Assembly: GCA_028705995.1 (NCBI GenBank)
Contig: JAQWCH010000008.1
Coordinates: forward strand, 1-46,673
Origin: Bacilli bacterium
GTDB taxonomy: Bacteria; Bacillota_I; Bacilli_A; RFN20; CAG-826
Reading direction: 5' to 3'
Length of the DNA stretch: 46,673 nt
The translations under genes and the position numbers were made by a program. Positions within the stretch are counted from its first letter, which is position 1. Every line of letters starts with the position of its first letter. Below the pieces are notes generated by a model. The model was not told the origin of the DNA and searched no databases. It saw only the letters and a program-made list of their open reading frames with translations. Shown piece after piece: positions 1 through 46,673 of the stretch.

Positions 1-81
1 TATTCTTTACGCCGATTGATAGGTTTGGATGTATTAGTTAAAGTGTTGGATGAAAATACGATAATTTTATATGAGTGCTAA
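1..81 (+). CDS. C-terminal end of an unknown protein (partial)
   Basis: The reading frame is open from the first base and stops at TAA 79-81, giving 26 residues that end in NTIILYEC. The start lies outside the window. The residues left (a basic RRL stretch followed by a beta-like VLVKVL) are too few to assign a family. The frame could be fortuitous, but it is the only sensible reading of this edge. Confidence 0.4.
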   Translation, partial: YSLRRLIGLDVLVKVLDENTIILYEC

Positions 82-166
82 GGATGAAAACAAGTTTAAC
101 ATCGCATTTTTATGTGATTGTTATCAGTAGGTAAGTATGTCCAATGACAAATTAAATCCATCATCT

Positions 167-226
167 ATTGAACCAACGCCAATTGAACCAACACCAATTT
201 AACCAACAACAATTGAACCAACACCA
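167..226 (+). repeat. Four tandem 15-bp units encoding IEPTP
   Basis: Units lie at 167-181, 182-196, 197-211 and 212-226, each close to ATTGAACCAACACCA. Unit 3 differs by having TAA in place of GAA at its second codon, and ACA in place of CCA at its fifth. In frame they encode a Pro/Thr/Glu-rich linker ahead of the membrane domain. Such short in-frame repeats can change number by slippage. Confidence 0.85.
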
Positions 227-289
227 ATCGATTCTACAAATATTCAGCCGACGGAGATTAAATCCGGAAAATTTCACAAAGCCTTTTCA

Positions 290-994
290 ATGAAGACCAT
301 ATATAGCAATTTTGGATTAGCGCTGCTGGGATCGGTACTTATTGGACTCGGATTTGGTTTACAGATTACCAACGCTTGGATAGGTGGTATCCTCGGTCTA
401 GTAATTGTGTCTTTTGCGATTGGCGGATTAATTCAAGAAATTCTTAAACTTCCAATTAGTCCAGAATTTATTGCTAGTTTAAACAGCAAATTAGCGCCTA
501 ATCAATCGCCAATCGATATTCAAAAAATCAATCCATTTCGTAAAATCATCTATCGTCTTCAATCGGCAAAAGGGAGTGTTCGCGTTATTCCTCCTGTAGC
601 AGTTGGTGTTAGCGTTGTCGCGGCTATAATTTCGTTGAGCACAAGTTTAGGAAGCGGCATTGCTTTATTCAATACTTCAATTACGGGACGTTGGGAACAC
701 GAAATTGGTTCAATACCCGGTGATTCAACCTTTGTGACTAATGTTACAATGTGGGCCTTATCGGGTGAAGAAGATGGCATGATTTACATGAATGTTGTCG
801 AAGATGGGACTTTTACAATTGAATATGAAACCACAATTGTATCTTATGGAGAATGGCATCAAGAAGATAATGAATATAAATTTCTCCATCATGATCCAGA
901 AGAAGTGTTAGCCCCGCTTTGGGAAAATTATCGCATTCGTGGTAATCATCTTTATGTCTATGGTGGTCAATATAATTATTTTGTAAAAGTGTAA
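290..994 (+). CDS. Membrane protein with C-terminal lipocalin-like domain
   Basis: The 234-residue product has hydrophobic segments at about residues 8-28, 31-50 and 100-122. The last 110 residues are a soluble beta-rich domain beginning at TGRWEHE and ending GNHLYVYGGQYNYFVKV. The spacing of GRWE, YGEW and YRIRGNHLYVY resembles lipocalin-like domains that gauge a full reading with an ionised or oxidised ligand in other secreted proteins, but I cannot name a family. The topology suggests the C-terminal domain is outside the cell. The stated start is the first ATG after the in-frame stop at 200-202; it lacks a Shine-Dalgarno sequence, so the true start may be 137 (see the pseudogene entry). 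Confidence 0.6.
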   Translation: MKTIYSNFGLALLGSVLIGLGFGLQITNAWIGGILGLVIVSFAIGGLIQEILKLPISPEFIASLNSKLAPNQSPIDIQKINPFRKIIYRLQSAKGSVRVIPPVAVGVSVVAAIISLSTSLGSGIALFNTSITGRWEHEIGSIPGDSTFVTNVTMWALSGEEDGMIYMNVVEDGTFTIEYETTIVSYGEWHQEDNEYKFLHHDPEEVLAPLWENYRIRGNHLYVYGGQYNYFVKV

Positions 995-1451
995 ATTTGT
1001 TCTTTGTATAGTTTTCGACGACTTGTGCCCACAATATACTTCTTATTAGGGGCGGTTATTTTCGTGCTAACTCATCTAAATGGTTTTTAAAATTTAGCGT
1101 TCTTTTTTTTATAGTTAAATTAACTTATTTATTTGCTTTATTTTTTTTGTAGAGTGTAAATATGCATTGATTTAGAAAACATTAAACAATTACAAAATAG
1201 CAAAAAAACGGTATTGGTTTATACAAATTGTTAATTGTATAATTTATTTTCACTTCTTCCGCCGACAATGTCATTTAAAACTTTAATTAAATAAACTACT
1301 CGTTTTTCGTTTATAAGTTAAAATTTACGATGTAATAAAAAAAAGCACGCGGGATTTGATGGGGTTATTAATTGTTGCTCTTTTCTATTATTTGTTCATT
1401 TGCTAATATACATGTAGTAAGTAAACAAAGTTTAAATAGCGGGGGTATATC
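995..1451. other. 457-bp AT-rich intergenic region
   Basis: No convincing coding frame is present. It holds T-rich runs at about 1106-1150, a sigma-A-like promoter with an overlapping palindrome at 1214-1243, and a leader of roughly 200 nt up to the ATG at 1452. I see no clear intrinsic terminator for the upstream gene. Confidence 0.6.
1214..1243 (+). promoter_or_regulatory. Promoter with palindrome over the -10
   Basis: TTGGTT (1214-1219) and TATAAT (1238-1243) are separated by 18 bp. A perfect inverted repeat, TTATACAA (1219-1226) and TTGTATAA (1235-1242), overlaps spacer and -10, as a repressor operator would. It would drive the 1452-4133 operon with a leader of about 200 nt. Confidence 0.5.
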
Positions 1452-1964
1452 ATGAAAAACATTGAAAACTATCGAGATCGTTGCATCGCCCTACTTGAGG
1501 ATCGCGGAGTGACAATTTATGATATTGCCGATGCTGCGCGTTTTCTTCAAGCAGATTATCATAAAGGCTTAAAAGCTGAAGAATTTTTTGAATCAATTAT
1601 GTCCGTTTTAGATAAACGTGAAGTTCAATTCGCGATTATGACTGCTATCGAACTTGATCGGCAAGCGGAAAATGGGACGATGATTGATAAAGAACTTGAA
1701 GACGTTTTAAGACGTGATGAAGGTTTGTACGGGGTTGATGAAGTCAATGCTTATGGCATTTGCAATTTATATGGTTCGATTAGTCTCACAAATTTTGGCT
1801 TTATTGATAAGAAAAAATATGGCATTATTGCTAAACTAAATGAAGAAGGCAAAGATGGTGTTCATTGTCATACCTTTTTAGATGATATTGTAGGAGCGAT
1901 TGCTGCTTCCGCTGCTGGACGGTTTGCCCATTCACGGTTACGTAGCAAACGGGAAGAAGTATGA
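1452..1964 (+). CDS. Phosphatidylglycerophosphatase A-like protein (YutG family)
   Basis: The 170-residue protein resembles the Bacillus YutG/PgpA-domain family in its motif order: RCIALLEDRGVTI near the start, KREVQFAI in the middle, then DEGLYGVDE, NLYGSISLTNFG and HTFLDDIVGAIAASAAGR. The PgpA domain is an all-helical fold with acidic residues, proposed in this family to dephosphorylate phosphatidylglycerophosphate to phosphatidylglycerol; the Firmicute version is shorter and less hydrophobic than the proteobacterial enzyme, so the substrate is not certain. The start is set by the G-rich ribosome site at 1441-1445. The stop overlaps the start of cdaA (ATGA), so the two are translationally coupled. 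Confidence 0.85.
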   Translation: MKNIENYRDRCIALLEDRGVTIYDIADAARFLQADYHKGLKAEEFFESIMSVLDKREVQFAIMTAIELDRQAENGTMIDKELEDVLRRDEGLYGVDEVNAYGICNLYGSISLTNFGFIDKKKYGIIAKLNEEGKDGVHCHTFLDDIVGAIAASAAGRFAHSRLRSKREEV

Positions 1965-2770
1965 ATATAATTTTGCTTGATGTAACCAAATTTGGCGATT
2001 TCACTTTTTGGATTGATTTTTCGCTATCGTTAATAATTATCGTTTTATTTGTTTTTTTCATGTGGCGGTTTTTGCAACGCGTTCTTGCCCGTGTGCTTTA
2101 TGTTGGTGGATTTACCACTGTGTTGATTGCACGGATTTTTGATTTAGAAACAGTCTCACAAGTTGTCTTAACAATGTTGATTATTATTAGTATTGCTTTT
2201 GTGATTACTAACATTGGTGATTTTCGACCAATTACTGCGAATCCTTTAAAAGGTAAAGGTGGCTTTTTAGGGCTATGGCCAAGCAAAGACCGTGTGCGCA
2301 AAATCTATGATAAAAATGAATTTTATCACCAAGTTCAATTAGCAGTTGAAAGTTTATCTAAGTCCAAAACCGGTGCTTTATTAACATTTGAAAAGAAATC
2401 ACAATTGAGTGATATCATTAAAAATGGGACAGTAATTAATGCTCCGCTCACAAGTGAATTAATCACGACAATTTTTTATCCAGGCACAAGACTACATGAC
2501 GGTGCAGTTGTTATTCGCGATAATAACATTATCGCTGCCAGTGTTTACTATACTGCAACAACAAAACCATTAAATGGAAAGTATGGTTCGCGGCATCGCG
2601 CCGCAATCGGTATTAGTGAAATCACTGATTCAGTGACGATTGTCGTCAGTGAAGAAACTGGACGCGTGTCAATTGCGTACAATGGCGATTTAATCCCGAC
2701 CAATCCGGATAATTTCGATCGAGTTTTCCGCGAATATATGGAAGAAATGGATGAGAAGATTGTTTCTTAA
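1961..2770 (+). CDS. cdaA: Diadenylate cyclase CdaA (c-di-AMP synthase)
   Basis: CdaA condenses two ATP into cyclic di-AMP at the inner face of the membrane; the messenger controls potassium and osmolyte transport. Three hydrophobic segments occupy about residues 15-88, followed by the DAC domain. Both catalytic signatures are intact: DGA at 180-182 (LHDGAVVI) and RHR at 211-213 (GSRHRAAIG). At 269 residues it matches the usual length. The start overlaps the previous stop and has the ribosome site GGGAAGAAG in front. glmM follows after 28 bp. In most Firmicutes cdaR (ybbR), a regulator of CdaA, sits between these genes; here it is absent. Confidence 0.95.
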   Translation: MNIILLDVTKFGDFTFWIDFSLSLIIIVLFVFFMWRFLQRVLARVLYVGGFTTVLIARIFDLETVSQVVLTMLIIISIAFVITNIGDFRPITANPLKGKGGFLGLWPSKDRVRKIYDKNEFYHQVQLAVESLSKSKTGALLTFEKKSQLSDIIKNGTVINAPLTSELITTIFYPGTRLHDGAVVIRDNNIIAASVYYTATTKPLNGKYGSRHRAAIGISEITDSVTIVVSEETGRVSIAYNGDLIPTNPDNFDRVFREYMEEMDEKIVS

Positions 2771-2798
2771 TTATTGAATGAACTAAGGGGAATATTAT

Positions 2799-4133
2799 AT
2801 GGCAAACAAATATTTTGGTACGGATGGCGTTCGTGGACCAGTTAATCGCGTTCTCACTGTTAATCTTGCTTACCGAATTGGTCGCTATATCGGTCAAAAG
2901 AAAAACGGTCAATCTGTCAAGGTTTTGATTGGACGTGACACACGGGCTAGTGGTGAATTGTTATTACATGCCCTGGCGACCGGTATCGTTACGAGTGGCG
3001 GATTAATCTATGATGTTGATGTCACAACAACACCAAGCATTTCTTATTTAGTCGTTAAACATCAGTTTGATTACGGAATTATGATTTCCGCTTCCCATAA
3101 CCCGTATTACGACAATGGGATTAAACTTTTTAATCGTGAAGGCGAAAAAATCGAAGCAGAGTTGGAACTGGCGATTGAAGAATACATCGATGCGACTAAT
3201 GATTATTTGCCATTAGCATATGATAAAGAAATTGGGCGGTATATTTTTGCAAAATATTTGCTTGAAGATTACATCTCCTTTTTAGGAATGATGGGTAGCG
3301 AGATTAGTGGTTTAAAAGTGCTTGCCGATTTAGCAAACGGATCAGCAACCGCCATAGCACCTCGCTTATTTGATAAACTTGATTGCCAAGTCGAATTTAT
3401 AAACAATCATCCGAATGGCATCAATATTAATGATCACTGTGGATCAACGCATCTTGAAGGCTTAATTGAAAAAATGAAATCGGGTGCATACGATATTGGT
3501 TTAGCATTTGATGGCGATGCTGACCGCTTATTAATTGTTGATAATCAAGGGAATATTGTTGATGGTGACGCGATTATCTACATCAAAGCCAAAAACTATA
3601 AACACCGCGGAAAACTTCATCATAACGCTGTTGTTTTAACGGTCATGAGTAACTTTGGTGCGAAAAAAGCTTTAAAAGAAGCGGGCATTGATGTTATTGA
3701 AGTCCAAGTAGGCGATAAATATGTGCAAGCCAAAATGAAAGAAAATGACTATTCACTTGGCGGAGAGCAAAGTGGTCATGTGATATTCCTTGATGAATTG
3801 AATACCGGTGATGGTCTTATCACGGCGCTTAAAGTACTTAAAACCATGCATTTTGAGGGCAAGACACTTCAGGAATTATTAGTTGGTTTTCAAGAATATC
3901 CGCAAGTGTTAAAAAACCTTAAAGTAATTAATAAAGACGCTGTGATGAATCATGATGGTCTTAGTGAGTTAATTAAAACTGAACAAGAATTACTTAATGA
4001 TGAAGGTCGCATCCTCGTGCGTCCAAGTGGAACCGAACAGTTAATCCGCGTAATGGCGGAAGCACCGACCAGTGAACGCGCTCATCAAATTGTTGATAAA
4101 ATTGTTGACTATATTACCGAGCTCAACTTCTAA
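2799..4133 (+). CDS. glmM: Phosphoglucosamine mutase GlmM
   Basis: GlmM converts glucosamine-6-phosphate to glucosamine-1-phosphate on the route to UDP-GlcNAc. The sequence starts with FGTDGVRG. It carries the phosphoserine loop ISASHNPYYDNG with the catalytic serine at about residue 99, the metal site DGDADR at 238-243, the sugar-binding GGEQSGH and the C-terminal phosphate-binding RPSGTEQLIRVM. Its 444 residues are normal for the family. The ribosome site AAGGGGAA lies just upstream. In Bacillus GlmM binds CdaA and lowers c-di-AMP synthesis, so direct cdaA-glmM adjacency is functionally meaningful. A hairpin terminator follows immediately. Confidence 0.97.
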   Translation: MANKYFGTDGVRGPVNRVLTVNLAYRIGRYIGQKKNGQSVKVLIGRDTRASGELLLHALATGIVTSGGLIYDVDVTTTPSISYLVVKHQFDYGIMISASHNPYYDNGIKLFNREGEKIEAELELAIEEYIDATNDYLPLAYDKEIGRYIFAKYLLEDYISFLGMMGSEISGLKVLADLANGSATAIAPRLFDKLDCQVEFINNHPNGININDHCGSTHLEGLIEKMKSGAYDIGLAFDGDADRLLIVDNQGNIVDGDAIIYIKAKNYKHRGKLHHNAVVLTVMSNFGAKKALKEAGIDVIEVQVGDKYVQAKMKENDYSLGGEQSGHVIFLDELNTGDGLITALKVLKTMHFEGKTLQELLVGFQEYPQVLKNLKVINKDAVMNHDGLSELIKTEQELLNDEGRILVRPSGTEQLIRVMAEAPTSERAHQIVDKIVDYITELNF

Positions 4134-4168
4134 AAAAACACCCACCAATGCATTATTGGTGGGTTTCT
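4132..4168. terminator. Bidirectional hairpin terminator
   Basis: A perfect 10-bp stem, ACCCACCAAT (4140-4149) with ATTGGTGGGT (4155-4164), has a 5-nt loop. It is preceded by seven A and followed by TTT, so it can end transcription of glmM and, more strongly, of the convergent gene on the minus strand. It overlaps the last codons of that minus-strand gene. Confidence 0.85.
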
Positions 4169-4602
4169 ATATTTTCAATTTTTATTCCGTATTTTTTTAA
4201 TGATTCGGCAAGTTCATCAATTTTAATTTTTTTGTTTTTCATTAACAAATCATCAACAAAGAGCATTAAATTGTGTCCGGCATAATGATAAGCTTTAACA
4301 TCATCAATAACGTATGTTACGCGGAAAAGTTGATCGCGGAAAACAATATCATTAATATGTAAACCACTTTTATACATGCCGACACGGCGGCCGTAAAGCG
4401 GATGGAAATAATAATACCCTGGTTGATAGACACCTTTATAAACACCCATTTCTTCGATAATGCCGATATAACCACGATGAATATGGATAAATCCGGTTAG
4501 AAAAAACAAAATAATACCAATTAAAATAATAGCGAGTAGAATTACCCAGAACCAAAATGTCTCGAGGATTGAATCAACAAAAATTAATTGATAGTTTTTC
4601 AT
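4153..4602 (-). CDS. Small SPFH/band-7-like membrane protein
   Basis: This 149-residue protein has one strong transmembrane helix at about residues 15-37 followed by GFIHIHRGYIGIIEEMGVYK and YQPGYYYFHPLYGRRV. That pattern (a glycine-tyrosine step, a GxY turn, then xPGxYxxxPL) resembles the start of SPFH/band-7 domains such as those of stomatin and flotillin, which scaffold membrane microdomains. The usual long coiled coil is missing; only about 50 residues follow, ending in a Lys/Glu-rich helix. No clear Shine-Dalgarno sequence precedes the ATG. It converges with glmM and shares its terminator. The family assignment is by pattern only. Confidence 0.6.
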   Translation of the reverse strand: MKNYQLIFVDSILETFWFWVILLAIILIGIILFFLTGFIHIHRGYIGIIEEMGVYKGVYQPGYYYFHPLYGRRVGMYKSGLHINDIVFRDQLFRVTYVIDDVKAYHYAGHNLMLFVDDLLMKNKKIKIDELAESLKKYGIKIENIETHQ

Positions 4603-4688
4603 ATCAAGATATTACGTAATTTTGATTGAGAATGCAATTTATACAACCGGGCGGTAATAAATTAGATATAATAAATGAGGTATTATTT

Positions 4689-5294
4689 ATGGAACAAAAA
4701 CACTTTTACGATTTTCTAATTGAGATTGCTTCAATTGCTAAAATTGGTTTGCTTTTCTCACATGACCCCTATGCACTTAGTAATTATCAACAAATCAGCC
4801 AACGAGCAAATGAAATGTTAGAAAAATTTCAAGCAGTTGATTTCGCTAAAAACGAGTTCTTTACTCGTGATATTTATCCAACGCCGAATGTTTCGGTTCG
4901 CACTGTTGTCTTTAACGCTAAAGGTGAAGTTTTACTTGTCCAAGAAGCAATCGACCATGCTTACTCTTTGCCGGGCGGATGGTGTGACTTATATGATTCG
5001 CCGGAAGAAGCAGCGCGCAAAGAATGTCTACAAGAAGCGGGCGCAAATATTCAAATAAAGCATTTGGTTGGTGTGTTTAATCGAACGCCCTTCAAATCAC
5101 CTGTTTCTGTTCCAGAATATGTTATTGTTTTTTCCGCAGAAGTGTTAGAAACGTTATCTGATCACGAATATGAAACAATCAACGCTGCATTTTTTCCAAT
5201 TGATGAGCTACCGATTTTATCTAAAAAAGTTTCCCGCGCGGAAGTTCTGCGGATGATTTATGCAGCGAAAAACCACGAGGTAATATTTGATTAA
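4689..5294 (+). CDS. NUDIX hydrolase with N-terminal helical domain
   Basis: The protein (201 residues) begins with a helical domain (HFYDFLIEIASIAKIGLLFS) typical of the family with the N-terminal domain of hydrolases of X-linked nucleoside diphosphates, of the Bacillus YjhB type. The NUDIX box follows at about residues 96-120: GGWCDLYDSPEEAARKE then CLQEAGA. The catalytic KEC-QEAG core is present, but the first box glutamate is aspartate. Likely substrates are ADP-ribose- or nucleoside-diphosphate-linked compounds. An earlier in-frame ATG at 4626 exists, but ATG 4689 has the ribosome site GAGG at 4677-4680. The stop lies inside the start region of the next gene, which points to coupling with the glucan locus. 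Confidence 0.85.
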   Translation: MEQKHFYDFLIEIASIAKIGLLFSHDPYALSNYQQISQRANEMLEKFQAVDFAKNEFFTRDIYPTPNVSVRTVVFNAKGEVLLVQEAIDHAYSLPGGWCDLYDSPEEAARKECLQEAGANIQIKHLVGVFNRTPFKSPVSVPEYVIVFSAEVLETLSDHEYETINAAFFPIDELPILSKKVSRAEVLRMIYAAKNHEVIFD

Positions 5295-7023
5295 CATGAA
5301 TACAAAAAAATGGTGGCAAACCGCGATTGGTTATGAGATATATCCCCAATCTTTTTTTGATAGTAATGATGATGGCTGGGGCGACTTACAAGGTATTATT
5401 CAAAAACTTGATTATTTGCATGATTTAGGTGTTAATCTGCTATGGATTTGCCCGTTTTTACAATCACCAATGGACGACAATGGCTATGATGTCAGCAATC
5501 ATTTCCAAGTTGATCCGCACTTTGGGAAAAATGAAGATTTGAAAATGCTTATCGATCAAGCACATCAGCGCGATATCAAGATAGTGATGGACTTTGTGCT
5601 CAACCACACAAGTGATGAACATCCATGGTTTAAAATAGCAATAAATAATCCTTTATCACAGGAGCATGAATATTATATCTGGCAAAAACCACGTGGATTT
5701 ATTAATGGTGTTCCCCAACCACCAAATAATTGGCGCGGTTTCTTCTCTGATTCTGCCTGGGCATACGTTACACAGAATAAAGAATATTACATGAAAATTT
5801 TTTCTAAGAAGATGCCGGATTTAAATTGGGAAAACCCGCGACTTCGTGAAGAAATTTATCAAATTGCCCGTTATTATCTTGATTTAGGTATTGATGGCTT
5901 TCGCGTTGATGCAATTGCCCATCTTGCGCGTGACTTGTCATTTGCTAATTCAACGCAAAACCTCGATAGTGATGGATTGACATTAGATGTGGGTAAGTTT
6001 TCTAATCGCGACCGCTTATTTGATTACTTACATGAATTCAAAGAAAAGGTACTTATAAAATACCCACATGTAATGACAATTGGTGAAGTTGGTGGTAACT
6101 CATCGACCGCAACAGCATTACGTTATGCAAGTCGCACATTTGGGGCGATTAATATGGTCTTTAACTTTGATACATGTTGGGAAAATGGTGCTTATGGATC
6201 TGACCATTTGCCTGATGAAATGATCAAAACAAATCTAGTGAACATGAAACACATTTTTAAGCGCTGGTACGATGATTGCCATCTCGAGGCGGATATGCCG
6301 CTATATTGGGTCAATCATGATCATCCACGTGTCCTTAGTCAATATGGTGATATTAATTATCGTAAAGAGTCAGCAAAAATGCTGATTTCAGTTTTGCTTT
6401 TCATGTATGGCACGCCATTTATTTATAATGGTGATGAAATTGGAATGAGTAACCTGACAACCAATGATTTAACACCTTTTATGCAAGACGTAAGTGCGCG
6501 TAACTATATATACCATGCGCGCATGAGCGGTAAAGATGATGCCATCATCGCGCGGTTTTTAAAGCGAACTTCACGCATTAATGCACGCACCCCGATGCAA
6601 TGGGATAACACGCCTTTTGCCGGTTTTAGTAAACACCAACCAGTAATACCCGCAAATAGCAATTATCCCGAAGTTAATGTTGCTAACGAATTACTTGATG
6701 AAGATTCGATTCTTAATTATTATCGCCAAGCGATAAAGCTTAGAAAGAGTGCCTCTATTAGTAAATTAGTGCTTGATGGACCTTTCGTAATTATCGATAT
6801 GGATCATCCAGATGTTTTCTTTTACCGTCATTGTCACGAACAACAGCAATTATTCGTCATTGCAAATTTTCGTGATAAAGTTATTGAGTATCAACACCAA
6901 GAAATAACAAAATTTGCTGAGTTGCTTCTTCATAACTATAAAGATGTAGAACGTGTCGATGATAAAATGACTTTAAAACCTTTTGAATGTTGTGTTTTTT
7001 TAAATAATAGCGGAGGTAAATAA
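5287..7023 (+). CDS. malL: Cytosolic GH13 alpha-glucosidase (oligo-1,6-glucosidase type)
   Basis: The 578-residue enzyme lacks a signal peptide and should hydrolyse short malto- or isomalto-oligosaccharides after import. GH13 regions are complete: MDFVLNHTSDEH (region I), GIDGFRVDAIAH with the Asp nucleophile near residue 206, TIGEVGG with the general acid Glu near 266, and VNHDHPR with the transition-state Asp near 343. The MPDLNWENP segment is typical of the oligo-1,6-glucosidase/alpha-glucosidase subfamily. The best-spaced start is TTG 5287, 6 nt after GAGG (5277-5280); ATG 5296 is possible but 15 nt away. It overlaps the NUDIX gene by 8 nt and the regulator gene by 1 nt. The exact linkage preference cannot be read from the sequence. 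Confidence 0.9.
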   Translation: MINMNTKKWWQTAIGYEIYPQSFFDSNDDGWGDLQGIIQKLDYLHDLGVNLLWICPFLQSPMDDNGYDVSNHFQVDPHFGKNEDLKMLIDQAHQRDIKIVMDFVLNHTSDEHPWFKIAINNPLSQEHEYYIWQKPRGFINGVPQPPNNWRGFFSDSAWAYVTQNKEYYMKIFSKKMPDLNWENPRLREEIYQIARYYLDLGIDGFRVDAIAHLARDLSFANSTQNLDSDGLTLDVGKFSNRDRLFDYLHEFKEKVLIKYPHVMTIGEVGGNSSTATALRYASRTFGAINMVFNFDTCWENGAYGSDHLPDEMIKTNLVNMKHIFKRWYDDCHLEADMPLYWVNHDHPRVLSQYGDINYRKESAKMLISVLLFMYGTPFIYNGDEIGMSNLTTNDLTPFMQDVSARNYIYHARMSGKDDAIIARFLKRTSRINARTPMQWDNTPFAGFSKHQPVIPANSNYPEVNVANELLDEDSILNYYRQAIKLRKSASISKLVLDGPFVIIDMDHPDVFFYRHCHEQQQLFVIANFRDKVIEYQHQEITKFAELLLHNYKDVERVDDKMTLKPFECCVFLNNSGGK

Positions 7024-7589
7024 TGGACAAATACTACTTTATTAAAACTACACGACCGATAAACTTTGGCTCGCTTTCGGATTTATTTAGTAATCATCTC
7101 GGTCATCAAATAAAAATTATTGAGCTAAATTCACAGGCCGGTTATTTTTTGGCATCAAGTGATTTAGCAGTTGATTTATATTCATTTTTATCGCTAATAA
7201 GTAGTGATTACAATACAAGTTTATTAGTTTTTGTGAGTCCAAAAAATGATGCAATTGCTCATTTATTCCTTGCGGAGACGCCAATTAATCAACCAGGTTT
7301 ATATCATCTTTCCGAACTGCTATTAGCGGCTATTGTTAATCACAACGAGAAAATTACCGTTGCCGTTAGTAAAGCGTTTAAAGACTTGCCTTATCAGCTG
7401 TTTCAAACAGCGGACATCTATATTCAGTGTGGACTCAATGGCCAATTAGCTTCACAAAAACTCTATTTACATCGCAACACATTTAATTACCGTTTGAATC
7501 AGTTTGTTGAACTGACAGGCATTGATATTCGAGAGTATTGGAATGCTCAATACTTTGCCCTAATTAGAAAAACACTCCGCAATAAGTAA
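7023..7589 (+). CDS. PucR/CdaR-type transcriptional regulator (short)
   Basis: The last 60 residues (GQLASQKLYLHRNTFNYRLN, then GIDIREYWNAQYFALI) match the C-terminal helix-turn-helix of the PucR/sugar-diacid-regulator family (HTH_30), where LHRN(T)xxYRLxxI is the recognition helix. The N-terminal 120 residues do not resemble a standard sensor domain, and at 188 residues the protein is half the usual length. TAATG overlap with the glucosidase gene and a strong GGAGGT site imply co-translation. A perfect palindrome lies 2 bp after its stop, at the promoter of the MsmK-like gene, so it is the natural candidate to bind there and control maltodextrin import. That link is inference. Confidence 0.75.
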   Translation: MDKYYFIKTTRPINFGSLSDLFSNHLGHQIKIIELNSQAGYFLASSDLAVDLYSFLSLISSDYNTSLLVFVSPKNDAIAHLFLAETPINQPGLYHLSELLLAAIVNHNEKITVAVSKAFKDLPYQLFQTADIYIQCGLNGQLASQKLYLHRNTFNYRLNQFVELTGIDIREYWNAQYFALIRKTLRNK

Positions 7590-7591
7590 AT

Positions 7592-7608
7592 TTGTGCACT
7601 GTGCACAA
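7592..7608. promoter_or_regulatory. 17-bp perfect palindromic operator candidate
   Basis: TTGTGCAC, one T, then GTGCACAA form an exact inverted repeat. It covers the -35 position of the promoter that would serve the MsmK-like ATPase gene, the arrangement expected of a repressor site. Confidence 0.7.
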
Positions 7609-7630
7609 GTCAACTTTTATAAACTATGAT
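7602..7630 (+). promoter_or_regulatory. Candidate promoter of the MsmK-like gene
   Basis: TGCACA (7602-7607) as a weak -35 and TATGAT (7625-7630) as -10 are 17 bp apart. The -35 falls inside the palindrome at 7592-7608. Transcription would start about 7637, giving a leader of some 34 nt with the ribosome site AAAAGGAG. Confidence 0.55.
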
Positions 7631-7670
7631 ATATTTTAAGCATAGTCGAGAAAAGGAGCACATAATATTT

Positions 7671-9161
7671 ATGGCAGAAGTCATTCTAGCTGGCGTTGGT
7701 AAACGCTACGAAGGTAACGATAGAAATTCAGTTACCGATTTCAATATTACAATTGCAGATAAAGAATTTATTGTCTTTGTCGGCCCCTCTGGTTGTGGAA
7801 AATCCACGACATTGCGGATGATTGCTGGTCTTGAAGATATCACAGAAGGTGAACTAATTATCGATGGAAAAGTTTGTAATGAAGTTCCACCAAAAGATCG
7901 TGGCATCGCGATGGTTTTCCAATCATATGCTTTGTATCCACATATGTCAGTTTACGATAATATGGCCTTTGGTTTAAAAATTCAACATTTGCCAAAAGTT
8001 GAAATTGATCAGCGCGTTCGCGAAGCGGCCCGCATTTTGGAAATTACTGAATTCTTACAACGTAAACCAAAAGCATTATCCGGTGGTCAACGTCAACGGG
8101 TCGCCCTTGGTCGGGCGATTGTCCGTCATGCATCTGTTGTTTTAATGGATGAACCATTATCTAACCTTGATGCGAAACTGCGTGTTCAAATGCGTTCAGA
8201 AATAATTCGTTTACATGAACAAATGAATGCAACAACAATCTATGTTACGCATGACCAAACAGAAGCGATGACGATGGCAACTAGAATTGTTGTCATGAAA
8301 GATGGCTTTATTCAACAAATTGGTTCGCCAATTGAAATCTACCATCAACCACGAAACGTGTTTGTTGCCGGCTTTATTGGTTCGCCAGCGATGAATTTCT
8401 TAACAGCGGAAATTCGTGGCAAAGAAATGGCAATCATGCACAATGAAATTCATACTGTGAAAAAAGATTTAGCTGAATTAATTCGTGTTGATGGCACAAA
8501 AGTAATTATTCCTGGTGAAGAAGATCGAATTGAACTGAGCAAAGAAGAAATTGAAGAACTCGCAAAAGTTGAAGATAAATCGGACTTAGTGAGACATTTA
8601 CCTGCTTCCGTGCTAGAAAAATTGCCAACCCAAAACCTTGATGAGATTGTGATTTCCGTTGGTTTTGGTGGTAAAAATAATTTGCCGAAGCATATTGATT
8701 ATGTACTGCTCGAAACAATTCACGTTGAAAAAGATAAAGCCAGCAAAGTTGCTGTCAAAGATAATGTTGTCTATGTCCCATTAGATGAAAAAGTTGTGAA
8801 AATTCCAGCAGAATTTGTTAAAGCTTTAGCCCCATATGATGGCAAAATGGTTATCTTTGGTGTTCGGCCAGAAGATGTCCATCATGAAGCCGATGGCGAA
8901 TCAGCAAAACTGTTCCCGGACGCTTTGTTTGAAATGGATGTTGATGTCGCGGAATTACTTGGTCATGAATACATTCTTCACGGAAAATATTCTGGTCAAA
9001 CCATTATCTCCAAAGTACCAGTTGTTGGTAACAAAGACATTCACATCGGTGATAAAGTTCGCTTAGCCCTTGATTTACGGAAAGCACATTTCTTCAAAAT
9101 CGATACGCCTGAAGAAAAAGAAGCAATCTTAATGTCTGATTGGGGTCTTTGCATTATTTAA
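7671..9161 (+). CDS. msmK: MsmK/MalK-like sugar ABC transporter ATPase with extended C-terminal domain
   Basis: This subunit hydrolyses ATP to power maltodextrin import through MalF/MalG. Motifs of a complete ATPase are seen: Walker [10 protein letters not shown] (38-46), Q-loop VFQSYALYP, signature LSGGQ (136-140), Walker B VVLMDEP (156-162) and switch THD (193-195). The C-terminal regulatory MOBE region follows. At 497 residues it is some 120 longer than typical MalK/MsmK (about 370); the excess is charged sequence at roughly 255-400, between the first and the later MOBE strands (IFGVRPEDV). The start at ATG 7671 is preferred because of the AAAAGGAG site; an upstream in-frame ATG at 7626 lies in the promoter. 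It is separated from malE by a terminator. Confidence 0.9.
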
Positions 9162-9212
9162 TTTTCGCTCATTTAAATTTTCTTAATTCTAAAAATATTA
9201 AGTGTTGAATCT

Positions 9213-9242
9213 AAGGCTGGTTTACAATGACTAGCCTTTTTT
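9213..9242 (+). terminator. Intrinsic terminator after the ATPase gene
   Basis: AAGGCTGGT (9213-9221) pairs with ACTAGCCTT (9230-9238), with one G-U pair and an 8-nt loop, followed by TTTTTT. It isolates the ATPase gene from malE. Confidence 0.85.
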
Positions 9243-9354
9243 CATAGGTAAAAGTTATCTCTTTTTTAGAATCATACAAAATATATTGCTTGTCTATTTT
9301 AAAACGTTAAGTAAAAACACTATTTTTTGAGTGATAAACCACAAAAACGCAACA

Positions 9355-9368
9355 TGCAAACGCTTACA
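9355..9368. promoter_or_regulatory. cre-like catabolite site upstream of malE
   Basis: TGCAAACGCTTACA fits the Bacillus cre consensus TGWAANCGNTNWCA at 13 of 14 positions. It lies just upstream of the -35 element of the malE promoter, so CcpA or a related LacI-family maltose regulator could act here. The position upstream of -35 could mean activation as well as repression. Confidence 0.65.
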
Positions 9369-9374
9369 TTTTGC

Positions 9375-9403
9375 TTTACTCAAAAAAAATAAGTCGTTAT
9401 AAT
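9375..9403 (+). promoter_or_regulatory. malE promoter
   Basis: TTTACT (9375-9380) and a perfect TATAAT (9398-9403) are 17 bp apart. The leader is about 115 nt. ATATTTTGGGT near 9437 could pair with ACCCAATAT near 9479, a possible leader structure. Confidence 0.65.
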
Positions 9404-9526
9404 ATGCTTATCTTAAATAATGATTACGAGCCGGAAATATTTTGGGTGAAAATGATCAACTTAAAGTTATCGATATCTAACCCAATATGTTCTGCGCGTA
9501 TTAATTAATTGAAAGGAGCGTAATTT

Positions 9527-10846
9527 ATGTTTAAGAAATCCAAATTTGTTTTCGTTGCTCTAGCTGGCCTTCTACTTGCTGGCTGTGGCGGCAGCGAAGT
9601 GACCACGAGCGGCACAGGTTCTGAAGATGCAACCAACAAACGTATTAGTCTTACCGTTTGGTCCTCTTTAGAAGATCTCACTTTGCAAGAAGAGCTTGCT
9701 GCAGAATTTGCTGAAGACTATGCCTATGATCCGGAAACTAATACCAACTACGAATTCAAATTCTATTTTGGTGATGTTTTTGTTGATGCACAAAAATTAA
9801 TCACACAAGACATTACGACTGCTGCTGACGTTTTCGTTTTACCAGATGACCAAATTCAAGTTTTAAAAACCGCTGGTGCTTTAGCGCCATTTAGAGGTGC
9901 TTTTGCTGATGACATTAAGGAAAATTATGTGGCCTCAGCTGTTTCATCCGCAACCCTTGATGGTGAAATTTATGGTTATCCATACACCGCCGATAATGGC
10001 TATTTCCTCTATTACAATTCCAATTATTTGACGGCTGAAGATGTTGCTTCAATGGATGCGATGATGACCAAACTTGATTCCATCGACAAGAAATTCGTCA
10101 TGAATCTTAAGGATGGTTGGTATCTACCTTCATTCTTCTCATCAACCGGCACATTAACTTATGATACCGTTACAAAAATTCAAGTTTGTGACTACGATAA
10201 CGCTGAAGGTATGAACAATGCCCGTGGCTTCAATAAGTTAGTCGTTGATCATCTCGTTGGTTCTGAATCGATTCTCTCCAGTGGATTAACTGGTGAAATC
10301 GCTGGTTTCCAAACTAAAGATGAATCTGGCAATCCAGTTGAGCCAACCATCGTCGCTGGTGTCTCCGGCACATGGGATGCCGCTGCTCTTAAAGTTGCGA
10401 TGGGTGATGGCTATGCTGCCGCTAAATTACCAACCTTCACACCAATTGATGAGGCAGGTGCTGCCTTAGAACAACGGCAAATGGGTTCATTTGCTGGTGC
10501 AAAAATCATGGCTGTTAAAATTCAAGAAGATGCTGAAAAGTTATTCTTTGCGCAATTACTTGCTCAATATATGAACTCTGCTGATGCTCAAGTTCGGCGC
10601 TATATCGACCGTAACTATGGTCCGGCCAACTTAGCTTCTTTAGAATCTGAAGAAGTCCAAGCCGATCTCGCTTTACAAGCGCTCGCCGCCCAAGCTCCGT
10701 TTGCGATGGTTCAATCCCGCGCAGTCGGTGGTACATTCTGGGATCCAATGGCCGCCTTTGGTACAGCTGTTGTCGAACAAGACTTTGGTGTTGACGGAAC
10801 ATTAGCGACCGCTTTACAAGAAGCAGTTGCTGCAATTGTTGGCTAA
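9527..10846 (+). CDS. malE: Maltodextrin-binding lipoprotein MalE
   Basis: The 439-residue protein starts with a lipoprotein signal, FVALAGLLLAGCGG, with the lipidated Cys at about residue 20, so it is tethered outside the cell membrane. The mature part has the extracellular solute-binding family 1 pattern: SLTVWSSLEDLTLQEELAAE near the N-terminus, then ADVFVLPDDQIQVLKTAGAL and the hinge-region GYPYTADNGYFLYYNS typical of maltose/cyclodextrin-binding proteins. It presents glucans to MalFG. The start has the ribosome site AAAGGAG. Its cistron ends before a strong hairpin, which should leave malE mRNA in excess over malFG. Confidence 0.93.
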   Translation: MFKKSKFVFVALAGLLLAGCGGSEVTTSGTGSEDATNKRISLTVWSSLEDLTLQEELAAEFAEDYAYDPETNTNYEFKFYFGDVFVDAQKLITQDITTAADVFVLPDDQIQVLKTAGALAPFRGAFADDIKENYVASAVSSATLDGEIYGYPYTADNGYFLYYNSNYLTAEDVASMDAMMTKLDSIDKKFVMNLKDGWYLPSFFSSTGTLTYDTVTKIQVCDYDNAEGMNNARGFNKLVVDHLVGSESILSSGLTGEIAGFQTKDESGNPVEPTIVAGVSGTWDAAALKVAMGDGYAAAKLPTFTPIDEAGAALEQRQMGSFAGAKIMAVKIQEDAEKLFFAQLLAQYMNSADAQVRRYIDRNYGPANLASLESEEVQADLALQALAAQAPFAMVQSRAVGGTFWDPMAAFGTAVVEQDFGVDGTLATALQEAVAAIVG

Positions 10847-10860
10847 TTTATAATTTTTGT

Positions 10861-10897
10861 AACTGGGGTGGCTTTTAAACTTCCACCCCAGTTTTAT
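10861..10897 (+). terminator. Hairpin between malE and malF (attenuator or mRNA stabiliser)
   Basis: An exact 11-bp stem, AACTGGGGTGG (10861-10871) with CCACCCCAGTT (10883-10893), carries an 11-nt loop and a short TTTT tail. There is no evident new promoter in the 30 bp before malF, so partial read-through is likely. Confidence 0.8.
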
Positions 10898-10926
10898 CGT
10901 TTCAATTTGATCGAGGAGAAAGAAAT

Positions 10927-12525
10927 ATGAAACACTCCGATACGCAAAGAATGAAGTTTTTTCCTTGGCTCGGAACAACCATTCTCGATAGTATTATCAA
11001 ATTCGGGAAATGGCTTTTTAATTTTTTGATGCTTTTCGTTAAGGCTTTTATAAATATATTTATTTACGCCTATAAGGGCATTATTTACATAGCTAAAGCG
11101 ATTGGAAAATTATTTAAAAACTATGTCACAAGGTTTATTCAAGGTGATTATAAAACGCGCTTATCCTATTTGTTTATGGGAAGTGGCCATATCTTTAACG
11201 GCCAAGTGGTTAAAGGTATCGCCTACTTTGTTATTCAAGTACTTTTCATTGTTTTTATGCTTCTGCCTAAAGGCGGTATTTATTGGCTTGATGAAATGAA
11301 TATCTTTGGTAGTGGTTCACCCGATGGAATAGCTTGGATTGGTGATACACCATATCGCTATTTATATACAACAATTTATCAATTCGGTATTCCGTTCTCG
11401 ACCCGTGTCACGGGCGGAAACGCATCAAATTCAGTTATTGTGATGCTTTATGGTTTAGCGACAATCATTCTTACGGTCGCTTTTACTGCTGTTTACATCA
11501 GCAACGTAAATGGAGCTTGGAAATTACAAAATTTGAATAAAGAAGGGAAACACATCGCGACCTTCAAAGAAGATGTGCGTTCACTACTCAATGAAAAATT
11601 TCATGTCACAGTTTTGAGTTTGCCTTCAGTGACTGTTTTTGCTTTTACCATTTTACCTTTGATATTCATGATTCTTCTTGCATTCACTAACTATGATGGT
11701 GATCATATTTATCCGCGCTATCGGTTTGCGTGGACGGGACTTGACACCTTTATCAAACTATTTTCAACCGAAACTGGTTGGGGTGGTGCGATGCAATCAA
11801 TCTTTTCTTGGACAATTGTTTGGGCAATCTTTGCTACCTTTTCAAACTATATTGGTGGAATGATTCTTGCTCTATTAATTAATAAGAAAGGCATTAAACT
11901 TAAAAAACTTTGGCGGACATTATTCGTTATATCGATTGCGATTCCACAATTTATTACCCTATTAATTGTTTCAAAACTTCTTGCTCCTGATGGAGCGATG
12001 TTAAACTTTTTGAAAGATATCGGTTTAATCGATAATGCTACTACTAATATCTTTGGGAAAGTCAACTCGGCTCGGATATCCGTAATCTTGATTAATATGT
12101 GGATTGGTGTGCCCTATACAATGCTTATTACATCTGGCATTTTGATGAATATTCCCGAAGATCTTTACGAATCAGCAAAAATTGATGGAGTCAGTGCTTG
12201 GACGCAATTTTGGAGTATCACACTCCCCTATATGCTCTTTGTTACAGGGCCTTATTTAATTACGCAATTTATCGGAAACATCAATAACTTTAATGTTATC
12301 TTCTTCCTGACGGGAGGGGGACCAGATGTCAACGTTGCTGGTATTAACTACGGTAAAACTGACCTTCTTGTTACTTGGCTTTATGATTTAACGGTTGGTG
12401 GTACCGATAAGGAATATGCGATGGGATCTGCGATTGGTATTATTGTCTTCTTAGTTAGCGCCTTTATTTCCATCGTATTCTACGGACAAACTAGTGCAGC
12501 GAAAGATGAGGAACAGTTCCAATGA
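10927..12525 (+). CDS. malF: Maltodextrin ABC permease MalF
   Basis: MalF is one half of the membrane channel for maltodextrin import. The C-terminal 300 residues have the binding-protein-dependent permease fold and the ATPase-contacting EAA loop YESAKIDGVSAWTQFWSITL with the following LP. At 532 residues it is longer than usual. The N-terminal 200 residues contain amphipathic, aromatic-rich segments and then a TM2-like helix pair (SYLFMGSGHIFNGQVVKGIA) ahead of a long extracellular loop, a pattern also known in some Firmicute MalF homologues. The ribosome site GAGGAGAAAG precedes the start. Its TGA overlaps the malG ATG. Confidence 0.93.
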   Translation: MKHSDTQRMKFFPWLGTTILDSIIKFGKWLFNFLMLFVKAFINIFIYAYKGIIYIAKAIGKLFKNYVTRFIQGDYKTRLSYLFMGSGHIFNGQVVKGIAYFVIQVLFIVFMLLPKGGIYWLDEMNIFGSGSPDGIAWIGDTPYRYLYTTIYQFGIPFSTRVTGGNASNSVIVMLYGLATIILTVAFTAVYISNVNGAWKLQNLNKEGKHIATFKEDVRSLLNEKFHVTVLSLPSVTVFAFTILPLIFMILLAFTNYDGDHIYPRYRFAWTGLDTFIKLFSTETGWGGAMQSIFSWTIVWAIFATFSNYIGGMILALLINKKGIKLKKLWRTLFVISIAIPQFITLLIVSKLLAPDGAMLNFLKDIGLIDNATTNIFGKVNSARISVILINMWIGVPYTMLITSGILMNIPEDLYESAKIDGVSAWTQFWSITLPYMLFVTGPYLITQFIGNINNFNVIFFLTGGGPDVNVAGINYGKTDLLVTWLYDLTVGGTDKEYAMGSAIGIIVFLVSAFISIVFYGQTSAAKDEEQFQ

Positions 12526-13547
12526 TTAATGAAAAAAATACTGAAAACTTTGCTCCAGAAGCTGAAGAAAAAATTGTCCCAATCCATGTTGCTCGCAAGC
12601 CACGTGGTTTTAACAACATGGTGTTTCGGCGTAACTTCGTCAATGTATTTATTTATATTCTTTTAGCTTTATTATCGTTCATTTGGGTGTTCCCCGTCCT
12701 TTATCTTGTTTTTCAATCCTTCCGTGCGCCAGTTTGGAGTCCCGAACTTAATCGTTGGACCGGCGGATTAAAGCCAATTACAAATGCCGAAGGTTTTACA
12801 CCAATTAATTATTTCGTGCCCCTTAACTGGTCAATTCAAAACTATATTAACTTGTTTACTGACCCACTTTATCCATATGGGCGCTGGTTCTTAAATACAT
12901 TAACAGTGGCGATTGTTTGCGCGGTTATTTCGACAATTATTGTGTTACTAACATCGTTTGCCTTTTCACGCTTACGCTTTAAAGGGCGTCAATCATTAAT
13001 GAAATTCATTATGGTGCTCGGTATGTTCCCCGGCTTCATGTCGATGATTGCTATTTATTACATTTTAAAAGGGATTAATCTAATTGGTAATCCAAATGAG
13101 ACACCCGCTGCCAACTACCTAGTTGCTTTAGTACTTGTCTATACTGGTGGTGCTGCGATGGGATACTTTGTTTCCAAAGGCTACTTTGATACGATTTCGC
13201 GTTCAATTGATGAAGCTGCGGCAATTGATGGTGCAAATAAAGCACAAATTTTCTGGCATATTACTTTGCCTCTATCAAAACCAATTGTTATTTATACAGC
13301 GTTAACATCATTTATGGGACCATGGGGCGATTATATCTTCGCTTCAGTTATTGTTGGAACAAAACGTGATGCTGCTAGTGTCGCGATGGGCTTATATTCT
13401 TATATCGATAACCTCGGTGAATTGGAATATTACTTTACGCGTTTCTGCGCAGGTGCAGTCGTCATTGCTGTCCCGATTACAATTCTTTATATTTTCATGC
13501 AACGCTACTATGTTTCCGGGATTACCGGTGGCGCCGTTAAAGGTTAA
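12522..13547 (+). CDS. malG: Maltodextrin ABC permease MalG
   Basis: MalG is the second permease subunit. It has a cytoplasmic N-terminal tail of about 40 residues, six predicted membrane helices and the EAA loop DEAAAIDGANKAQIFWHITL followed by PLSKP. Its periplasmic-like loop after the first helix is expanded (about residues 70-115), as in carbohydrate permeases of this family. The 341-residue length is slightly longer than the usual 280. Start and malF stop overlap as ATGA, so the two subunits should be made in equal amounts. Confidence 0.93.
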   Translation: MINEKNTENFAPEAEEKIVPIHVARKPRGFNNMVFRRNFVNVFIYILLALLSFIWVFPVLYLVFQSFRAPVWSPELNRWTGGLKPITNAEGFTPINYFVPLNWSIQNYINLFTDPLYPYGRWFLNTLTVAIVCAVISTIIVLLTSFAFSRLRFKGRQSLMKFIMVLGMFPGFMSMIAIYYILKGINLIGNPNETPAANYLVALVLVYTGGAAMGYFVSKGYFDTISRSIDEAAAIDGANKAQIFWHITLPLSKPIVIYTALTSFMGPWGDYIFASVIVGTKRDAASVAMGLYSYIDNLGELEYYFTRFCAGAVVIAVPITILYIFMQRYYVSGITGGAVKG

Positions 13548-13549
13548 AT

Positions 13550-15166
13550 ATGCGCTTTTCTCAATTTAAAAAACTTGGTCTACTTGGGATGGCAATTGCC
13601 ATCCTTTCTGGCTGTGTACCAACAGCAAGTGATATTTCGTTATCGGAAAATCCAACATCGAGTGAAGAACCATTTATTAATAATCTCAATGGCGGTGTCT
13701 ATTACGAAATCTTTGTGCGCGCTTTTGCTGATAGCGACAATGATGATGTTGGTGATTTTAATGGTATTACTGGAAAACTTGAATATTTACAAGATATGGG
13801 CTTTAGCGATTTATGGCTGATGCCAATAAATCCATCGCCATCGTATCACGGCTATGATGTAATAGATTATCAAGCCGTCAATAGCGATTACGGTACCATG
13901 GCTGATTTTGAAAATTTAGTACTCGAAGCAAAAAATCATAATATCAATATTATTATCGACTGGGTTTTGAATCACACTTCTAGTGCGCACCCTTGGTTTC
14001 TTGCTTCAGCCGAACAAGTGACCAGTGGCCGTGCACTTAATCCCGGAGAAACTGATTATCGCGATTATTATAATTGGATTTATGGCGAAAAGCCGGCATA
14101 TTATACCGAATACCAAAGCACTAATTGGTTTTATGAAGAAAATTTCCAGGGCGGGGGGATGCCGGACCTTAATCTTGAAAATCAAGAAGTAGTTGATCTT
14201 TTATTTGAATCGGCCGCTTTTTGGCTCGAAAAAGGCGTAAATGGTTTCCGACTTGACGCAGTTAAATATTGCTTTGAGAATACGGAAAAAGACGTTGCCT
14301 TCCTTGGCGCCTTTAAAGATTACGTAAAAGCGATTAACCCCGACGCATTTATCGTTGCTGAAGACTGGTCGCCAGAAGCACATATGCTTGCTTATTATAC
14401 AAGTGGAATTGATGCTTTTTTTGCCTTTGACGGAAGTTTACCCGACGGTAAAATTGCCTATTCCGTCATCAATGGTTATGGGCAAAATTTAGCCTCATAT
14501 ATCACGAGTCTTTATGAAAAAATTAAACAGAAAAATTCCAATGGGTATGTTTCATTATTTTTAAGTAATCACGATCAAAATCGAATCGGTGGCATGCAAC
14601 CGGTTGGTTCGACGCTAGGTTTAAATTATGCGAAAGCCATGGCCTCGAGTTATCTATTAAGTCCTGGTCATCCTTTTGTCTATTATGGGGAAGAAATATC
14701 ATTACGCGGTTCGGGTAGTGATCAGAATAAACGGCTCCCAATGCTTTGGGGACGTGGTGATAATCGAGTTTATGAAACCGCTCCAGTTGAAGGATCAAAT
14801 TATCCATTAGATGCTCAGGTACGGGTTGGCGCCTTTGATGCGCTCGAAGACCCATGGTCATTAACGAGCCATTACCGTAATGTGCTTCGCATGCGGAATA
14901 AATATCAAATATTTTCAGATGGTGTGCCGAATGTGCTCCCTTTAGAAAACACGCATCTTATGGGACTCACATTTACCCATCAAGATAGTGAACTATTTCC
15001 AAATACGGTTCATGTAATTCATAACTTTTATGATTTAGCAATTAAATTCACAACCGATTATCAAGTTGTTGATGAAATTCGTGCGAACGATACAACACCA
15101 GTCACGATTGGTGTGACTGGCGAAGTTACAATCGCCCCGTATTCAACCTTGATACTTCAATCATAA
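13550..15166 (+). CDS. Surface alpha-amylase lipoprotein (GH13)
   Basis: The protein begins with a lipobox, AIAILSGC, so it is anchored on the outer face of the membrane; a short Ser/Pro/Glu linker follows. The GH13 domain has region I DWVLNHTSSAHPWF, region II NGFRLDAVKY (Asp near residue 232), region III VAEDW (Glu near 270) and region IV SNHDQNRIGG (Asp near 341), with MPDLNLENQE between. It should cut starch or long maltodextrins into pieces that MalE can bind. The 538-residue length leaves no room for an extra binding module beyond the C-terminal beta domain. It starts 2 bp after malG and shares that operon; its ribosome site (AAAGG) is weak, so expression may depend on coupling. Confidence 0.9.
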   Translation: MRFSQFKKLGLLGMAIAILSGCVPTASDISLSENPTSSEEPFINNLNGGVYYEIFVRAFADSDNDDVGDFNGITGKLEYLQDMGFSDLWLMPINPSPSYHGYDVIDYQAVNSDYGTMADFENLVLEAKNHNINIIIDWVLNHTSSAHPWFLASAEQVTSGRALNPGETDYRDYYNWIYGEKPAYYTEYQSTNWFYEENFQGGGMPDLNLENQEVVDLLFESAAFWLEKGVNGFRLDAVKYCFENTEKDVAFLGAFKDYVKAINPDAFIVAEDWSPEAHMLAYYTSGIDAFFAFDGSLPDGKIAYSVINGYGQNLASYITSLYEKIKQKNSNGYVSLFLSNHDQNRIGGMQPVGSTLGLNYAKAMASSYLLSPGHPFVYYGEEISLRGSGSDQNKRLPMLWGRGDNRVYETAPVEGSNYPLDAQVRVGAFDALEDPWSLTSHYRNVLRMRNKYQIFSDGVPNVLPLENTHLMGLTFTHQDSELFPNTVHVIHNFYDLAIKFTTDYQVVDEIRANDTTPVTIGVTGEVTIAPYSTLILQS

Positions 15167-15182
15167 GTAGAGGACAAAAACT

Positions 15183-16649
15183 ATGCGCAGTGCGGGAGTT
15201 TTACAAGCAATATCTTCATTACCAAGTCGTTATGGCGTTGGTGATTTTGGACGCTCAGCCTATCAATTCATCGATTTACTTGCCGATGGTCACGTCCATA
15301 TTTGGCAACTTTTACCAATTAATCCAGTTGGTTATGGTAATTCACCTTATCAACCATATTCTTCAAAAGCAATTGATGAAATCTACATTTCAATCGAACT
15401 TTTGCAAAAAGAACGCTTACTTCCATTAAGAATAAACACCTATCATCGCGATGCAACTCATGTTGATTTTGATGGCGCGCGGCAATATAAAATGCCGTTA
15501 TTAATGAAAGCCTATCAAAAATTTATCCGTGAAAAACGCAAGGGATTAAAAAACTTTTTAAAAACGCATAAATGGGTGTATAACTACGCCGTTTTTCGCG
15601 CTTTAAAAGCCGAAAATCAAATGCGCTTATGGACCGAATGGCCGGAAGATCATAAAAACTGGATAAAAAATCAGCAATTAGATTTAACCCCCTTTGCTGA
15701 GCAAATTTCGTTTCATATTTTCTTACAATATATCGCACTTAAACAGTGGCAAAGAATACATCGCTATGCGAACAAAAAAGGGATTCAAATTATGGGTGAT
15801 ATTCCACTCTATGTCGGAATTGATTCCGATGATGTTTGGGGTAATCAAAAAGAATTTTTACTTGATAAGGATGGTAATCCAAGTTTTATTGCTGGTGTGC
15901 CACCGGATTATTTTTCTGTCGATGGACAACGCTGGGGCAATCCGTTATTTAATTGGGAATTAATGCAGCAAAATGGTTATCAATTTTGGATTAAACGCTT
16001 AGCGTATAACGCTGAACTTTTTGATATCATCCGCATTGATCATTTCCGTGGATTTGATACTTATTGGAAAGTTCCCGCCAGTTGTTTAACCGCCCGTGAT
16101 GGCGAGTGGGTTTTAGGTCCTTCATATGATTTCTTTGACCGGATTTTTACTGTCTTACCAAATATTAATATCGTTGTGGAAGACTTGGGTGATTTACGAC
16201 CGGAAGTTTTAAAGTTGCGAGATCATTATTATTTCCGTGGCATGAATATCGTACAGTTTTCGTTTAATCCAGAAAATATGAAACCAAGCGATGACCGCCC
16301 CAATATGATTATCTATACAGGAACACATGATAACGAAACACTTGCTGGCTGGATTCACAATATGAGCCCCGAAGCACAAGCGACAGCGGCGCGTTATCTT
16401 GTTTTGACGCTCAATTATGATGCTGATGAATCATTAGTCGATAAGTTTTTACGCTTTACACTTGAAAACATTGCCGAATGGGCAGTTGTGCCAACGCAAG
16501 ATATTCTTGGCTTAGGTACCCACGCACGGATGAATACACCGGGCACTGTTGGGAGTCCAAACTGGGAGTGGAAACTTGCTGATTTTAAAGCTTTACGTGA
16601 ACGGATGAAATTTTTTGCGCAGTTAATTATTAATTCCCATCGAAAATAG
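15183..16649 (+). CDS. malQ: 4-alpha-glucanotransferase (amylomaltase) MalQ
   Basis: MalQ is a cytosolic GH77 enzyme that transfers glucan chains between imported maltodextrins and releases glucose. No signal peptide is present. It opens with RSAGVLQAISSLPSRYGVGD, followed by PINPVGYGNSPYQPYSS. The nucleophile region is IIRIDHFRGF (Asp near 285), the acid/base region VVEDLGDL (Glu near 333) and the third carboxylate lies in GTHDNETLAGW. Its 488 residues fit the bacterial amylomaltase size. The AGAGGA site precedes the start, 16 bp after the amylase stop, placing it in the same operon. Confidence 0.96.
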   Translation: MRSAGVLQAISSLPSRYGVGDFGRSAYQFIDLLADGHVHIWQLLPINPVGYGNSPYQPYSSKAIDEIYISIELLQKERLLPLRINTYHRDATHVDFDGARQYKMPLLMKAYQKFIREKRKGLKNFLKTHKWVYNYAVFRALKAENQMRLWTEWPEDHKNWIKNQQLDLTPFAEQISFHIFLQYIALKQWQRIHRYANKKGIQIMGDIPLYVGIDSDDVWGNQKEFLLDKDGNPSFIAGVPPDYFSVDGQRWGNPLFNWELMQQNGYQFWIKRLAYNAELFDIIRIDHFRGFDTYWKVPASCLTARDGEWVLGPSYDFFDRIFTVLPNINIVVEDLGDLRPEVLKLRDHYYFRGMNIVQFSFNPENMKPSDDRPNMIIYTGTHDNETLAGWIHNMSPEAQATAARYLVLTLNYDADESLVDKFLRFTLENIAEWAVVPTQDILGLGTHARMNTPGTVGSPNWEWKLADFKALRERMKFFAQLIINSHRK

Positions 16650-16661
16650 GAGGAAAAATTG

Positions 16662-19523
16662 ATGAAAAAATGGAAATTAGGACTATTTGTTGTTGGACTT
16701 GTCCTTGGTTTGAATGCAGTTTCACCGAGTGTAGCGGTTACGGCCGCACTTCCGGAAGGTGAAGAAGTTGTGCCTGTTCCACCCCCCGTGAGTTACGAAG
16801 AAGCACACGTTGTAATTTATTACTATCGGACCGATGGTAACTATACGAATTGGAATTTATGGTTATGGGAAACTGGTGGTGATGGTGCCACTCATGATGG
16901 AGATTTTGAAAACTATGTTTCCATTAGTGAGAAACTATGGATTTGGCAAGACCATCCAGTTTCTGAATTTGATGAAACAGGGTTTAATTACATCATTCGT
17001 CTTGGTGAATGGGTGAAACAATCTACAGATTTACGTCTTAACTATGAAAATTTCACTTATGACGAGGTGAATAAAAAGTATAGTGTCTATTTAGTTGATA
17101 TGGATACAAGGGCCTATGAAGATCCAGAAACAGCGACGCGCCCACGAATTACATCAGCTTCTTTTGCTAGTGCCACAACAATTGAAGTTGAATCTAATTA
17201 TCAAATTTCTTCTTATGAAATTTTTGAAAATGATGATGCTGTTGCTTCGCTGAGTGGTGAATTGTTGTCGAGCAAAAATGAAGATACAGCAATGTGGGAA
17301 GCAGTGATTTCCTTGCCATCAGAATATACAATCGATTTCAATTTTACATATTACGTTCGTCTTCACTTTGTCGGTGAAACAATTACGGCGCGCCGAGCAA
17401 TTGCCCTCAATGCGCTATATGATGATCCAACCTTTATTGCTTCGATGACCTATGATGGCGATGATTTGGGTCTTACCTATACGGCAACGTCATCGACGTT
17501 CAAACTTTGGGCACCAACAAGTTCCGCAATTAAATTACGGATTTATGATTCGGGTACTCCTGTCGCTATTGATGCGGTTAATGGTGATGATACCAAAGTA
17601 GAATATGCCATGGTAAAAGGTGAACAAGGCGTTTGGTCATTAACACTTAATGGGGATTTAGCCGGTAAATATTATACGTACCTCGTTACCAATTCGCGTT
17701 ATAACGAAATCGAAACAATGGACCCTTACGCGCGTGCCGCTGGCATCAATGGTTTACGCGGAATGATTCTTGATTTAGATACAACTGATCCGGTAGGCTG
17801 GAATGAAGTAGAACTACCGACAATTACCCCGACCGAACTAAGTGTGTATGAACTGCATATTGCCGATTTAACTAGCGATGATACATGGAATGGACAAGAA
17901 GCTAATCGCAAAAAATATCTTGGATTAATTGAAGAAGGGACTACCTATTCTTATCAAGGTACGACCGTAACGACTGGCTTTGATCATATCAAAGAACTCG
18001 GAGTTAACGCCGTGCAAATTTTACCTTTTTTCGATCAAGATAATAACGAAGTTAATCCTTCATTTAACTGGGGATACAACCCACAAAACTACAATGTTTT
18101 AGAAGGTGTATACTCGGCTGATCCTTATGATGGCGCAACCCGCATCACCGAGATGAAACAAGTCGTTCAAGCCTATGCCGCAGCGGGTATTCGCATTATC
18201 ATGGACGTGGTTTATAATCACGTCAGTTCGGTTGGGAAAAATCCACTTAACATAACCGTTCCGGAATATTATTTCCGTTATACTCCCGAAGGAGGATTAT
18301 CGAATAATTCCGGTGTTGGTAATGATACTGCGAGTGAGCGGAAAATGTTTAACAAATTTATGGTCGATTCCACTCGCTATCTTGCAGAAGAATATAAATT
18401 AGGTGGCTATCGCTTTGACCTTATGGGACTTCACGATATTGATGTCATGAATGATTTAGCTACGGAATTAAAATCATATGATGATGATTTCATTGTCTAT
18501 GGCGAACCTTGGAACATGGTTAATCTTGATAATACATATGGTGATAATTTTGTTCCTGCGGACTTCCGTTATCAAGAAGATATGCCGAATGTTGGTGGTT
18601 TTAACGATCAAATGCGTGATGGAGTTAAAGGTAGTGTTTTTTCTGCTAAAGGTAAGGGATGGGTTCAATCTTCAACACCATCCGTGGCACATTTAACCGG
18701 TGTCACAAGCGGCTTAAAGGGAAGTAACCCAGGAAGCACAACTGACCCAAGCCAAGTTGTCAACTATGTGGCGTGTCATGATAATAATGCTTTGTTTGAT
18801 AAAATGATTCTTAGTAGTCTCGATGATGGCATTACAATTGATGATCCATTGATTGTCCGGAGGAGTGTCCAAGCCGATTCGTTTGTTATGCTTGGACAAG
18901 GGATTTCCTTTATTCATGCCGGTTCGGAAATCATGCGTTCCAAACCTAATGACGATCCACTCACCGCGGGAACTCATCCTTTTATTGAGAATTCTTATAA
19001 TGCTTCTTACGAAGTTAACGATATTGAATGGAATCGGAAAGTTACCTATTTAGCAGAATTCGAAATGTATAAGACGATGATTGATATGAAAGTTAATAAT
19101 CCGCTTTTCCAATATCTTACTAGAGAAGAAGTCGATGCGCACGTAACCGTAACAAAGGGCGAAGAACTCGATTTAACAAATGCCACGCTTGTTTATGAAA
19201 TTAGCGATGGTGATCAATATTATAAAGTGATTTTCCATGGTGCGGCTCCGCGGATTACAATCGATCTTGATGGCTACGAAGTCGTGTTGGATTCTTCAGG
19301 TGCAATCGAAGTTGGTAGTGTTATTGATGGTACGGCACGGCTTAATGCAAATACCGTATTGATTCTGACTAATGCCACCAATGGCGGTGCGACATCGGAA
19401 CCGACATCACTCGAACCCAGTGGTTTATCACCACTAGCGGTTACTGGCATTGCGCTTGGTGGCTCACTAGTTGTGATTGGTCTAGCCGTCCTCGCATTCT
19501 TCCTAATTAAGAAGCGTCCATAA
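16662..19523 (+). CDS. Membrane-anchored type I pullulanase (GH13_14)
   Basis: This 953-residue enzyme removes alpha-1,6 branches from pullulan, amylopectin or glycogen fragments outside the cell. Order of parts: signal peptide (about 1-29), CBM41-like pullulanase-associated domain (47-150, YYYRTDGNYTNWNLWLW), an Ig-like linker, CBM48-like domain (about 255-375, STFKLWAPTSSAIKLRIYDS), catalytic barrel with the type I signature FNWGYNP (near 470), RFDLMGLHD (nucleophile near 583), VYGEPWN (near 612) and VACHDN (near 704). The C-terminus has a Ser/Thr linker, a hydrophobic helix at about 925-948 and a KKRP tail, a stop-transfer anchor without an LPXTG motif. ATG 16662 is 8 nt after AGGAGG; TTG 16659 is less likely. 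Confidence 0.92.
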   Translation: MKKWKLGLFVVGLVLGLNAVSPSVAVTAALPEGEEVVPVPPPVSYEEAHVVIYYYRTDGNYTNWNLWLWETGGDGATHDGDFENYVSISEKLWIWQDHPVSEFDETGFNYIIRLGEWVKQSTDLRLNYENFTYDEVNKKYSVYLVDMDTRAYEDPETATRPRITSASFASATTIEVESNYQISSYEIFENDDAVASLSGELLSSKNEDTAMWEAVISLPSEYTIDFNFTYYVRLHFVGETITARRAIALNALYDDPTFIASMTYDGDDLGLTYTATSSTFKLWAPTSSAIKLRIYDSGTPVAIDAVNGDDTKVEYAMVKGEQGVWSLTLNGDLAGKYYTYLVTNSRYNEIETMDPYARAAGINGLRGMILDLDTTDPVGWNEVELPTITPTELSVYELHIADLTSDDTWNGQEANRKKYLGLIEEGTTYSYQGTTVTTGFDHIKELGVNAVQILPFFDQDNNEVNPSFNWGYNPQNYNVLEGVYSADPYDGATRITEMKQVVQAYAAAGIRIIMDVVYNHVSSVGKNPLNITVPEYYFRYTPEGGLSNNSGVGNDTASERKMFNKFMVDSTRYLAEEYKLGGYRFDLMGLHDIDVMNDLATELKSYDDDFIVYGEPWNMVNLDNTYGDNFVPADFRYQEDMPNVGGFNDQMRDGVKGSVFSAKGKGWVQSSTPSVAHLTGVTSGLKGSNPGSTTDPSQVVNYVACHDNNALFDKMILSSLDDGITIDDPLIVRRSVQADSFVMLGQGISFIHAGSEIMRSKPNDDPLTAGTHPFIENSYNASYEVNDIEWNRKVTYLAEFEMYKTMIDMKVNNPLFQYLTREEVDAHVTVTKGEELDLTNATLVYEISDGDQYYKVIFHGAAPRITIDLDGYEVVLDSSGAIEVGSVIDGTARLNANTVLILTNATNGGATSEPTSLEPSGLSPLAVTGIALGGSLVVIGLAVLAFFLIKKRP

Positions 19524-19557
19524 GATAGTTTTATTTAAATTTTTGACTGATTTTATA

Positions 19558-19581
19558 AAGGTGAGTTCAACTCACCTTTTT
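19558..19581 (+). terminator. Intrinsic terminator of the mal operon
   Basis: AAGGTGAG (19558-19565) pairs with CTCACCTT (19571-19578) around a TTCAA loop and is followed by T residues. It ends the malE-to-pullulanase transcript. Confidence 0.9.
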
Positions 19582-19662
19582 CGTTATTATCGGTAAAACC
19601 GCCATCTTTTTGCAATAGTTGTATTATATTGACTGTTATTGACAATATTACGGTTATCTTAG

Positions 19663-19691
19663 TTGACAGTAAGCGGTTACAATAGTAAAAT
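19663..19691 (+). promoter_or_regulatory. Promoter with embedded cre-like site
   Basis: Consensus TTGACA (19663-19668) and TAAAAT (19686-19691) are 17 bp apart. AGTAAGCGGTTACA (19668-19681) sits in the spacer and matches the cre consensus TGWAANCGNTNWCA at 13 of 14 positions. Bound CcpA would block RNA polymerase, so the downstream lipoprotein is probably repressed by preferred sugars. Confidence 0.75.
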
Positions 19692-19747
19692 TACTATGGT
19701 GTAAAAACCAGTTAATTTCTGAATTGATAAGGAGGAAAAATATCAAG

Positions 19748-21142
19748 ATGAAGAAATTTGTGAAAGGTCTATTTGCCTTGGGTTTAGTAGCTGCCCTTGG
19801 TAGTTGCGGACCAGCAACATCTTCAGTACCGACATCCGAAGAACCAGTTGAAAAAGTCTGGGTTACATTCTTCGTGAATGAAGTTGGTGGAATTTTTGAA
19901 GAAGTTGAAGTTGAAGTAGGAACAACCGTAGATCGTCCGGCGACTGATCCGACGCGCGAAGGTTGGGAATTCGTTGACTGGTACGTTGGTGTAGAAGAAG
20001 AAGATGCTTTATTCGATTTTGACGTTGCGATTACTGAAGATACAGATATTTATGCCCACTGGGATAAATTATTTGTACCGGATACGCGTGAATGGCAATT
20101 AGTTGGTTCTTTCAAAAATACGGCTTATCCAAATGAATGGGTACCTAATGATCCAACAATGCAAATGGCTGATATTCCAGATGATGATTTAAATATTTTC
20201 AAAATCACGCTCGAACTTGGTCAATATGCTCAATTTAAAGTCAAAATCATGGAAGATGGATGGGGAGTTGAAGCCAACTTCTCTAACTATGATCCACTTC
20301 AATACAACACCGCAGAAATCGTTGTTGATGGTGGCGGCGGTAACTTACAAGTAACCACAGCCGGTAACTACGAAATTTACTGGGATTCCGATTTTGAAGT
20401 AATCGCCATTAATCGTTTAGGCGATGCCGTTGGTGAAGGCGTTGTTCAAGACGTTGATCCAGGCGCAATCAAAGAATGGGCCCTTGTTGGTGTTCCAACT
20501 GGATGGACAGAAGTTCCGGCCTTCAATATGACTCATAATGTTGATGGTACAGAATACAAATTACTTAACGTTGTTCTTGTTGCGGACGAAGAATTCGCGT
20601 TCCGCGCTGATGCCGCTTGGACATTTAAAGTTGCTTGGGGTGGAGTATCCTTAACCACTTCCGCCGAAGGCATGTTAGTTAACGCTGGTTTCTTAGAGGA
20701 TGACCCAGCAACAACCGAAGTTGATGAATCGACATTACCAAATCCAGATAGCAACATTAAAGTTGTCACAACTGGTATTTATTCGTTCAAACTAACTTGG
20801 GTAGAAGAAGTTGCTGTTCTTCAAGTTGATGCGATTACCTTAGGTGATACTTTAGGTCTTGCTGGCTCTTTCAATGGTTGGGCTGCTGATGGTCATGTCA
20901 TGACCATGGTGTCCGATGAAACTGATCCAGATGTTAAGACTTATACTTATACTTATACGGATCTTGTAGTTGAAGCCGATGGTAACTTCAAAGTTAAACC
21001 ATTAGACACTTGGGAAGTTTCCTTTGGTGATAATGGCGAAAACAAAGCCATCACAGCCGGTACACATACGATTACTTTAGTACTTGAAGTTAATCTTACA
21101 GTTGCTGCGCGTGGTTTAGTCTTCACGCTTACTATTGCTTAA
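19748..21142 (+). CDS. Lipoprotein with InlB-type repeat and three SusE/F-like modules
   Basis: The lipobox LVAALGSC lipidates Cys near residue 20. Residues 35-110 resemble the Listeria-Bacteroides (InlB B) repeat: VTFFVN...GWEFVDWY...DTDIYAHW. Three similar beta-modules follow at about 114-238, 241-362 and 365-464, beginning REWQLVGSF, KEWALVGV and GLAGSFNGW, each with aromatic residues in positions used for glucan stacking in SusE/SusF-type and X25 starch-binding domains. No catalytic motif is present. It is likely to hold starch at the cell surface next to the amylase and pullulanases. ATG 19748 follows GGAGG at 19731-19735; an upstream TTG at 19724 would place the ribosome site inside the gene. 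Binding function is inference from pattern and context. Confidence 0.7.
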   Translation: MKKFVKGLFALGLVAALGSCGPATSSVPTSEEPVEKVWVTFFVNEVGGIFEEVEVEVGTTVDRPATDPTREGWEFVDWYVGVEEEDALFDFDVAITEDTDIYAHWDKLFVPDTREWQLVGSFKNTAYPNEWVPNDPTMQMADIPDDDLNIFKITLELGQYAQFKVKIMEDGWGVEANFSNYDPLQYNTAEIVVDGGGGNLQVTTAGNYEIYWDSDFEVIAINRLGDAVGEGVVQDVDPGAIKEWALVGVPTGWTEVPAFNMTHNVDGTEYKLLNVVLVADEEFAFRADAAWTFKVAWGGVSLTTSAEGMLVNAGFLEDDPATTEVDESTLPNPDSNIKVVTTGIYSFKLTWVEEVAVLQVDAITLGDTLGLAGSFNGWAADGHVMTMVSDETDPDVKTYTYTYTDLVVEADGNFKVKPLDTWEVSFGDNGENKAITAGTHTITLVLEVNLTVAARGLVFTLTIA

Positions 21143-21162
21143 TTTCTGACAAATTTTGCAAG

Positions 21163-21192
21163 ACCACACTCCTTCGGGGGTGTGGTTTTTTT
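21163..21192 (+). terminator. UUCG-loop intrinsic terminator
   Basis: ACCACACTCC (21163-21172) and GGGGTGTGGT (21177-21186), with one wobble pair, close a TTCG tetraloop and are followed by seven T. Confidence 0.92.
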
Positions 21193-21243
21193 GTTGGTTA
21201 CAAGGGGAGACTACTCAGCTAGTTATTTCATGTTTTGTTAGGT

Positions 21244-21260
21244 TCATACCTATGGTATGA
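21244..21260. promoter_or_regulatory. Perfect inverted repeat at the second pullulanase promoter
   Basis: TCATACC and GGTATGA are exact inverted repeats around TAT. The right arm overlaps a likely -10, TATGAT (21256-21261); TTGTTA (21235-21240) is a -35 candidate with a short 15-bp spacer. This is an operator-like arrangement unrelated in sequence to the one at 7592. Confidence 0.6.
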
Positions 21261-21287
21261 TATTTAAGAGAAATGGTGGTAACGGCT

Positions 21288-24230
21288 ATGAAAAAAATTA
21301 ACAATATTTTTACAGCACTGCTTTTTGGAAGTCTTTTGCTTGCCAGTTGTACTCCAGTTGATTCTGGTTCGAGTTTGAGTAATGAATCTGATGACACCTC
21401 GTTATCCGAATCACTTTCTAGTGAAGAAACTAGCAGTGAAATAAGTAGTGAAGTTGGGGAAAACTATGAAGGTATTCCAACAGTTGTTCATATTTATTAT
21501 CGGAATGATGCCGAAGATTATACAACCTATGTTCCTTACTATTGGTGGGAAGGGATGGATGGTAAAGAGTACGATTGGGATGATGTTTTTACCCATGAGT
21601 CGGGAAAGAAATTCGCCCATGTTGCGGTTGATAATTCCGAACATCAAACTTCAAGCGGAATGTCGATAATCTTTAAAAAGAAATTACAGTGGGATGGTCA
21701 AACAAAACCAGACTTTTTTATTGATTTTTCTGCTTATCCAAAAGATGAAAATATGGAAATGTCCGTTTGGTGTGTTCCTAATGCTAAACTGGAAGTTGAA
21801 TCATTTTTATCGGCAGAAGATGCCCTAGGCGATACAATTGATTATGCAAAATTCACTTCTTTTCAAACAATAAACGCAAAATCTCGCGGTCTTGATAAGA
21901 ACGTACTTCCGGTTGCCACTTATTGGGAACTGTATCGAAACGATGAAAAAATCGATCAGATTGAAGGCGGAACAACAGCGACTTTTACACTCAGCGCAGA
22001 CGCTGATCTTAGTGACCGTTATGAAGTCAAGGCGGCTTTTGTTAGTGATCCATCGCGCCAAAAATCGATGGCGGTTAATCCTGTTGAGCTATTTGATACA
22101 CAGGCGTTTAATAATCTTTATAATTACACTGGAAATGATTTGGGTGCAACTTATACAAGTGCCGGCACGACATTTAAAGTTTGGGCGCCCACAAGTTATG
22201 CAATGTCTTTACGAATTTACCGGGCGAATGCACCAACGCGAATTACCGGTAGTGCGATGGATGATTATTTCTTGAAAAATTTACCAATGACACGCGGCGA
22301 TAAAGGTGTTTATTCACTTTACGTTGAAGGTGATTGGCATGGTCGTTATTACACCTATGTCGTGACTAATTCTGGTGGAACAGCTGAAGTTTGTGATCCT
22401 TACGCCGTTAGTGCGGGGACCAATGGCATCCGCGGTCAAATTTTAGATTTAACTCAAACTGATCCAGAAGGCTTCCGTGATATGAGTTTGCCTGCCATTG
22501 CTGCACCCACTGATTTAACCGTTTATGAGATTCATGTGCAAGATTTAACAACTGATGATACATGGACGGGAACTGAAGAAAATCGTGGAAAATTCTTAGG
22601 TTTAATTGAAGAAGGCACCACCTATACTGCTGGTGAATTAACGGTGAAAACCGGCTTCGATCATATTGTTGAACTCGGTGTTAATACCGTGCAAATTATG
22701 CCATTCTATGATCAAGCAAATGATGAAACTAATCCAGATTCATATAACTGGGGTTATAACCCACAAAACTATAATGTTGTGGAAGGCGGTTATTCTTCGC
22801 AACCAAGTAATGGCGCGATACGCGTTAATGAATTTAAGCAAGTTGTACAAAAGTTTGCGAGCAAAGGCATTCGTGTTGTCATGGATGTTGTCTATAATCA
22901 CATGGCCTCGATGTCTTCATCAAGCTTTAACCGTTTAGTACCGGATTATTTTTTCCGGCGCGATGCCCAAGGAATCTTGAAAAACGAATCCGGTGTTGGT
23001 AATGATTTTGCAACCGAACGGACAATGGCGTCCAAATTCATTGTTGAATCAGTGAAATTTTGGGCGGAAGAATATCAAATTAAAGGTTTCCGGTTTGATT
23101 TAATGAGTTTAATCGATGATAATACACTTTATAAAATCGCTGACGAAATGGCGTTAATTGATCCTGAGATTGTTCTTTGGGGTGAACCTTGGAGTGGTGG
23201 CGGTTATGTTGGCGCACCGAAAGTTTATGATACAAGTTTAAAGAACACAAATTTTGCGGCATTTAACGATGTTGGTCGTAATGCTACAAAAGGAAATAAC
23301 AATTTAAACAGCACTTACGGCGAACAATATGGTTGGTTACAAAAAGAGCCAGCCCATAATGCTGGAACATACGAATACTTAAATAAAGTTAAAGCGATGA
23401 TGAGCGGTCAAAATGGTAATTATTACGATAAAAATCCTTTAACACGCTACAATAATCCGCGTAAAAACGTCAATTATGTTGGTTGTCATGATAACTTCAG
23501 CGTGTTTGATCAAATGCTTGCGACAAATGCTCACGATTACGATTTAGCAAAAGATATGAGTTTAATTGCCAACGCCCTAGTTTTAACTTCCCTAGGAATT
23601 CCATTTTTCCAAGGTGGCGATGAAATCATGCGGACGAAGGTTTTTGATCCAACAACCGAAATCGGCGCTAATTTCTTGACATCACACCGGAACGAAGCCT
23701 ATGTTTATGATCCAACACCAACCAGCGCAAATAGCGGTGACGAAATTTATTATTCAGGCAATTCCTATAATCTAGAGGCGAGTGTCAACAGCTATAAGTG
23801 GGACGATAAGATTAGTAATCTTGCCTATTTTGAGCTGTATCAAGATTTAATTGCTTTACGGAAAGATCATGCGACCTTCCGTCTTAGTAGTCCACAATCG
23901 GCGATTGTTGGTGGTGAAGTCTCCAGCGTTGGCTATGACTTTAATTTCTGGCAAGATGTCGAGGATCTTTCAGCGAGTGCAATTGCAGCGGCTTACCTTG
24001 GGGATGAAGCGCCAATCTATGTGTTTGTGGCGGGACGTCTTTATGGGGATGATACGCCGGGAACAAGCTCCGCAACAAAACAAAACATTGCATGGGAATT
24101 AAATCCAACAAAATCCGTTTATACACGTGTTCTATTTGATTCGGCGAACGTTTATCCGGTTGGTAGTGAATATCTTAATAATATTAATTTAAGTTCCTAC
24201 CAAATCGTTGTGCTTGAAAGAATCGTTTAA
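21288..24230 (+). CDS. Type I pullulanase lipoprotein (GH13_14)
   Basis: This 980-residue debranching enzyme is a paralogue of the 16662 gene but is lipid-anchored: FGSLLLASC gives a lipidated Cys near residue 21, followed by a Ser/Glu-rich linker to about residue 60. A CBM41-like domain (about 64-165, VVHIYYRNDAEDYTTYVPYY), a linker domain and a CBM48-like domain precede the catalytic barrel. Signatures are YNWGYNP (near 486), MDVVYNH, GFRFDLMSLID (nucleophile near 603), LWGEPWSGGG (near 630) and GCHDNFSVFDQ (near 733). ATG 21288 with GGTGG upstream is chosen over the in-frame ATG at 21273. It has its own promoter, outside the main mal operon. Confidence 0.92.
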   Translation: MKKINNIFTALLFGSLLLASCTPVDSGSSLSNESDDTSLSESLSSEETSSEISSEVGENYEGIPTVVHIYYRNDAEDYTTYVPYYWWEGMDGKEYDWDDVFTHESGKKFAHVAVDNSEHQTSSGMSIIFKKKLQWDGQTKPDFFIDFSAYPKDENMEMSVWCVPNAKLEVESFLSAEDALGDTIDYAKFTSFQTINAKSRGLDKNVLPVATYWELYRNDEKIDQIEGGTTATFTLSADADLSDRYEVKAAFVSDPSRQKSMAVNPVELFDTQAFNNLYNYTGNDLGATYTSAGTTFKVWAPTSYAMSLRIYRANAPTRITGSAMDDYFLKNLPMTRGDKGVYSLYVEGDWHGRYYTYVVTNSGGTAEVCDPYAVSAGTNGIRGQILDLTQTDPEGFRDMSLPAIAAPTDLTVYEIHVQDLTTDDTWTGTEENRGKFLGLIEEGTTYTAGELTVKTGFDHIVELGVNTVQIMPFYDQANDETNPDSYNWGYNPQNYNVVEGGYSSQPSNGAIRVNEFKQVVQKFASKGIRVVMDVVYNHMASMSSSSFNRLVPDYFFRRDAQGILKNESGVGNDFATERTMASKFIVESVKFWAEEYQIKGFRFDLMSLIDDNTLYKIADEMALIDPEIVLWGEPWSGGGYVGAPKVYDTSLKNTNFAAFNDVGRNATKGNNNLNSTYGEQYGWLQKEPAHNAGTYEYLNKVKAMMSGQNGNYYDKNPLTRYNNPRKNVNYVGCHDNFSVFDQMLATNAHDYDLAKDMSLIANALVLTSLGIPFFQGGDEIMRTKVFDPTTEIGANFLTSHRNEAYVYDPTPTSANSGDEIYYSGNSYNLEASVNSYKWDDKISNLAYFELYQDLIALRKDHATFRLSSPQSAIVGGEVSSVGYDFNFWQDVEDLSASAIAAAYLGDEAPIYVFVAGRLYGDDTPGTSSATKQNIAWELNPTKSVYTRVLFDSANVYPVGSEYLNNINLSSYQIVVLERIV

Positions 24231-24231
24231 G

Positions 24232-25374
24232 ATGCCCTATAATACGCGCAAAATTAATCCAGATATTAATCCGACAGGTATAGTAAAACGGACAGCAGCT
24301 TTTTTCATTGACTTAATTGCTTCCGCACTTGTGATGTTAATACTTTTTACCTCGGTTGTTTACCCAACATGGTACAACCATTTTGGTGGCTATGAAGTTG
24401 AAGTCCGCCTCGAAGAGGGGAAAGAAGCCAGTGGACTATTTTCTTCACCCTATGTCACTTATGTGAACTCTGAAGATGAAGAAATCACTGTTTTTGATCG
24501 CGCGTATCGCCTTGACGAAGAAGTGTTTTTTGATTTATCGACAATTAGTATTGACCGTGCTAACCCAAGTAGCGATGGCGGTGCATCTTTTCGCATTGTT
24601 GCTAACAACTGGAATGAACCAGCCGACTTAATTGAGGTGCGTTATTTGCAAGGAATAAATACTTATTATCAGATGAGTAATGAATATTTTGAATTTCGAC
24701 GCTCAAGTTACTATACTGCGGAAAATACCTCTTTTAGTCTTTATGAGGATGTTTATCTTATTAATGATGAAAACGGAATATTTCAATTAGCAAGTGTTGA
24801 TAATCTTGTTCTTGATATTCGTAGTGATGTCAGCGATTTAGAGGTGATTGAAGCCGTTCAAGCTTCATATAACCGCGCTTTGGTCGATTTTGAAAAAACG
24901 AATATCTTTGCGCAGCTTAGGCAGCCGCTCGTTAATATCAACATTTGGGGATATGCTGGTTCTTTAGTATTTGGCTTGTTTATTTTTGATTTTATCGTGC
25001 CCCTACTACTTGGTGAAGGACGCAGTCTGGGTAAGTTTTTACTTGGTCTTGCCCTTGTTGATCAACATGGTTACCGCATTAAATGGTGGCAGTTGCTCGT
25101 GCGGTTTATTGTACTTGGCGGGATCGAAGTATTATTAAGTTTTGTTTTCTTTGTCCTACCGTTATTAATTTCGAGTGCATTTTTAGCCTTGACAAAACGC
25201 AACCAAAGTCTCCACGATTTAATCGCTCGCACATGGGTGGTTGATTGGCAAAACTCGCGTATTTTTACGAGTGAAGAAGCGGCCAATGAATGGAAAGTAA
25301 AAAAGGCTTTTAACGAAGAGACCGCAATTATGCCGGGTGGTGGATTATCATTACCGGCGAAAGTTAAAAAATGA
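24232..25374 (+). CDS. RDD-family membrane protein with large extracellular insert
   Basis: The N-terminal IVKRTAAFFIDLIASALVML carries the R and D positions of the RDD domain, and the C-terminal half completes it with GRSLGKFLLGLALVDQHGY, two more membrane helices and NQSLHDLIARTWVVD. Between the first and second helix lies an unusual insertion of about 180 residues, charged and aromatic, that should face outside. RDD proteins are poorly understood; some act as ion or small-molecule transporters. ATG 24232 starts directly after the pullulanase stop, so the genes are probably co-transcribed. The ribosome site (GAAAG) is weak. The function is unknown. Confidence 0.75.
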   Translation: MPYNTRKINPDINPTGIVKRTAAFFIDLIASALVMLILFTSVVYPTWYNHFGGYEVEVRLEEGKEASGLFSSPYVTYVNSEDEEITVFDRAYRLDEEVFFDLSTISIDRANPSSDGGASFRIVANNWNEPADLIEVRYLQGINTYYQMSNEYFEFRRSSYYTAENTSFSLYEDVYLINDENGIFQLASVDNLVLDIRSDVSDLEVIEAVQASYNRALVDFEKTNIFAQLRQPLVNINIWGYAGSLVFGLFIFDFIVPLLLGEGRSLGKFLLGLALVDQHGYRIKWWQLLVRFIVLGGIEVLLSFVFFVLPLLISSAFLALTKRNQSLHDLIARTWVVDWQNSRIFTSEEAANEWKVKKAFNEETAIMPGGGLSLPAKVKK

Positions 25375-25473
25375 TTGATAAATATCAATGACTATACGTT
25401 TATTTTTAAAAATAATGTGGTAAAATTATCATAGCATAAGATGACTATTCATATTGATAGGAGCACGATGAAC

Positions 25474-26118
25474 ATGAGAATAGCAAAAACCGGCTTTTTA
25501 CTCTTAACAAGTCTTTTTTTATTCAGTGGTTGTAATGAAATGGATTCTGTCCCCGTCATTTCTGGTCGTTCGTATTTAACAACACCGATTGATGGTGTGC
25601 TTATTTACGATGTGGAAGAAAATGTCGTATATTTCATCGACAGTGTAAAAGTCCCCGAGTACATGGACGAAGAAGAACGTCTTAATGTCGCAAAAGAAGA
25701 AGGCGTGACAATGGATGAAGTTCACTTTGTCGTGACGGGTGATAAAATTGGGGGCGGAACTGTCCTTGGTTCAACAGAAAACTTTTTCTATTTGGAAATT
25801 GAAAGCAGTGATTCCGAAGTCACCGAACCCGAACACGTTTTAACTTACCGTTATTTAAATGACGAACATAACTGGGGTGATGCGGAAACACCAGATGTGC
25901 GACCAGCTTATGAATATTACGAAATTCGCTTAACAAGTGAAGCAGAACGGGTTGATGAAATTTACTACGATGATGTCTTAATCTCATCTGGAACATCAGA
26001 CTTTTATGACCCCTATCACAAAACATATATTCAAGAAGGGCAATATGTTAACGTTAATGTTTCTTTAAATCCTAATCGCTTAGCTGCGCTCCTCATTGAA
26101 GAAGTACCGGATGCTTAA
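25474..26118 (+). CDS. Lipoprotein of unknown function
   Basis: The 214-residue product has a lipoprotein signal, LLLTSLFLFSGC, and a mature acidic beta-rich part (VYFIDSVKVPEYMDEEERLN and a later EYYEIRLTSEAERVDEIYYD). No family is recognised. AGGAG at 25459-25463 favours ATG 25474 (10 nt) or ATG 25468 (4 nt). It lies between the RDD gene and a terminator, in the same direction. Confidence 0.7.
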   Translation: MRIAKTGFLLLTSLFLFSGCNEMDSVPVISGRSYLTTPIDGVLIYDVEENVVYFIDSVKVPEYMDEEERLNVAKEEGVTMDEVHFVVTGDKIGGGTVLGSTENFFYLEIESSDSEVTEPEHVLTYRYLNDEHNWGDAETPDVRPAYEYYEIRLTSEAERVDEIYYDDVLISSGTSDFYDPYHKTYIQEGQYVNVNVSLNPNRLAALLIEEVPDA

Positions 26119-26141
26119 ATTTATTTTTTAAATTAAAAAGT

Positions 26142-26175
26142 GCTGTGGGGGGAGTAGTCCTTCCACCGCTTTTTA
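26142..26175 (+). terminator. Intrinsic terminator
   Basis: GTGGGGGG (26145-26152) pairs with CCTTCCAC (26159-26166), including two G-U pairs, loop AGTAGT, followed by CGCTTTTT. TATAAT at 26178-26183 could be the -10 for deoD, but no good -35 is seen. Confidence 0.75.
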
Positions 26176-26213
26176 TTTATAATGGTAATATATTAAAGAA
26201 AAGAGGAATATTT

Positions 26214-26927
26214 ATGCCAACTCCCCATATTAATGCAAAAAGTGATGCTTTTGCAAAAACTGTCTTAATGCCCGGTGATCCACTTCGCGCGAAATGGATT
26301 GCCGAAACTTTCCTACATGACGTTGAACAAGTGACTAATGTTCGTAATATTTTAGGTTACACCGGCTATACCAAAGAAAATAAGCGTGTATCAGTAATGG
26401 CCTCGGGAATGGGAATGCCATCAATTGGCATTTACGCACATGAACTATTTACTGAATATGGTGTGGAAAGTATTATTCGTGTAGGGACATGTGGTACTTA
26501 TCAAGAAGATATTCACTTACGTGATGTACTTGTTTGTTCTGGTTCCTGTACTGATAGTAATTGGAGTGCCCAATTCGATCTAAAAGGTGGCACATTCTCA
26601 GCGATTGCTGATTATGGTTTAGTGGAAAAAGCGATGCAAGAACTTCGCACGCGGAAATTGCCACTTCATGTGGGCAATATTTTAAGTGCCGATATTTTTT
26701 ATGATGTTGACCGTGACATGTGGAAACGTTGGGCCGCACTTGGTGTCATGGGTGTTGAAATGGAATCGTACGCCCTATATACAACGGCTTTACGCTTAAA
26801 GAAAAAAGCACTTTGCTTATTGACGGCGACTGATTCATTTGTTCATCATAACGAACGTCTCACAACCGAAGAACGGCAAGAAGGCTTATCAAAAATGATT
26901 GAAGTCGCGCTTGCAATTGCACAGTAA
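26214..26927 (+). CDS. deoD: Purine-nucleoside phosphorylase DeoD
   Basis: DeoD cleaves purine (deoxy)ribonucleosides with phosphate to free base and (deoxy)ribose-1-phosphate. The 237-residue protein has the family marks TPHINAK at the N-terminus, VLMPGDPLRAKWIAE (phosphate site), GMGMPSIGIYAHEL, IIRVGTCGTYQ, and MGVEMESYALY with the ribose-binding Met-Glu. The catalytic region reads TATDSFVHHNERLT, in which Asp occupies the expected position. The start at ATG 26214 follows AAGAGGAA; an earlier in-frame start at 26145 lies within the terminator and is rejected. Confidence 0.95.
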   Translation: MPTPHINAKSDAFAKTVLMPGDPLRAKWIAETFLHDVEQVTNVRNILGYTGYTKENKRVSVMASGMGMPSIGIYAHELFTEYGVESIIRVGTCGTYQEDIHLRDVLVCSGSCTDSNWSAQFDLKGGTFSAIADYGLVEKAMQELRTRKLPLHVGNILSADIFYDVDRDMWKRWAALGVMGVEMESYALYTTALRLKKKALCLLTATDSFVHHNERLTTEERQEGLSKMIEVALAIAQ

Positions 26928-26947
26928 AAGAAGGTAGTAATTCATTT

Positions 26948-27586
26948 ATGGAATTTTGGCAATGGTTAGTAATTGTTTTTGCCTCTATCACAACACTTGT
27001 GCTGATAGTATTTCTTTATGCTCCACTGCGGCGAATTTATTACGAAAAGAACCTTGTCAAAATCTATTATAAAAATGTTAAAAAAGTCGCATATTATAAA
27101 GATTTTTATTTAATCAACCAGTTAATTTTAAACGTTGATGACAATCAACAAATTCATATTGATCACTTACTATTTGCCGATAAGTATATTTATGTAATTC
27201 TCGATAAATTTTATCCAGGTAAACTAAGCGGTAAACCCGAAGATGAATCACTGCTTTTTGCCTTTGGTCATGGGCGTAAGCAACGTTTACCTGTTGTTGT
27301 CGATAACCCACTCAAGCAAAATCGCACGCGAATTGCAAAGTTATCGTTATTAACCGGTCTCGATCTTGATCTTTTTATATCAGTTGTACTTGTCAATGAT
27401 GATGGAGACTTTTTAGATATTCGCGATGATAAAAAAATGGATTATCTCGTCCAACGCAAGTATTTTTATAAATTAATTGATTACATTGAAAAGCGGCCAT
27501 TATCACCAATTAATCCACACCAACTGCAAGAAGCAGTGCAAAGTATTGCTCGCTTAAATCAACGCGATTTAGTGAAGAAAAAATGA
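26948..27586 (+). CDS. Membrane-anchored NERD-like protein
   Basis: One membrane helix (about residues 5-25) precedes a domain with QIHIDHLLFADKYIYVILDK and FYPGKLSG, which follows the NERD (nuclease-related) pattern IDHLxxxxxGIxVIExK...G. The IDH aspartate is present, but the catalytic Glu of the ExK motif is replaced (VILDK), so nuclease activity is doubtful. The product is 212 residues. It overlaps the next membrane protein gene (ATGA), and both probably form a unit with deoD. Confidence 0.5.
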   Translation: MEFWQWLVIVFASITTLVLIVFLYAPLRRIYYEKNLVKIYYKNVKKVAYYKDFYLINQLILNVDDNQQIHIDHLLFADKYIYVILDKFYPGKLSGKPEDESLLFAFGHGRKQRLPVVVDNPLKQNRTRIAKLSLLTGLDLDLFISVVLVNDDGDFLDIRDDKKMDYLVQRKYFYKLIDYIEKRPLSPINPHQLQEAVQSIARLNQRDLVKKK

Positions 27587-28653
27587 AAAATCGCGAATTT
27601 GTTCGAAAATTTAAAAAATTTCGTGGACCGCTTAACAGCTTGGATTTTATTCTAAGTTTTGCTTTTTTAGTTGTTTTATTGGTTTTTCCTCTTCTTTATT
27701 ATCTTGTTGATATTTTTGCCTTGTTTTATATACCTTTATTTATTCTTCCAATGTTTTATGCTGTTCAACATATGTTGATGTTAACCCGCATTAATAAAGA
27801 TGTAGCACCTAAACAGTTCCGCGCGTTTTTCTTGCAGGGACTCGATGCGAAAGTGCGGAAAACATTTCAAAGTGGTAAAACGTTTTTATGGAGTGTGCTT
27901 GTTTTTATTGTTGCCGAAATTTTTGCGAGCATTATCATTTATTCCATCATGGAGCGGATCGATCCATCGACATTATCAGTGCTTGATGAAGCTTATAATT
28001 TACTACTAGCTGCTAGTCAAAATAATGGCGATCTGACAGCATTTACTGAATACATTCTCGCAAATGAAATGGTGCTTTTCCCCTATTTATTAGTGAGCAC
28101 AACACTGCCCACAATAATCGCCGGAATATTTGCGACATTAAGATTATATCGTCAAGCTTTCTTTTGTTTTTACGCAGCGCATATGACTGTGATTGATGCT
28201 AAACAAGTTGAACCATCCTTGCGCACACCATATGCATCTTTTCGGCGTGAACACTATCGCTACATCTTTATGATGTTAATTATTCCACTGATGTTATTTA
28301 TATTGGCTTTTAGTGGGACTAGTTACTTGCTAGCAACTTTTGTCGCTCAAGATATTCGTCTCATCTTGACACTTAGCTCAATGGCGGGCTTTATTGTAGT
28401 TATGCCTTTTTTCCCGCAGTTGCTGCTTAGTAATGCCTTTATGTATGAAATATTCTCGCAGCGTTACCTTGTCGTCATTGCCCGCTCTTTACATGCTAAC
28501 GCACAGCTAATGCTCACACTTCCCGGCCTTGATAATAATAAGAAAAACAAAATTGAACGTTATATTGTTGATCTTGAGCATCTAATTGAAATTAATGCAA
28601 AAAAGCCTAGTGAATCATCAGCGAGTGAGAATATCGATGAACCTGAAAAATAA
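27583..28653 (+). CDS. Polytopic membrane protein, unknown function
   Basis: This 356-residue protein has about six hydrophobic helices in three pairs: 23-45 and 47-68, 102-122 and 160-182, 225-250 and 262-285. The cytoplasmic tail is hydrophilic and ends in a Ser/Glu-rich stretch. No signature motif is recognised. The start overlaps the stop of the NERD-like gene, which implies a paired role at the membrane. It ends directly in a terminator hairpin. Confidence 0.7.
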   Translation: MKNREFVRKFKKFRGPLNSLDFILSFAFLVVLLVFPLLYYLVDIFALFYIPLFILPMFYAVQHMLMLTRINKDVAPKQFRAFFLQGLDAKVRKTFQSGKTFLWSVLVFIVAEIFASIIIYSIMERIDPSTLSVLDEAYNLLLAASQNNGDLTAFTEYILANEMVLFPYLLVSTTLPTIIAGIFATLRLYRQAFFCFYAAHMTVIDAKQVEPSLRTPYASFRREHYRYIFMMLIIPLMLFILAFSGTSYLLATFVAQDIRLILTLSSMAGFIVVMPFFPQLLLSNAFMYEIFSQRYLVVIARSLHANAQLMLTLPGLDNNKKNKIERYIVDLEHLIEINAKKPSESSASENIDEPEK

Positions 28654-28689
28654 AAATGGTTTCTCAGCGTAAGCGAAGAAACCATTTTT
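28652..28689. terminator. Bidirectional terminator
   Basis: A 13-bp perfect stem, AAAAATGGTTTCT with AGAAACCATTTTT, encloses a 12-nt loop. A and T runs on both sides let it serve both converging genes. Confidence 0.9.
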
Positions 28690-28699
28690 ACTTAATTAT

Positions 28700-30004
28700 T
28701 TAGGCAATGAAACTATAGAAGTAATATTCACTGAGGCCATTTGCCGTATCAGCTAAGACAATGCGAATTGTATAACGAATTGCAACGGTTGGCAGTTTAT
28801 TTAGACGAAAATATCGTTGGCTGAGGTCTTCATTACTTAACAAGGGTGTTTGGCTATCAAAGTCGGTAAATCTTCCCTCATAAATACTCACTTCGTTCAA
28901 CGAATATGCTGGCCGTGTTCCAAGAAAACGCTCGCTATCTTTTAATAATAAGAAACTTAAACGATAATAATCTAAAACTTGTAACGGTTCGCTTGAAGAA
29001 TCATCACTAGAAGAAGTTTCCTCACTCGATATTTCCTCACTTGATGTCTCAACACTAATTTCTTCGGAAATGGTAGTTTCCTCACTTGATGTCTCAACAC
29101 TAGTTTCTTCAGAAAGGGAAGTTTCTTCACTCACTGGCGGTGATATTTCTTCGCTTGTAATTGAATCAGTTGATGAGGTACTCTCCGTCGAGCTTGATGT
29201 ATCTGGTTCAACTGGATCAACTGTTTCATCGACCCAGATTGGTTCTACTTGAATATTATTAACAAAAGGCGCGCTTGGTGGTTCAAGCGGTAAATTGTCA
29301 TATATAAAATCAACGCGATTACTATAGCTGATTTGCCCACTTGTCGTATTCGCTAAATCGATTAAATCCACTTGGTATTCGAATGTATAAATCCGCTTAT
29401 TGCGAATCAGCAAAGAAAATTTAACTAACTGATAATCATTACTATCTAAATCAAAGAAGTCATGAAGAATCAGTGCTTTGTTTTCTTCGTTTAAATCGTA
29501 ATAGCCAAATTCTGCTTTCGAATCGCGATATGTAAACATGTCCGCTGATAAAATGGAGTAAGGAAATACACCAAAGTAATGGGTAATCTCTTCACTTGGT
29601 AATACAAGCGGATTTGGATTTGATGGGCGGAAAGACTGAAAGTAGTTATAGCCTAAATTACTTGGATTATTACCTTCTTTATCGTAAAAGTAAACATCAT
29701 ATTGATCATTACCCATTTTGTCAAAGTAATAGCGGGCATATTCGTTTAGGATGAATTCATCTTGATAAACAACAAAAAGCAAATCATCGGGTGTAATCGA
29801 AGCGGATGAAACCCGTGCTGAATTTGACCCAGAGGCCGCGTGATTAATTTTTAATCGGTAATTTAAAAAATTGTTGCTATTTAAAGCATCACTAATTTGC
29901 ATATCAGATGTTGGTCCCACGGAAATTGTCGGTATTTCTGTACAAGCAGAAATCATGATAATACAGGCAAATAAAACCAAACTTTTTTTCAATTTACTCT
30001 TCAT
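28700..30004 (-). CDS. Lipoprotein with Ser/Glu/Thr repeat insert
   Basis: The signal ACIIMISAC lipidates a Cys near residue 21. The 434-residue product has a beta-rich first part (about 45-260), then roughly 80 residues made mostly of Ser, Glu and Thr (for example SEETSVETSSEETTISEE), and a final beta-rich part (about 340-434). The repeat sits in the middle instead of next to the lipid anchor, so it separates two folded domains instead of serving as a simple stalk. No family is recognised. It lies downstream of the tRNA-Gly gene on the same strand but beyond that gene's terminator. Confidence 0.75.
   Translation of the reverse strand: MKSKLKKSLVLFACIIMISACTEIPTISVGPTSDMQISDALNSNNFLNYRLKINHAASGSNSARVSSASITPDDLLFVVYQDEFILNEYARYYFDKMGNDQYDVYFYDKEGNNPSNLGYNYFQSFRPSNPNPLVLPSEEITHYFGVFPYSILSADMFTYRDSKAEFGYYDLNEENKALILHDFFDLDSNDYQLVKFSLLIRNKRIYTFEYQVDLIDLANTTSGQISYSNRVDFIYDNLPLEPPSAPFVNNIQVEPIWVDETVDPVEPDTSSSTESTSSTDSITSEEISPPVSEETSLSEETSVETSSEETTISEEISVETSSEEISSEETSSSDDSSSEPLQVLDYYRLSFLLLKDSERFLGTRPAYSLNEVSIYEGRFTDFDSQTPLLSNEDLSQRYFRLNKLPTVAIRYTIRIVLADTANGLSEYYFYSFIA
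29032..29166. repeat. 45-bp tandem repeat within the lipoprotein gene
   Basis: Copies begin at 29032, 29077 and 29122 with TTTCCTCAC or TTTCTTCAC. The first two are nearly identical over 45 bp; the third diverges. Fifteen codons per unit preserve the frame, so copy number can vary without breaking the protein. Confidence 0.8.
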
Positions 30005-30100
30005 AAGCTATTCCATAGTTATTTTATCATAAACTATCAAGGTTTTCTTAAGTAAATAAACAATAAAAATTAAGATTCTTCGTGGTGAATAATGTCGTTA

Positions 30101-30140
30101 AATAAAAGCTCTCTTCGATGCACTAGACATCTTAGAGAGC
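30101..30140 (-). terminator. Terminator of tRNA-Gly
   Basis: Read on the minus strand, GCTCTCT and AGAGAGC (30134-30140 and 30108-30114) form the stem, with an inner GATG/CATC helix, followed by TTTTATT. Confidence 0.75.
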
Positions 30141-30153
30141 ATTTTTCGCGAAA

Positions 30154-30227
30154 TGGAGCAGGTGACGGGAATCGAACCCGCATAACTACCTTGGCAAGGT
30201 AGTGTTCTACCACTGAACTACACCTGC
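30154..30227 (-). tRNA. tRNA-Gly (anticodon GCC)
   Basis: On the minus strand a 7-bp acceptor (GCAGGTG/CACCTGC) closes a full cloverleaf with anticodon loop TTGCCAA in stem CTACC/GGTAG and the T-loop GGTTCGATTCC. CCA is encoded in the DNA. The length is 74 nt. Confidence 0.97.
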
Positions 30228-30247
30228 AGATGCGTTTAGCGAGTATT

Positions 30248-30276
30248 ATTATAATCAGTCGTAGAGAAGTTTGCAA
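30248..30276 (-). promoter_or_regulatory. tRNA-Gly promoter
   Basis: On the minus strand TTGCAA (30276-30271) and TATAAT (30253-30248) are 17 bp apart, about 20 bp before the tRNA. Confidence 0.8.
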
Positions 30277-30355
30277 CCAAATTGATGAATAAATCGAATG
30301 GCAAATTAAAATTATGCTAATATGATTACGAATTAAATAAGATTGAGGTCAATTT

Positions 30356-32023
30356 ATGAGTAATATCGATGATTTAATTGGAAAAATATTCCCACAAAAA
30401 CTTCCGACCATTGCCGAACTCGAAGCAAGATTTCCTGCGCGAGATTTACCCAATGGAGCTTTAGTGACGCGGTTTGCCCCATCACCGACGGGATTTCTTC
30501 ATACGGGATCGCTGTTCACGGCTTTAATTGCCCAAAAAGTGGCCAAACAAACTGGTGGTATTTTTATGTTACGACTCGAAGATACTGATACCAAACGCGA
30601 AATTTCTGGTGCTGGTGAAAAGTTATTGGGTGAAATGGCAGAATTCAGTGTCATTCCTGATGAAGGCTTTCTTGGTCAGGCAGAAAAAGGTCATTATGGA
30701 CCGTATCTTCAAAGTCAACGTGCTGATATCTATTGTGCGGTGATTAAATATTTATTGAAAATCGGTCGCGCATATCCGTGTTTTGCGACAACAGAAGAAC
30801 TCGAAATGATGCGCTCTGAGCAAGAAGCTGAACATCTAATTCCGGGCTACTATGGCCGTTTTGCTAAATATCGCGATTATCCAGTTGAAGAAGCACTTAA
30901 ATTGATTAAGCAAGGAGTGCCCTATGTTATTCGCTTTAAGAGCTATGGCAATCATGAAAATAAAATTCCGGCTTATGATCTAATTCGCGGTGATTTAATG
31001 CTGACAGAAAATGATCAAGATGTTGTTATATTAAAAGGCGATGGACTTCCAACCTATCATTTTGCTCATGTAGTTGATGATCATTTTATGCGCACAACAA
31101 CAGTGACGCGTGGTGAAGAATGGCTTTCGAGTTTGCCCCTCCATCTTGATTTATTTGCGGCTTTAAAGTGGAAACATCCCGATTATGCCCATCTTCCGGT
31201 AATTAACAAACTTGATAATGGTAATAAACGCAAATTATCAAAACGTAAAGATCCAGAAGCTGCTGTTAGTTTTTTCCTCGAAGATGGTTATCCACCGATT
31301 GCTTTATTAACCTATTTAATGAGCATAGCCAACTCGAATTTTGAAGAGTGGTGGGCACTGCAACCACTTGCCCCTCTCAATGATTTTGAATTTACATTTA
31401 CAAAGATGTCGCTAGAAGGAGCGTTATTTGATATTGATAAAGTTCGTTTTTTTGCAAAAGAAATAATTGCCCAACAAAAAGCGCAACAAGTGGCGCGTGA
31501 CGCCAATGAATTTGCTAAACGCTATTTACCAGCTTATGCAAAATTAATTGAAAAAGATTTTGACTACTTCGTGAAAATTATCAATATCGAACGTGATAAG
31601 CCTAATCCACGTAAAGATTACACAACTTATCGCGATATCTACCAGGCCATGCAATTTTTTTATGATGAATGCTACTACAAAATGCTCGCAGACAATCCGT
31701 TACCATTCAATCCGCAATATGATCCAACTACAATAAAAACTATACTACTTGATATCAGTGAAAATTTAGATTTTTCCTTACCAGAAGAATCGTGGTTTTC
31801 ATCATTAAAAGAAATTGCCTTTCGTCATAAATTTGCGGCTAATTTAAAGACGTACAAAAAAGAACCAGATATATATATTGGTCACACTGGTGATGTTGCA
31901 GAAATGCTTAGAATTACATTAACAACAAGTAAAAATTCGCCAAACTTATTTTATGTTTTACAAATTATCGGACGCAAACGCGTGCAAGAACGGATTGCTT
32001 TGGTAGTTGAAAAATATCTTTGA
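30356..32023 (+). CDS. gltX: Glutamyl-tRNA synthetase (long form)
   Basis: GltX charges tRNA-Glu with glutamate. Its class I signatures are RFAPSPTGFLHTGS (HIGH-type, about residues 39-52), LRLEDTDTKRE and KLSKRKDPEAA (KMSKS-type, near 293). At 555 residues it is longer than the usual 480-490-residue enzyme. The extra N-terminal 30 residues before the HIGH region and the C-terminal half resemble the longer GluRS subtype found in some clostridia and Bacteroidetes. The ribosome site TTGAGGT precedes the start. A tRNA-Glu gene lies 23 bp downstream and is probably read through from the same transcript. Confidence 0.93.
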   Translation: MSNIDDLIGKIFPQKLPTIAELEARFPARDLPNGALVTRFAPSPTGFLHTGSLFTALIAQKVAKQTGGIFMLRLEDTDTKREISGAGEKLLGEMAEFSVIPDEGFLGQAEKGHYGPYLQSQRADIYCAVIKYLLKIGRAYPCFATTEELEMMRSEQEAEHLIPGYYGRFAKYRDYPVEEALKLIKQGVPYVIRFKSYGNHENKIPAYDLIRGDLMLTENDQDVVILKGDGLPTYHFAHVVDDHFMRTTTVTRGEEWLSSLPLHLDLFAALKWKHPDYAHLPVINKLDNGNKRKLSKRKDPEAAVSFFLEDGYPPIALLTYLMSIANSNFEEWWALQPLAPLNDFEFTFTKMSLEGALFDIDKVRFFAKEIIAQQKAQQVARDANEFAKRYLPAYAKLIEKDFDYFVKIINIERDKPNPRKDYTTYRDIYQAMQFFYDECYYKMLADNPLPFNPQYDPTTIKTILLDISENLDFSLPEESWFSSLKEIAFRHKFAANLKTYKKEPDIYIGHTGDVAEMLRITLTTSKNSPNLFYVLQIIGRKRVQERIALVVEKYL

Positions 32024-32046
32024 TTGTGGTTTAATTTAGCGGAAAT

Positions 32047-32122
32047 GGTCCGTTGGAGAAGCGGTTAACTCATATCCCTCTCAAGGATACATTCATGGGT
32101 TCGAACCCCATACGGATCACCA
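32047..32122 (+). tRNA. tRNA-Glu (anticodon CTC)
   Basis: A cloverleaf of 76 nt with encoded CCA has acceptor GGTCCGT/ACGGATC (one G-T pair) and anticodon stem TATCC/GGATA with loop CTCTCAA, so the anticodon is CUC, reading GAG. It closely resembles the tRNA-Glu(UUC) at 43538. No promoter is seen between it and gltX. Confidence 0.92.
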
Positions 32123-32132
32123 TTGATAAAGT

Positions 32133-32163
32133 ACTATGCTCCTAACGCGAGCATAGTTTTTTA
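32133..32163 (+). terminator. Terminator of gltX/tRNA-Glu
   Basis: ACTATGCTC (32133-32141) and GAGCATAGT (32149-32157) form a perfect 9-bp stem with a 7-nt loop, followed by TTTTTT. Confidence 0.92.
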
Positions 32164-32373
32164 TTAATTTATAGCGGTTTTGCAAAGTTTTTAGTAATGA
32201 ATATAGCGCTCTTCTTTTGTTATTTTTTTGAAAAAACAACTTAAAATAGAAATTATGACTTTTATAAGGTTAATATTACGTTTTTAATACACTGAATAAC
32301 GAACGATTATTATCCTTGTCTAATAGATTAGTAACTAGAATTTTATAATTATTTTAAAAAATCGTATTTTTCA

Positions 32374-32403
32374 TTGAAAATCAATGCATAACCCACTTAT
32401 AAT
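32374..32403 (+). promoter_or_regulatory. Promoter of the 32427 gene
   Basis: TTGAAA (32374-32379) and TATAAT (32398-32403) have an 18-bp spacer. The leader is short and ends with the ribosome site GTGAGGTAG. Confidence 0.75.
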
Positions 32404-32426
32404 AAAGTTATAGTGAGGTAGAAAAT

Positions 32427-34067
32427 ATGAAAAAACCACTGAGAAAGGTTATTCGCAAATTTTTGTTTTTGTTTTTGCTATCTTTTGTAATTTTATTCTC
32501 TTTTGCGGTGGCGTTAACAGCTTATCGTGGCGCTGATCCATCAATTACGAGTCCAAATTTCTTTTCTGGTTTTATTGATACGATAGTTAATCAAATCTGG
32601 CCAGATATTTATGCCAATTTAATTAACTTTTTGACCAATCCGCTTGTGTTAATTGTCCTAATTGCCTTACTTATTTGGACAATTGTTTGGTACGCGGTTA
32701 ATATCGGAAAGAACGCTAAATTCATTTCTTATATTCTCCCACTCCCATTTGCGCTTGTTGTTGTTATGGGTTTATTAACATTCATGTATAAAGATCCACT
32801 TATTGCCCGTGTTCTCGGCAATTGGCCCGATCCGTTAAGTAGTGCGGCTGATCCCGCAACAAACCTAACTGCTCAAGCAATTACAATCTTTACACTTGTG
32901 TTTTTAGCTTTAACAATTATCTTTGGATTAACGGCCGGACTCGTTGGATTTATTGGCACGGTCGCCGCACCAAGTAAGATTAAACAACGTGAGCAAGAGC
33001 TTTTAAAGAAAGAAAAAGAAGCCGAAGCCGCGCGTTTAGCTGCTGCTGAAGAAGCTAACCAAGTTCAATCCGAAGAAGAGGCGGAAGCCGAAAAAGAAGC
33101 GAAAGCTAATATCTATAAAGATGAAAAGTCAACAACTAATACAAATTCGATGGGCACCCAGAATATTTCTGGATCACCAATTACGATTAACATTAACAAT
33201 AACTTCCCACCACTTGCCGGCGCTTACGCAACACCGGTAACAACTATCGAAGAGAAAAAAGAAGAACCAATTAAAGATGAAGTTGTCGAACCAATCGTCG
33301 AACAAGTTGAAGAAGAACAACCAGTGGAAGTTATCGAAGAAGAAAAGCCGGTGGAAGTAGTTGAAGAACAAAAACCAGCCGAAGTAGTTGAAGAAGAAAA
33401 ACCGGTGCAAGCAGTTGTTGAGGAAAAGCCAGTTGAAGAAGTTCCAGCACCGAAACCAATTGTTGAGTCCGCTGAAAAAGTTCAACCAATTGTTGAAGAA
33501 GTTAAACCCGTTGTAGTTGTCGAAGAGAAAAAGCCGGTGGAAGTTGTTCAAGAAGAAAAACCAATCGAACCAGTTATTGTTCCTGTGAGTGAAGTTGCTG
33601 TAGACGAAGAAGATGAAAAAGATGGTGAAGTAAAGCCAGTCATTCGCCGCATTCCATTCGCAGAAAGAATCCCAGAACTCGAAGATGATGTTAAAGCAAA
33701 GTATTCAGAACTAAAAAATTACTGTTTAGCTTATGGCATTAAATCACGCATTTCCAATTCGGGTGATACATTCCGGTTGCACCGCAAAACCTATGTAAAA
33801 ATTACGGTTGCCGGTAAAGGATTAAAACTCTACTTCGCTTTGAATCCAAAAGATTATGAAGATTCAACAATTCCAGTCAAGGATGTCAGCAATAAAAACA
33901 TCTATGCGGAAATCCCGGCGATGTTCAAAGTTAAATCCGTTTTATCGTTCAAACGGGCCAAACAATTAATTGATGATGTTTGCCAAGCTGATGGCTTAGT
34001 GCAAGGCGATATCGATGATTATGATTGGTCACAAGACTTCGCACAATCAAGTGAAGACGACGATTAA
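32427..34067 (+). CDS. Membrane protein with EEKPVEVV repeats and conserved C-terminal domain
   Basis: The 546-residue protein has four hydrophobic helices (about 12-32, 70-90, 100-120 and 150-178), then a charged coiled-coil helix (about 185-235). An Asn/Thr segment follows, then a long Glu/Lys/Pro/Val region (about 275-400) built of variants of EEKPVEVVEE. The last 120 residues form a compact domain starting RIPFAERIPELEDDVKAKY with YGIKSRIS and LKLYFALNPKDYE. I recognise this last domain as one seen in uncharacterised coiled-coil proteins of Firmicutes, without known function. The Pro/Glu repeat would act as an extended cytoplasmic spacer. It stands alone between its own promoter and terminator. 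Confidence 0.75.
   Translation: MKKPLRKVIRKFLFLFLLSFVILFSFAVALTAYRGADPSITSPNFFSGFIDTIVNQIWPDIYANLINFLTNPLVLIVLIALLIWTIVWYAVNIGKNAKFISYILPLPFALVVVMGLLTFMYKDPLIARVLGNWPDPLSSAADPATNLTAQAITIFTLVFLALTIIFGLTAGLVGFIGTVAAPSKIKQREQELLKKEKEAEAARLAAAEEANQVQSEEEAEAEKEAKANIYKDEKSTTNTNSMGTQNISGSPITININNNFPPLAGAYATPVTTIEEKKEEPIKDEVVEPIVEQVEEEQPVEVIEEEKPVEVVEEQKPAEVVEEEKPVQAVVEEKPVEEVPAPKPIVESAEKVQPIVEEVKPVVVVEEKKPVEVVQEEKPIEPVIVPVSEVAVDEEDEKDGEVKPVIRRIPFAERIPELEDDVKAKYSELKNYCLAYGIKSRISNSGDTFRLHRKTYVKITVAGKGLKLYFALNPKDYEDSTIPVKDVSNKNIYAEIPAMFKVKSVLSFKRAKQLIDDVCQADGLVQGDIDDYDWSQDFAQSSEDDD
33240..33600. repeat. Degenerate Glu/Lys/Pro/Val-coding repeats
   Basis: About ten imperfect copies of a unit encoding EEKPVEVV occur back to back or with short gaps. 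The DNA copies have diverged at third positions, which suggests selection on the protein repeat instead of recent duplication. Confidence 0.7.
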
Positions 34068-34099
34068 TCTCTCATACAATTAAGAACTCATTTGATATG

Positions 34100-34142
34100 A
34101 GACCCAAATGTTAGACCAAACTAACAGGAGGGTCTTTTTTTA
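34100..34142 (+). terminator. Two-step hairpin terminator
   Basis: AGACCC (34100-34105) pairs with GGGTCT (34130-34135); GTTAG and CTAAC form a second helix inside. Seven or more T follow. Confidence 0.85.
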
Positions 34143-34184
34143 TGCTTCTCGACAATCAGTGTTGCTTGTTAACTACGTATTTAT

Positions 34185-34214
34185 TTGTAAATAAGTATTC
34201 TTTTTTGTTATAAT
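34185..34214 (+). promoter_or_regulatory. Promoter of the CNNM-like pair
   Basis: TTGTAA (34185-34190) and TATAAT (34209-34214) are 18 bp apart. A small hairpin, GAACC/GGTTC, lies in the leader. Confidence 0.7.
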
Positions 34215-34258
34215 ACACTGCAAGAACCAAATAGGTTCGGTGGGAGTGTGGTTGGCGC

Positions 34259-35278
34259 ATGCCTGATAGTCCGATATGGGGCTGGATCATAATAGGAATT
34301 CTTTTAATATTTGGAGCTTTTTTTGGGGCCTCCGAAACAGCATATACAACTGCAAGCCGAATTAAATTAAAAGTAAAAGCGGAAAATGGTAGCAAAACTG
34401 CTGCATTAGCTTTAAAAATAGTTGAGCGTGTTGATCACGCTTTAATTACCGTATTAATTCTTAATAATTTATTGCAAGTGGCGATGTCTTCACTTGCAAC
34501 TTTGATATTCATAAAACTTGGCTATGTTGATCAAGCATCTTTTTTATCGACGCTCGTTATTACGTTTGCAATTTTTGTGCTCGCCGACTCGATTCCAAAA
34601 AGCGTCGCGCAAGCTAATCCGGAACTCATCGCGATGTTAAATTCTTATCTAATCGTCTTTTTGATGATTATTATATTTCCAATATCGATTATTTTCTTTG
34701 GTCTTAATCGTTTATTAAGCAAGGTTTTTCGTTTAAAAGAGGAACAAGAAACGATGACCGAAGAAGATTTGGCTAACATTATTGAAGCAAGTGAAGAAAG
34801 CGGTAAACTTGAAAACCAAGAAATCGAATTAATCCAATCAGCAATAGATTTGGATACACTTTTTGTTAAAGATATTTTGACACCGCGAAAGAAGATTTTT
34901 GCCGTTGATATAACAAATTTAACCCATGAAAAATTACAAGCGACAATTATCGAATCAACCTACAACCGCATTCCAGTTTATCGTAATGACCTCGACCACA
35001 TTGTTGGCGTAATTGTTGTCCGTGCTTACTTAAAAAAATATTTACTTGATCCGCAAGTGAGCATTAAAAAAACGCTGACGAAACCATATTTTGTTACGCC
35101 GAATATCTTGCTCGACGATCTACTAGAAGGGTTTAAGAAAAACTCGACACATATCGCTTTTGTTGTCGATAAAAATCACACATTGCTCGGCATGGTCACG
35201 ATGGAAGATGTGCTTGAAGAATTGGTTGGACAAACCGATATCAAGACATCAAAAGCGCTTGGAAAGGTGCGGGAATAA
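34259..35278 (+). CDS. CNNM/CorC-type membrane protein, lacking the C-terminal domain
   Basis: The N-terminal DUF21 (CNNM) membrane domain starts with GAFFGASETAYTTASRIKL and has three to four helices. A cytoplasmic pair of CBS domains follows (about 190-325; for example DILTPRKKIFAVDI, NRIPVYRNDLDHIVGVI and LLGMVTMEDVLEELVG). Members transport or sense Mg2+ (CNNM/CorC family) and were historically called hemolysins. At 339 residues it ends soon after CBS2 and lacks the CorC_HlyC domain found in its downstream neighbour. The two genes are 3 bp apart and probably form a heteromer or diverged pair. Confidence 0.88.
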   Translation: MPDSPIWGWIIIGILLIFGAFFGASETAYTTASRIKLKVKAENGSKTAALALKIVERVDHALITVLILNNLLQVAMSSLATLIFIKLGYVDQASFLSTLVITFAIFVLADSIPKSVAQANPELIAMLNSYLIVFLMIIIFPISIIFFGLNRLLSKVFRLKEEQETMTEEDLANIIEASEESGKLENQEIELIQSAIDLDTLFVKDILTPRKKIFAVDITNLTHEKLQATIIESTYNRIPVYRNDLDHIVGVIVVRAYLKKYLLDPQVSIKKTLTKPYFVTPNILLDDLLEGFKKNSTHIAFVVDKNHTLLGMVTMEDVLEELVGQTDIKTSKALGKVRE

Positions 35279-35281
35279 GCT

Positions 35282-36577
35282 ATGTGGTTTGAATGGTTAA
35301 TTATCGCAGTCATGCTTTCTTTAAGCTTTTTCTTCTCATCAGCAGAAGTTGTTTACGGTTCATTGAATAAGCTGCGATTAAAGAAAAAAGTCGAACAAAG
35401 TCCGACATTTACAATAAAAAATGCTTATAAACTAACAAATAATTATCCAACAACGGTAGCAACGGTGCTTTTTGGTAATGCCTTAAGCAATGTTGCTATT
35501 TCAGCTTTAGTTGCTTCAATTACTGCGCGAATTGATCCAAATATGGCGGCAGTCAGTGGCTTATTGGTGTTTTTAGTCCTACTCGTGTTTTTTGAAATTA
35601 TTCCCAAGACAATTTCACTGCGTTATGCGAATGGATTAGCACTTGTCTATGCATTTCCAATGATTGTTTTCTATTATTTATTTTTCCCAATTGTTTATCT
35701 AGATAGCAAACTTGTTGGTGCTTTTGCTTCGATTTTCACAAAAAGAACAAAAAAATTAAATCAAGAAGATACAACTGATGAAGAATTACAAGTTCTTGTT
35801 GAAGAAATTGAAAAAAGTGGCGAAATCGATGAAGCCAAAGGTGAACTGCTTCATTCGGCAATTGATTTTAGTGAAACAGTCGCTTATGAAATTATGACCC
35901 CGCGCGTTGATATTTTTGCTTTTGATATTAATGATTCACTCGAGGAATTATTAGGCAGCAAGGAAATATTTAACTATTCAAGAATTCCAGTTTATGATGA
36001 CACCATTGATAATATTATCGGAATTTTACCGACGAAAAAACTCGTCCGTGCAGTTTTAAAACATGAATTAATTGATTTACGTGCTTTATTAATCACCCCA
36101 ATTTATGTTCATCGTTCACGGTCATTATATTCAATCCTTGAAGAATTCAAAAAAACATCTCAACATTTAGCTATTGTGAAAGATGAATATGGTGGTACTG
36201 ATGGCATTTTAACTTTAGAAGATATTGTTGAAGAAATTGTTGGCGATATCTGGGATGAAACCGATGAAGTTGAAGAGCCATTTGAAGAACGTGGTCCGGG
36301 CGTTTATGTAATCGATGGTATGATGAATATCGATGATTTCTTTGATTTACTTGATATTGATGAAGAAGTTGATACCGAGTATGCAACCGTTGGTGGTTGG
36401 TGTCTGGAGCAGTTAGACCGTTTTGCCCACAAGGGTGATCAATTCGTATTTGCTGATCGTGCAATTTCAATTTTAGAAGCGACGGATTTTACGGTTGAAA
36501 AAATTGAAGTGCGAAAACTTTTAGCGGAAGAAAAAGAAGCGCTAATTAGTGAGCAAAAAGAAAAAAATATTGATTAA
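35282..36577 (+). CDS. CNNM/CorC-type transporter with CBS and CorC_HlyC domains
   Basis: The 431-residue protein has the full domain set: DUF21 membrane domain (SLSFFFSSAEVVYGSLNKLR), CBS pair (EIMTPRVDIFAFDI, SRIPVYDDTIDNIIGIL, AIVKDEYGGTDGILTLEDIV) and the C-terminal CorC_HlyC domain (about 340-420, VIDGMMNIDDFFDLLDIDEE then TVGGWCLEQL). It is likely to take part in Mg2+ export or homeostasis. The DEYGGTxGIxTLEDIxEEIVGDIxDE signature is well preserved. The start is set by GCGGGAA upstream. Confidence 0.92.
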   Translation: MWFEWLIIAVMLSLSFFFSSAEVVYGSLNKLRLKKKVEQSPTFTIKNAYKLTNNYPTTVATVLFGNALSNVAISALVASITARIDPNMAAVSGLLVFLVLLVFFEIIPKTISLRYANGLALVYAFPMIVFYYLFFPIVYLDSKLVGAFASIFTKRTKKLNQEDTTDEELQVLVEEIEKSGEIDEAKGELLHSAIDFSETVAYEIMTPRVDIFAFDINDSLEELLGSKEIFNYSRIPVYDDTIDNIIGILPTKKLVRAVLKHELIDLRALLITPIYVHRSRSLYSILEEFKKTSQHLAIVKDEYGGTDGILTLEDIVEEIVGDIWDETDEVEEPFEERGPGVYVIDGMMNIDDFFDLLDIDEEVDTEYATVGGWCLEQLDRFAHKGDQFVFADRAISILEATDFTVEKIEVRKLLAEEKEALISEQKEKNID

Positions 36578-36599
36578 GCACGCTTTGTGCTAGTATATA
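36569..36599 (+). promoter_or_regulatory. Candidate promoter of the 55-residue peptide gene
   Basis: TTGATT (36570-36575) and TATATA (36594-36599) are 18 bp apart, with AGCAC/GTGCT inverted repeats in the spacer. Transcription would begin at or next to the ATG at 36603, implying a leaderless mRNA. Confidence 0.45.
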
Positions 36600-36602
36600 A
36601 AC

Positions 36603-36770
36603 ATGTCAATTTTCAATCATCCAGAAGATAAAAAGCGGCCAGATAATGAGCCGTCATATGATTCTCATAACGCGATTGATCGTAAGATTACGAGTATTGT
36701 TTTCATCGTTGTTGCTATTTTGCTAATTGTATTAGCCGCAGTAATTATTGTTATTAATTTATTAGGTTAA
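36603..36770 (+). CDS. Small single-span membrane protein (55 residues)
   Basis: The frame begins MSIFNHPEDKKRPDNEPS and ends in a strong hydrophobic helix, IVFIVVAILLIVLAAVIIVI, followed by NLLG. A hydrophilic, charged N-terminus of about 30 residues would face the cytoplasm. No family is recognised. There is no Shine-Dalgarno sequence in front of the ATG, but a -10-like TATATA ends 4 bp upstream. It lies 5 bp before the SDR gene. Confidence 0.65.
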   Translation: MSIFNHPEDKKRPDNEPSYDSHNAIDRKITSIVFIVVAILLIVLAAVIIVINLLG

Positions 36771-36775
36771 ACTTC

Positions 36776-37726
36776 ATGTTAAGTAAATGGGATTCCAAGT
36801 CGATTATACCAACCCTTGCTAATCGCACGTATATTGTTACTGGCGCAAATTCGGGCATTGGTTTTTCGACAACTAAACTTCTTGTAAAATCCGGTGCTCA
36901 TGTCATTATGGCCTGTCGTAATGAAAAAAAAGCGCTACTGGCAATTGAAGAAATTAAAAAAGAATATCCAAACGCTTTATTAACATTTTTTCCATATGAT
37001 CAAGCCGATTTTGTATCAATTGAAAATTTTGTTTTGAGTCTAAAAAATGCATGGCCGCACTTTGATGGCGTTGTTTTTAATGCCGGTATTTACCACCCAG
37101 CAAAGGGGCTAAAAACAAAACAAGGTTATCCCTTAACCGTTGGGACAAATTATATTGGTGCATATTATTTATTACGCAAACTACTTGAACATCAACTGCT
37201 TGATCAAGACCATGAGATTCGCTTGCTTTTTGTCGGCTCACTCATTTGGCGCGCGCGCTTTTTAAAAGACCCAGAAGATATCCTAATTAATGGTGACTAT
37301 GGAAAGCAATACCAATATAACGCGGCTAAAACAGCAATTGGCACACTTGCTTTTGCTTTACATAACGGTTACCAAATTGCGGGTCACTTACGCCTACCAA
37401 ATAATGTGCGAGTCCAACTAATGCATCCCGGTGTGACCGATACTAATATTGTCAATAGCGATGCAAAAGGTTTCCCGCGCTGGTTCACGACGCTCGCTCA
37501 TAAAGCTTTAACATTATTTACGCACCGCTGCGACATCGCAAGTTTAGGAATTCCGCTGCTTTTAGGCAATCCTAAGCCGGATTATTCTTTGATCGCTGTT
37601 CCGCGTGGCTTATTTCATATAAGTGGCTATCCAAAACTCATACCGTACCCGCGCGCAGTTAAAAAAAATCCCGAACGATTGTTACGGGAAACAGCATATA
37701 TTCTGAAGCGTAATAAACATCTCTAA
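36776..37726 (+). CDS. Short-chain dehydrogenase/reductase
   Basis: The Rossmann glycine motif TGANSGIG (about residues 21-28), the NAG motif (VVFNAGIY, near 103) and the catalytic YxxxK (YQYNAAKTA, near 180) are all present, as is an RLLFVGSL segment that holds the catalytic Ser. The 316-residue length and the extended C-terminus resemble retinol-dehydrogenase-like SDRs with NADP preference, but the substrate is unknown. The ribosome site is weak (TAGG), and the gene may be coupled to the small membrane protein upstream. It overlaps the convergent guanylate kinase gene by 4 bp. Confidence 0.88.
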   Translation: MLSKWDSKSIIPTLANRTYIVTGANSGIGFSTTKLLVKSGAHVIMACRNEKKALLAIEEIKKEYPNALLTFFPYDQADFVSIENFVLSLKNAWPHFDGVVFNAGIYHPAKGLKTKQGYPLTVGTNYIGAYYLLRKLLEHQLLDQDHEIRLLFVGSLIWRARFLKDPEDILINGDYGKQYQYNAAKTAIGTLAFALHNGYQIAGHLRLPNNVRVQLMHPGVTDTNIVNSDAKGFPRWFTTLAHKALTLFTHRCDIASLGIPLLLGNPKPDYSLIAVPRGLFHISGYPKLIPYPRAVKKNPERLLRETAYILKRNKHL

Positions 37727-38268
37727 GCATTTAAGGCTGCGAGATGTTTTTGATAAGTTTCATAAACAATTGTTGCTACTTGATCAATTGAATAATGATC
37801 GGTAACAATACGATAGTCAACGATTTGTAAATGTTCAGGTGCAAAGTCCACTTGGTCATTTAACAAGCGGCTATGTATTTTTTCTTGCTCATCCCCACGT
37901 GTTATCATTCGCTTTTGACGAATATCGGCGGCGGTTTCTAAATAAAAGGCGACAATATGCGTGTCATTAAGTTGTTTAAAAACAAAGAGTCCACGCGGAT
38001 CAACAATTAATACTTTATTATCGCTGACTTCCTTTTTGGAAGTACCGTAATAATTTCCGTTATAGTTTGTTGTTTCGACAAAGAAATTTTCTTGTAACAA
38101 TGTGAAAAAATCATCTTTACTCACAAAATGATAATCAATATCGGCCTTTTCACTCGGACGCATTGGTCGGGTTGTATGCGTGACAAATTTTTGAATACCA
38201 AAACGCTCTTTTAATTTTTTTGCAACTTCAGTTTTTCCCGATGCCGATGCACCAACTAAAATAATCAT
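37723..38268 (-). CDS. Guanylate kinase-like protein
   Basis: The fold is that of GMP kinase: P-loop GASASGKT (6-13), then THTTRPMRPSEKADIDYHF, which holds the Arg and Tyr residues that bind GMP, and a YNGNYYGTSKKEV segment equal to the GxxYGT motif. At 181 residues it is a little shorter than Bacillus Gmk (about 204) and differs in the lid. It converts GMP to GDP using ATP. Whether it is the only Gmk of the cell cannot be seen here. Confidence 0.85.
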   Translation of the reverse strand: MIILVGASASGKTEVAKKLKERFGIQKFVTHTTRPMRPSEKADIDYHFVSKDDFFTLLQENFFVETTNYNGNYYGTSKKEVSDNKVLIVDPRGLFVFKQLNDTHIVAFYLETAADIRQKRMITRGDEQEKIHSRLLNDQVDFAPEHLQIVDYRIVTDHYSIDQVATIVYETYQKHLAALNA

Positions 38269-38374
38269 TTTTTGACCTCGCTATTTATTATAAAAGATTA
38301 ATTGGTGAAACTCTATGCTTTATCAGATACATTTTGCAATTTTAAATACTATTTATCTAACGTGAGGCTTAGAC

Positions 38375-38728
38375 ATGATTGAACAAACAAAAACATTTCG
38401 GCAACTGGATAATGAAGTTAAGAAAATTGCTAATGTCTACCGTATATATCAAGCGCGGAAAGAACTACGCAGTATTAATGATAATTCACCAATTACACTT
38501 GTTTTACACGACCATACTTTTCAAGCTTCCGTAGTTGAAGAACAACGCTATATGTCGATTGTAGAACTGGCGATTAAACGGCTATTAGAAGATGAACGCC
38601 GGATTATTCGCAACGATTATTTTCTTGATCAAACACTGAATTGGTGGTGCACGTATTATTCACGATCGGCATATTACCGGTTTAAAAAGCAGGCATTGAA
38701 CAAATTTATCGCCTTTTTATCAATATGA
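38375..38728 (+). CDS. Small helical protein, possibly DNA-binding
   Basis: The 117-residue product is helical and charged. Its last third, TLNWWCTYYSRSAYYRFKKQALNKF in two parts, resembles the C-terminal helix-turn-helix of sigma-region-4-like regulators of the phage ArpU/MG284 type, where WW.YYSRSTYYR is common. It is the first gene of the pilus-like operon, overlapping the next by ATGA, so a regulatory role over that operon is possible. Ribosome site GTGAGG at 38361. Assignment is tentative. Confidence 0.6.
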   Translation: MIEQTKTFRQLDNEVKKIANVYRIYQARKELRSINDNSPITLVLHDHTFQASVVEEQRYMSIVELAIKRLLEDERRIIRNDYFLDQTLNWWCTYYSRSAYYRFKKQALNKFIAFLSI

Positions 38729-39753
38729 AAAAATTATTATTTTTATTGAGTATCGGTTTTACTCTTCTTACAACAGCGCACAATCAGCAAGGGGCCTTAG
38801 CAATTACATTTCCATTTTATACTGAAAATCCTTTGCGTCCGCTACAAGTTGAGACACGAAATGATGATCTAATTTTTTTTCGACCAGTAACGAGTGCTAA
38901 ATATCAAATATATATACAAACAATGTTAAGCGGAAGTTATTATTCACTCTATTCCTTATCAATGACAATGACCGCTGGACGTGATTATCCAATCAAGTTT
39001 CAACTCAATCAATATTTTTTTAAAGACTCACGCATAATCCGCATTGTCGTAAACGAAAATGGTCGAGTTCATCCGTTTTATTATTTCAATATTGGCTTTG
39101 TTGATGGTAAGACGATTAACCCAGCAAATCTCACGGATAAAATGTATCAAGCAACAGGCTTTCTTACCGCATTAGTTCATAACAGTGGCCCCCAATATTT
39201 ATATGAACGGATCTTTTTCGATGGTTATAATTCCTTTCACACTCAAAATATTTATTATCAAGTGGACCTTGCCCTTTTTAACTTTACATATAACCGCGAA
39301 GCTGCAATTATTATCGATTCACCAGTCCGCCTTGGAATATATGATCCGAATAATTTATTTCCAAAATTTAGCCATGGAATTGATAAATATTTTTATATCA
39401 ATTTAAAAATGCAATATGAACCAATTGGCCATCGTTTTTATTATGCTTTTGCTGAAGCGTTATATGTCGAACCAACAACTTTAATTATGGCCCCGTATCA
39501 AGAAACAGGCTTTGAACCGATAAATCGTTTATTGTTTCCCTTAAATACTTTTTTAAAAGGGCAACAAATCACAATTCGCTTAGAAGTAAACCCGCTTGGT
39601 ATTAATCAAATTCATGTTCTTTACCAAGCAGCTTTACGCTCCATTCATCCGTTTTATAGCCGTAATAGTCTCAGTATGTATTACCTGGAAACAAACATTG
39701 AAAGCGTCCCAGAATGGGGCGTCATAATGAGTGAGATGCCAACTGATGGTTAA
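38725..39753 (+). CDS. Secreted protein of unknown family in the pilus-like operon
   Basis: A signal peptide (LLFLLSIGFTLLTTAHNQQG) with probable signal peptidase I cleavage near residue 26 leads a 316-residue mature chain. It is rich in Tyr, Phe and Asn and predicted to be all beta, with no repeats and no cysteine. No family is recognised. It is translationally coupled to the genes on both sides and could be an adhesin or a scaffold of the apparatus. Confidence 0.7.
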   Translation: MKKLLFLLSIGFTLLTTAHNQQGALAITFPFYTENPLRPLQVETRNDDLIFFRPVTSAKYQIYIQTMLSGSYYSLYSLSMTMTAGRDYPIKFQLNQYFFKDSRIIRIVVNENGRVHPFYYFNIGFVDGKTINPANLTDKMYQATGFLTALVHNSGPQYLYERIFFDGYNSFHTQNIYYQVDLALFNFTYNREAAIIIDSPVRLGIYDPNNLFPKFSHGIDKYFYINLKMQYEPIGHRFYYAFAEALYVEPTTLIMAPYQETGFEPINRLLFPLNTFLKGQQITIRLEVNPLGINQIHVLYQAALRSIHPFYSRNSLSMYYLETNIESVPEWGVIMSEMPTDG

Positions 39754-40135
39754 TATCTTTTTGAGCATTTTAATGATGATGTCTTCATTAATGCTTTTTA
39801 CCTATCAATATCGATTTAATGGAATTCATCGAACGTTTTTACTTTTAAATAACGGCGTGATCGACCAAGGAATTGAATTTGATGTAGCTAACGAAAAAGC
39901 ACCAATTTTTGTCGCTCAAGAACTAGAAGCAGCAGTTAATGAATATTTATTTACATATCTAGCGCAATATACAGGTTCTTATCTGATTAGCTTTTACTAT
40001 TATGAACCAGAAGCGCAAACCTATTGCTTCAATAATTGCCAAGGTGTTCAAATTCATCTTATTGTTAATTTAAGTCCATTACCTGCATATGATCATTATC
40101 AAAATGTAGTAATTAATAGCCGTTATGACACATAA
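39746..40135 (+). CDS. TadE/minor-pilin-like single-span protein
   Basis: One N-terminal hydrophobic helix (about residues 2-22) is followed by a soluble domain of about 105 residues with one CxxxC pair (YCFNNCQGVQIHL). Size, topology and neighbours resemble TadE/TadF-type minor pilins. The start is ATG 39746; GTG 39731 is an alternative. It overlaps the preceding stop by 8 nt and the next start by 11 nt. It resembles the product of 42526 in layout. Confidence 0.55.
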   Translation: MVNIFLSILMMMSSLMLFTYQYRFNGIHRTFLLLNNGVIDQGIEFDVANEKAPIFVAQELEAAVNEYLFTYLAQYTGSYLISFYYYEPEAQTYCFNNCQGVQIHLIVNLSPLPAYDHYQNVVINSRYDT

Positions 40136-41174
40136 AATTATGGAGCATATTTTGTCCAGTCCGCTGGCCCCATTATTAGATGAAAAAACAGTTACTGATA
40201 TTACATTTAATGGGCAAGACATATATTTTCAAGATAGTTTAACGGGAAGAAATAAAAGTGCGATTGTCTTATCACAAGAACAGGCAATGAGTTTTATACG
40301 GCAAATTGCTAATCTTAGTGGACAACAATTTTCCGTGCAAGATCCACTACTTGATTTGAGTGTCGAGTATATACGTATTAACGCCGTCCACCCCTCAATT
40401 GGTCGGCTAAATTATCAAGGTAGCGTCACATTTGCAATTCGAAAACGCACTAGTCAGTTAGTGAATTATCAGGACGGAAAATTTATGCCGAAAGTTGTAG
40501 AAGAACTTTTAATTGCTTTTTTGACGGCCCATTATTCACTAGTAATTAGTGGTGTGACTGGTAGTGGGAAAACTGAACTGCAAAAATATCTCCTGGGTAA
40601 ATTAAAACGCGCTAGTCGCGTAATAGTGATCGATAATATCCTTGAGTTAGAAGATGTTCGAAACGAAAACATTGATTTAACAATTTGGGAAAGCAATGAT
40701 TGGCATCCGCAAGCAAGTTTCTCACATCTTATTCGCAATGGCTTACGGGCACATCCGGATTGGTTGATTGTCGCAGAAAGTCGTGGGGCGGAGATGCTCG
40801 ATGTGCTTAATGCGGCATTAAGTGGTCATCCGCTGATTACAACTATGCATGCGCAAGATTTGCATTCCATACCTGCACGCTTAACAAGAATGGTGTTAAT
40901 GGGGGATAAAAACCTTGATTATCACCTAGTCTTTCAGGATATTGTTCATCATTTCCCAATCTTGATTCACCTTGGAATTCAAGTTAATACAGTCGGACAA
41001 ATTGAGCGTTTCATCAGCGGGATTGGCTATCTTGATGAAGATAATAATGGGAAATTATTACCAATATATGAAAACAAGCAAGGCCAAATAAAATATTTTC
41101 ATTTACCAGATAAACTAAAAGAAAGACTCGCCAAACAAAAAAGTATGATTGATCTTTGGGAAGTACTGTGCTGA
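40125..41174 (+). CDS. CpaF/TadA-type secretion ATPase
   Basis: This 349-residue protein has the VirB11/CpaF layout. The N-terminal domain carries DEKTVTDITFNGQDIYF and RIN.VHPS; the ATPase domain has Walker A GVTGSGKT (143-150), the acidic ILELED stretch near 172, Walker B WLIVAESRGAE (213-223) and the His box SGHPLITTMHA (233-243). Such hexamers power assembly of Tad pili. It lacks the long N-terminal extension of many CpaF proteins, which matches the compact size of the system. TadB- and TadC-like genes follow directly. Confidence 0.93.
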   Translation: MTHKIMEHILSSPLAPLLDEKTVTDITFNGQDIYFQDSLTGRNKSAIVLSQEQAMSFIRQIANLSGQQFSVQDPLLDLSVEYIRINAVHPSIGRLNYQGSVTFAIRKRTSQLVNYQDGKFMPKVVEELLIAFLTAHYSLVISGVTGSGKTELQKYLLGKLKRASRVIVIDNILELEDVRNENIDLTIWESNDWHPQASFSHLIRNGLRAHPDWLIVAESRGAEMLDVLNAALSGHPLITTMHAQDLHSIPARLTRMVLMGDKNLDYHLVFQDIVHHFPILIHLGIQVNTVGQIERFISGIGYLDEDNNGKLLPIYENKQGQIKYFHLPDKLKERLAKQKSMIDLWEVLC

Positions 41175-41926
41175 TGAAAAAGAGTTGGATAATTGCTGTT
41201 TTTATGAGTATATTTGGTCTAATAATTGGCACAATTGGCTTTTCTTCATACATTAAAGGTGGGCTTGTAGGCTTTATCTATCTAGTAATCACAATCATTG
41301 ATATTGTTCCGCGTATCAATACATATAATGTCGCGCTTCAGCGAAAAAAAGAAGGATATCAATTCATGAATAATTTCCTTATCACCCTGAGTGTTCATCG
41401 CAATATAGTGCATACATATGAGATAACTCAAAAACAATTTTCCAGTGATTTAATGCATTGGACAAATGACCTTGAAGGAATGCTTGTCAATGAAAAACTT
41501 GGTCAATTGAGTGCATATTTCCAGATAAAAATATATATATTATTTATTGATTTTCTTACAATTTATGAACAAGAAGGTGGCGAAGTTTTGCAAATGGCAG
41601 AACTCCTATTAACTAATATTCGGCGTGAAGCGGCCGAACTTACAAAATATGATTTGCTCTATGGAAGAAAAATGATTGAGTTTATTTTACTTTGGTTAAT
41701 GACTTTTGCCATTCTCGTGACAACGCGGTTTAGCCTTGGGACAATGTATTTCACAATGTTAACAAATGCTTTATTTCAGATTATTCTTGGTGGTTTTTTT
41801 CTAGTATTTATCATTGCAACATCAATATTATTTCGCTTAATGTTCAAAAGCAAAGATTGGGGTAATCGTTATGAGTCGGTGGGAACAAAAATTAAAAAAT
41901 CTTGGTTTCAGCGTAAAAAAAATTGA
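41174..41926 (+). CDS. TadB-like inner-membrane protein
   Basis: The 250-residue product has two N-terminal helices (about 5-24 and 30-48), a cytoplasmic T2SSF-type helical domain (QFMNNFLITLSVHRNIVHTY...) and two C-terminal helices (about 168-185 and 190-222). This is the TadB arrangement, which forms the membrane platform for the ATPase. Start ATG 41174 shares one base with the ATPase stop (TGATG). The sequence is divergent, so the call rests on topology and gene order. Confidence 0.75.
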   Translation: MKKSWIIAVFMSIFGLIIGTIGFSSYIKGGLVGFIYLVITIIDIVPRINTYNVALQRKKEGYQFMNNFLITLSVHRNIVHTYEITQKQFSSDLMHWTNDLEGMLVNEKLGQLSAYFQIKIYILFIDFLTIYEQEGGEVLQMAELLLTNIRREAAELTKYDLLYGRKMIEFILLWLMTFAILVTTRFSLGTMYFTMLTNALFQIILGGFFLVFIIATSILFRLMFKSKDWGNRYESVGTKIKKSWFQRKKN

Positions 41927-42536
41927 ATTTAGTTTTTTAATTCTTATAATTCTCACTTTAATCGGTGGGATATTACTTATTATTAATCGACAGTGGGGAT
42001 TAGCATCTTTAATTTTTGCGAGTAATTTTATCATCGGCTTTTCTTTTTATTATTATGTGCGGCAAGTTCAAGAACAGTTAATACGTAAAAAAGAAGAGGA
42101 ATTTGCGGCAATATTCACCAACTTTCGTATTTATCTTGGCCATGGACGTAATGTTTATCAAGCTTTACAACTATGTCAAGAACATGCTTCAAATAATCTT
42201 CGACCATTACTTGAAAACCTTATTTTCATGATTGATCATGACCAAAGTGTGCGACCATTTATGGAGTTTTCTACGCATTTTGTTCATCCTTTGATTGAAG
42301 AAGTTGTGATTGCAATGTATCAAATGATTGATGCCGGTCGCGATTCAAGATACTTATGGCATTTTAACTACCTATTTAGTAAGTATGATGAACAAATCGC
42401 GGAACAAAAGTATCAACAAAAAAGCAAAACATTGGAGCGCATAAATATGAGTGCAATGCTTGGTGCTGGAATTCTTGTTGTGGCTTTAGCAGTTGGCATC
42501 ATTCAAATGATTGGTGGCGTGATGTATGGGATCTAA
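41871..42536 (+). CDS. TadC-like inner-membrane protein
   Basis: The 221-residue protein has two N-terminal helices (about 19-37 and 42-62), a T2SSF-like domain (FAAIFTNFRIYLGHGRNVYQ then ALQLCQEHA) and a C-terminal helix (about 195-215). It overlaps the TadB-like gene by 56 nt in another frame, with the ribosome site GGGGTAA inside that gene. Two separate T2SSF proteins, instead of one, are a mark of Tad systems and argue against a ComG machine. Confidence 0.75.
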   Translation: MSRWEQKLKNLGFSVKKIEFSFLILIILTLIGGILLIINRQWGLASLIFASNFIIGFSFYYYVRQVQEQLIRKKEEEFAAIFTNFRIYLGHGRNVYQALQLCQEHASNNLRPLLENLIFMIDHDQSVRPFMEFSTHFVHPLIEEVVIAMYQMIDAGRDSRYLWHFNYLFSKYDEQIAEQKYQQKSKTLERINMSAMLGAGILVVALAVGIIQMIGGVMYGI

Positions 42537-42867
42537 AGTTGGTGTCTTGTTATCATTTTTATTTGTTTTACAGGTGCTCTTATTTGGTGGTGATATTAGT
42601 AACGTGCAAATTGTTCATAGTGAATTAGATGCATTAGCGACGCATGTCGCCCAAAAGATTGGCTACGATGGTTATCTTAGTGTGAATACGATTACTTATG
42701 TCGAATCATATCCGAATACGACTATTCGCTGTTTATCCGGATGCGCCCCACGCTTTGGTGATACCTTAGTGTTTGAAATAATGCGTGATTATCAGCCTTT
42801 TGTTTTACAAAAGGATATTCTGACAATTCGCGTTGAACGCGCCGCGGTTATCGGATACTACAACTAA
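42526..42867 (+). CDS. TadE/minor-pilin-like single-span protein with CxxxC
   Basis: The 113-residue product has an N-terminal hydrophobic helix (about 5-22) and a soluble domain with IRCLSGCAPRFGDTLVFEI, a CxxxC in the same relative place as in the 39746 product. The N-terminus lacks a clear GxxxxE prepilin site. Start overlaps the TadC-like stop by 11 nt. A minor pilin or TadE-like role is the best guess. Confidence 0.55.
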   Translation: MGSKVGVLLSFLFVLQVLLFGGDISNVQIVHSELDALATHVAQKIGYDGYLSVNTITYVESYPNTTIRCLSGCAPRFGDTLVFEIMRDYQPFVLQKDILTIRVERAAVIGYYN

Positions 42868-42884
42868 AAAGAAAGGAGGAAAAC

Positions 42885-43070
42885 ATGGGAGAAATAAAAG
42901 GTCAAATTCTTGGCGTTGTATTGGTCTTAACTATTTTTGGTTTAATCGCTGGAATATTTGCTCAAGTATTTAAGGATGCTGCTAATAACGTAGCTTCACA
43001 AGTAACGAGTCAAGTCAACTATACACCACCCGTAACACCAGCGGCGATCGTCGTCGAGTTGATTTCTTAA
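42885..43070 (+). CDS. 61-residue pilin-like peptide (candidate major pilin)
   Basis: The sequence starts MGEIKGQILGVVLVLTIFGL, then has a helix to about residue 40 and a Thr/Pro tail. The size and the charged start followed by a long hydrophobic helix resemble Flp pilins. The KGQ before the hydrophobic core is like the class III signal of archaeal pilins, but the +5 Glu is missing. It has the strongest ribosome site of the operon, AAAGGAGG, and is the last gene before a terminator, both fitting an abundant subunit. Confidence 0.65.
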   Translation: MGEIKGQILGVVLVLTIFGLIAGIFAQVFKDAANNVASQVTSQVNYTPPVTPAAIVVELIS

Positions 43071-43078
43071 ATAGATAT

Positions 43079-43102
43079 AAGGACCTCCGGGTCCTTTTTT
43101 TG
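43079..43102 (+). terminator. Terminator of the pilus-like operon
   Basis: AAGGACC (43079-43085) pairs with GGTCCTT (43090-43096) around TCCG and is followed by seven T. Confidence 0.93.
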
Positions 43103-43131
43103 TTGAGAATTATTATATTAAAAGATATAAT
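43103..43131 (+). promoter_or_regulatory. acpP promoter
   Basis: TTGAGA (43103-43108) and TATAAT (43126-43131) are 17 bp apart, close behind the terminator of the pilus-like operon. Confidence 0.85.
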
Positions 43132-43166
43132 ACCTAGTAGTAAATAGAAGGGAACCATCTAATTGT

Positions 43167-43397
43167 ATGAATGACAGAATCAAAGAAATTGAAGCAACTT
43201 TTGCCGAAACACTAAAAGTCGATCATGTTGATCCAAATGCTGAACTTCGCGATCTCGGACTGGACTCACTAGATTTAGTCGAATTACTAATTAAACTTGA
43301 GGAAAAATTTGGTGTCGAATTCTCAAATGAAGAAATGCCAAACTTTAAAACAGTTCAAGACGTTTACACCGCAATTGAAAAGAAATTAAATAAGTAA
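43167..43397 (+). CDS. acpP: Acyl carrier protein
   Basis: The 76-residue acidic protein carries the 4'-phosphopantetheine attachment site LGLDSLDLVEL with Ser near residue 34, and the usual helix order ending in YTAIEKKLNK. It shuttles acyl chains in fatty acid or phospholipid synthesis. AAGGGAA precedes the start. It stands alone, without fab genes beside it. Confidence 0.96.
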   Translation: MNDRIKEIEATFAETLKVDHVDPNAELRDLGLDSLDLVELLIKLEEKFGVEFSNEEMPNFKTVQDVYTAIEKKLNK

Positions 43398-43405
43398 TTT
43401 TTTTG

Positions 43406-43434
43406 TTGAACTTATCTTTTCCCTATGCTATATT
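43406..43434 (+). promoter_or_regulatory. Promoter of the tRNA-Asn/Glu pair
   Basis: TTGAAC (43406-43411) and TATATT (43429-43434) are 17 bp apart, about 25 bp before tRNA-Asn. Confidence 0.8.
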
Positions 43435-43459
43435 TTGTCTTGCACATAGCGTAGGAACT

Positions 43460-43534
43460 GCCTAGTTAGCTCAATGGTAGAGCAATCGGCTGTTAACCGA
43501 TCGGTTGCAGGTTCGAGTCCTGCACTAGGCGCCA
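43460..43534 (+). tRNA. tRNA-Asn (anticodon GTT)
   Basis: Acceptor GCCTAGT/ACTAGGC, anticodon stem ATCGG/CCGAT with loop CTGTTAA, T-arm loop GTTCGAGTC, discriminator G and encoded CCA. The length is 75 nt. Confidence 0.97.
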
Positions 43535-43537
43535 TTT

Positions 43538-43614
43538 GGCCCGTTGGAGAAGTGGCTTAACTCACATGCCTTTCACGCATGCATTCATGGGTTCGAATCC
43601 CGTACGGGTCACCA
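43538..43614 (+). tRNA. tRNA-Glu (anticodon TTC)
   Basis: Acceptor GGCCCGT/ACGGGTC with one G-T pair, anticodon stem CATGC/GCATG with loop CTTTCAC and encoded CCA. It follows tRNA-Asn by 3 bp. An IS end begins only 6 bp after its CCA. Confidence 0.95.
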
Positions 43615-43681
43615 TTCAATTGAAATTCCCCCCATTTATTGGACCAAAATGAAGTGAACCCACTTTATTGGACAAGTTCAA

Positions 43682-44521
43682 TTAAATTATAGGGGATTGA
43701 ATGGACTGATGTCTAAACTTTATAGGACTCAGTCCTTTTAATTTGCAAGAAATCCTGTCGTTATTGTAATAATTGATATAATCAATAATCGCTTCTTTTA
43801 ATTGATTTAGTGTTTTGAATTCGAATTCATGTCCATAAAACATTTCTCTTTTCAAAATGCCGAAGAAATTTTCTGTTGGCGAATTATCTAAACAATTTCC
43901 TTTTCTAGACATTGATTGAATAATTCCGTGAGCTTTTAATGTTTCTTTATATTCATACATCTGGTACTGCCATCCTTGATCGGAGTGCATTATGATTCCA
44001 TCGGCTTTTGGATATCTTTCAAATGCTTTGTTCAACATATTCGTTATTTGTCTAAAGTTTGGTGATATCGAAACATCGAAACTTATTATTTCTCTAGTGT
44101 GAAAATCAATGATTGGCGACAAGTATAGCTTACCAGCAGCAATATGAAATTCGGTTACATCAGTACCCCATTTTTGGTTTGGAGCGGTTGTATCAAAATT
44201 TCTATCATAGATAGTTTTATGTTTTTCTTTATCAACCTTTTTATCGATAAGAATATTTTTACAAGTTCCGTTCATGTCTCCTTTATATGATTTATATTTA
44301 GCCTTTGCCTTAATACCAAAAAGATTCAAACTCGACATGATACGTTTAACTTTTTTGTGATTAACTACAAAACCTCTATTCTTAAGTTCTAGAGTTATTC
44401 TTCTATAGCCATATCTAGATTTATTGGTGATATAAATATCGACGATCTCATTAATAATTTCTTCATTTTTATTATCTAAATTAACTTTGTTAAGATTGTA
44501 GAAATAAGTCGATTTAGACAA
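43682..44521 (-). CDS. IS3-family transposase OrfB (inner IS)
   Basis: This is the catalytic part of the transposase. It starts in an HTH_21-like region (YRRITLELKNRGFVVNHKKV) and has the rve DDE core: GTDVTEF (first Asp), HSDQGWQYQM (second Asp) and DNSPTENFFGILKREMFYG (Glu). All three acidic residues are intact, so the element may be active. The frame is open upstream of its first start-like codon and overlaps orfA in the -1 frame, so the full OrfAB fusion would be made by frameshifting. Confidence 0.92.
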   Translation of the reverse strand: MSKSTYFYNLNKVNLDNKNEEIINEIVDIYITNKSRYGYRRITLELKNRGFVVNHKKVKRIMSSLNLFGIKAKAKYKSYKGDMNGTCKNILIDKKVDKEKHKTIYDRNFDTTAPNQKWGTDVTEFHIAAGKLYLSPIIDFHTREIISFDVSISPNFRQITNMLNKAFERYPKADGIIMHSDQGWQYQMYEYKETLKAHGIIQSMSRKGNCLDNSPTENFFGILKREMFYGHEFEFKTLNQLKEAIIDYINYYNNDRISCKLKGLSPIKFRHQSIQSPII

Positions 44522-44580
44522 TTCTGAAATTTCTAATAAGGTGCTTAATTTATATTTATGCCTTAATTCATTAACAATAC

Positions 44581-45069
44581 TTACTTTTTCTTCGATTGTT
44601 GCACCTTTCTTTTTTGAACTAAGGCATCTAGTTTTTTTAAGTATTCGACCTTTGCTTTTAAATATTTGTTTTCTTTTTCTAATTCAGCGCGAGTCTTTCT
44701 TCCTGGTGTGTTCTTCGACATTTTCGGTGGCCTTCCTGATAAGTGATTTAATTCTATACCAGAAATACCTCCTTTTGAATAAAGAGAAACCCATTTAGAT
44801 AATAAGGATTTGCTTATCCCTAAAGAAGCAGCAACATCAGCTTTGCTTTCTCCAGTAAGGAATCTTGCAACAGCATGTACTTTCTCTTTAATGGTTCTTT
44901 TGTGATAGCGGTGACTAAGGCCTTCTTCTCCATGATATTCATAAAGCTTAACCCATGTCCTTACAGTTTTAGAGCATGTATGTTTTGTTCCATCTCCAAA
45001 CTTAGGAATTACTTCTCCGTTCAAGTATTTTTTAACCATTTCTAACTTGAACTCTTTTGTGAACTTCAT
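44581..45069 (-). CDS. IS3-family OrfA (inner IS)
   Basis: The 162-residue protein has two helix-turn-helix units (about 10-40 and 60-100; SKADVAASLGISKSLLSKWV) and a C-terminal leucine-zipper-like coiled coil (ELEKENKYLKAKVEYLKKL). It binds the terminal repeats. The ribosome site AAGGAGGG precedes its ATG. The last codons, read on the minus strand, are AAG AAA AAG TAA, a likely -1 slippage site into orfB. Confidence 0.9.
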   Translation of the reverse strand: MKFTKEFKLEMVKKYLNGEVIPKFGDGTKHTCSKTVRTWVKLYEYHGEEGLSHRYHKRTIKEKVHAVARFLTGESKADVAASLGISKSLLSKWVSLYSKGGISGIELNHLSGRPPKMSKNTPGRKTRAELEKENKYLKAKVEYLKKLDALVQKRKVQQSKKK

Positions 45070-45151
45070 ATAAAACCCTCCTTTGGTTATTTTTGGTCCA
45101 AAGAAAGGGGTTCAGTACAAAATCCGGTTACAATAAAAGGGGGTTTTTCTT

Positions 45152-45643
45152 ATGAAACTAACCATGGACACAAAGCTGAAGATGATAAAAGAGTATCTTG
45201 ATGAGCAGGTTCCAATGACCAAGCTTGTTAAGAAATACAATTACGATTTAGCGAAGCTCAAATATCTAGTCAAACTATATCAGCTTCACGGCGAAACGCC
45301 TTTCGTCTATCAGGACAAAAGAATCTATACTCGCGAGGAAAAGCTTGAAGCCATTAAGATTGTTATGACTAATCAGAAATCGGCGCGGCAGCTCGCCCTT
45401 GAAAAAGGCATGCCGAGTCCGCATGTCATTCAGGACTGGGTCGAGAAGTTTAAAAAAGACGGAGCGGATTCCATTCAGATTTCCCGGGGAAGAAAAAGAT
45501 ATCGCCTGCATGCGGATCGACAGAAGTATTTGGCGAACAAAGAATTAAGAGAGCGCCTCGCCTATCTTGAAGCGGAGAATGCCTACCTAAAAAAAGCGTA
45601 TTCCCTAATTCAAGAGAAGAGCAGACGAACGAAGAAAAAGTAA
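45152..45643 (+). CDS. IS3-family OrfA (outer IS)
   Basis: The 163-residue protein has the same two-HTH and coiled-coil layout as the inner OrfA (REEKLEAIKIVMTNQKSARQ; ERLAYLEAENAYLKKAYSLI). Its Shine-Dalgarno-like AAGGGGG lies at about 45139. It ends in AAG AAA AAG TAA at 45632-45643, identical to the inner element, where a -1 shift would enter orfB. Confidence 0.9.
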   Translation: MKLTMDTKLKMIKEYLDEQVPMTKLVKKYNYDLAKLKYLVKLYQLHGETPFVYQDKRIYTREEKLEAIKIVMTNQKSARQLALEKGMPSPHVIQDWVEKFKKDGADSIQISRGRKRYRLHADRQKYLANKELRERLAYLEAENAYLKKAYSLIQEKSRRTKKK

Positions 45644-45645
45644 AG

Positions 45646-46500
45646 TTGGTTTGCGAATTAAGGGGAAGATATAAATTGGTCAATCTTCTCAAAATTGCGA
45701 GGTTATCGAAGTCGACTTTCTTTCATAATCTTAATAATATCGATAGACGGAAACATAAAGACGATGAAACATATAATTACATTAAAACTATCTTTGATAG
45801 TAATTATCGTAAATATGGATCTCCGCGCATTACTCAGGAGCTCAAAAACCGCGGTTTAGTCATCAATCACAAGCGTGTCGAAAGAGTCATGAAAGAGCAT
45901 CATTTAAGCGCTTCATCTAGACCGAAGAAATACCATTCCTATCGAGGCGAAGTCGGAGTCAAAGCCCCGAACTTGATCAAGCGTCATTTCGATAACGGAA
46001 GGCCGTATCGCATCTTCGGGACCGATGTGACTCAGTTTTCGATTCCGTGTGGGAAGTTATATTTATCCCCAATTATTGACTTTCATACCCGGGAAATCGT
46101 CGCCTATGACATATCGGAACATCCGAACCTCAATCAAATCAAGCGGATGATGAATAAACTTGAATATGACTATAGCGAAGAACTGTCTGGAGCCATCCTT
46201 CATTCGGATCAAGGCTGGCAGTATCAACAGAAGTGGTATCAAGATAAACTTGATGAATTAGGCATGCTACAATCAATGTCGAGAAAGGGTAATTGCCTTG
46301 ATAATTCCCCAACTGAGAATTTCTTCGGAAGACTCAAAGAAGAGATGTTTTATGGTCACGAATGGAAATACGAATCACTTTCTGAACTCAAACGAGATAT
46401 CGTTACCTGGATAGACTATTATAACAACGAAAGAATCGTCAGTTACTTAAAAGATAGCCCACTTCGATACAAGGCCAAGCTCGTATTGATGAAGACATGA
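45646..46500 (+). CDS. IS3-family transposase OrfB (outer IS)
   Basis: The 284-residue frame carries the HTH_21 region (YGSPRITQELKNRGLVINHK) and the DDE triad: GTDVTQF, HSDQGWQYQQ and DNSPTENFFGRLKEEMFYG. It is clearly homologous to the inner OrfB but has more GC-rich codons. The -1 frame is open through the orfA stop, so expression as an OrfAB fusion is expected. With orfA it is intact, although the inner insertion has separated it from its left terminal repeat. Confidence 0.92.
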   Translation: MVCELRGRYKLVNLLKIARLSKSTFFHNLNNIDRRKHKDDETYNYIKTIFDSNYRKYGSPRITQELKNRGLVINHKRVERVMKEHHLSASSRPKKYHSYRGEVGVKAPNLIKRHFDNGRPYRIFGTDVTQFSIPCGKLYLSPIIDFHTREIVAYDISEHPNLNQIKRMMNKLEYDYSEELSGAILHSDQGWQYQQKWYQDKLDELGMLQSMSRKGNCLDNSPTENFFGRLKEEMFYGHEWKYESLSELKRDIVTWIDYYNNERIVSYLKDSPLRYKAKLVLMKT

Positions 46501-46562
46501 TATAATGGTAGCCAGTTCAATAGGGTTTGGTCCAACCTATTGGGGGAAGTACAAAAAAATTT

Positions 46563-46588
46563 AGTCCATCTATTGATGGGCTTTTTTT
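46563..46588 (+). terminator. Terminator-like hairpin to the right of the IS pair
   Basis: AGTCCATC (46563-46570) and GATGGGCT (46575-46582), with one T-G pair, close a TATT loop and are followed by seven T. It probably ended the tRNA-Asn/Glu transcript before the IS insertion. The text TTTAGTCCATCTATTG also resembles the IS right end, so an old IS remnant is an alternative. Confidence 0.65.
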
Positions 46589-46646
46589 GTGCAAACAATA
46601 TCACTATTTGATATACTAAAGATAGATTTTGAAAGGAGAATATATT

Positions 46647-46673
46647 ATGCCAAAAGTTCGTTTCTATAAGTGT
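46647..46673 (+). CDS. Start of a gene cut by the window end
   Basis: Nine codons (MPKVRFYKC) are seen after a good ribosome site, GAAAGGAG. The pattern with an early Tyr/Phe-x-Cys resembles the N-terminus of desulfoferrodoxin, but nine residues are too few for an assignment. TATACT at 46612-46617 is a possible -10. Confidence 0.5.

Follow-up and report, generated by a model that had tools for sequence, protein, structure and literature searches.

Prepilin cleavage is treated as a defining step of type IV filament assembly, and we know of no member of the superfamily so far that works without it, cleavage being held obligatory. An operon from a genome of the Bacilli raises the question of whether such a filament could be built where no prepilin peptidase is encoded. 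It lies in the window, meaning the whole 46,673-nucleotide stretch of DNA that was analysed (contig C6 of a 1.02-Mb genome, 95% complete), and consists of eight co-directional genes, gA to gH, on the plus strand at 38375–43070. As judged from its genes, the operon very probably encodes a machine of the type IV filament class.

The operon, its motor and its relatives

An ORF check of the window recovered all the reading frames of the first-pass annotation, at the coordinates given there and on one strand. The nine genes counted in that annotation are eight, however, with a ninth neighbourhood ORF (43167–43397, plus strand) falling outside the operon. Most genes do overlap their neighbours as claimed, by 4–56 nt rather than 1–56 nt, the exception being gG and gH, which are separated by a 17-nt gap. 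Comparison with relatives probably places the start of gC at 39746 and that of gE at 41174, the listed ORFs beginning at a GTG (39731) and a TTG (41156), respectively. A terminator-like hairpin at 43079–43096 (plus strand), with a 7-bp stem followed by a T run, ends the operon. The ORF beyond it is a syntenic acyl carrier protein gene (PF00550, E 5e-15), which is preceded by a promoter-like site (TTGAGA-17-TATAAT, 43103–43131) and is probably transcribed apart from the operon.

The product of gD (40125–41174) is a TadA/CpaF-type ATPase, as had been proposed, with matches to T2SSE (E 3e-23) and to TIGR03819 TadA (E 1.4e-37, under that model's equivalog cut-off), and with others, weaker than that to TadA, to VirB11 (TIGR02788, E 5e-31) and ComGA (2e-17). 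Its catalytic residues are intact, G143, G148, K149, E174, E218, E223 and H242 being invariant in 33 sequences, and its best solved relatives are the archaeal GspE 2oap, which is the closest, and CpaF 8rkd. Behind the motor lie the TadB-like gE (41174–41926), whose relatives likewise sit directly behind the ATPase gene, and the TadC-like gF (41871–42536). The TadC assignment holds through T2SSF matches in 9 of 32 relatives, weak ones with a best E of 2e-5 (0.054 for the window copy), and the TadB assignment through an iterative search in which gE, which has no Pfam match, joins the gF family. Together, gE and gF are predicted to be a split GspF-type platform made of two adjacent, mutually homologous proteins.

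A genome scan with the ATPase as a single protein matched nothing; an alignment query did retrieve relatives. In a search of 58 related genomes, 39 gave an ATPase match, and 37 of these belong to this operon; the two weakest, in G041 and G054, are motors of the GspE type from a different pilus. By ORF calling and profile searches, the order gA-gB-gC-gD-gE-gF-gG-gH is shared by 37 of the 58 relatives, from several families of one order, with the complete order seen where the contig is long enough and with gA or gB diverged beyond detection in a few loci. The gene-order comparison proposed in the first-pass annotation, where genes that never co-occur would have spoken against an operon, thus found an arrangement conserved well enough to exclude chance. 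In one genome of the same family as the window genome (G201, locus L174), the copy has diverged strongly, and no gH was found in it. The best 80 named loci all carry the operon, some clipped by contig ends, under MAG labels that include Bacillales, Erysipelotrichaceae, Bacilli or Mollicutes bacterium, Candidatus Alloenteromonas and Onthovivens; judged from these labels, we infer that the order is GTDB RFN20. In the ATPase tree, the operon motors form one clade (support 99/94) with G058 and G062 as the closest outgroups, and canonical Tad motors of the same class stand apart. Gene order, family matches and this tree all bear out the earlier view of a minimal filament machine with a conserved secreted partner.

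Probable regulator, secreted partner and minor-pilin candidates

The first gene, gA (38375–38728), encodes a 117-aa protein of the MG284/MPN403 family (NCBIfam NF045770, E 1.2e-18; 66.8 bits against a curated cut-off of 37.3) with an ArpU/sigma-region-4-like C-terminus (ArpU TIGR01637, E 1e-3). This membership and resemblance suggest regulation, and gA is probably the regulator of the operon. It precedes the cassette in 31 loci and occurs without it in other Bacilli and in mycoplasmas. The mycoplasma locus that we take to be MG284–MG287 has a similar order, with a gA-family gene first, a gene of ~375 aa and a single-span gene in the middle and an acyl carrier protein gene last. It differs in having no motor, platform or pilin and no detectable gB or gC homology; MG285 and MG286 were considered as relics of gB and gC, whose position they share, and were rejected at an HHalign probability under 5%. 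A literature search on MG284–MG286 found nothing.

The 342-aa product of gB (38725–39753) is a secreted protein with a signal peptide, is conserved across the family and always precedes the minor pilin and motor genes. Its AlphaFold2 model (mean pLDDT 83.5) has two beta-sandwich domains of the Ig/FnIII class, and Foldseek returned transglutaminase beta domains, RbmA, PECAM-1 and GH3 FnIII, all at low TM; the whole-chain TM of about 0.2 supports no more than that class. No Pfam family matched, a VESA1_N hit (E 0.39) being noise. A C-terminal CxxSxYC motif occurs in many relatives and is lost in the window copy. From fold and position, one may guess at a tip adhesin or a tethered surface partner.

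Two minor-pilin candidates flank the motor and platform genes. The first, gC (39746–40135), has relatives at the same place in the operon in 34 loci, matches no Pfam family and shows a pilin-like, single-span layout without any Gly cut site. The second, gG (42526–42867), is TadF-like (PF16964 in 6 of 32 relatives, best E 2.5e-4), and its AlphaFold2 model (pLDDT 94.5) consists of a 47-residue helix and a three-stranded sheet. A fold search with gG against the PDB gave no match, and sequence searches of the PDB with gG and gH gave nothing meaningful. Position 2 of gG is small in every distinct relative, and position 6 is Ser in place of Gly/Ala in 14 of 84 sequences. The CxxxC motifs noticed at the outset are present in both window proteins, in gG within a loop, and are frequent in relatives; many relatives have lost them, however, and they are neither invariant nor a defining feature. 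The profile searches and structure predictions (gB and gG) suggested earlier thus revise the statement that the parts beyond the ATPase, TadB and TadC are unrecognised, in that gG resembles TadF and gA belongs to a known family.

Partial cassettes shed further light on these genes. Two families (f3 and f4) retain gA, gB, gC, a fused platform and gG and lack the motor and gH; no PF01478 was found in them. Their gG has lost its M[S/G]..K.G start, mostly in favour of MKK, and the start motif therefore appears to track filament assembly. That gB, gC and gG are kept there without motor or pilin suggests a role beyond filament service.

Pilin start, prepilin peptidase and cell envelope

The putative major pilin, gH (42885–43070; 61 aa, beginning MGEIKGQILG), is Flp-like in size and helix, matches no Pfam pilin family and is the sole gene of its type in the window genome. 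The strong ribosome site noted before it is real: a near-perfect Shine-Dalgarno sequence, AAAGGAGG, precedes the ATG, a 6-nt match is found in 84 of 90 gH genes against 1.5% of random ATGs, and a 5-nt match occurs in a further five of the 90 (3% for random ATGs). Given these statistics, the predicted start codon can be called certain. The N-terminus reads M-[S/G/T]-E-x-K-[G/A]-Q-[L/I]-L across 89 distinct sequences, with E3 in 89/89, K5 in 88/89 (99%), G/A6 in 89/89 and Q7 in 89%. Since the Shine-Dalgarno sequence and this signature fix the start, any leader is of six residues at most. The residues on the leader side are conserved as strongly as the helix, at a fixed distance from it; by comparison, the canonical Flp pilins of one relative (L172) have leaders of 11–13 residues ending SG↓QGMVEYG. 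Residue +5 after the putative cut site of gH is not Glu. Methionine aminopeptidase needs a small residue at position 2, and position 2 of gH is small in all distinct sequences.

The first-pass annotation saw no prepilin peptidase in the locus and proposed a genome-wide search, which agrees with it. A PF01478 (Peptidase_A24) gene was found neither in the window genome nor in the 37 operon-bearing relatives among the first 58 genomes; within those 58, only G041 and G054, the carriers of the other pilus, have one. In 27 further operon genomes from a sample of the class, G307 has a real PF01478 gene within a separate, classical type IV pilus locus, and a second match (G368) is spurious, being a 94-aa frame below the cut-off and inside an unrelated gene. 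A true prepilin peptidase is thus present in one of 64 operon-bearing genomes. The archaeal family PF06847 was found in none of the 58, and peptidases of the PF06847/PF01478 type were detected in archaeal control genomes. Outgroup genomes of the same class with related motors have PF01478 in 16 of 17 cases, which demonstrates that the search works there. In the sister lineage G058, a PF01478 gene lies directly behind the platform gene, and loss within this order is therefore the simpler history. Incompleteness of the MAGs could conceal the gene in single genomes, but hardly in more than 60, and the absence is a clade-wide trait rather than a local gap. Where the pilin-trimming enzyme is lacking, the subunits may be made ready for assembly.

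The envelope of the host is also unusual. No PF00905 penicillin-binding transpeptidase was found in the window genome, and the only genomes of the same family with one are G005 and G016; the earlier label “Gram-positive”, if taken to mean walled, is therefore doubtful, and the host is probably without a cell wall. Loss of the peptidase is not tied to loss of the wall, since PF00905 and the operon occur together, without PF01478, in two families (f6 and f8). The locus contains no secretin, alignment protein or TadZ-like protein among its eight products, in line with the earlier remark that an outer-membrane part and TadZ are missing. With no apparent outer membrane or wall, a secretin, an alignment complex and passage through a wall would be unneeded.

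Mechanism, rivals and meaning

The reading that we prefer is an adhesive, Tad-like filament of minimal make-up, with pilins that no prepilin peptidase processes (probability roughly 0.55). Here, a gD hexamer would turn the gE/gF platform, which would pull gH pilins from the membrane into a thin filament. As minor pilins, gG and gC would start or cap this filament, and gB, secreted and Ig-like, would ride on its tip or be tethered there and bind surfaces. About six residues separate the start codon of gH from the hydrophobic helix, and the pilin would be made almost at its mature N-terminus, with its Met removed by methionine aminopeptidase, as the small second residue permits, and with no prepilin peptidase acting; gA would regulate the operon. 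On balance, we think it somewhat probable that the pilins of the operon go unprocessed. The wider proposal, that most of an order runs a type IV filament peptidase-free on ready-made pilins trimmed by methionine aminopeptidase alone, is more tentative.

The closest rival would have gH carry a six-residue leader cut by an unrelated peptidase, from outside PF01478 and PF06847, that replaced TadV/PilD in the order. The sequence fits the class III signal peptide of the textbooks at its shortest (MSEIKG↓Q or MSEFKA↓Q), the residue at the cut site is Gly or Ala in 89/89, as prepilin cut sites permit (PMC10191384), and the sister lineage G058 has its peptidase gene directly behind the platform gene. 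Yet gG has Ser at position 6 in 14/84 sequences, gC has no Gly site, the leader of gH, in contrast to normal leaders, hardly varies in its residues and never in its length, and the operon holds no candidate peptidase. Cleavage by a hidden enzyme is thus rather unlikely, and pilins without cleavage are about twice as probable.

Other machines built from similar parts are less probable still. Type II-like machines transport folded, beta-rich exoproteins, and the constant place of gB before the minor pilin and motor genes could make it the substrate of a short secretion pseudopilus with no surface filament; gB, however, brings a Sec-type signal peptide of its own, a second step is unneeded where there is no outer membrane, and gB is kept in families without a motor, all of which make this improbable. 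A competence pseudopilus passing DNA to ComEC is a fainter prospect, for although ComEC (PF03772) is present in the window genome and in 39 of 58, it shows no association with the operon (26/37 operon genomes against 13/21 without; Fisher p 0.57), the ATPase is nearer to TadA (1e-37) than to ComGA (2e-17), and neither a ComGC-type pilin nor, in the genome, a ComC-type peptidase (PF01478) was found. Least credible is a remnant of conjugation-like type IV secretion, which the VirB11 match of gD (5e-31) and a related cassette in G062 (L156), adjoining ORFs that by their appearance we take to be VirB6, PrgI and VirB4, might suggest: two T2SSF-type platform proteins with a pilin-like gene are hallmarks of type IV filaments, and the eight products include no VirB4/6/8-like partner or other T4SS-like part.

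Among known systems, the preferred filament most resembles the monoderm Tad (type IVc) operon of Bulleidia extructa (PMC12786226), with which it shares a TadA-type motor, split TadB/TadC, a pilin of 50–60 residues, a candidate TadF-like minor pilin and the lack of a secretin. It differs in having no TadV genome-wide, no TadZ, TadE, TadG or CpaB-like gene in the locus and no normal leader or Glu5 in its pilin, and in having gA, gB and a probably wall-less host. The prepilin peptidase TadV is part of the Tad model (PMC6668835), and as it was sought and not found, the operon is not filed as a Tad member, though Tad-like in its working. Short Tad-like loci in other families of Bacilli (L157–L167) also have a short motor and small pilins starting near the helix (MKAFFEEYG..., MKEATGELN...), so short leaders may predate the loss of the peptidase; nearly all of those genomes have PF01478, however, and in some a canonical Tad locus is present besides; their pilins begin M[K/R] rather than M[S/G]E.K, and some loci include a CpaB-looking protein. 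Archaeal type IV filaments have related GspE/FlaI-type motors, as the match to 2oap reflects, but possess PF06847/PF01478-type peptidases. In the reviews searched, absence of the peptidase is noted for Nanoarchaeota only (PMC4471445), besides MSH loci, whose genomes carry one elsewhere (PMC6668835).

If the wider proposal is true, this would be, to our knowledge, the first processing-free member of the superfamily, and one working in wall-less cells. Of the type IV filament sets that we know of, the operon, with its four machine genes (motor, two platform halves and pilin) and the minor pilins, may also be the smallest. With the peptidase absent genome-wide and clade-wide, the motor intact and the pilin start conserved, the question of pilin processing becomes directly testable. 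Term searches of two papers dealing with these orders (PMC10868615, PMC7301438) turned up no reference to pili. These uncultured, probably peptidoglycan-deficient gut bacteria would gain a likely machine for surface adhesion.

Surroundings of the operon and the mycoplasma-type loci

In the window, the acyl carrier protein gene is closely followed by insertion-sequence-like transposase ORFs of 279 and 162 aa (43682-45069, minus strand), the longer of which has the look of an IS3-type integrase.

Synteny was seen in most of a set of loci made up of L201 and those from mycoplasma-type genomes (L195 and L204-L223, with TGA translated as Trp), consisting of a member of the gA (MG284) family, a ~375-aa gene, a single-span gene of ~140-200 aa, and an acyl carrier protein gene; we take this to be the MG284-MG287 locus. 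Demonstrable homology between these loci and that of the window is confined to gA and the acyl carrier protein.

Short Tad-like loci

The short Tad-like loci of family f17 (L164-L167) possess several paralogous pilin-like genes, every one starting with M[K/R]xxxG, and two of them (L164 and L165) also encode a secreted protein of ~1,000 aa. In genome G062, the nearest short Tad-like cassette (L156) directly adjoins ORFs that are putatively VirB6-, PrgI- and VirB4-like by their look, as if a conjugative element carried a pilus cassette.

Transpeptidases and reduced cassettes

Among same-family genomes, PF00905 transpeptidases, which were not found in the window's probably wall-less host, occur only in G005 and G016, which are either walled exceptions or contaminated.

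Several genera of f3 and f4, families of the same order, retain a reduced cassette of gA, gB (secreted), gC (minor-pilin-like), a fused TadB/TadC-like platform, and gG (TadF-like), from which both motor and pilin are missing (L191, L192, L193, L194 and L202); homology of its gB and gG was put at ~97% by HHalign. The persistence of this motor-less, pilin-less cassette suggests that these parts have a role without a filament.
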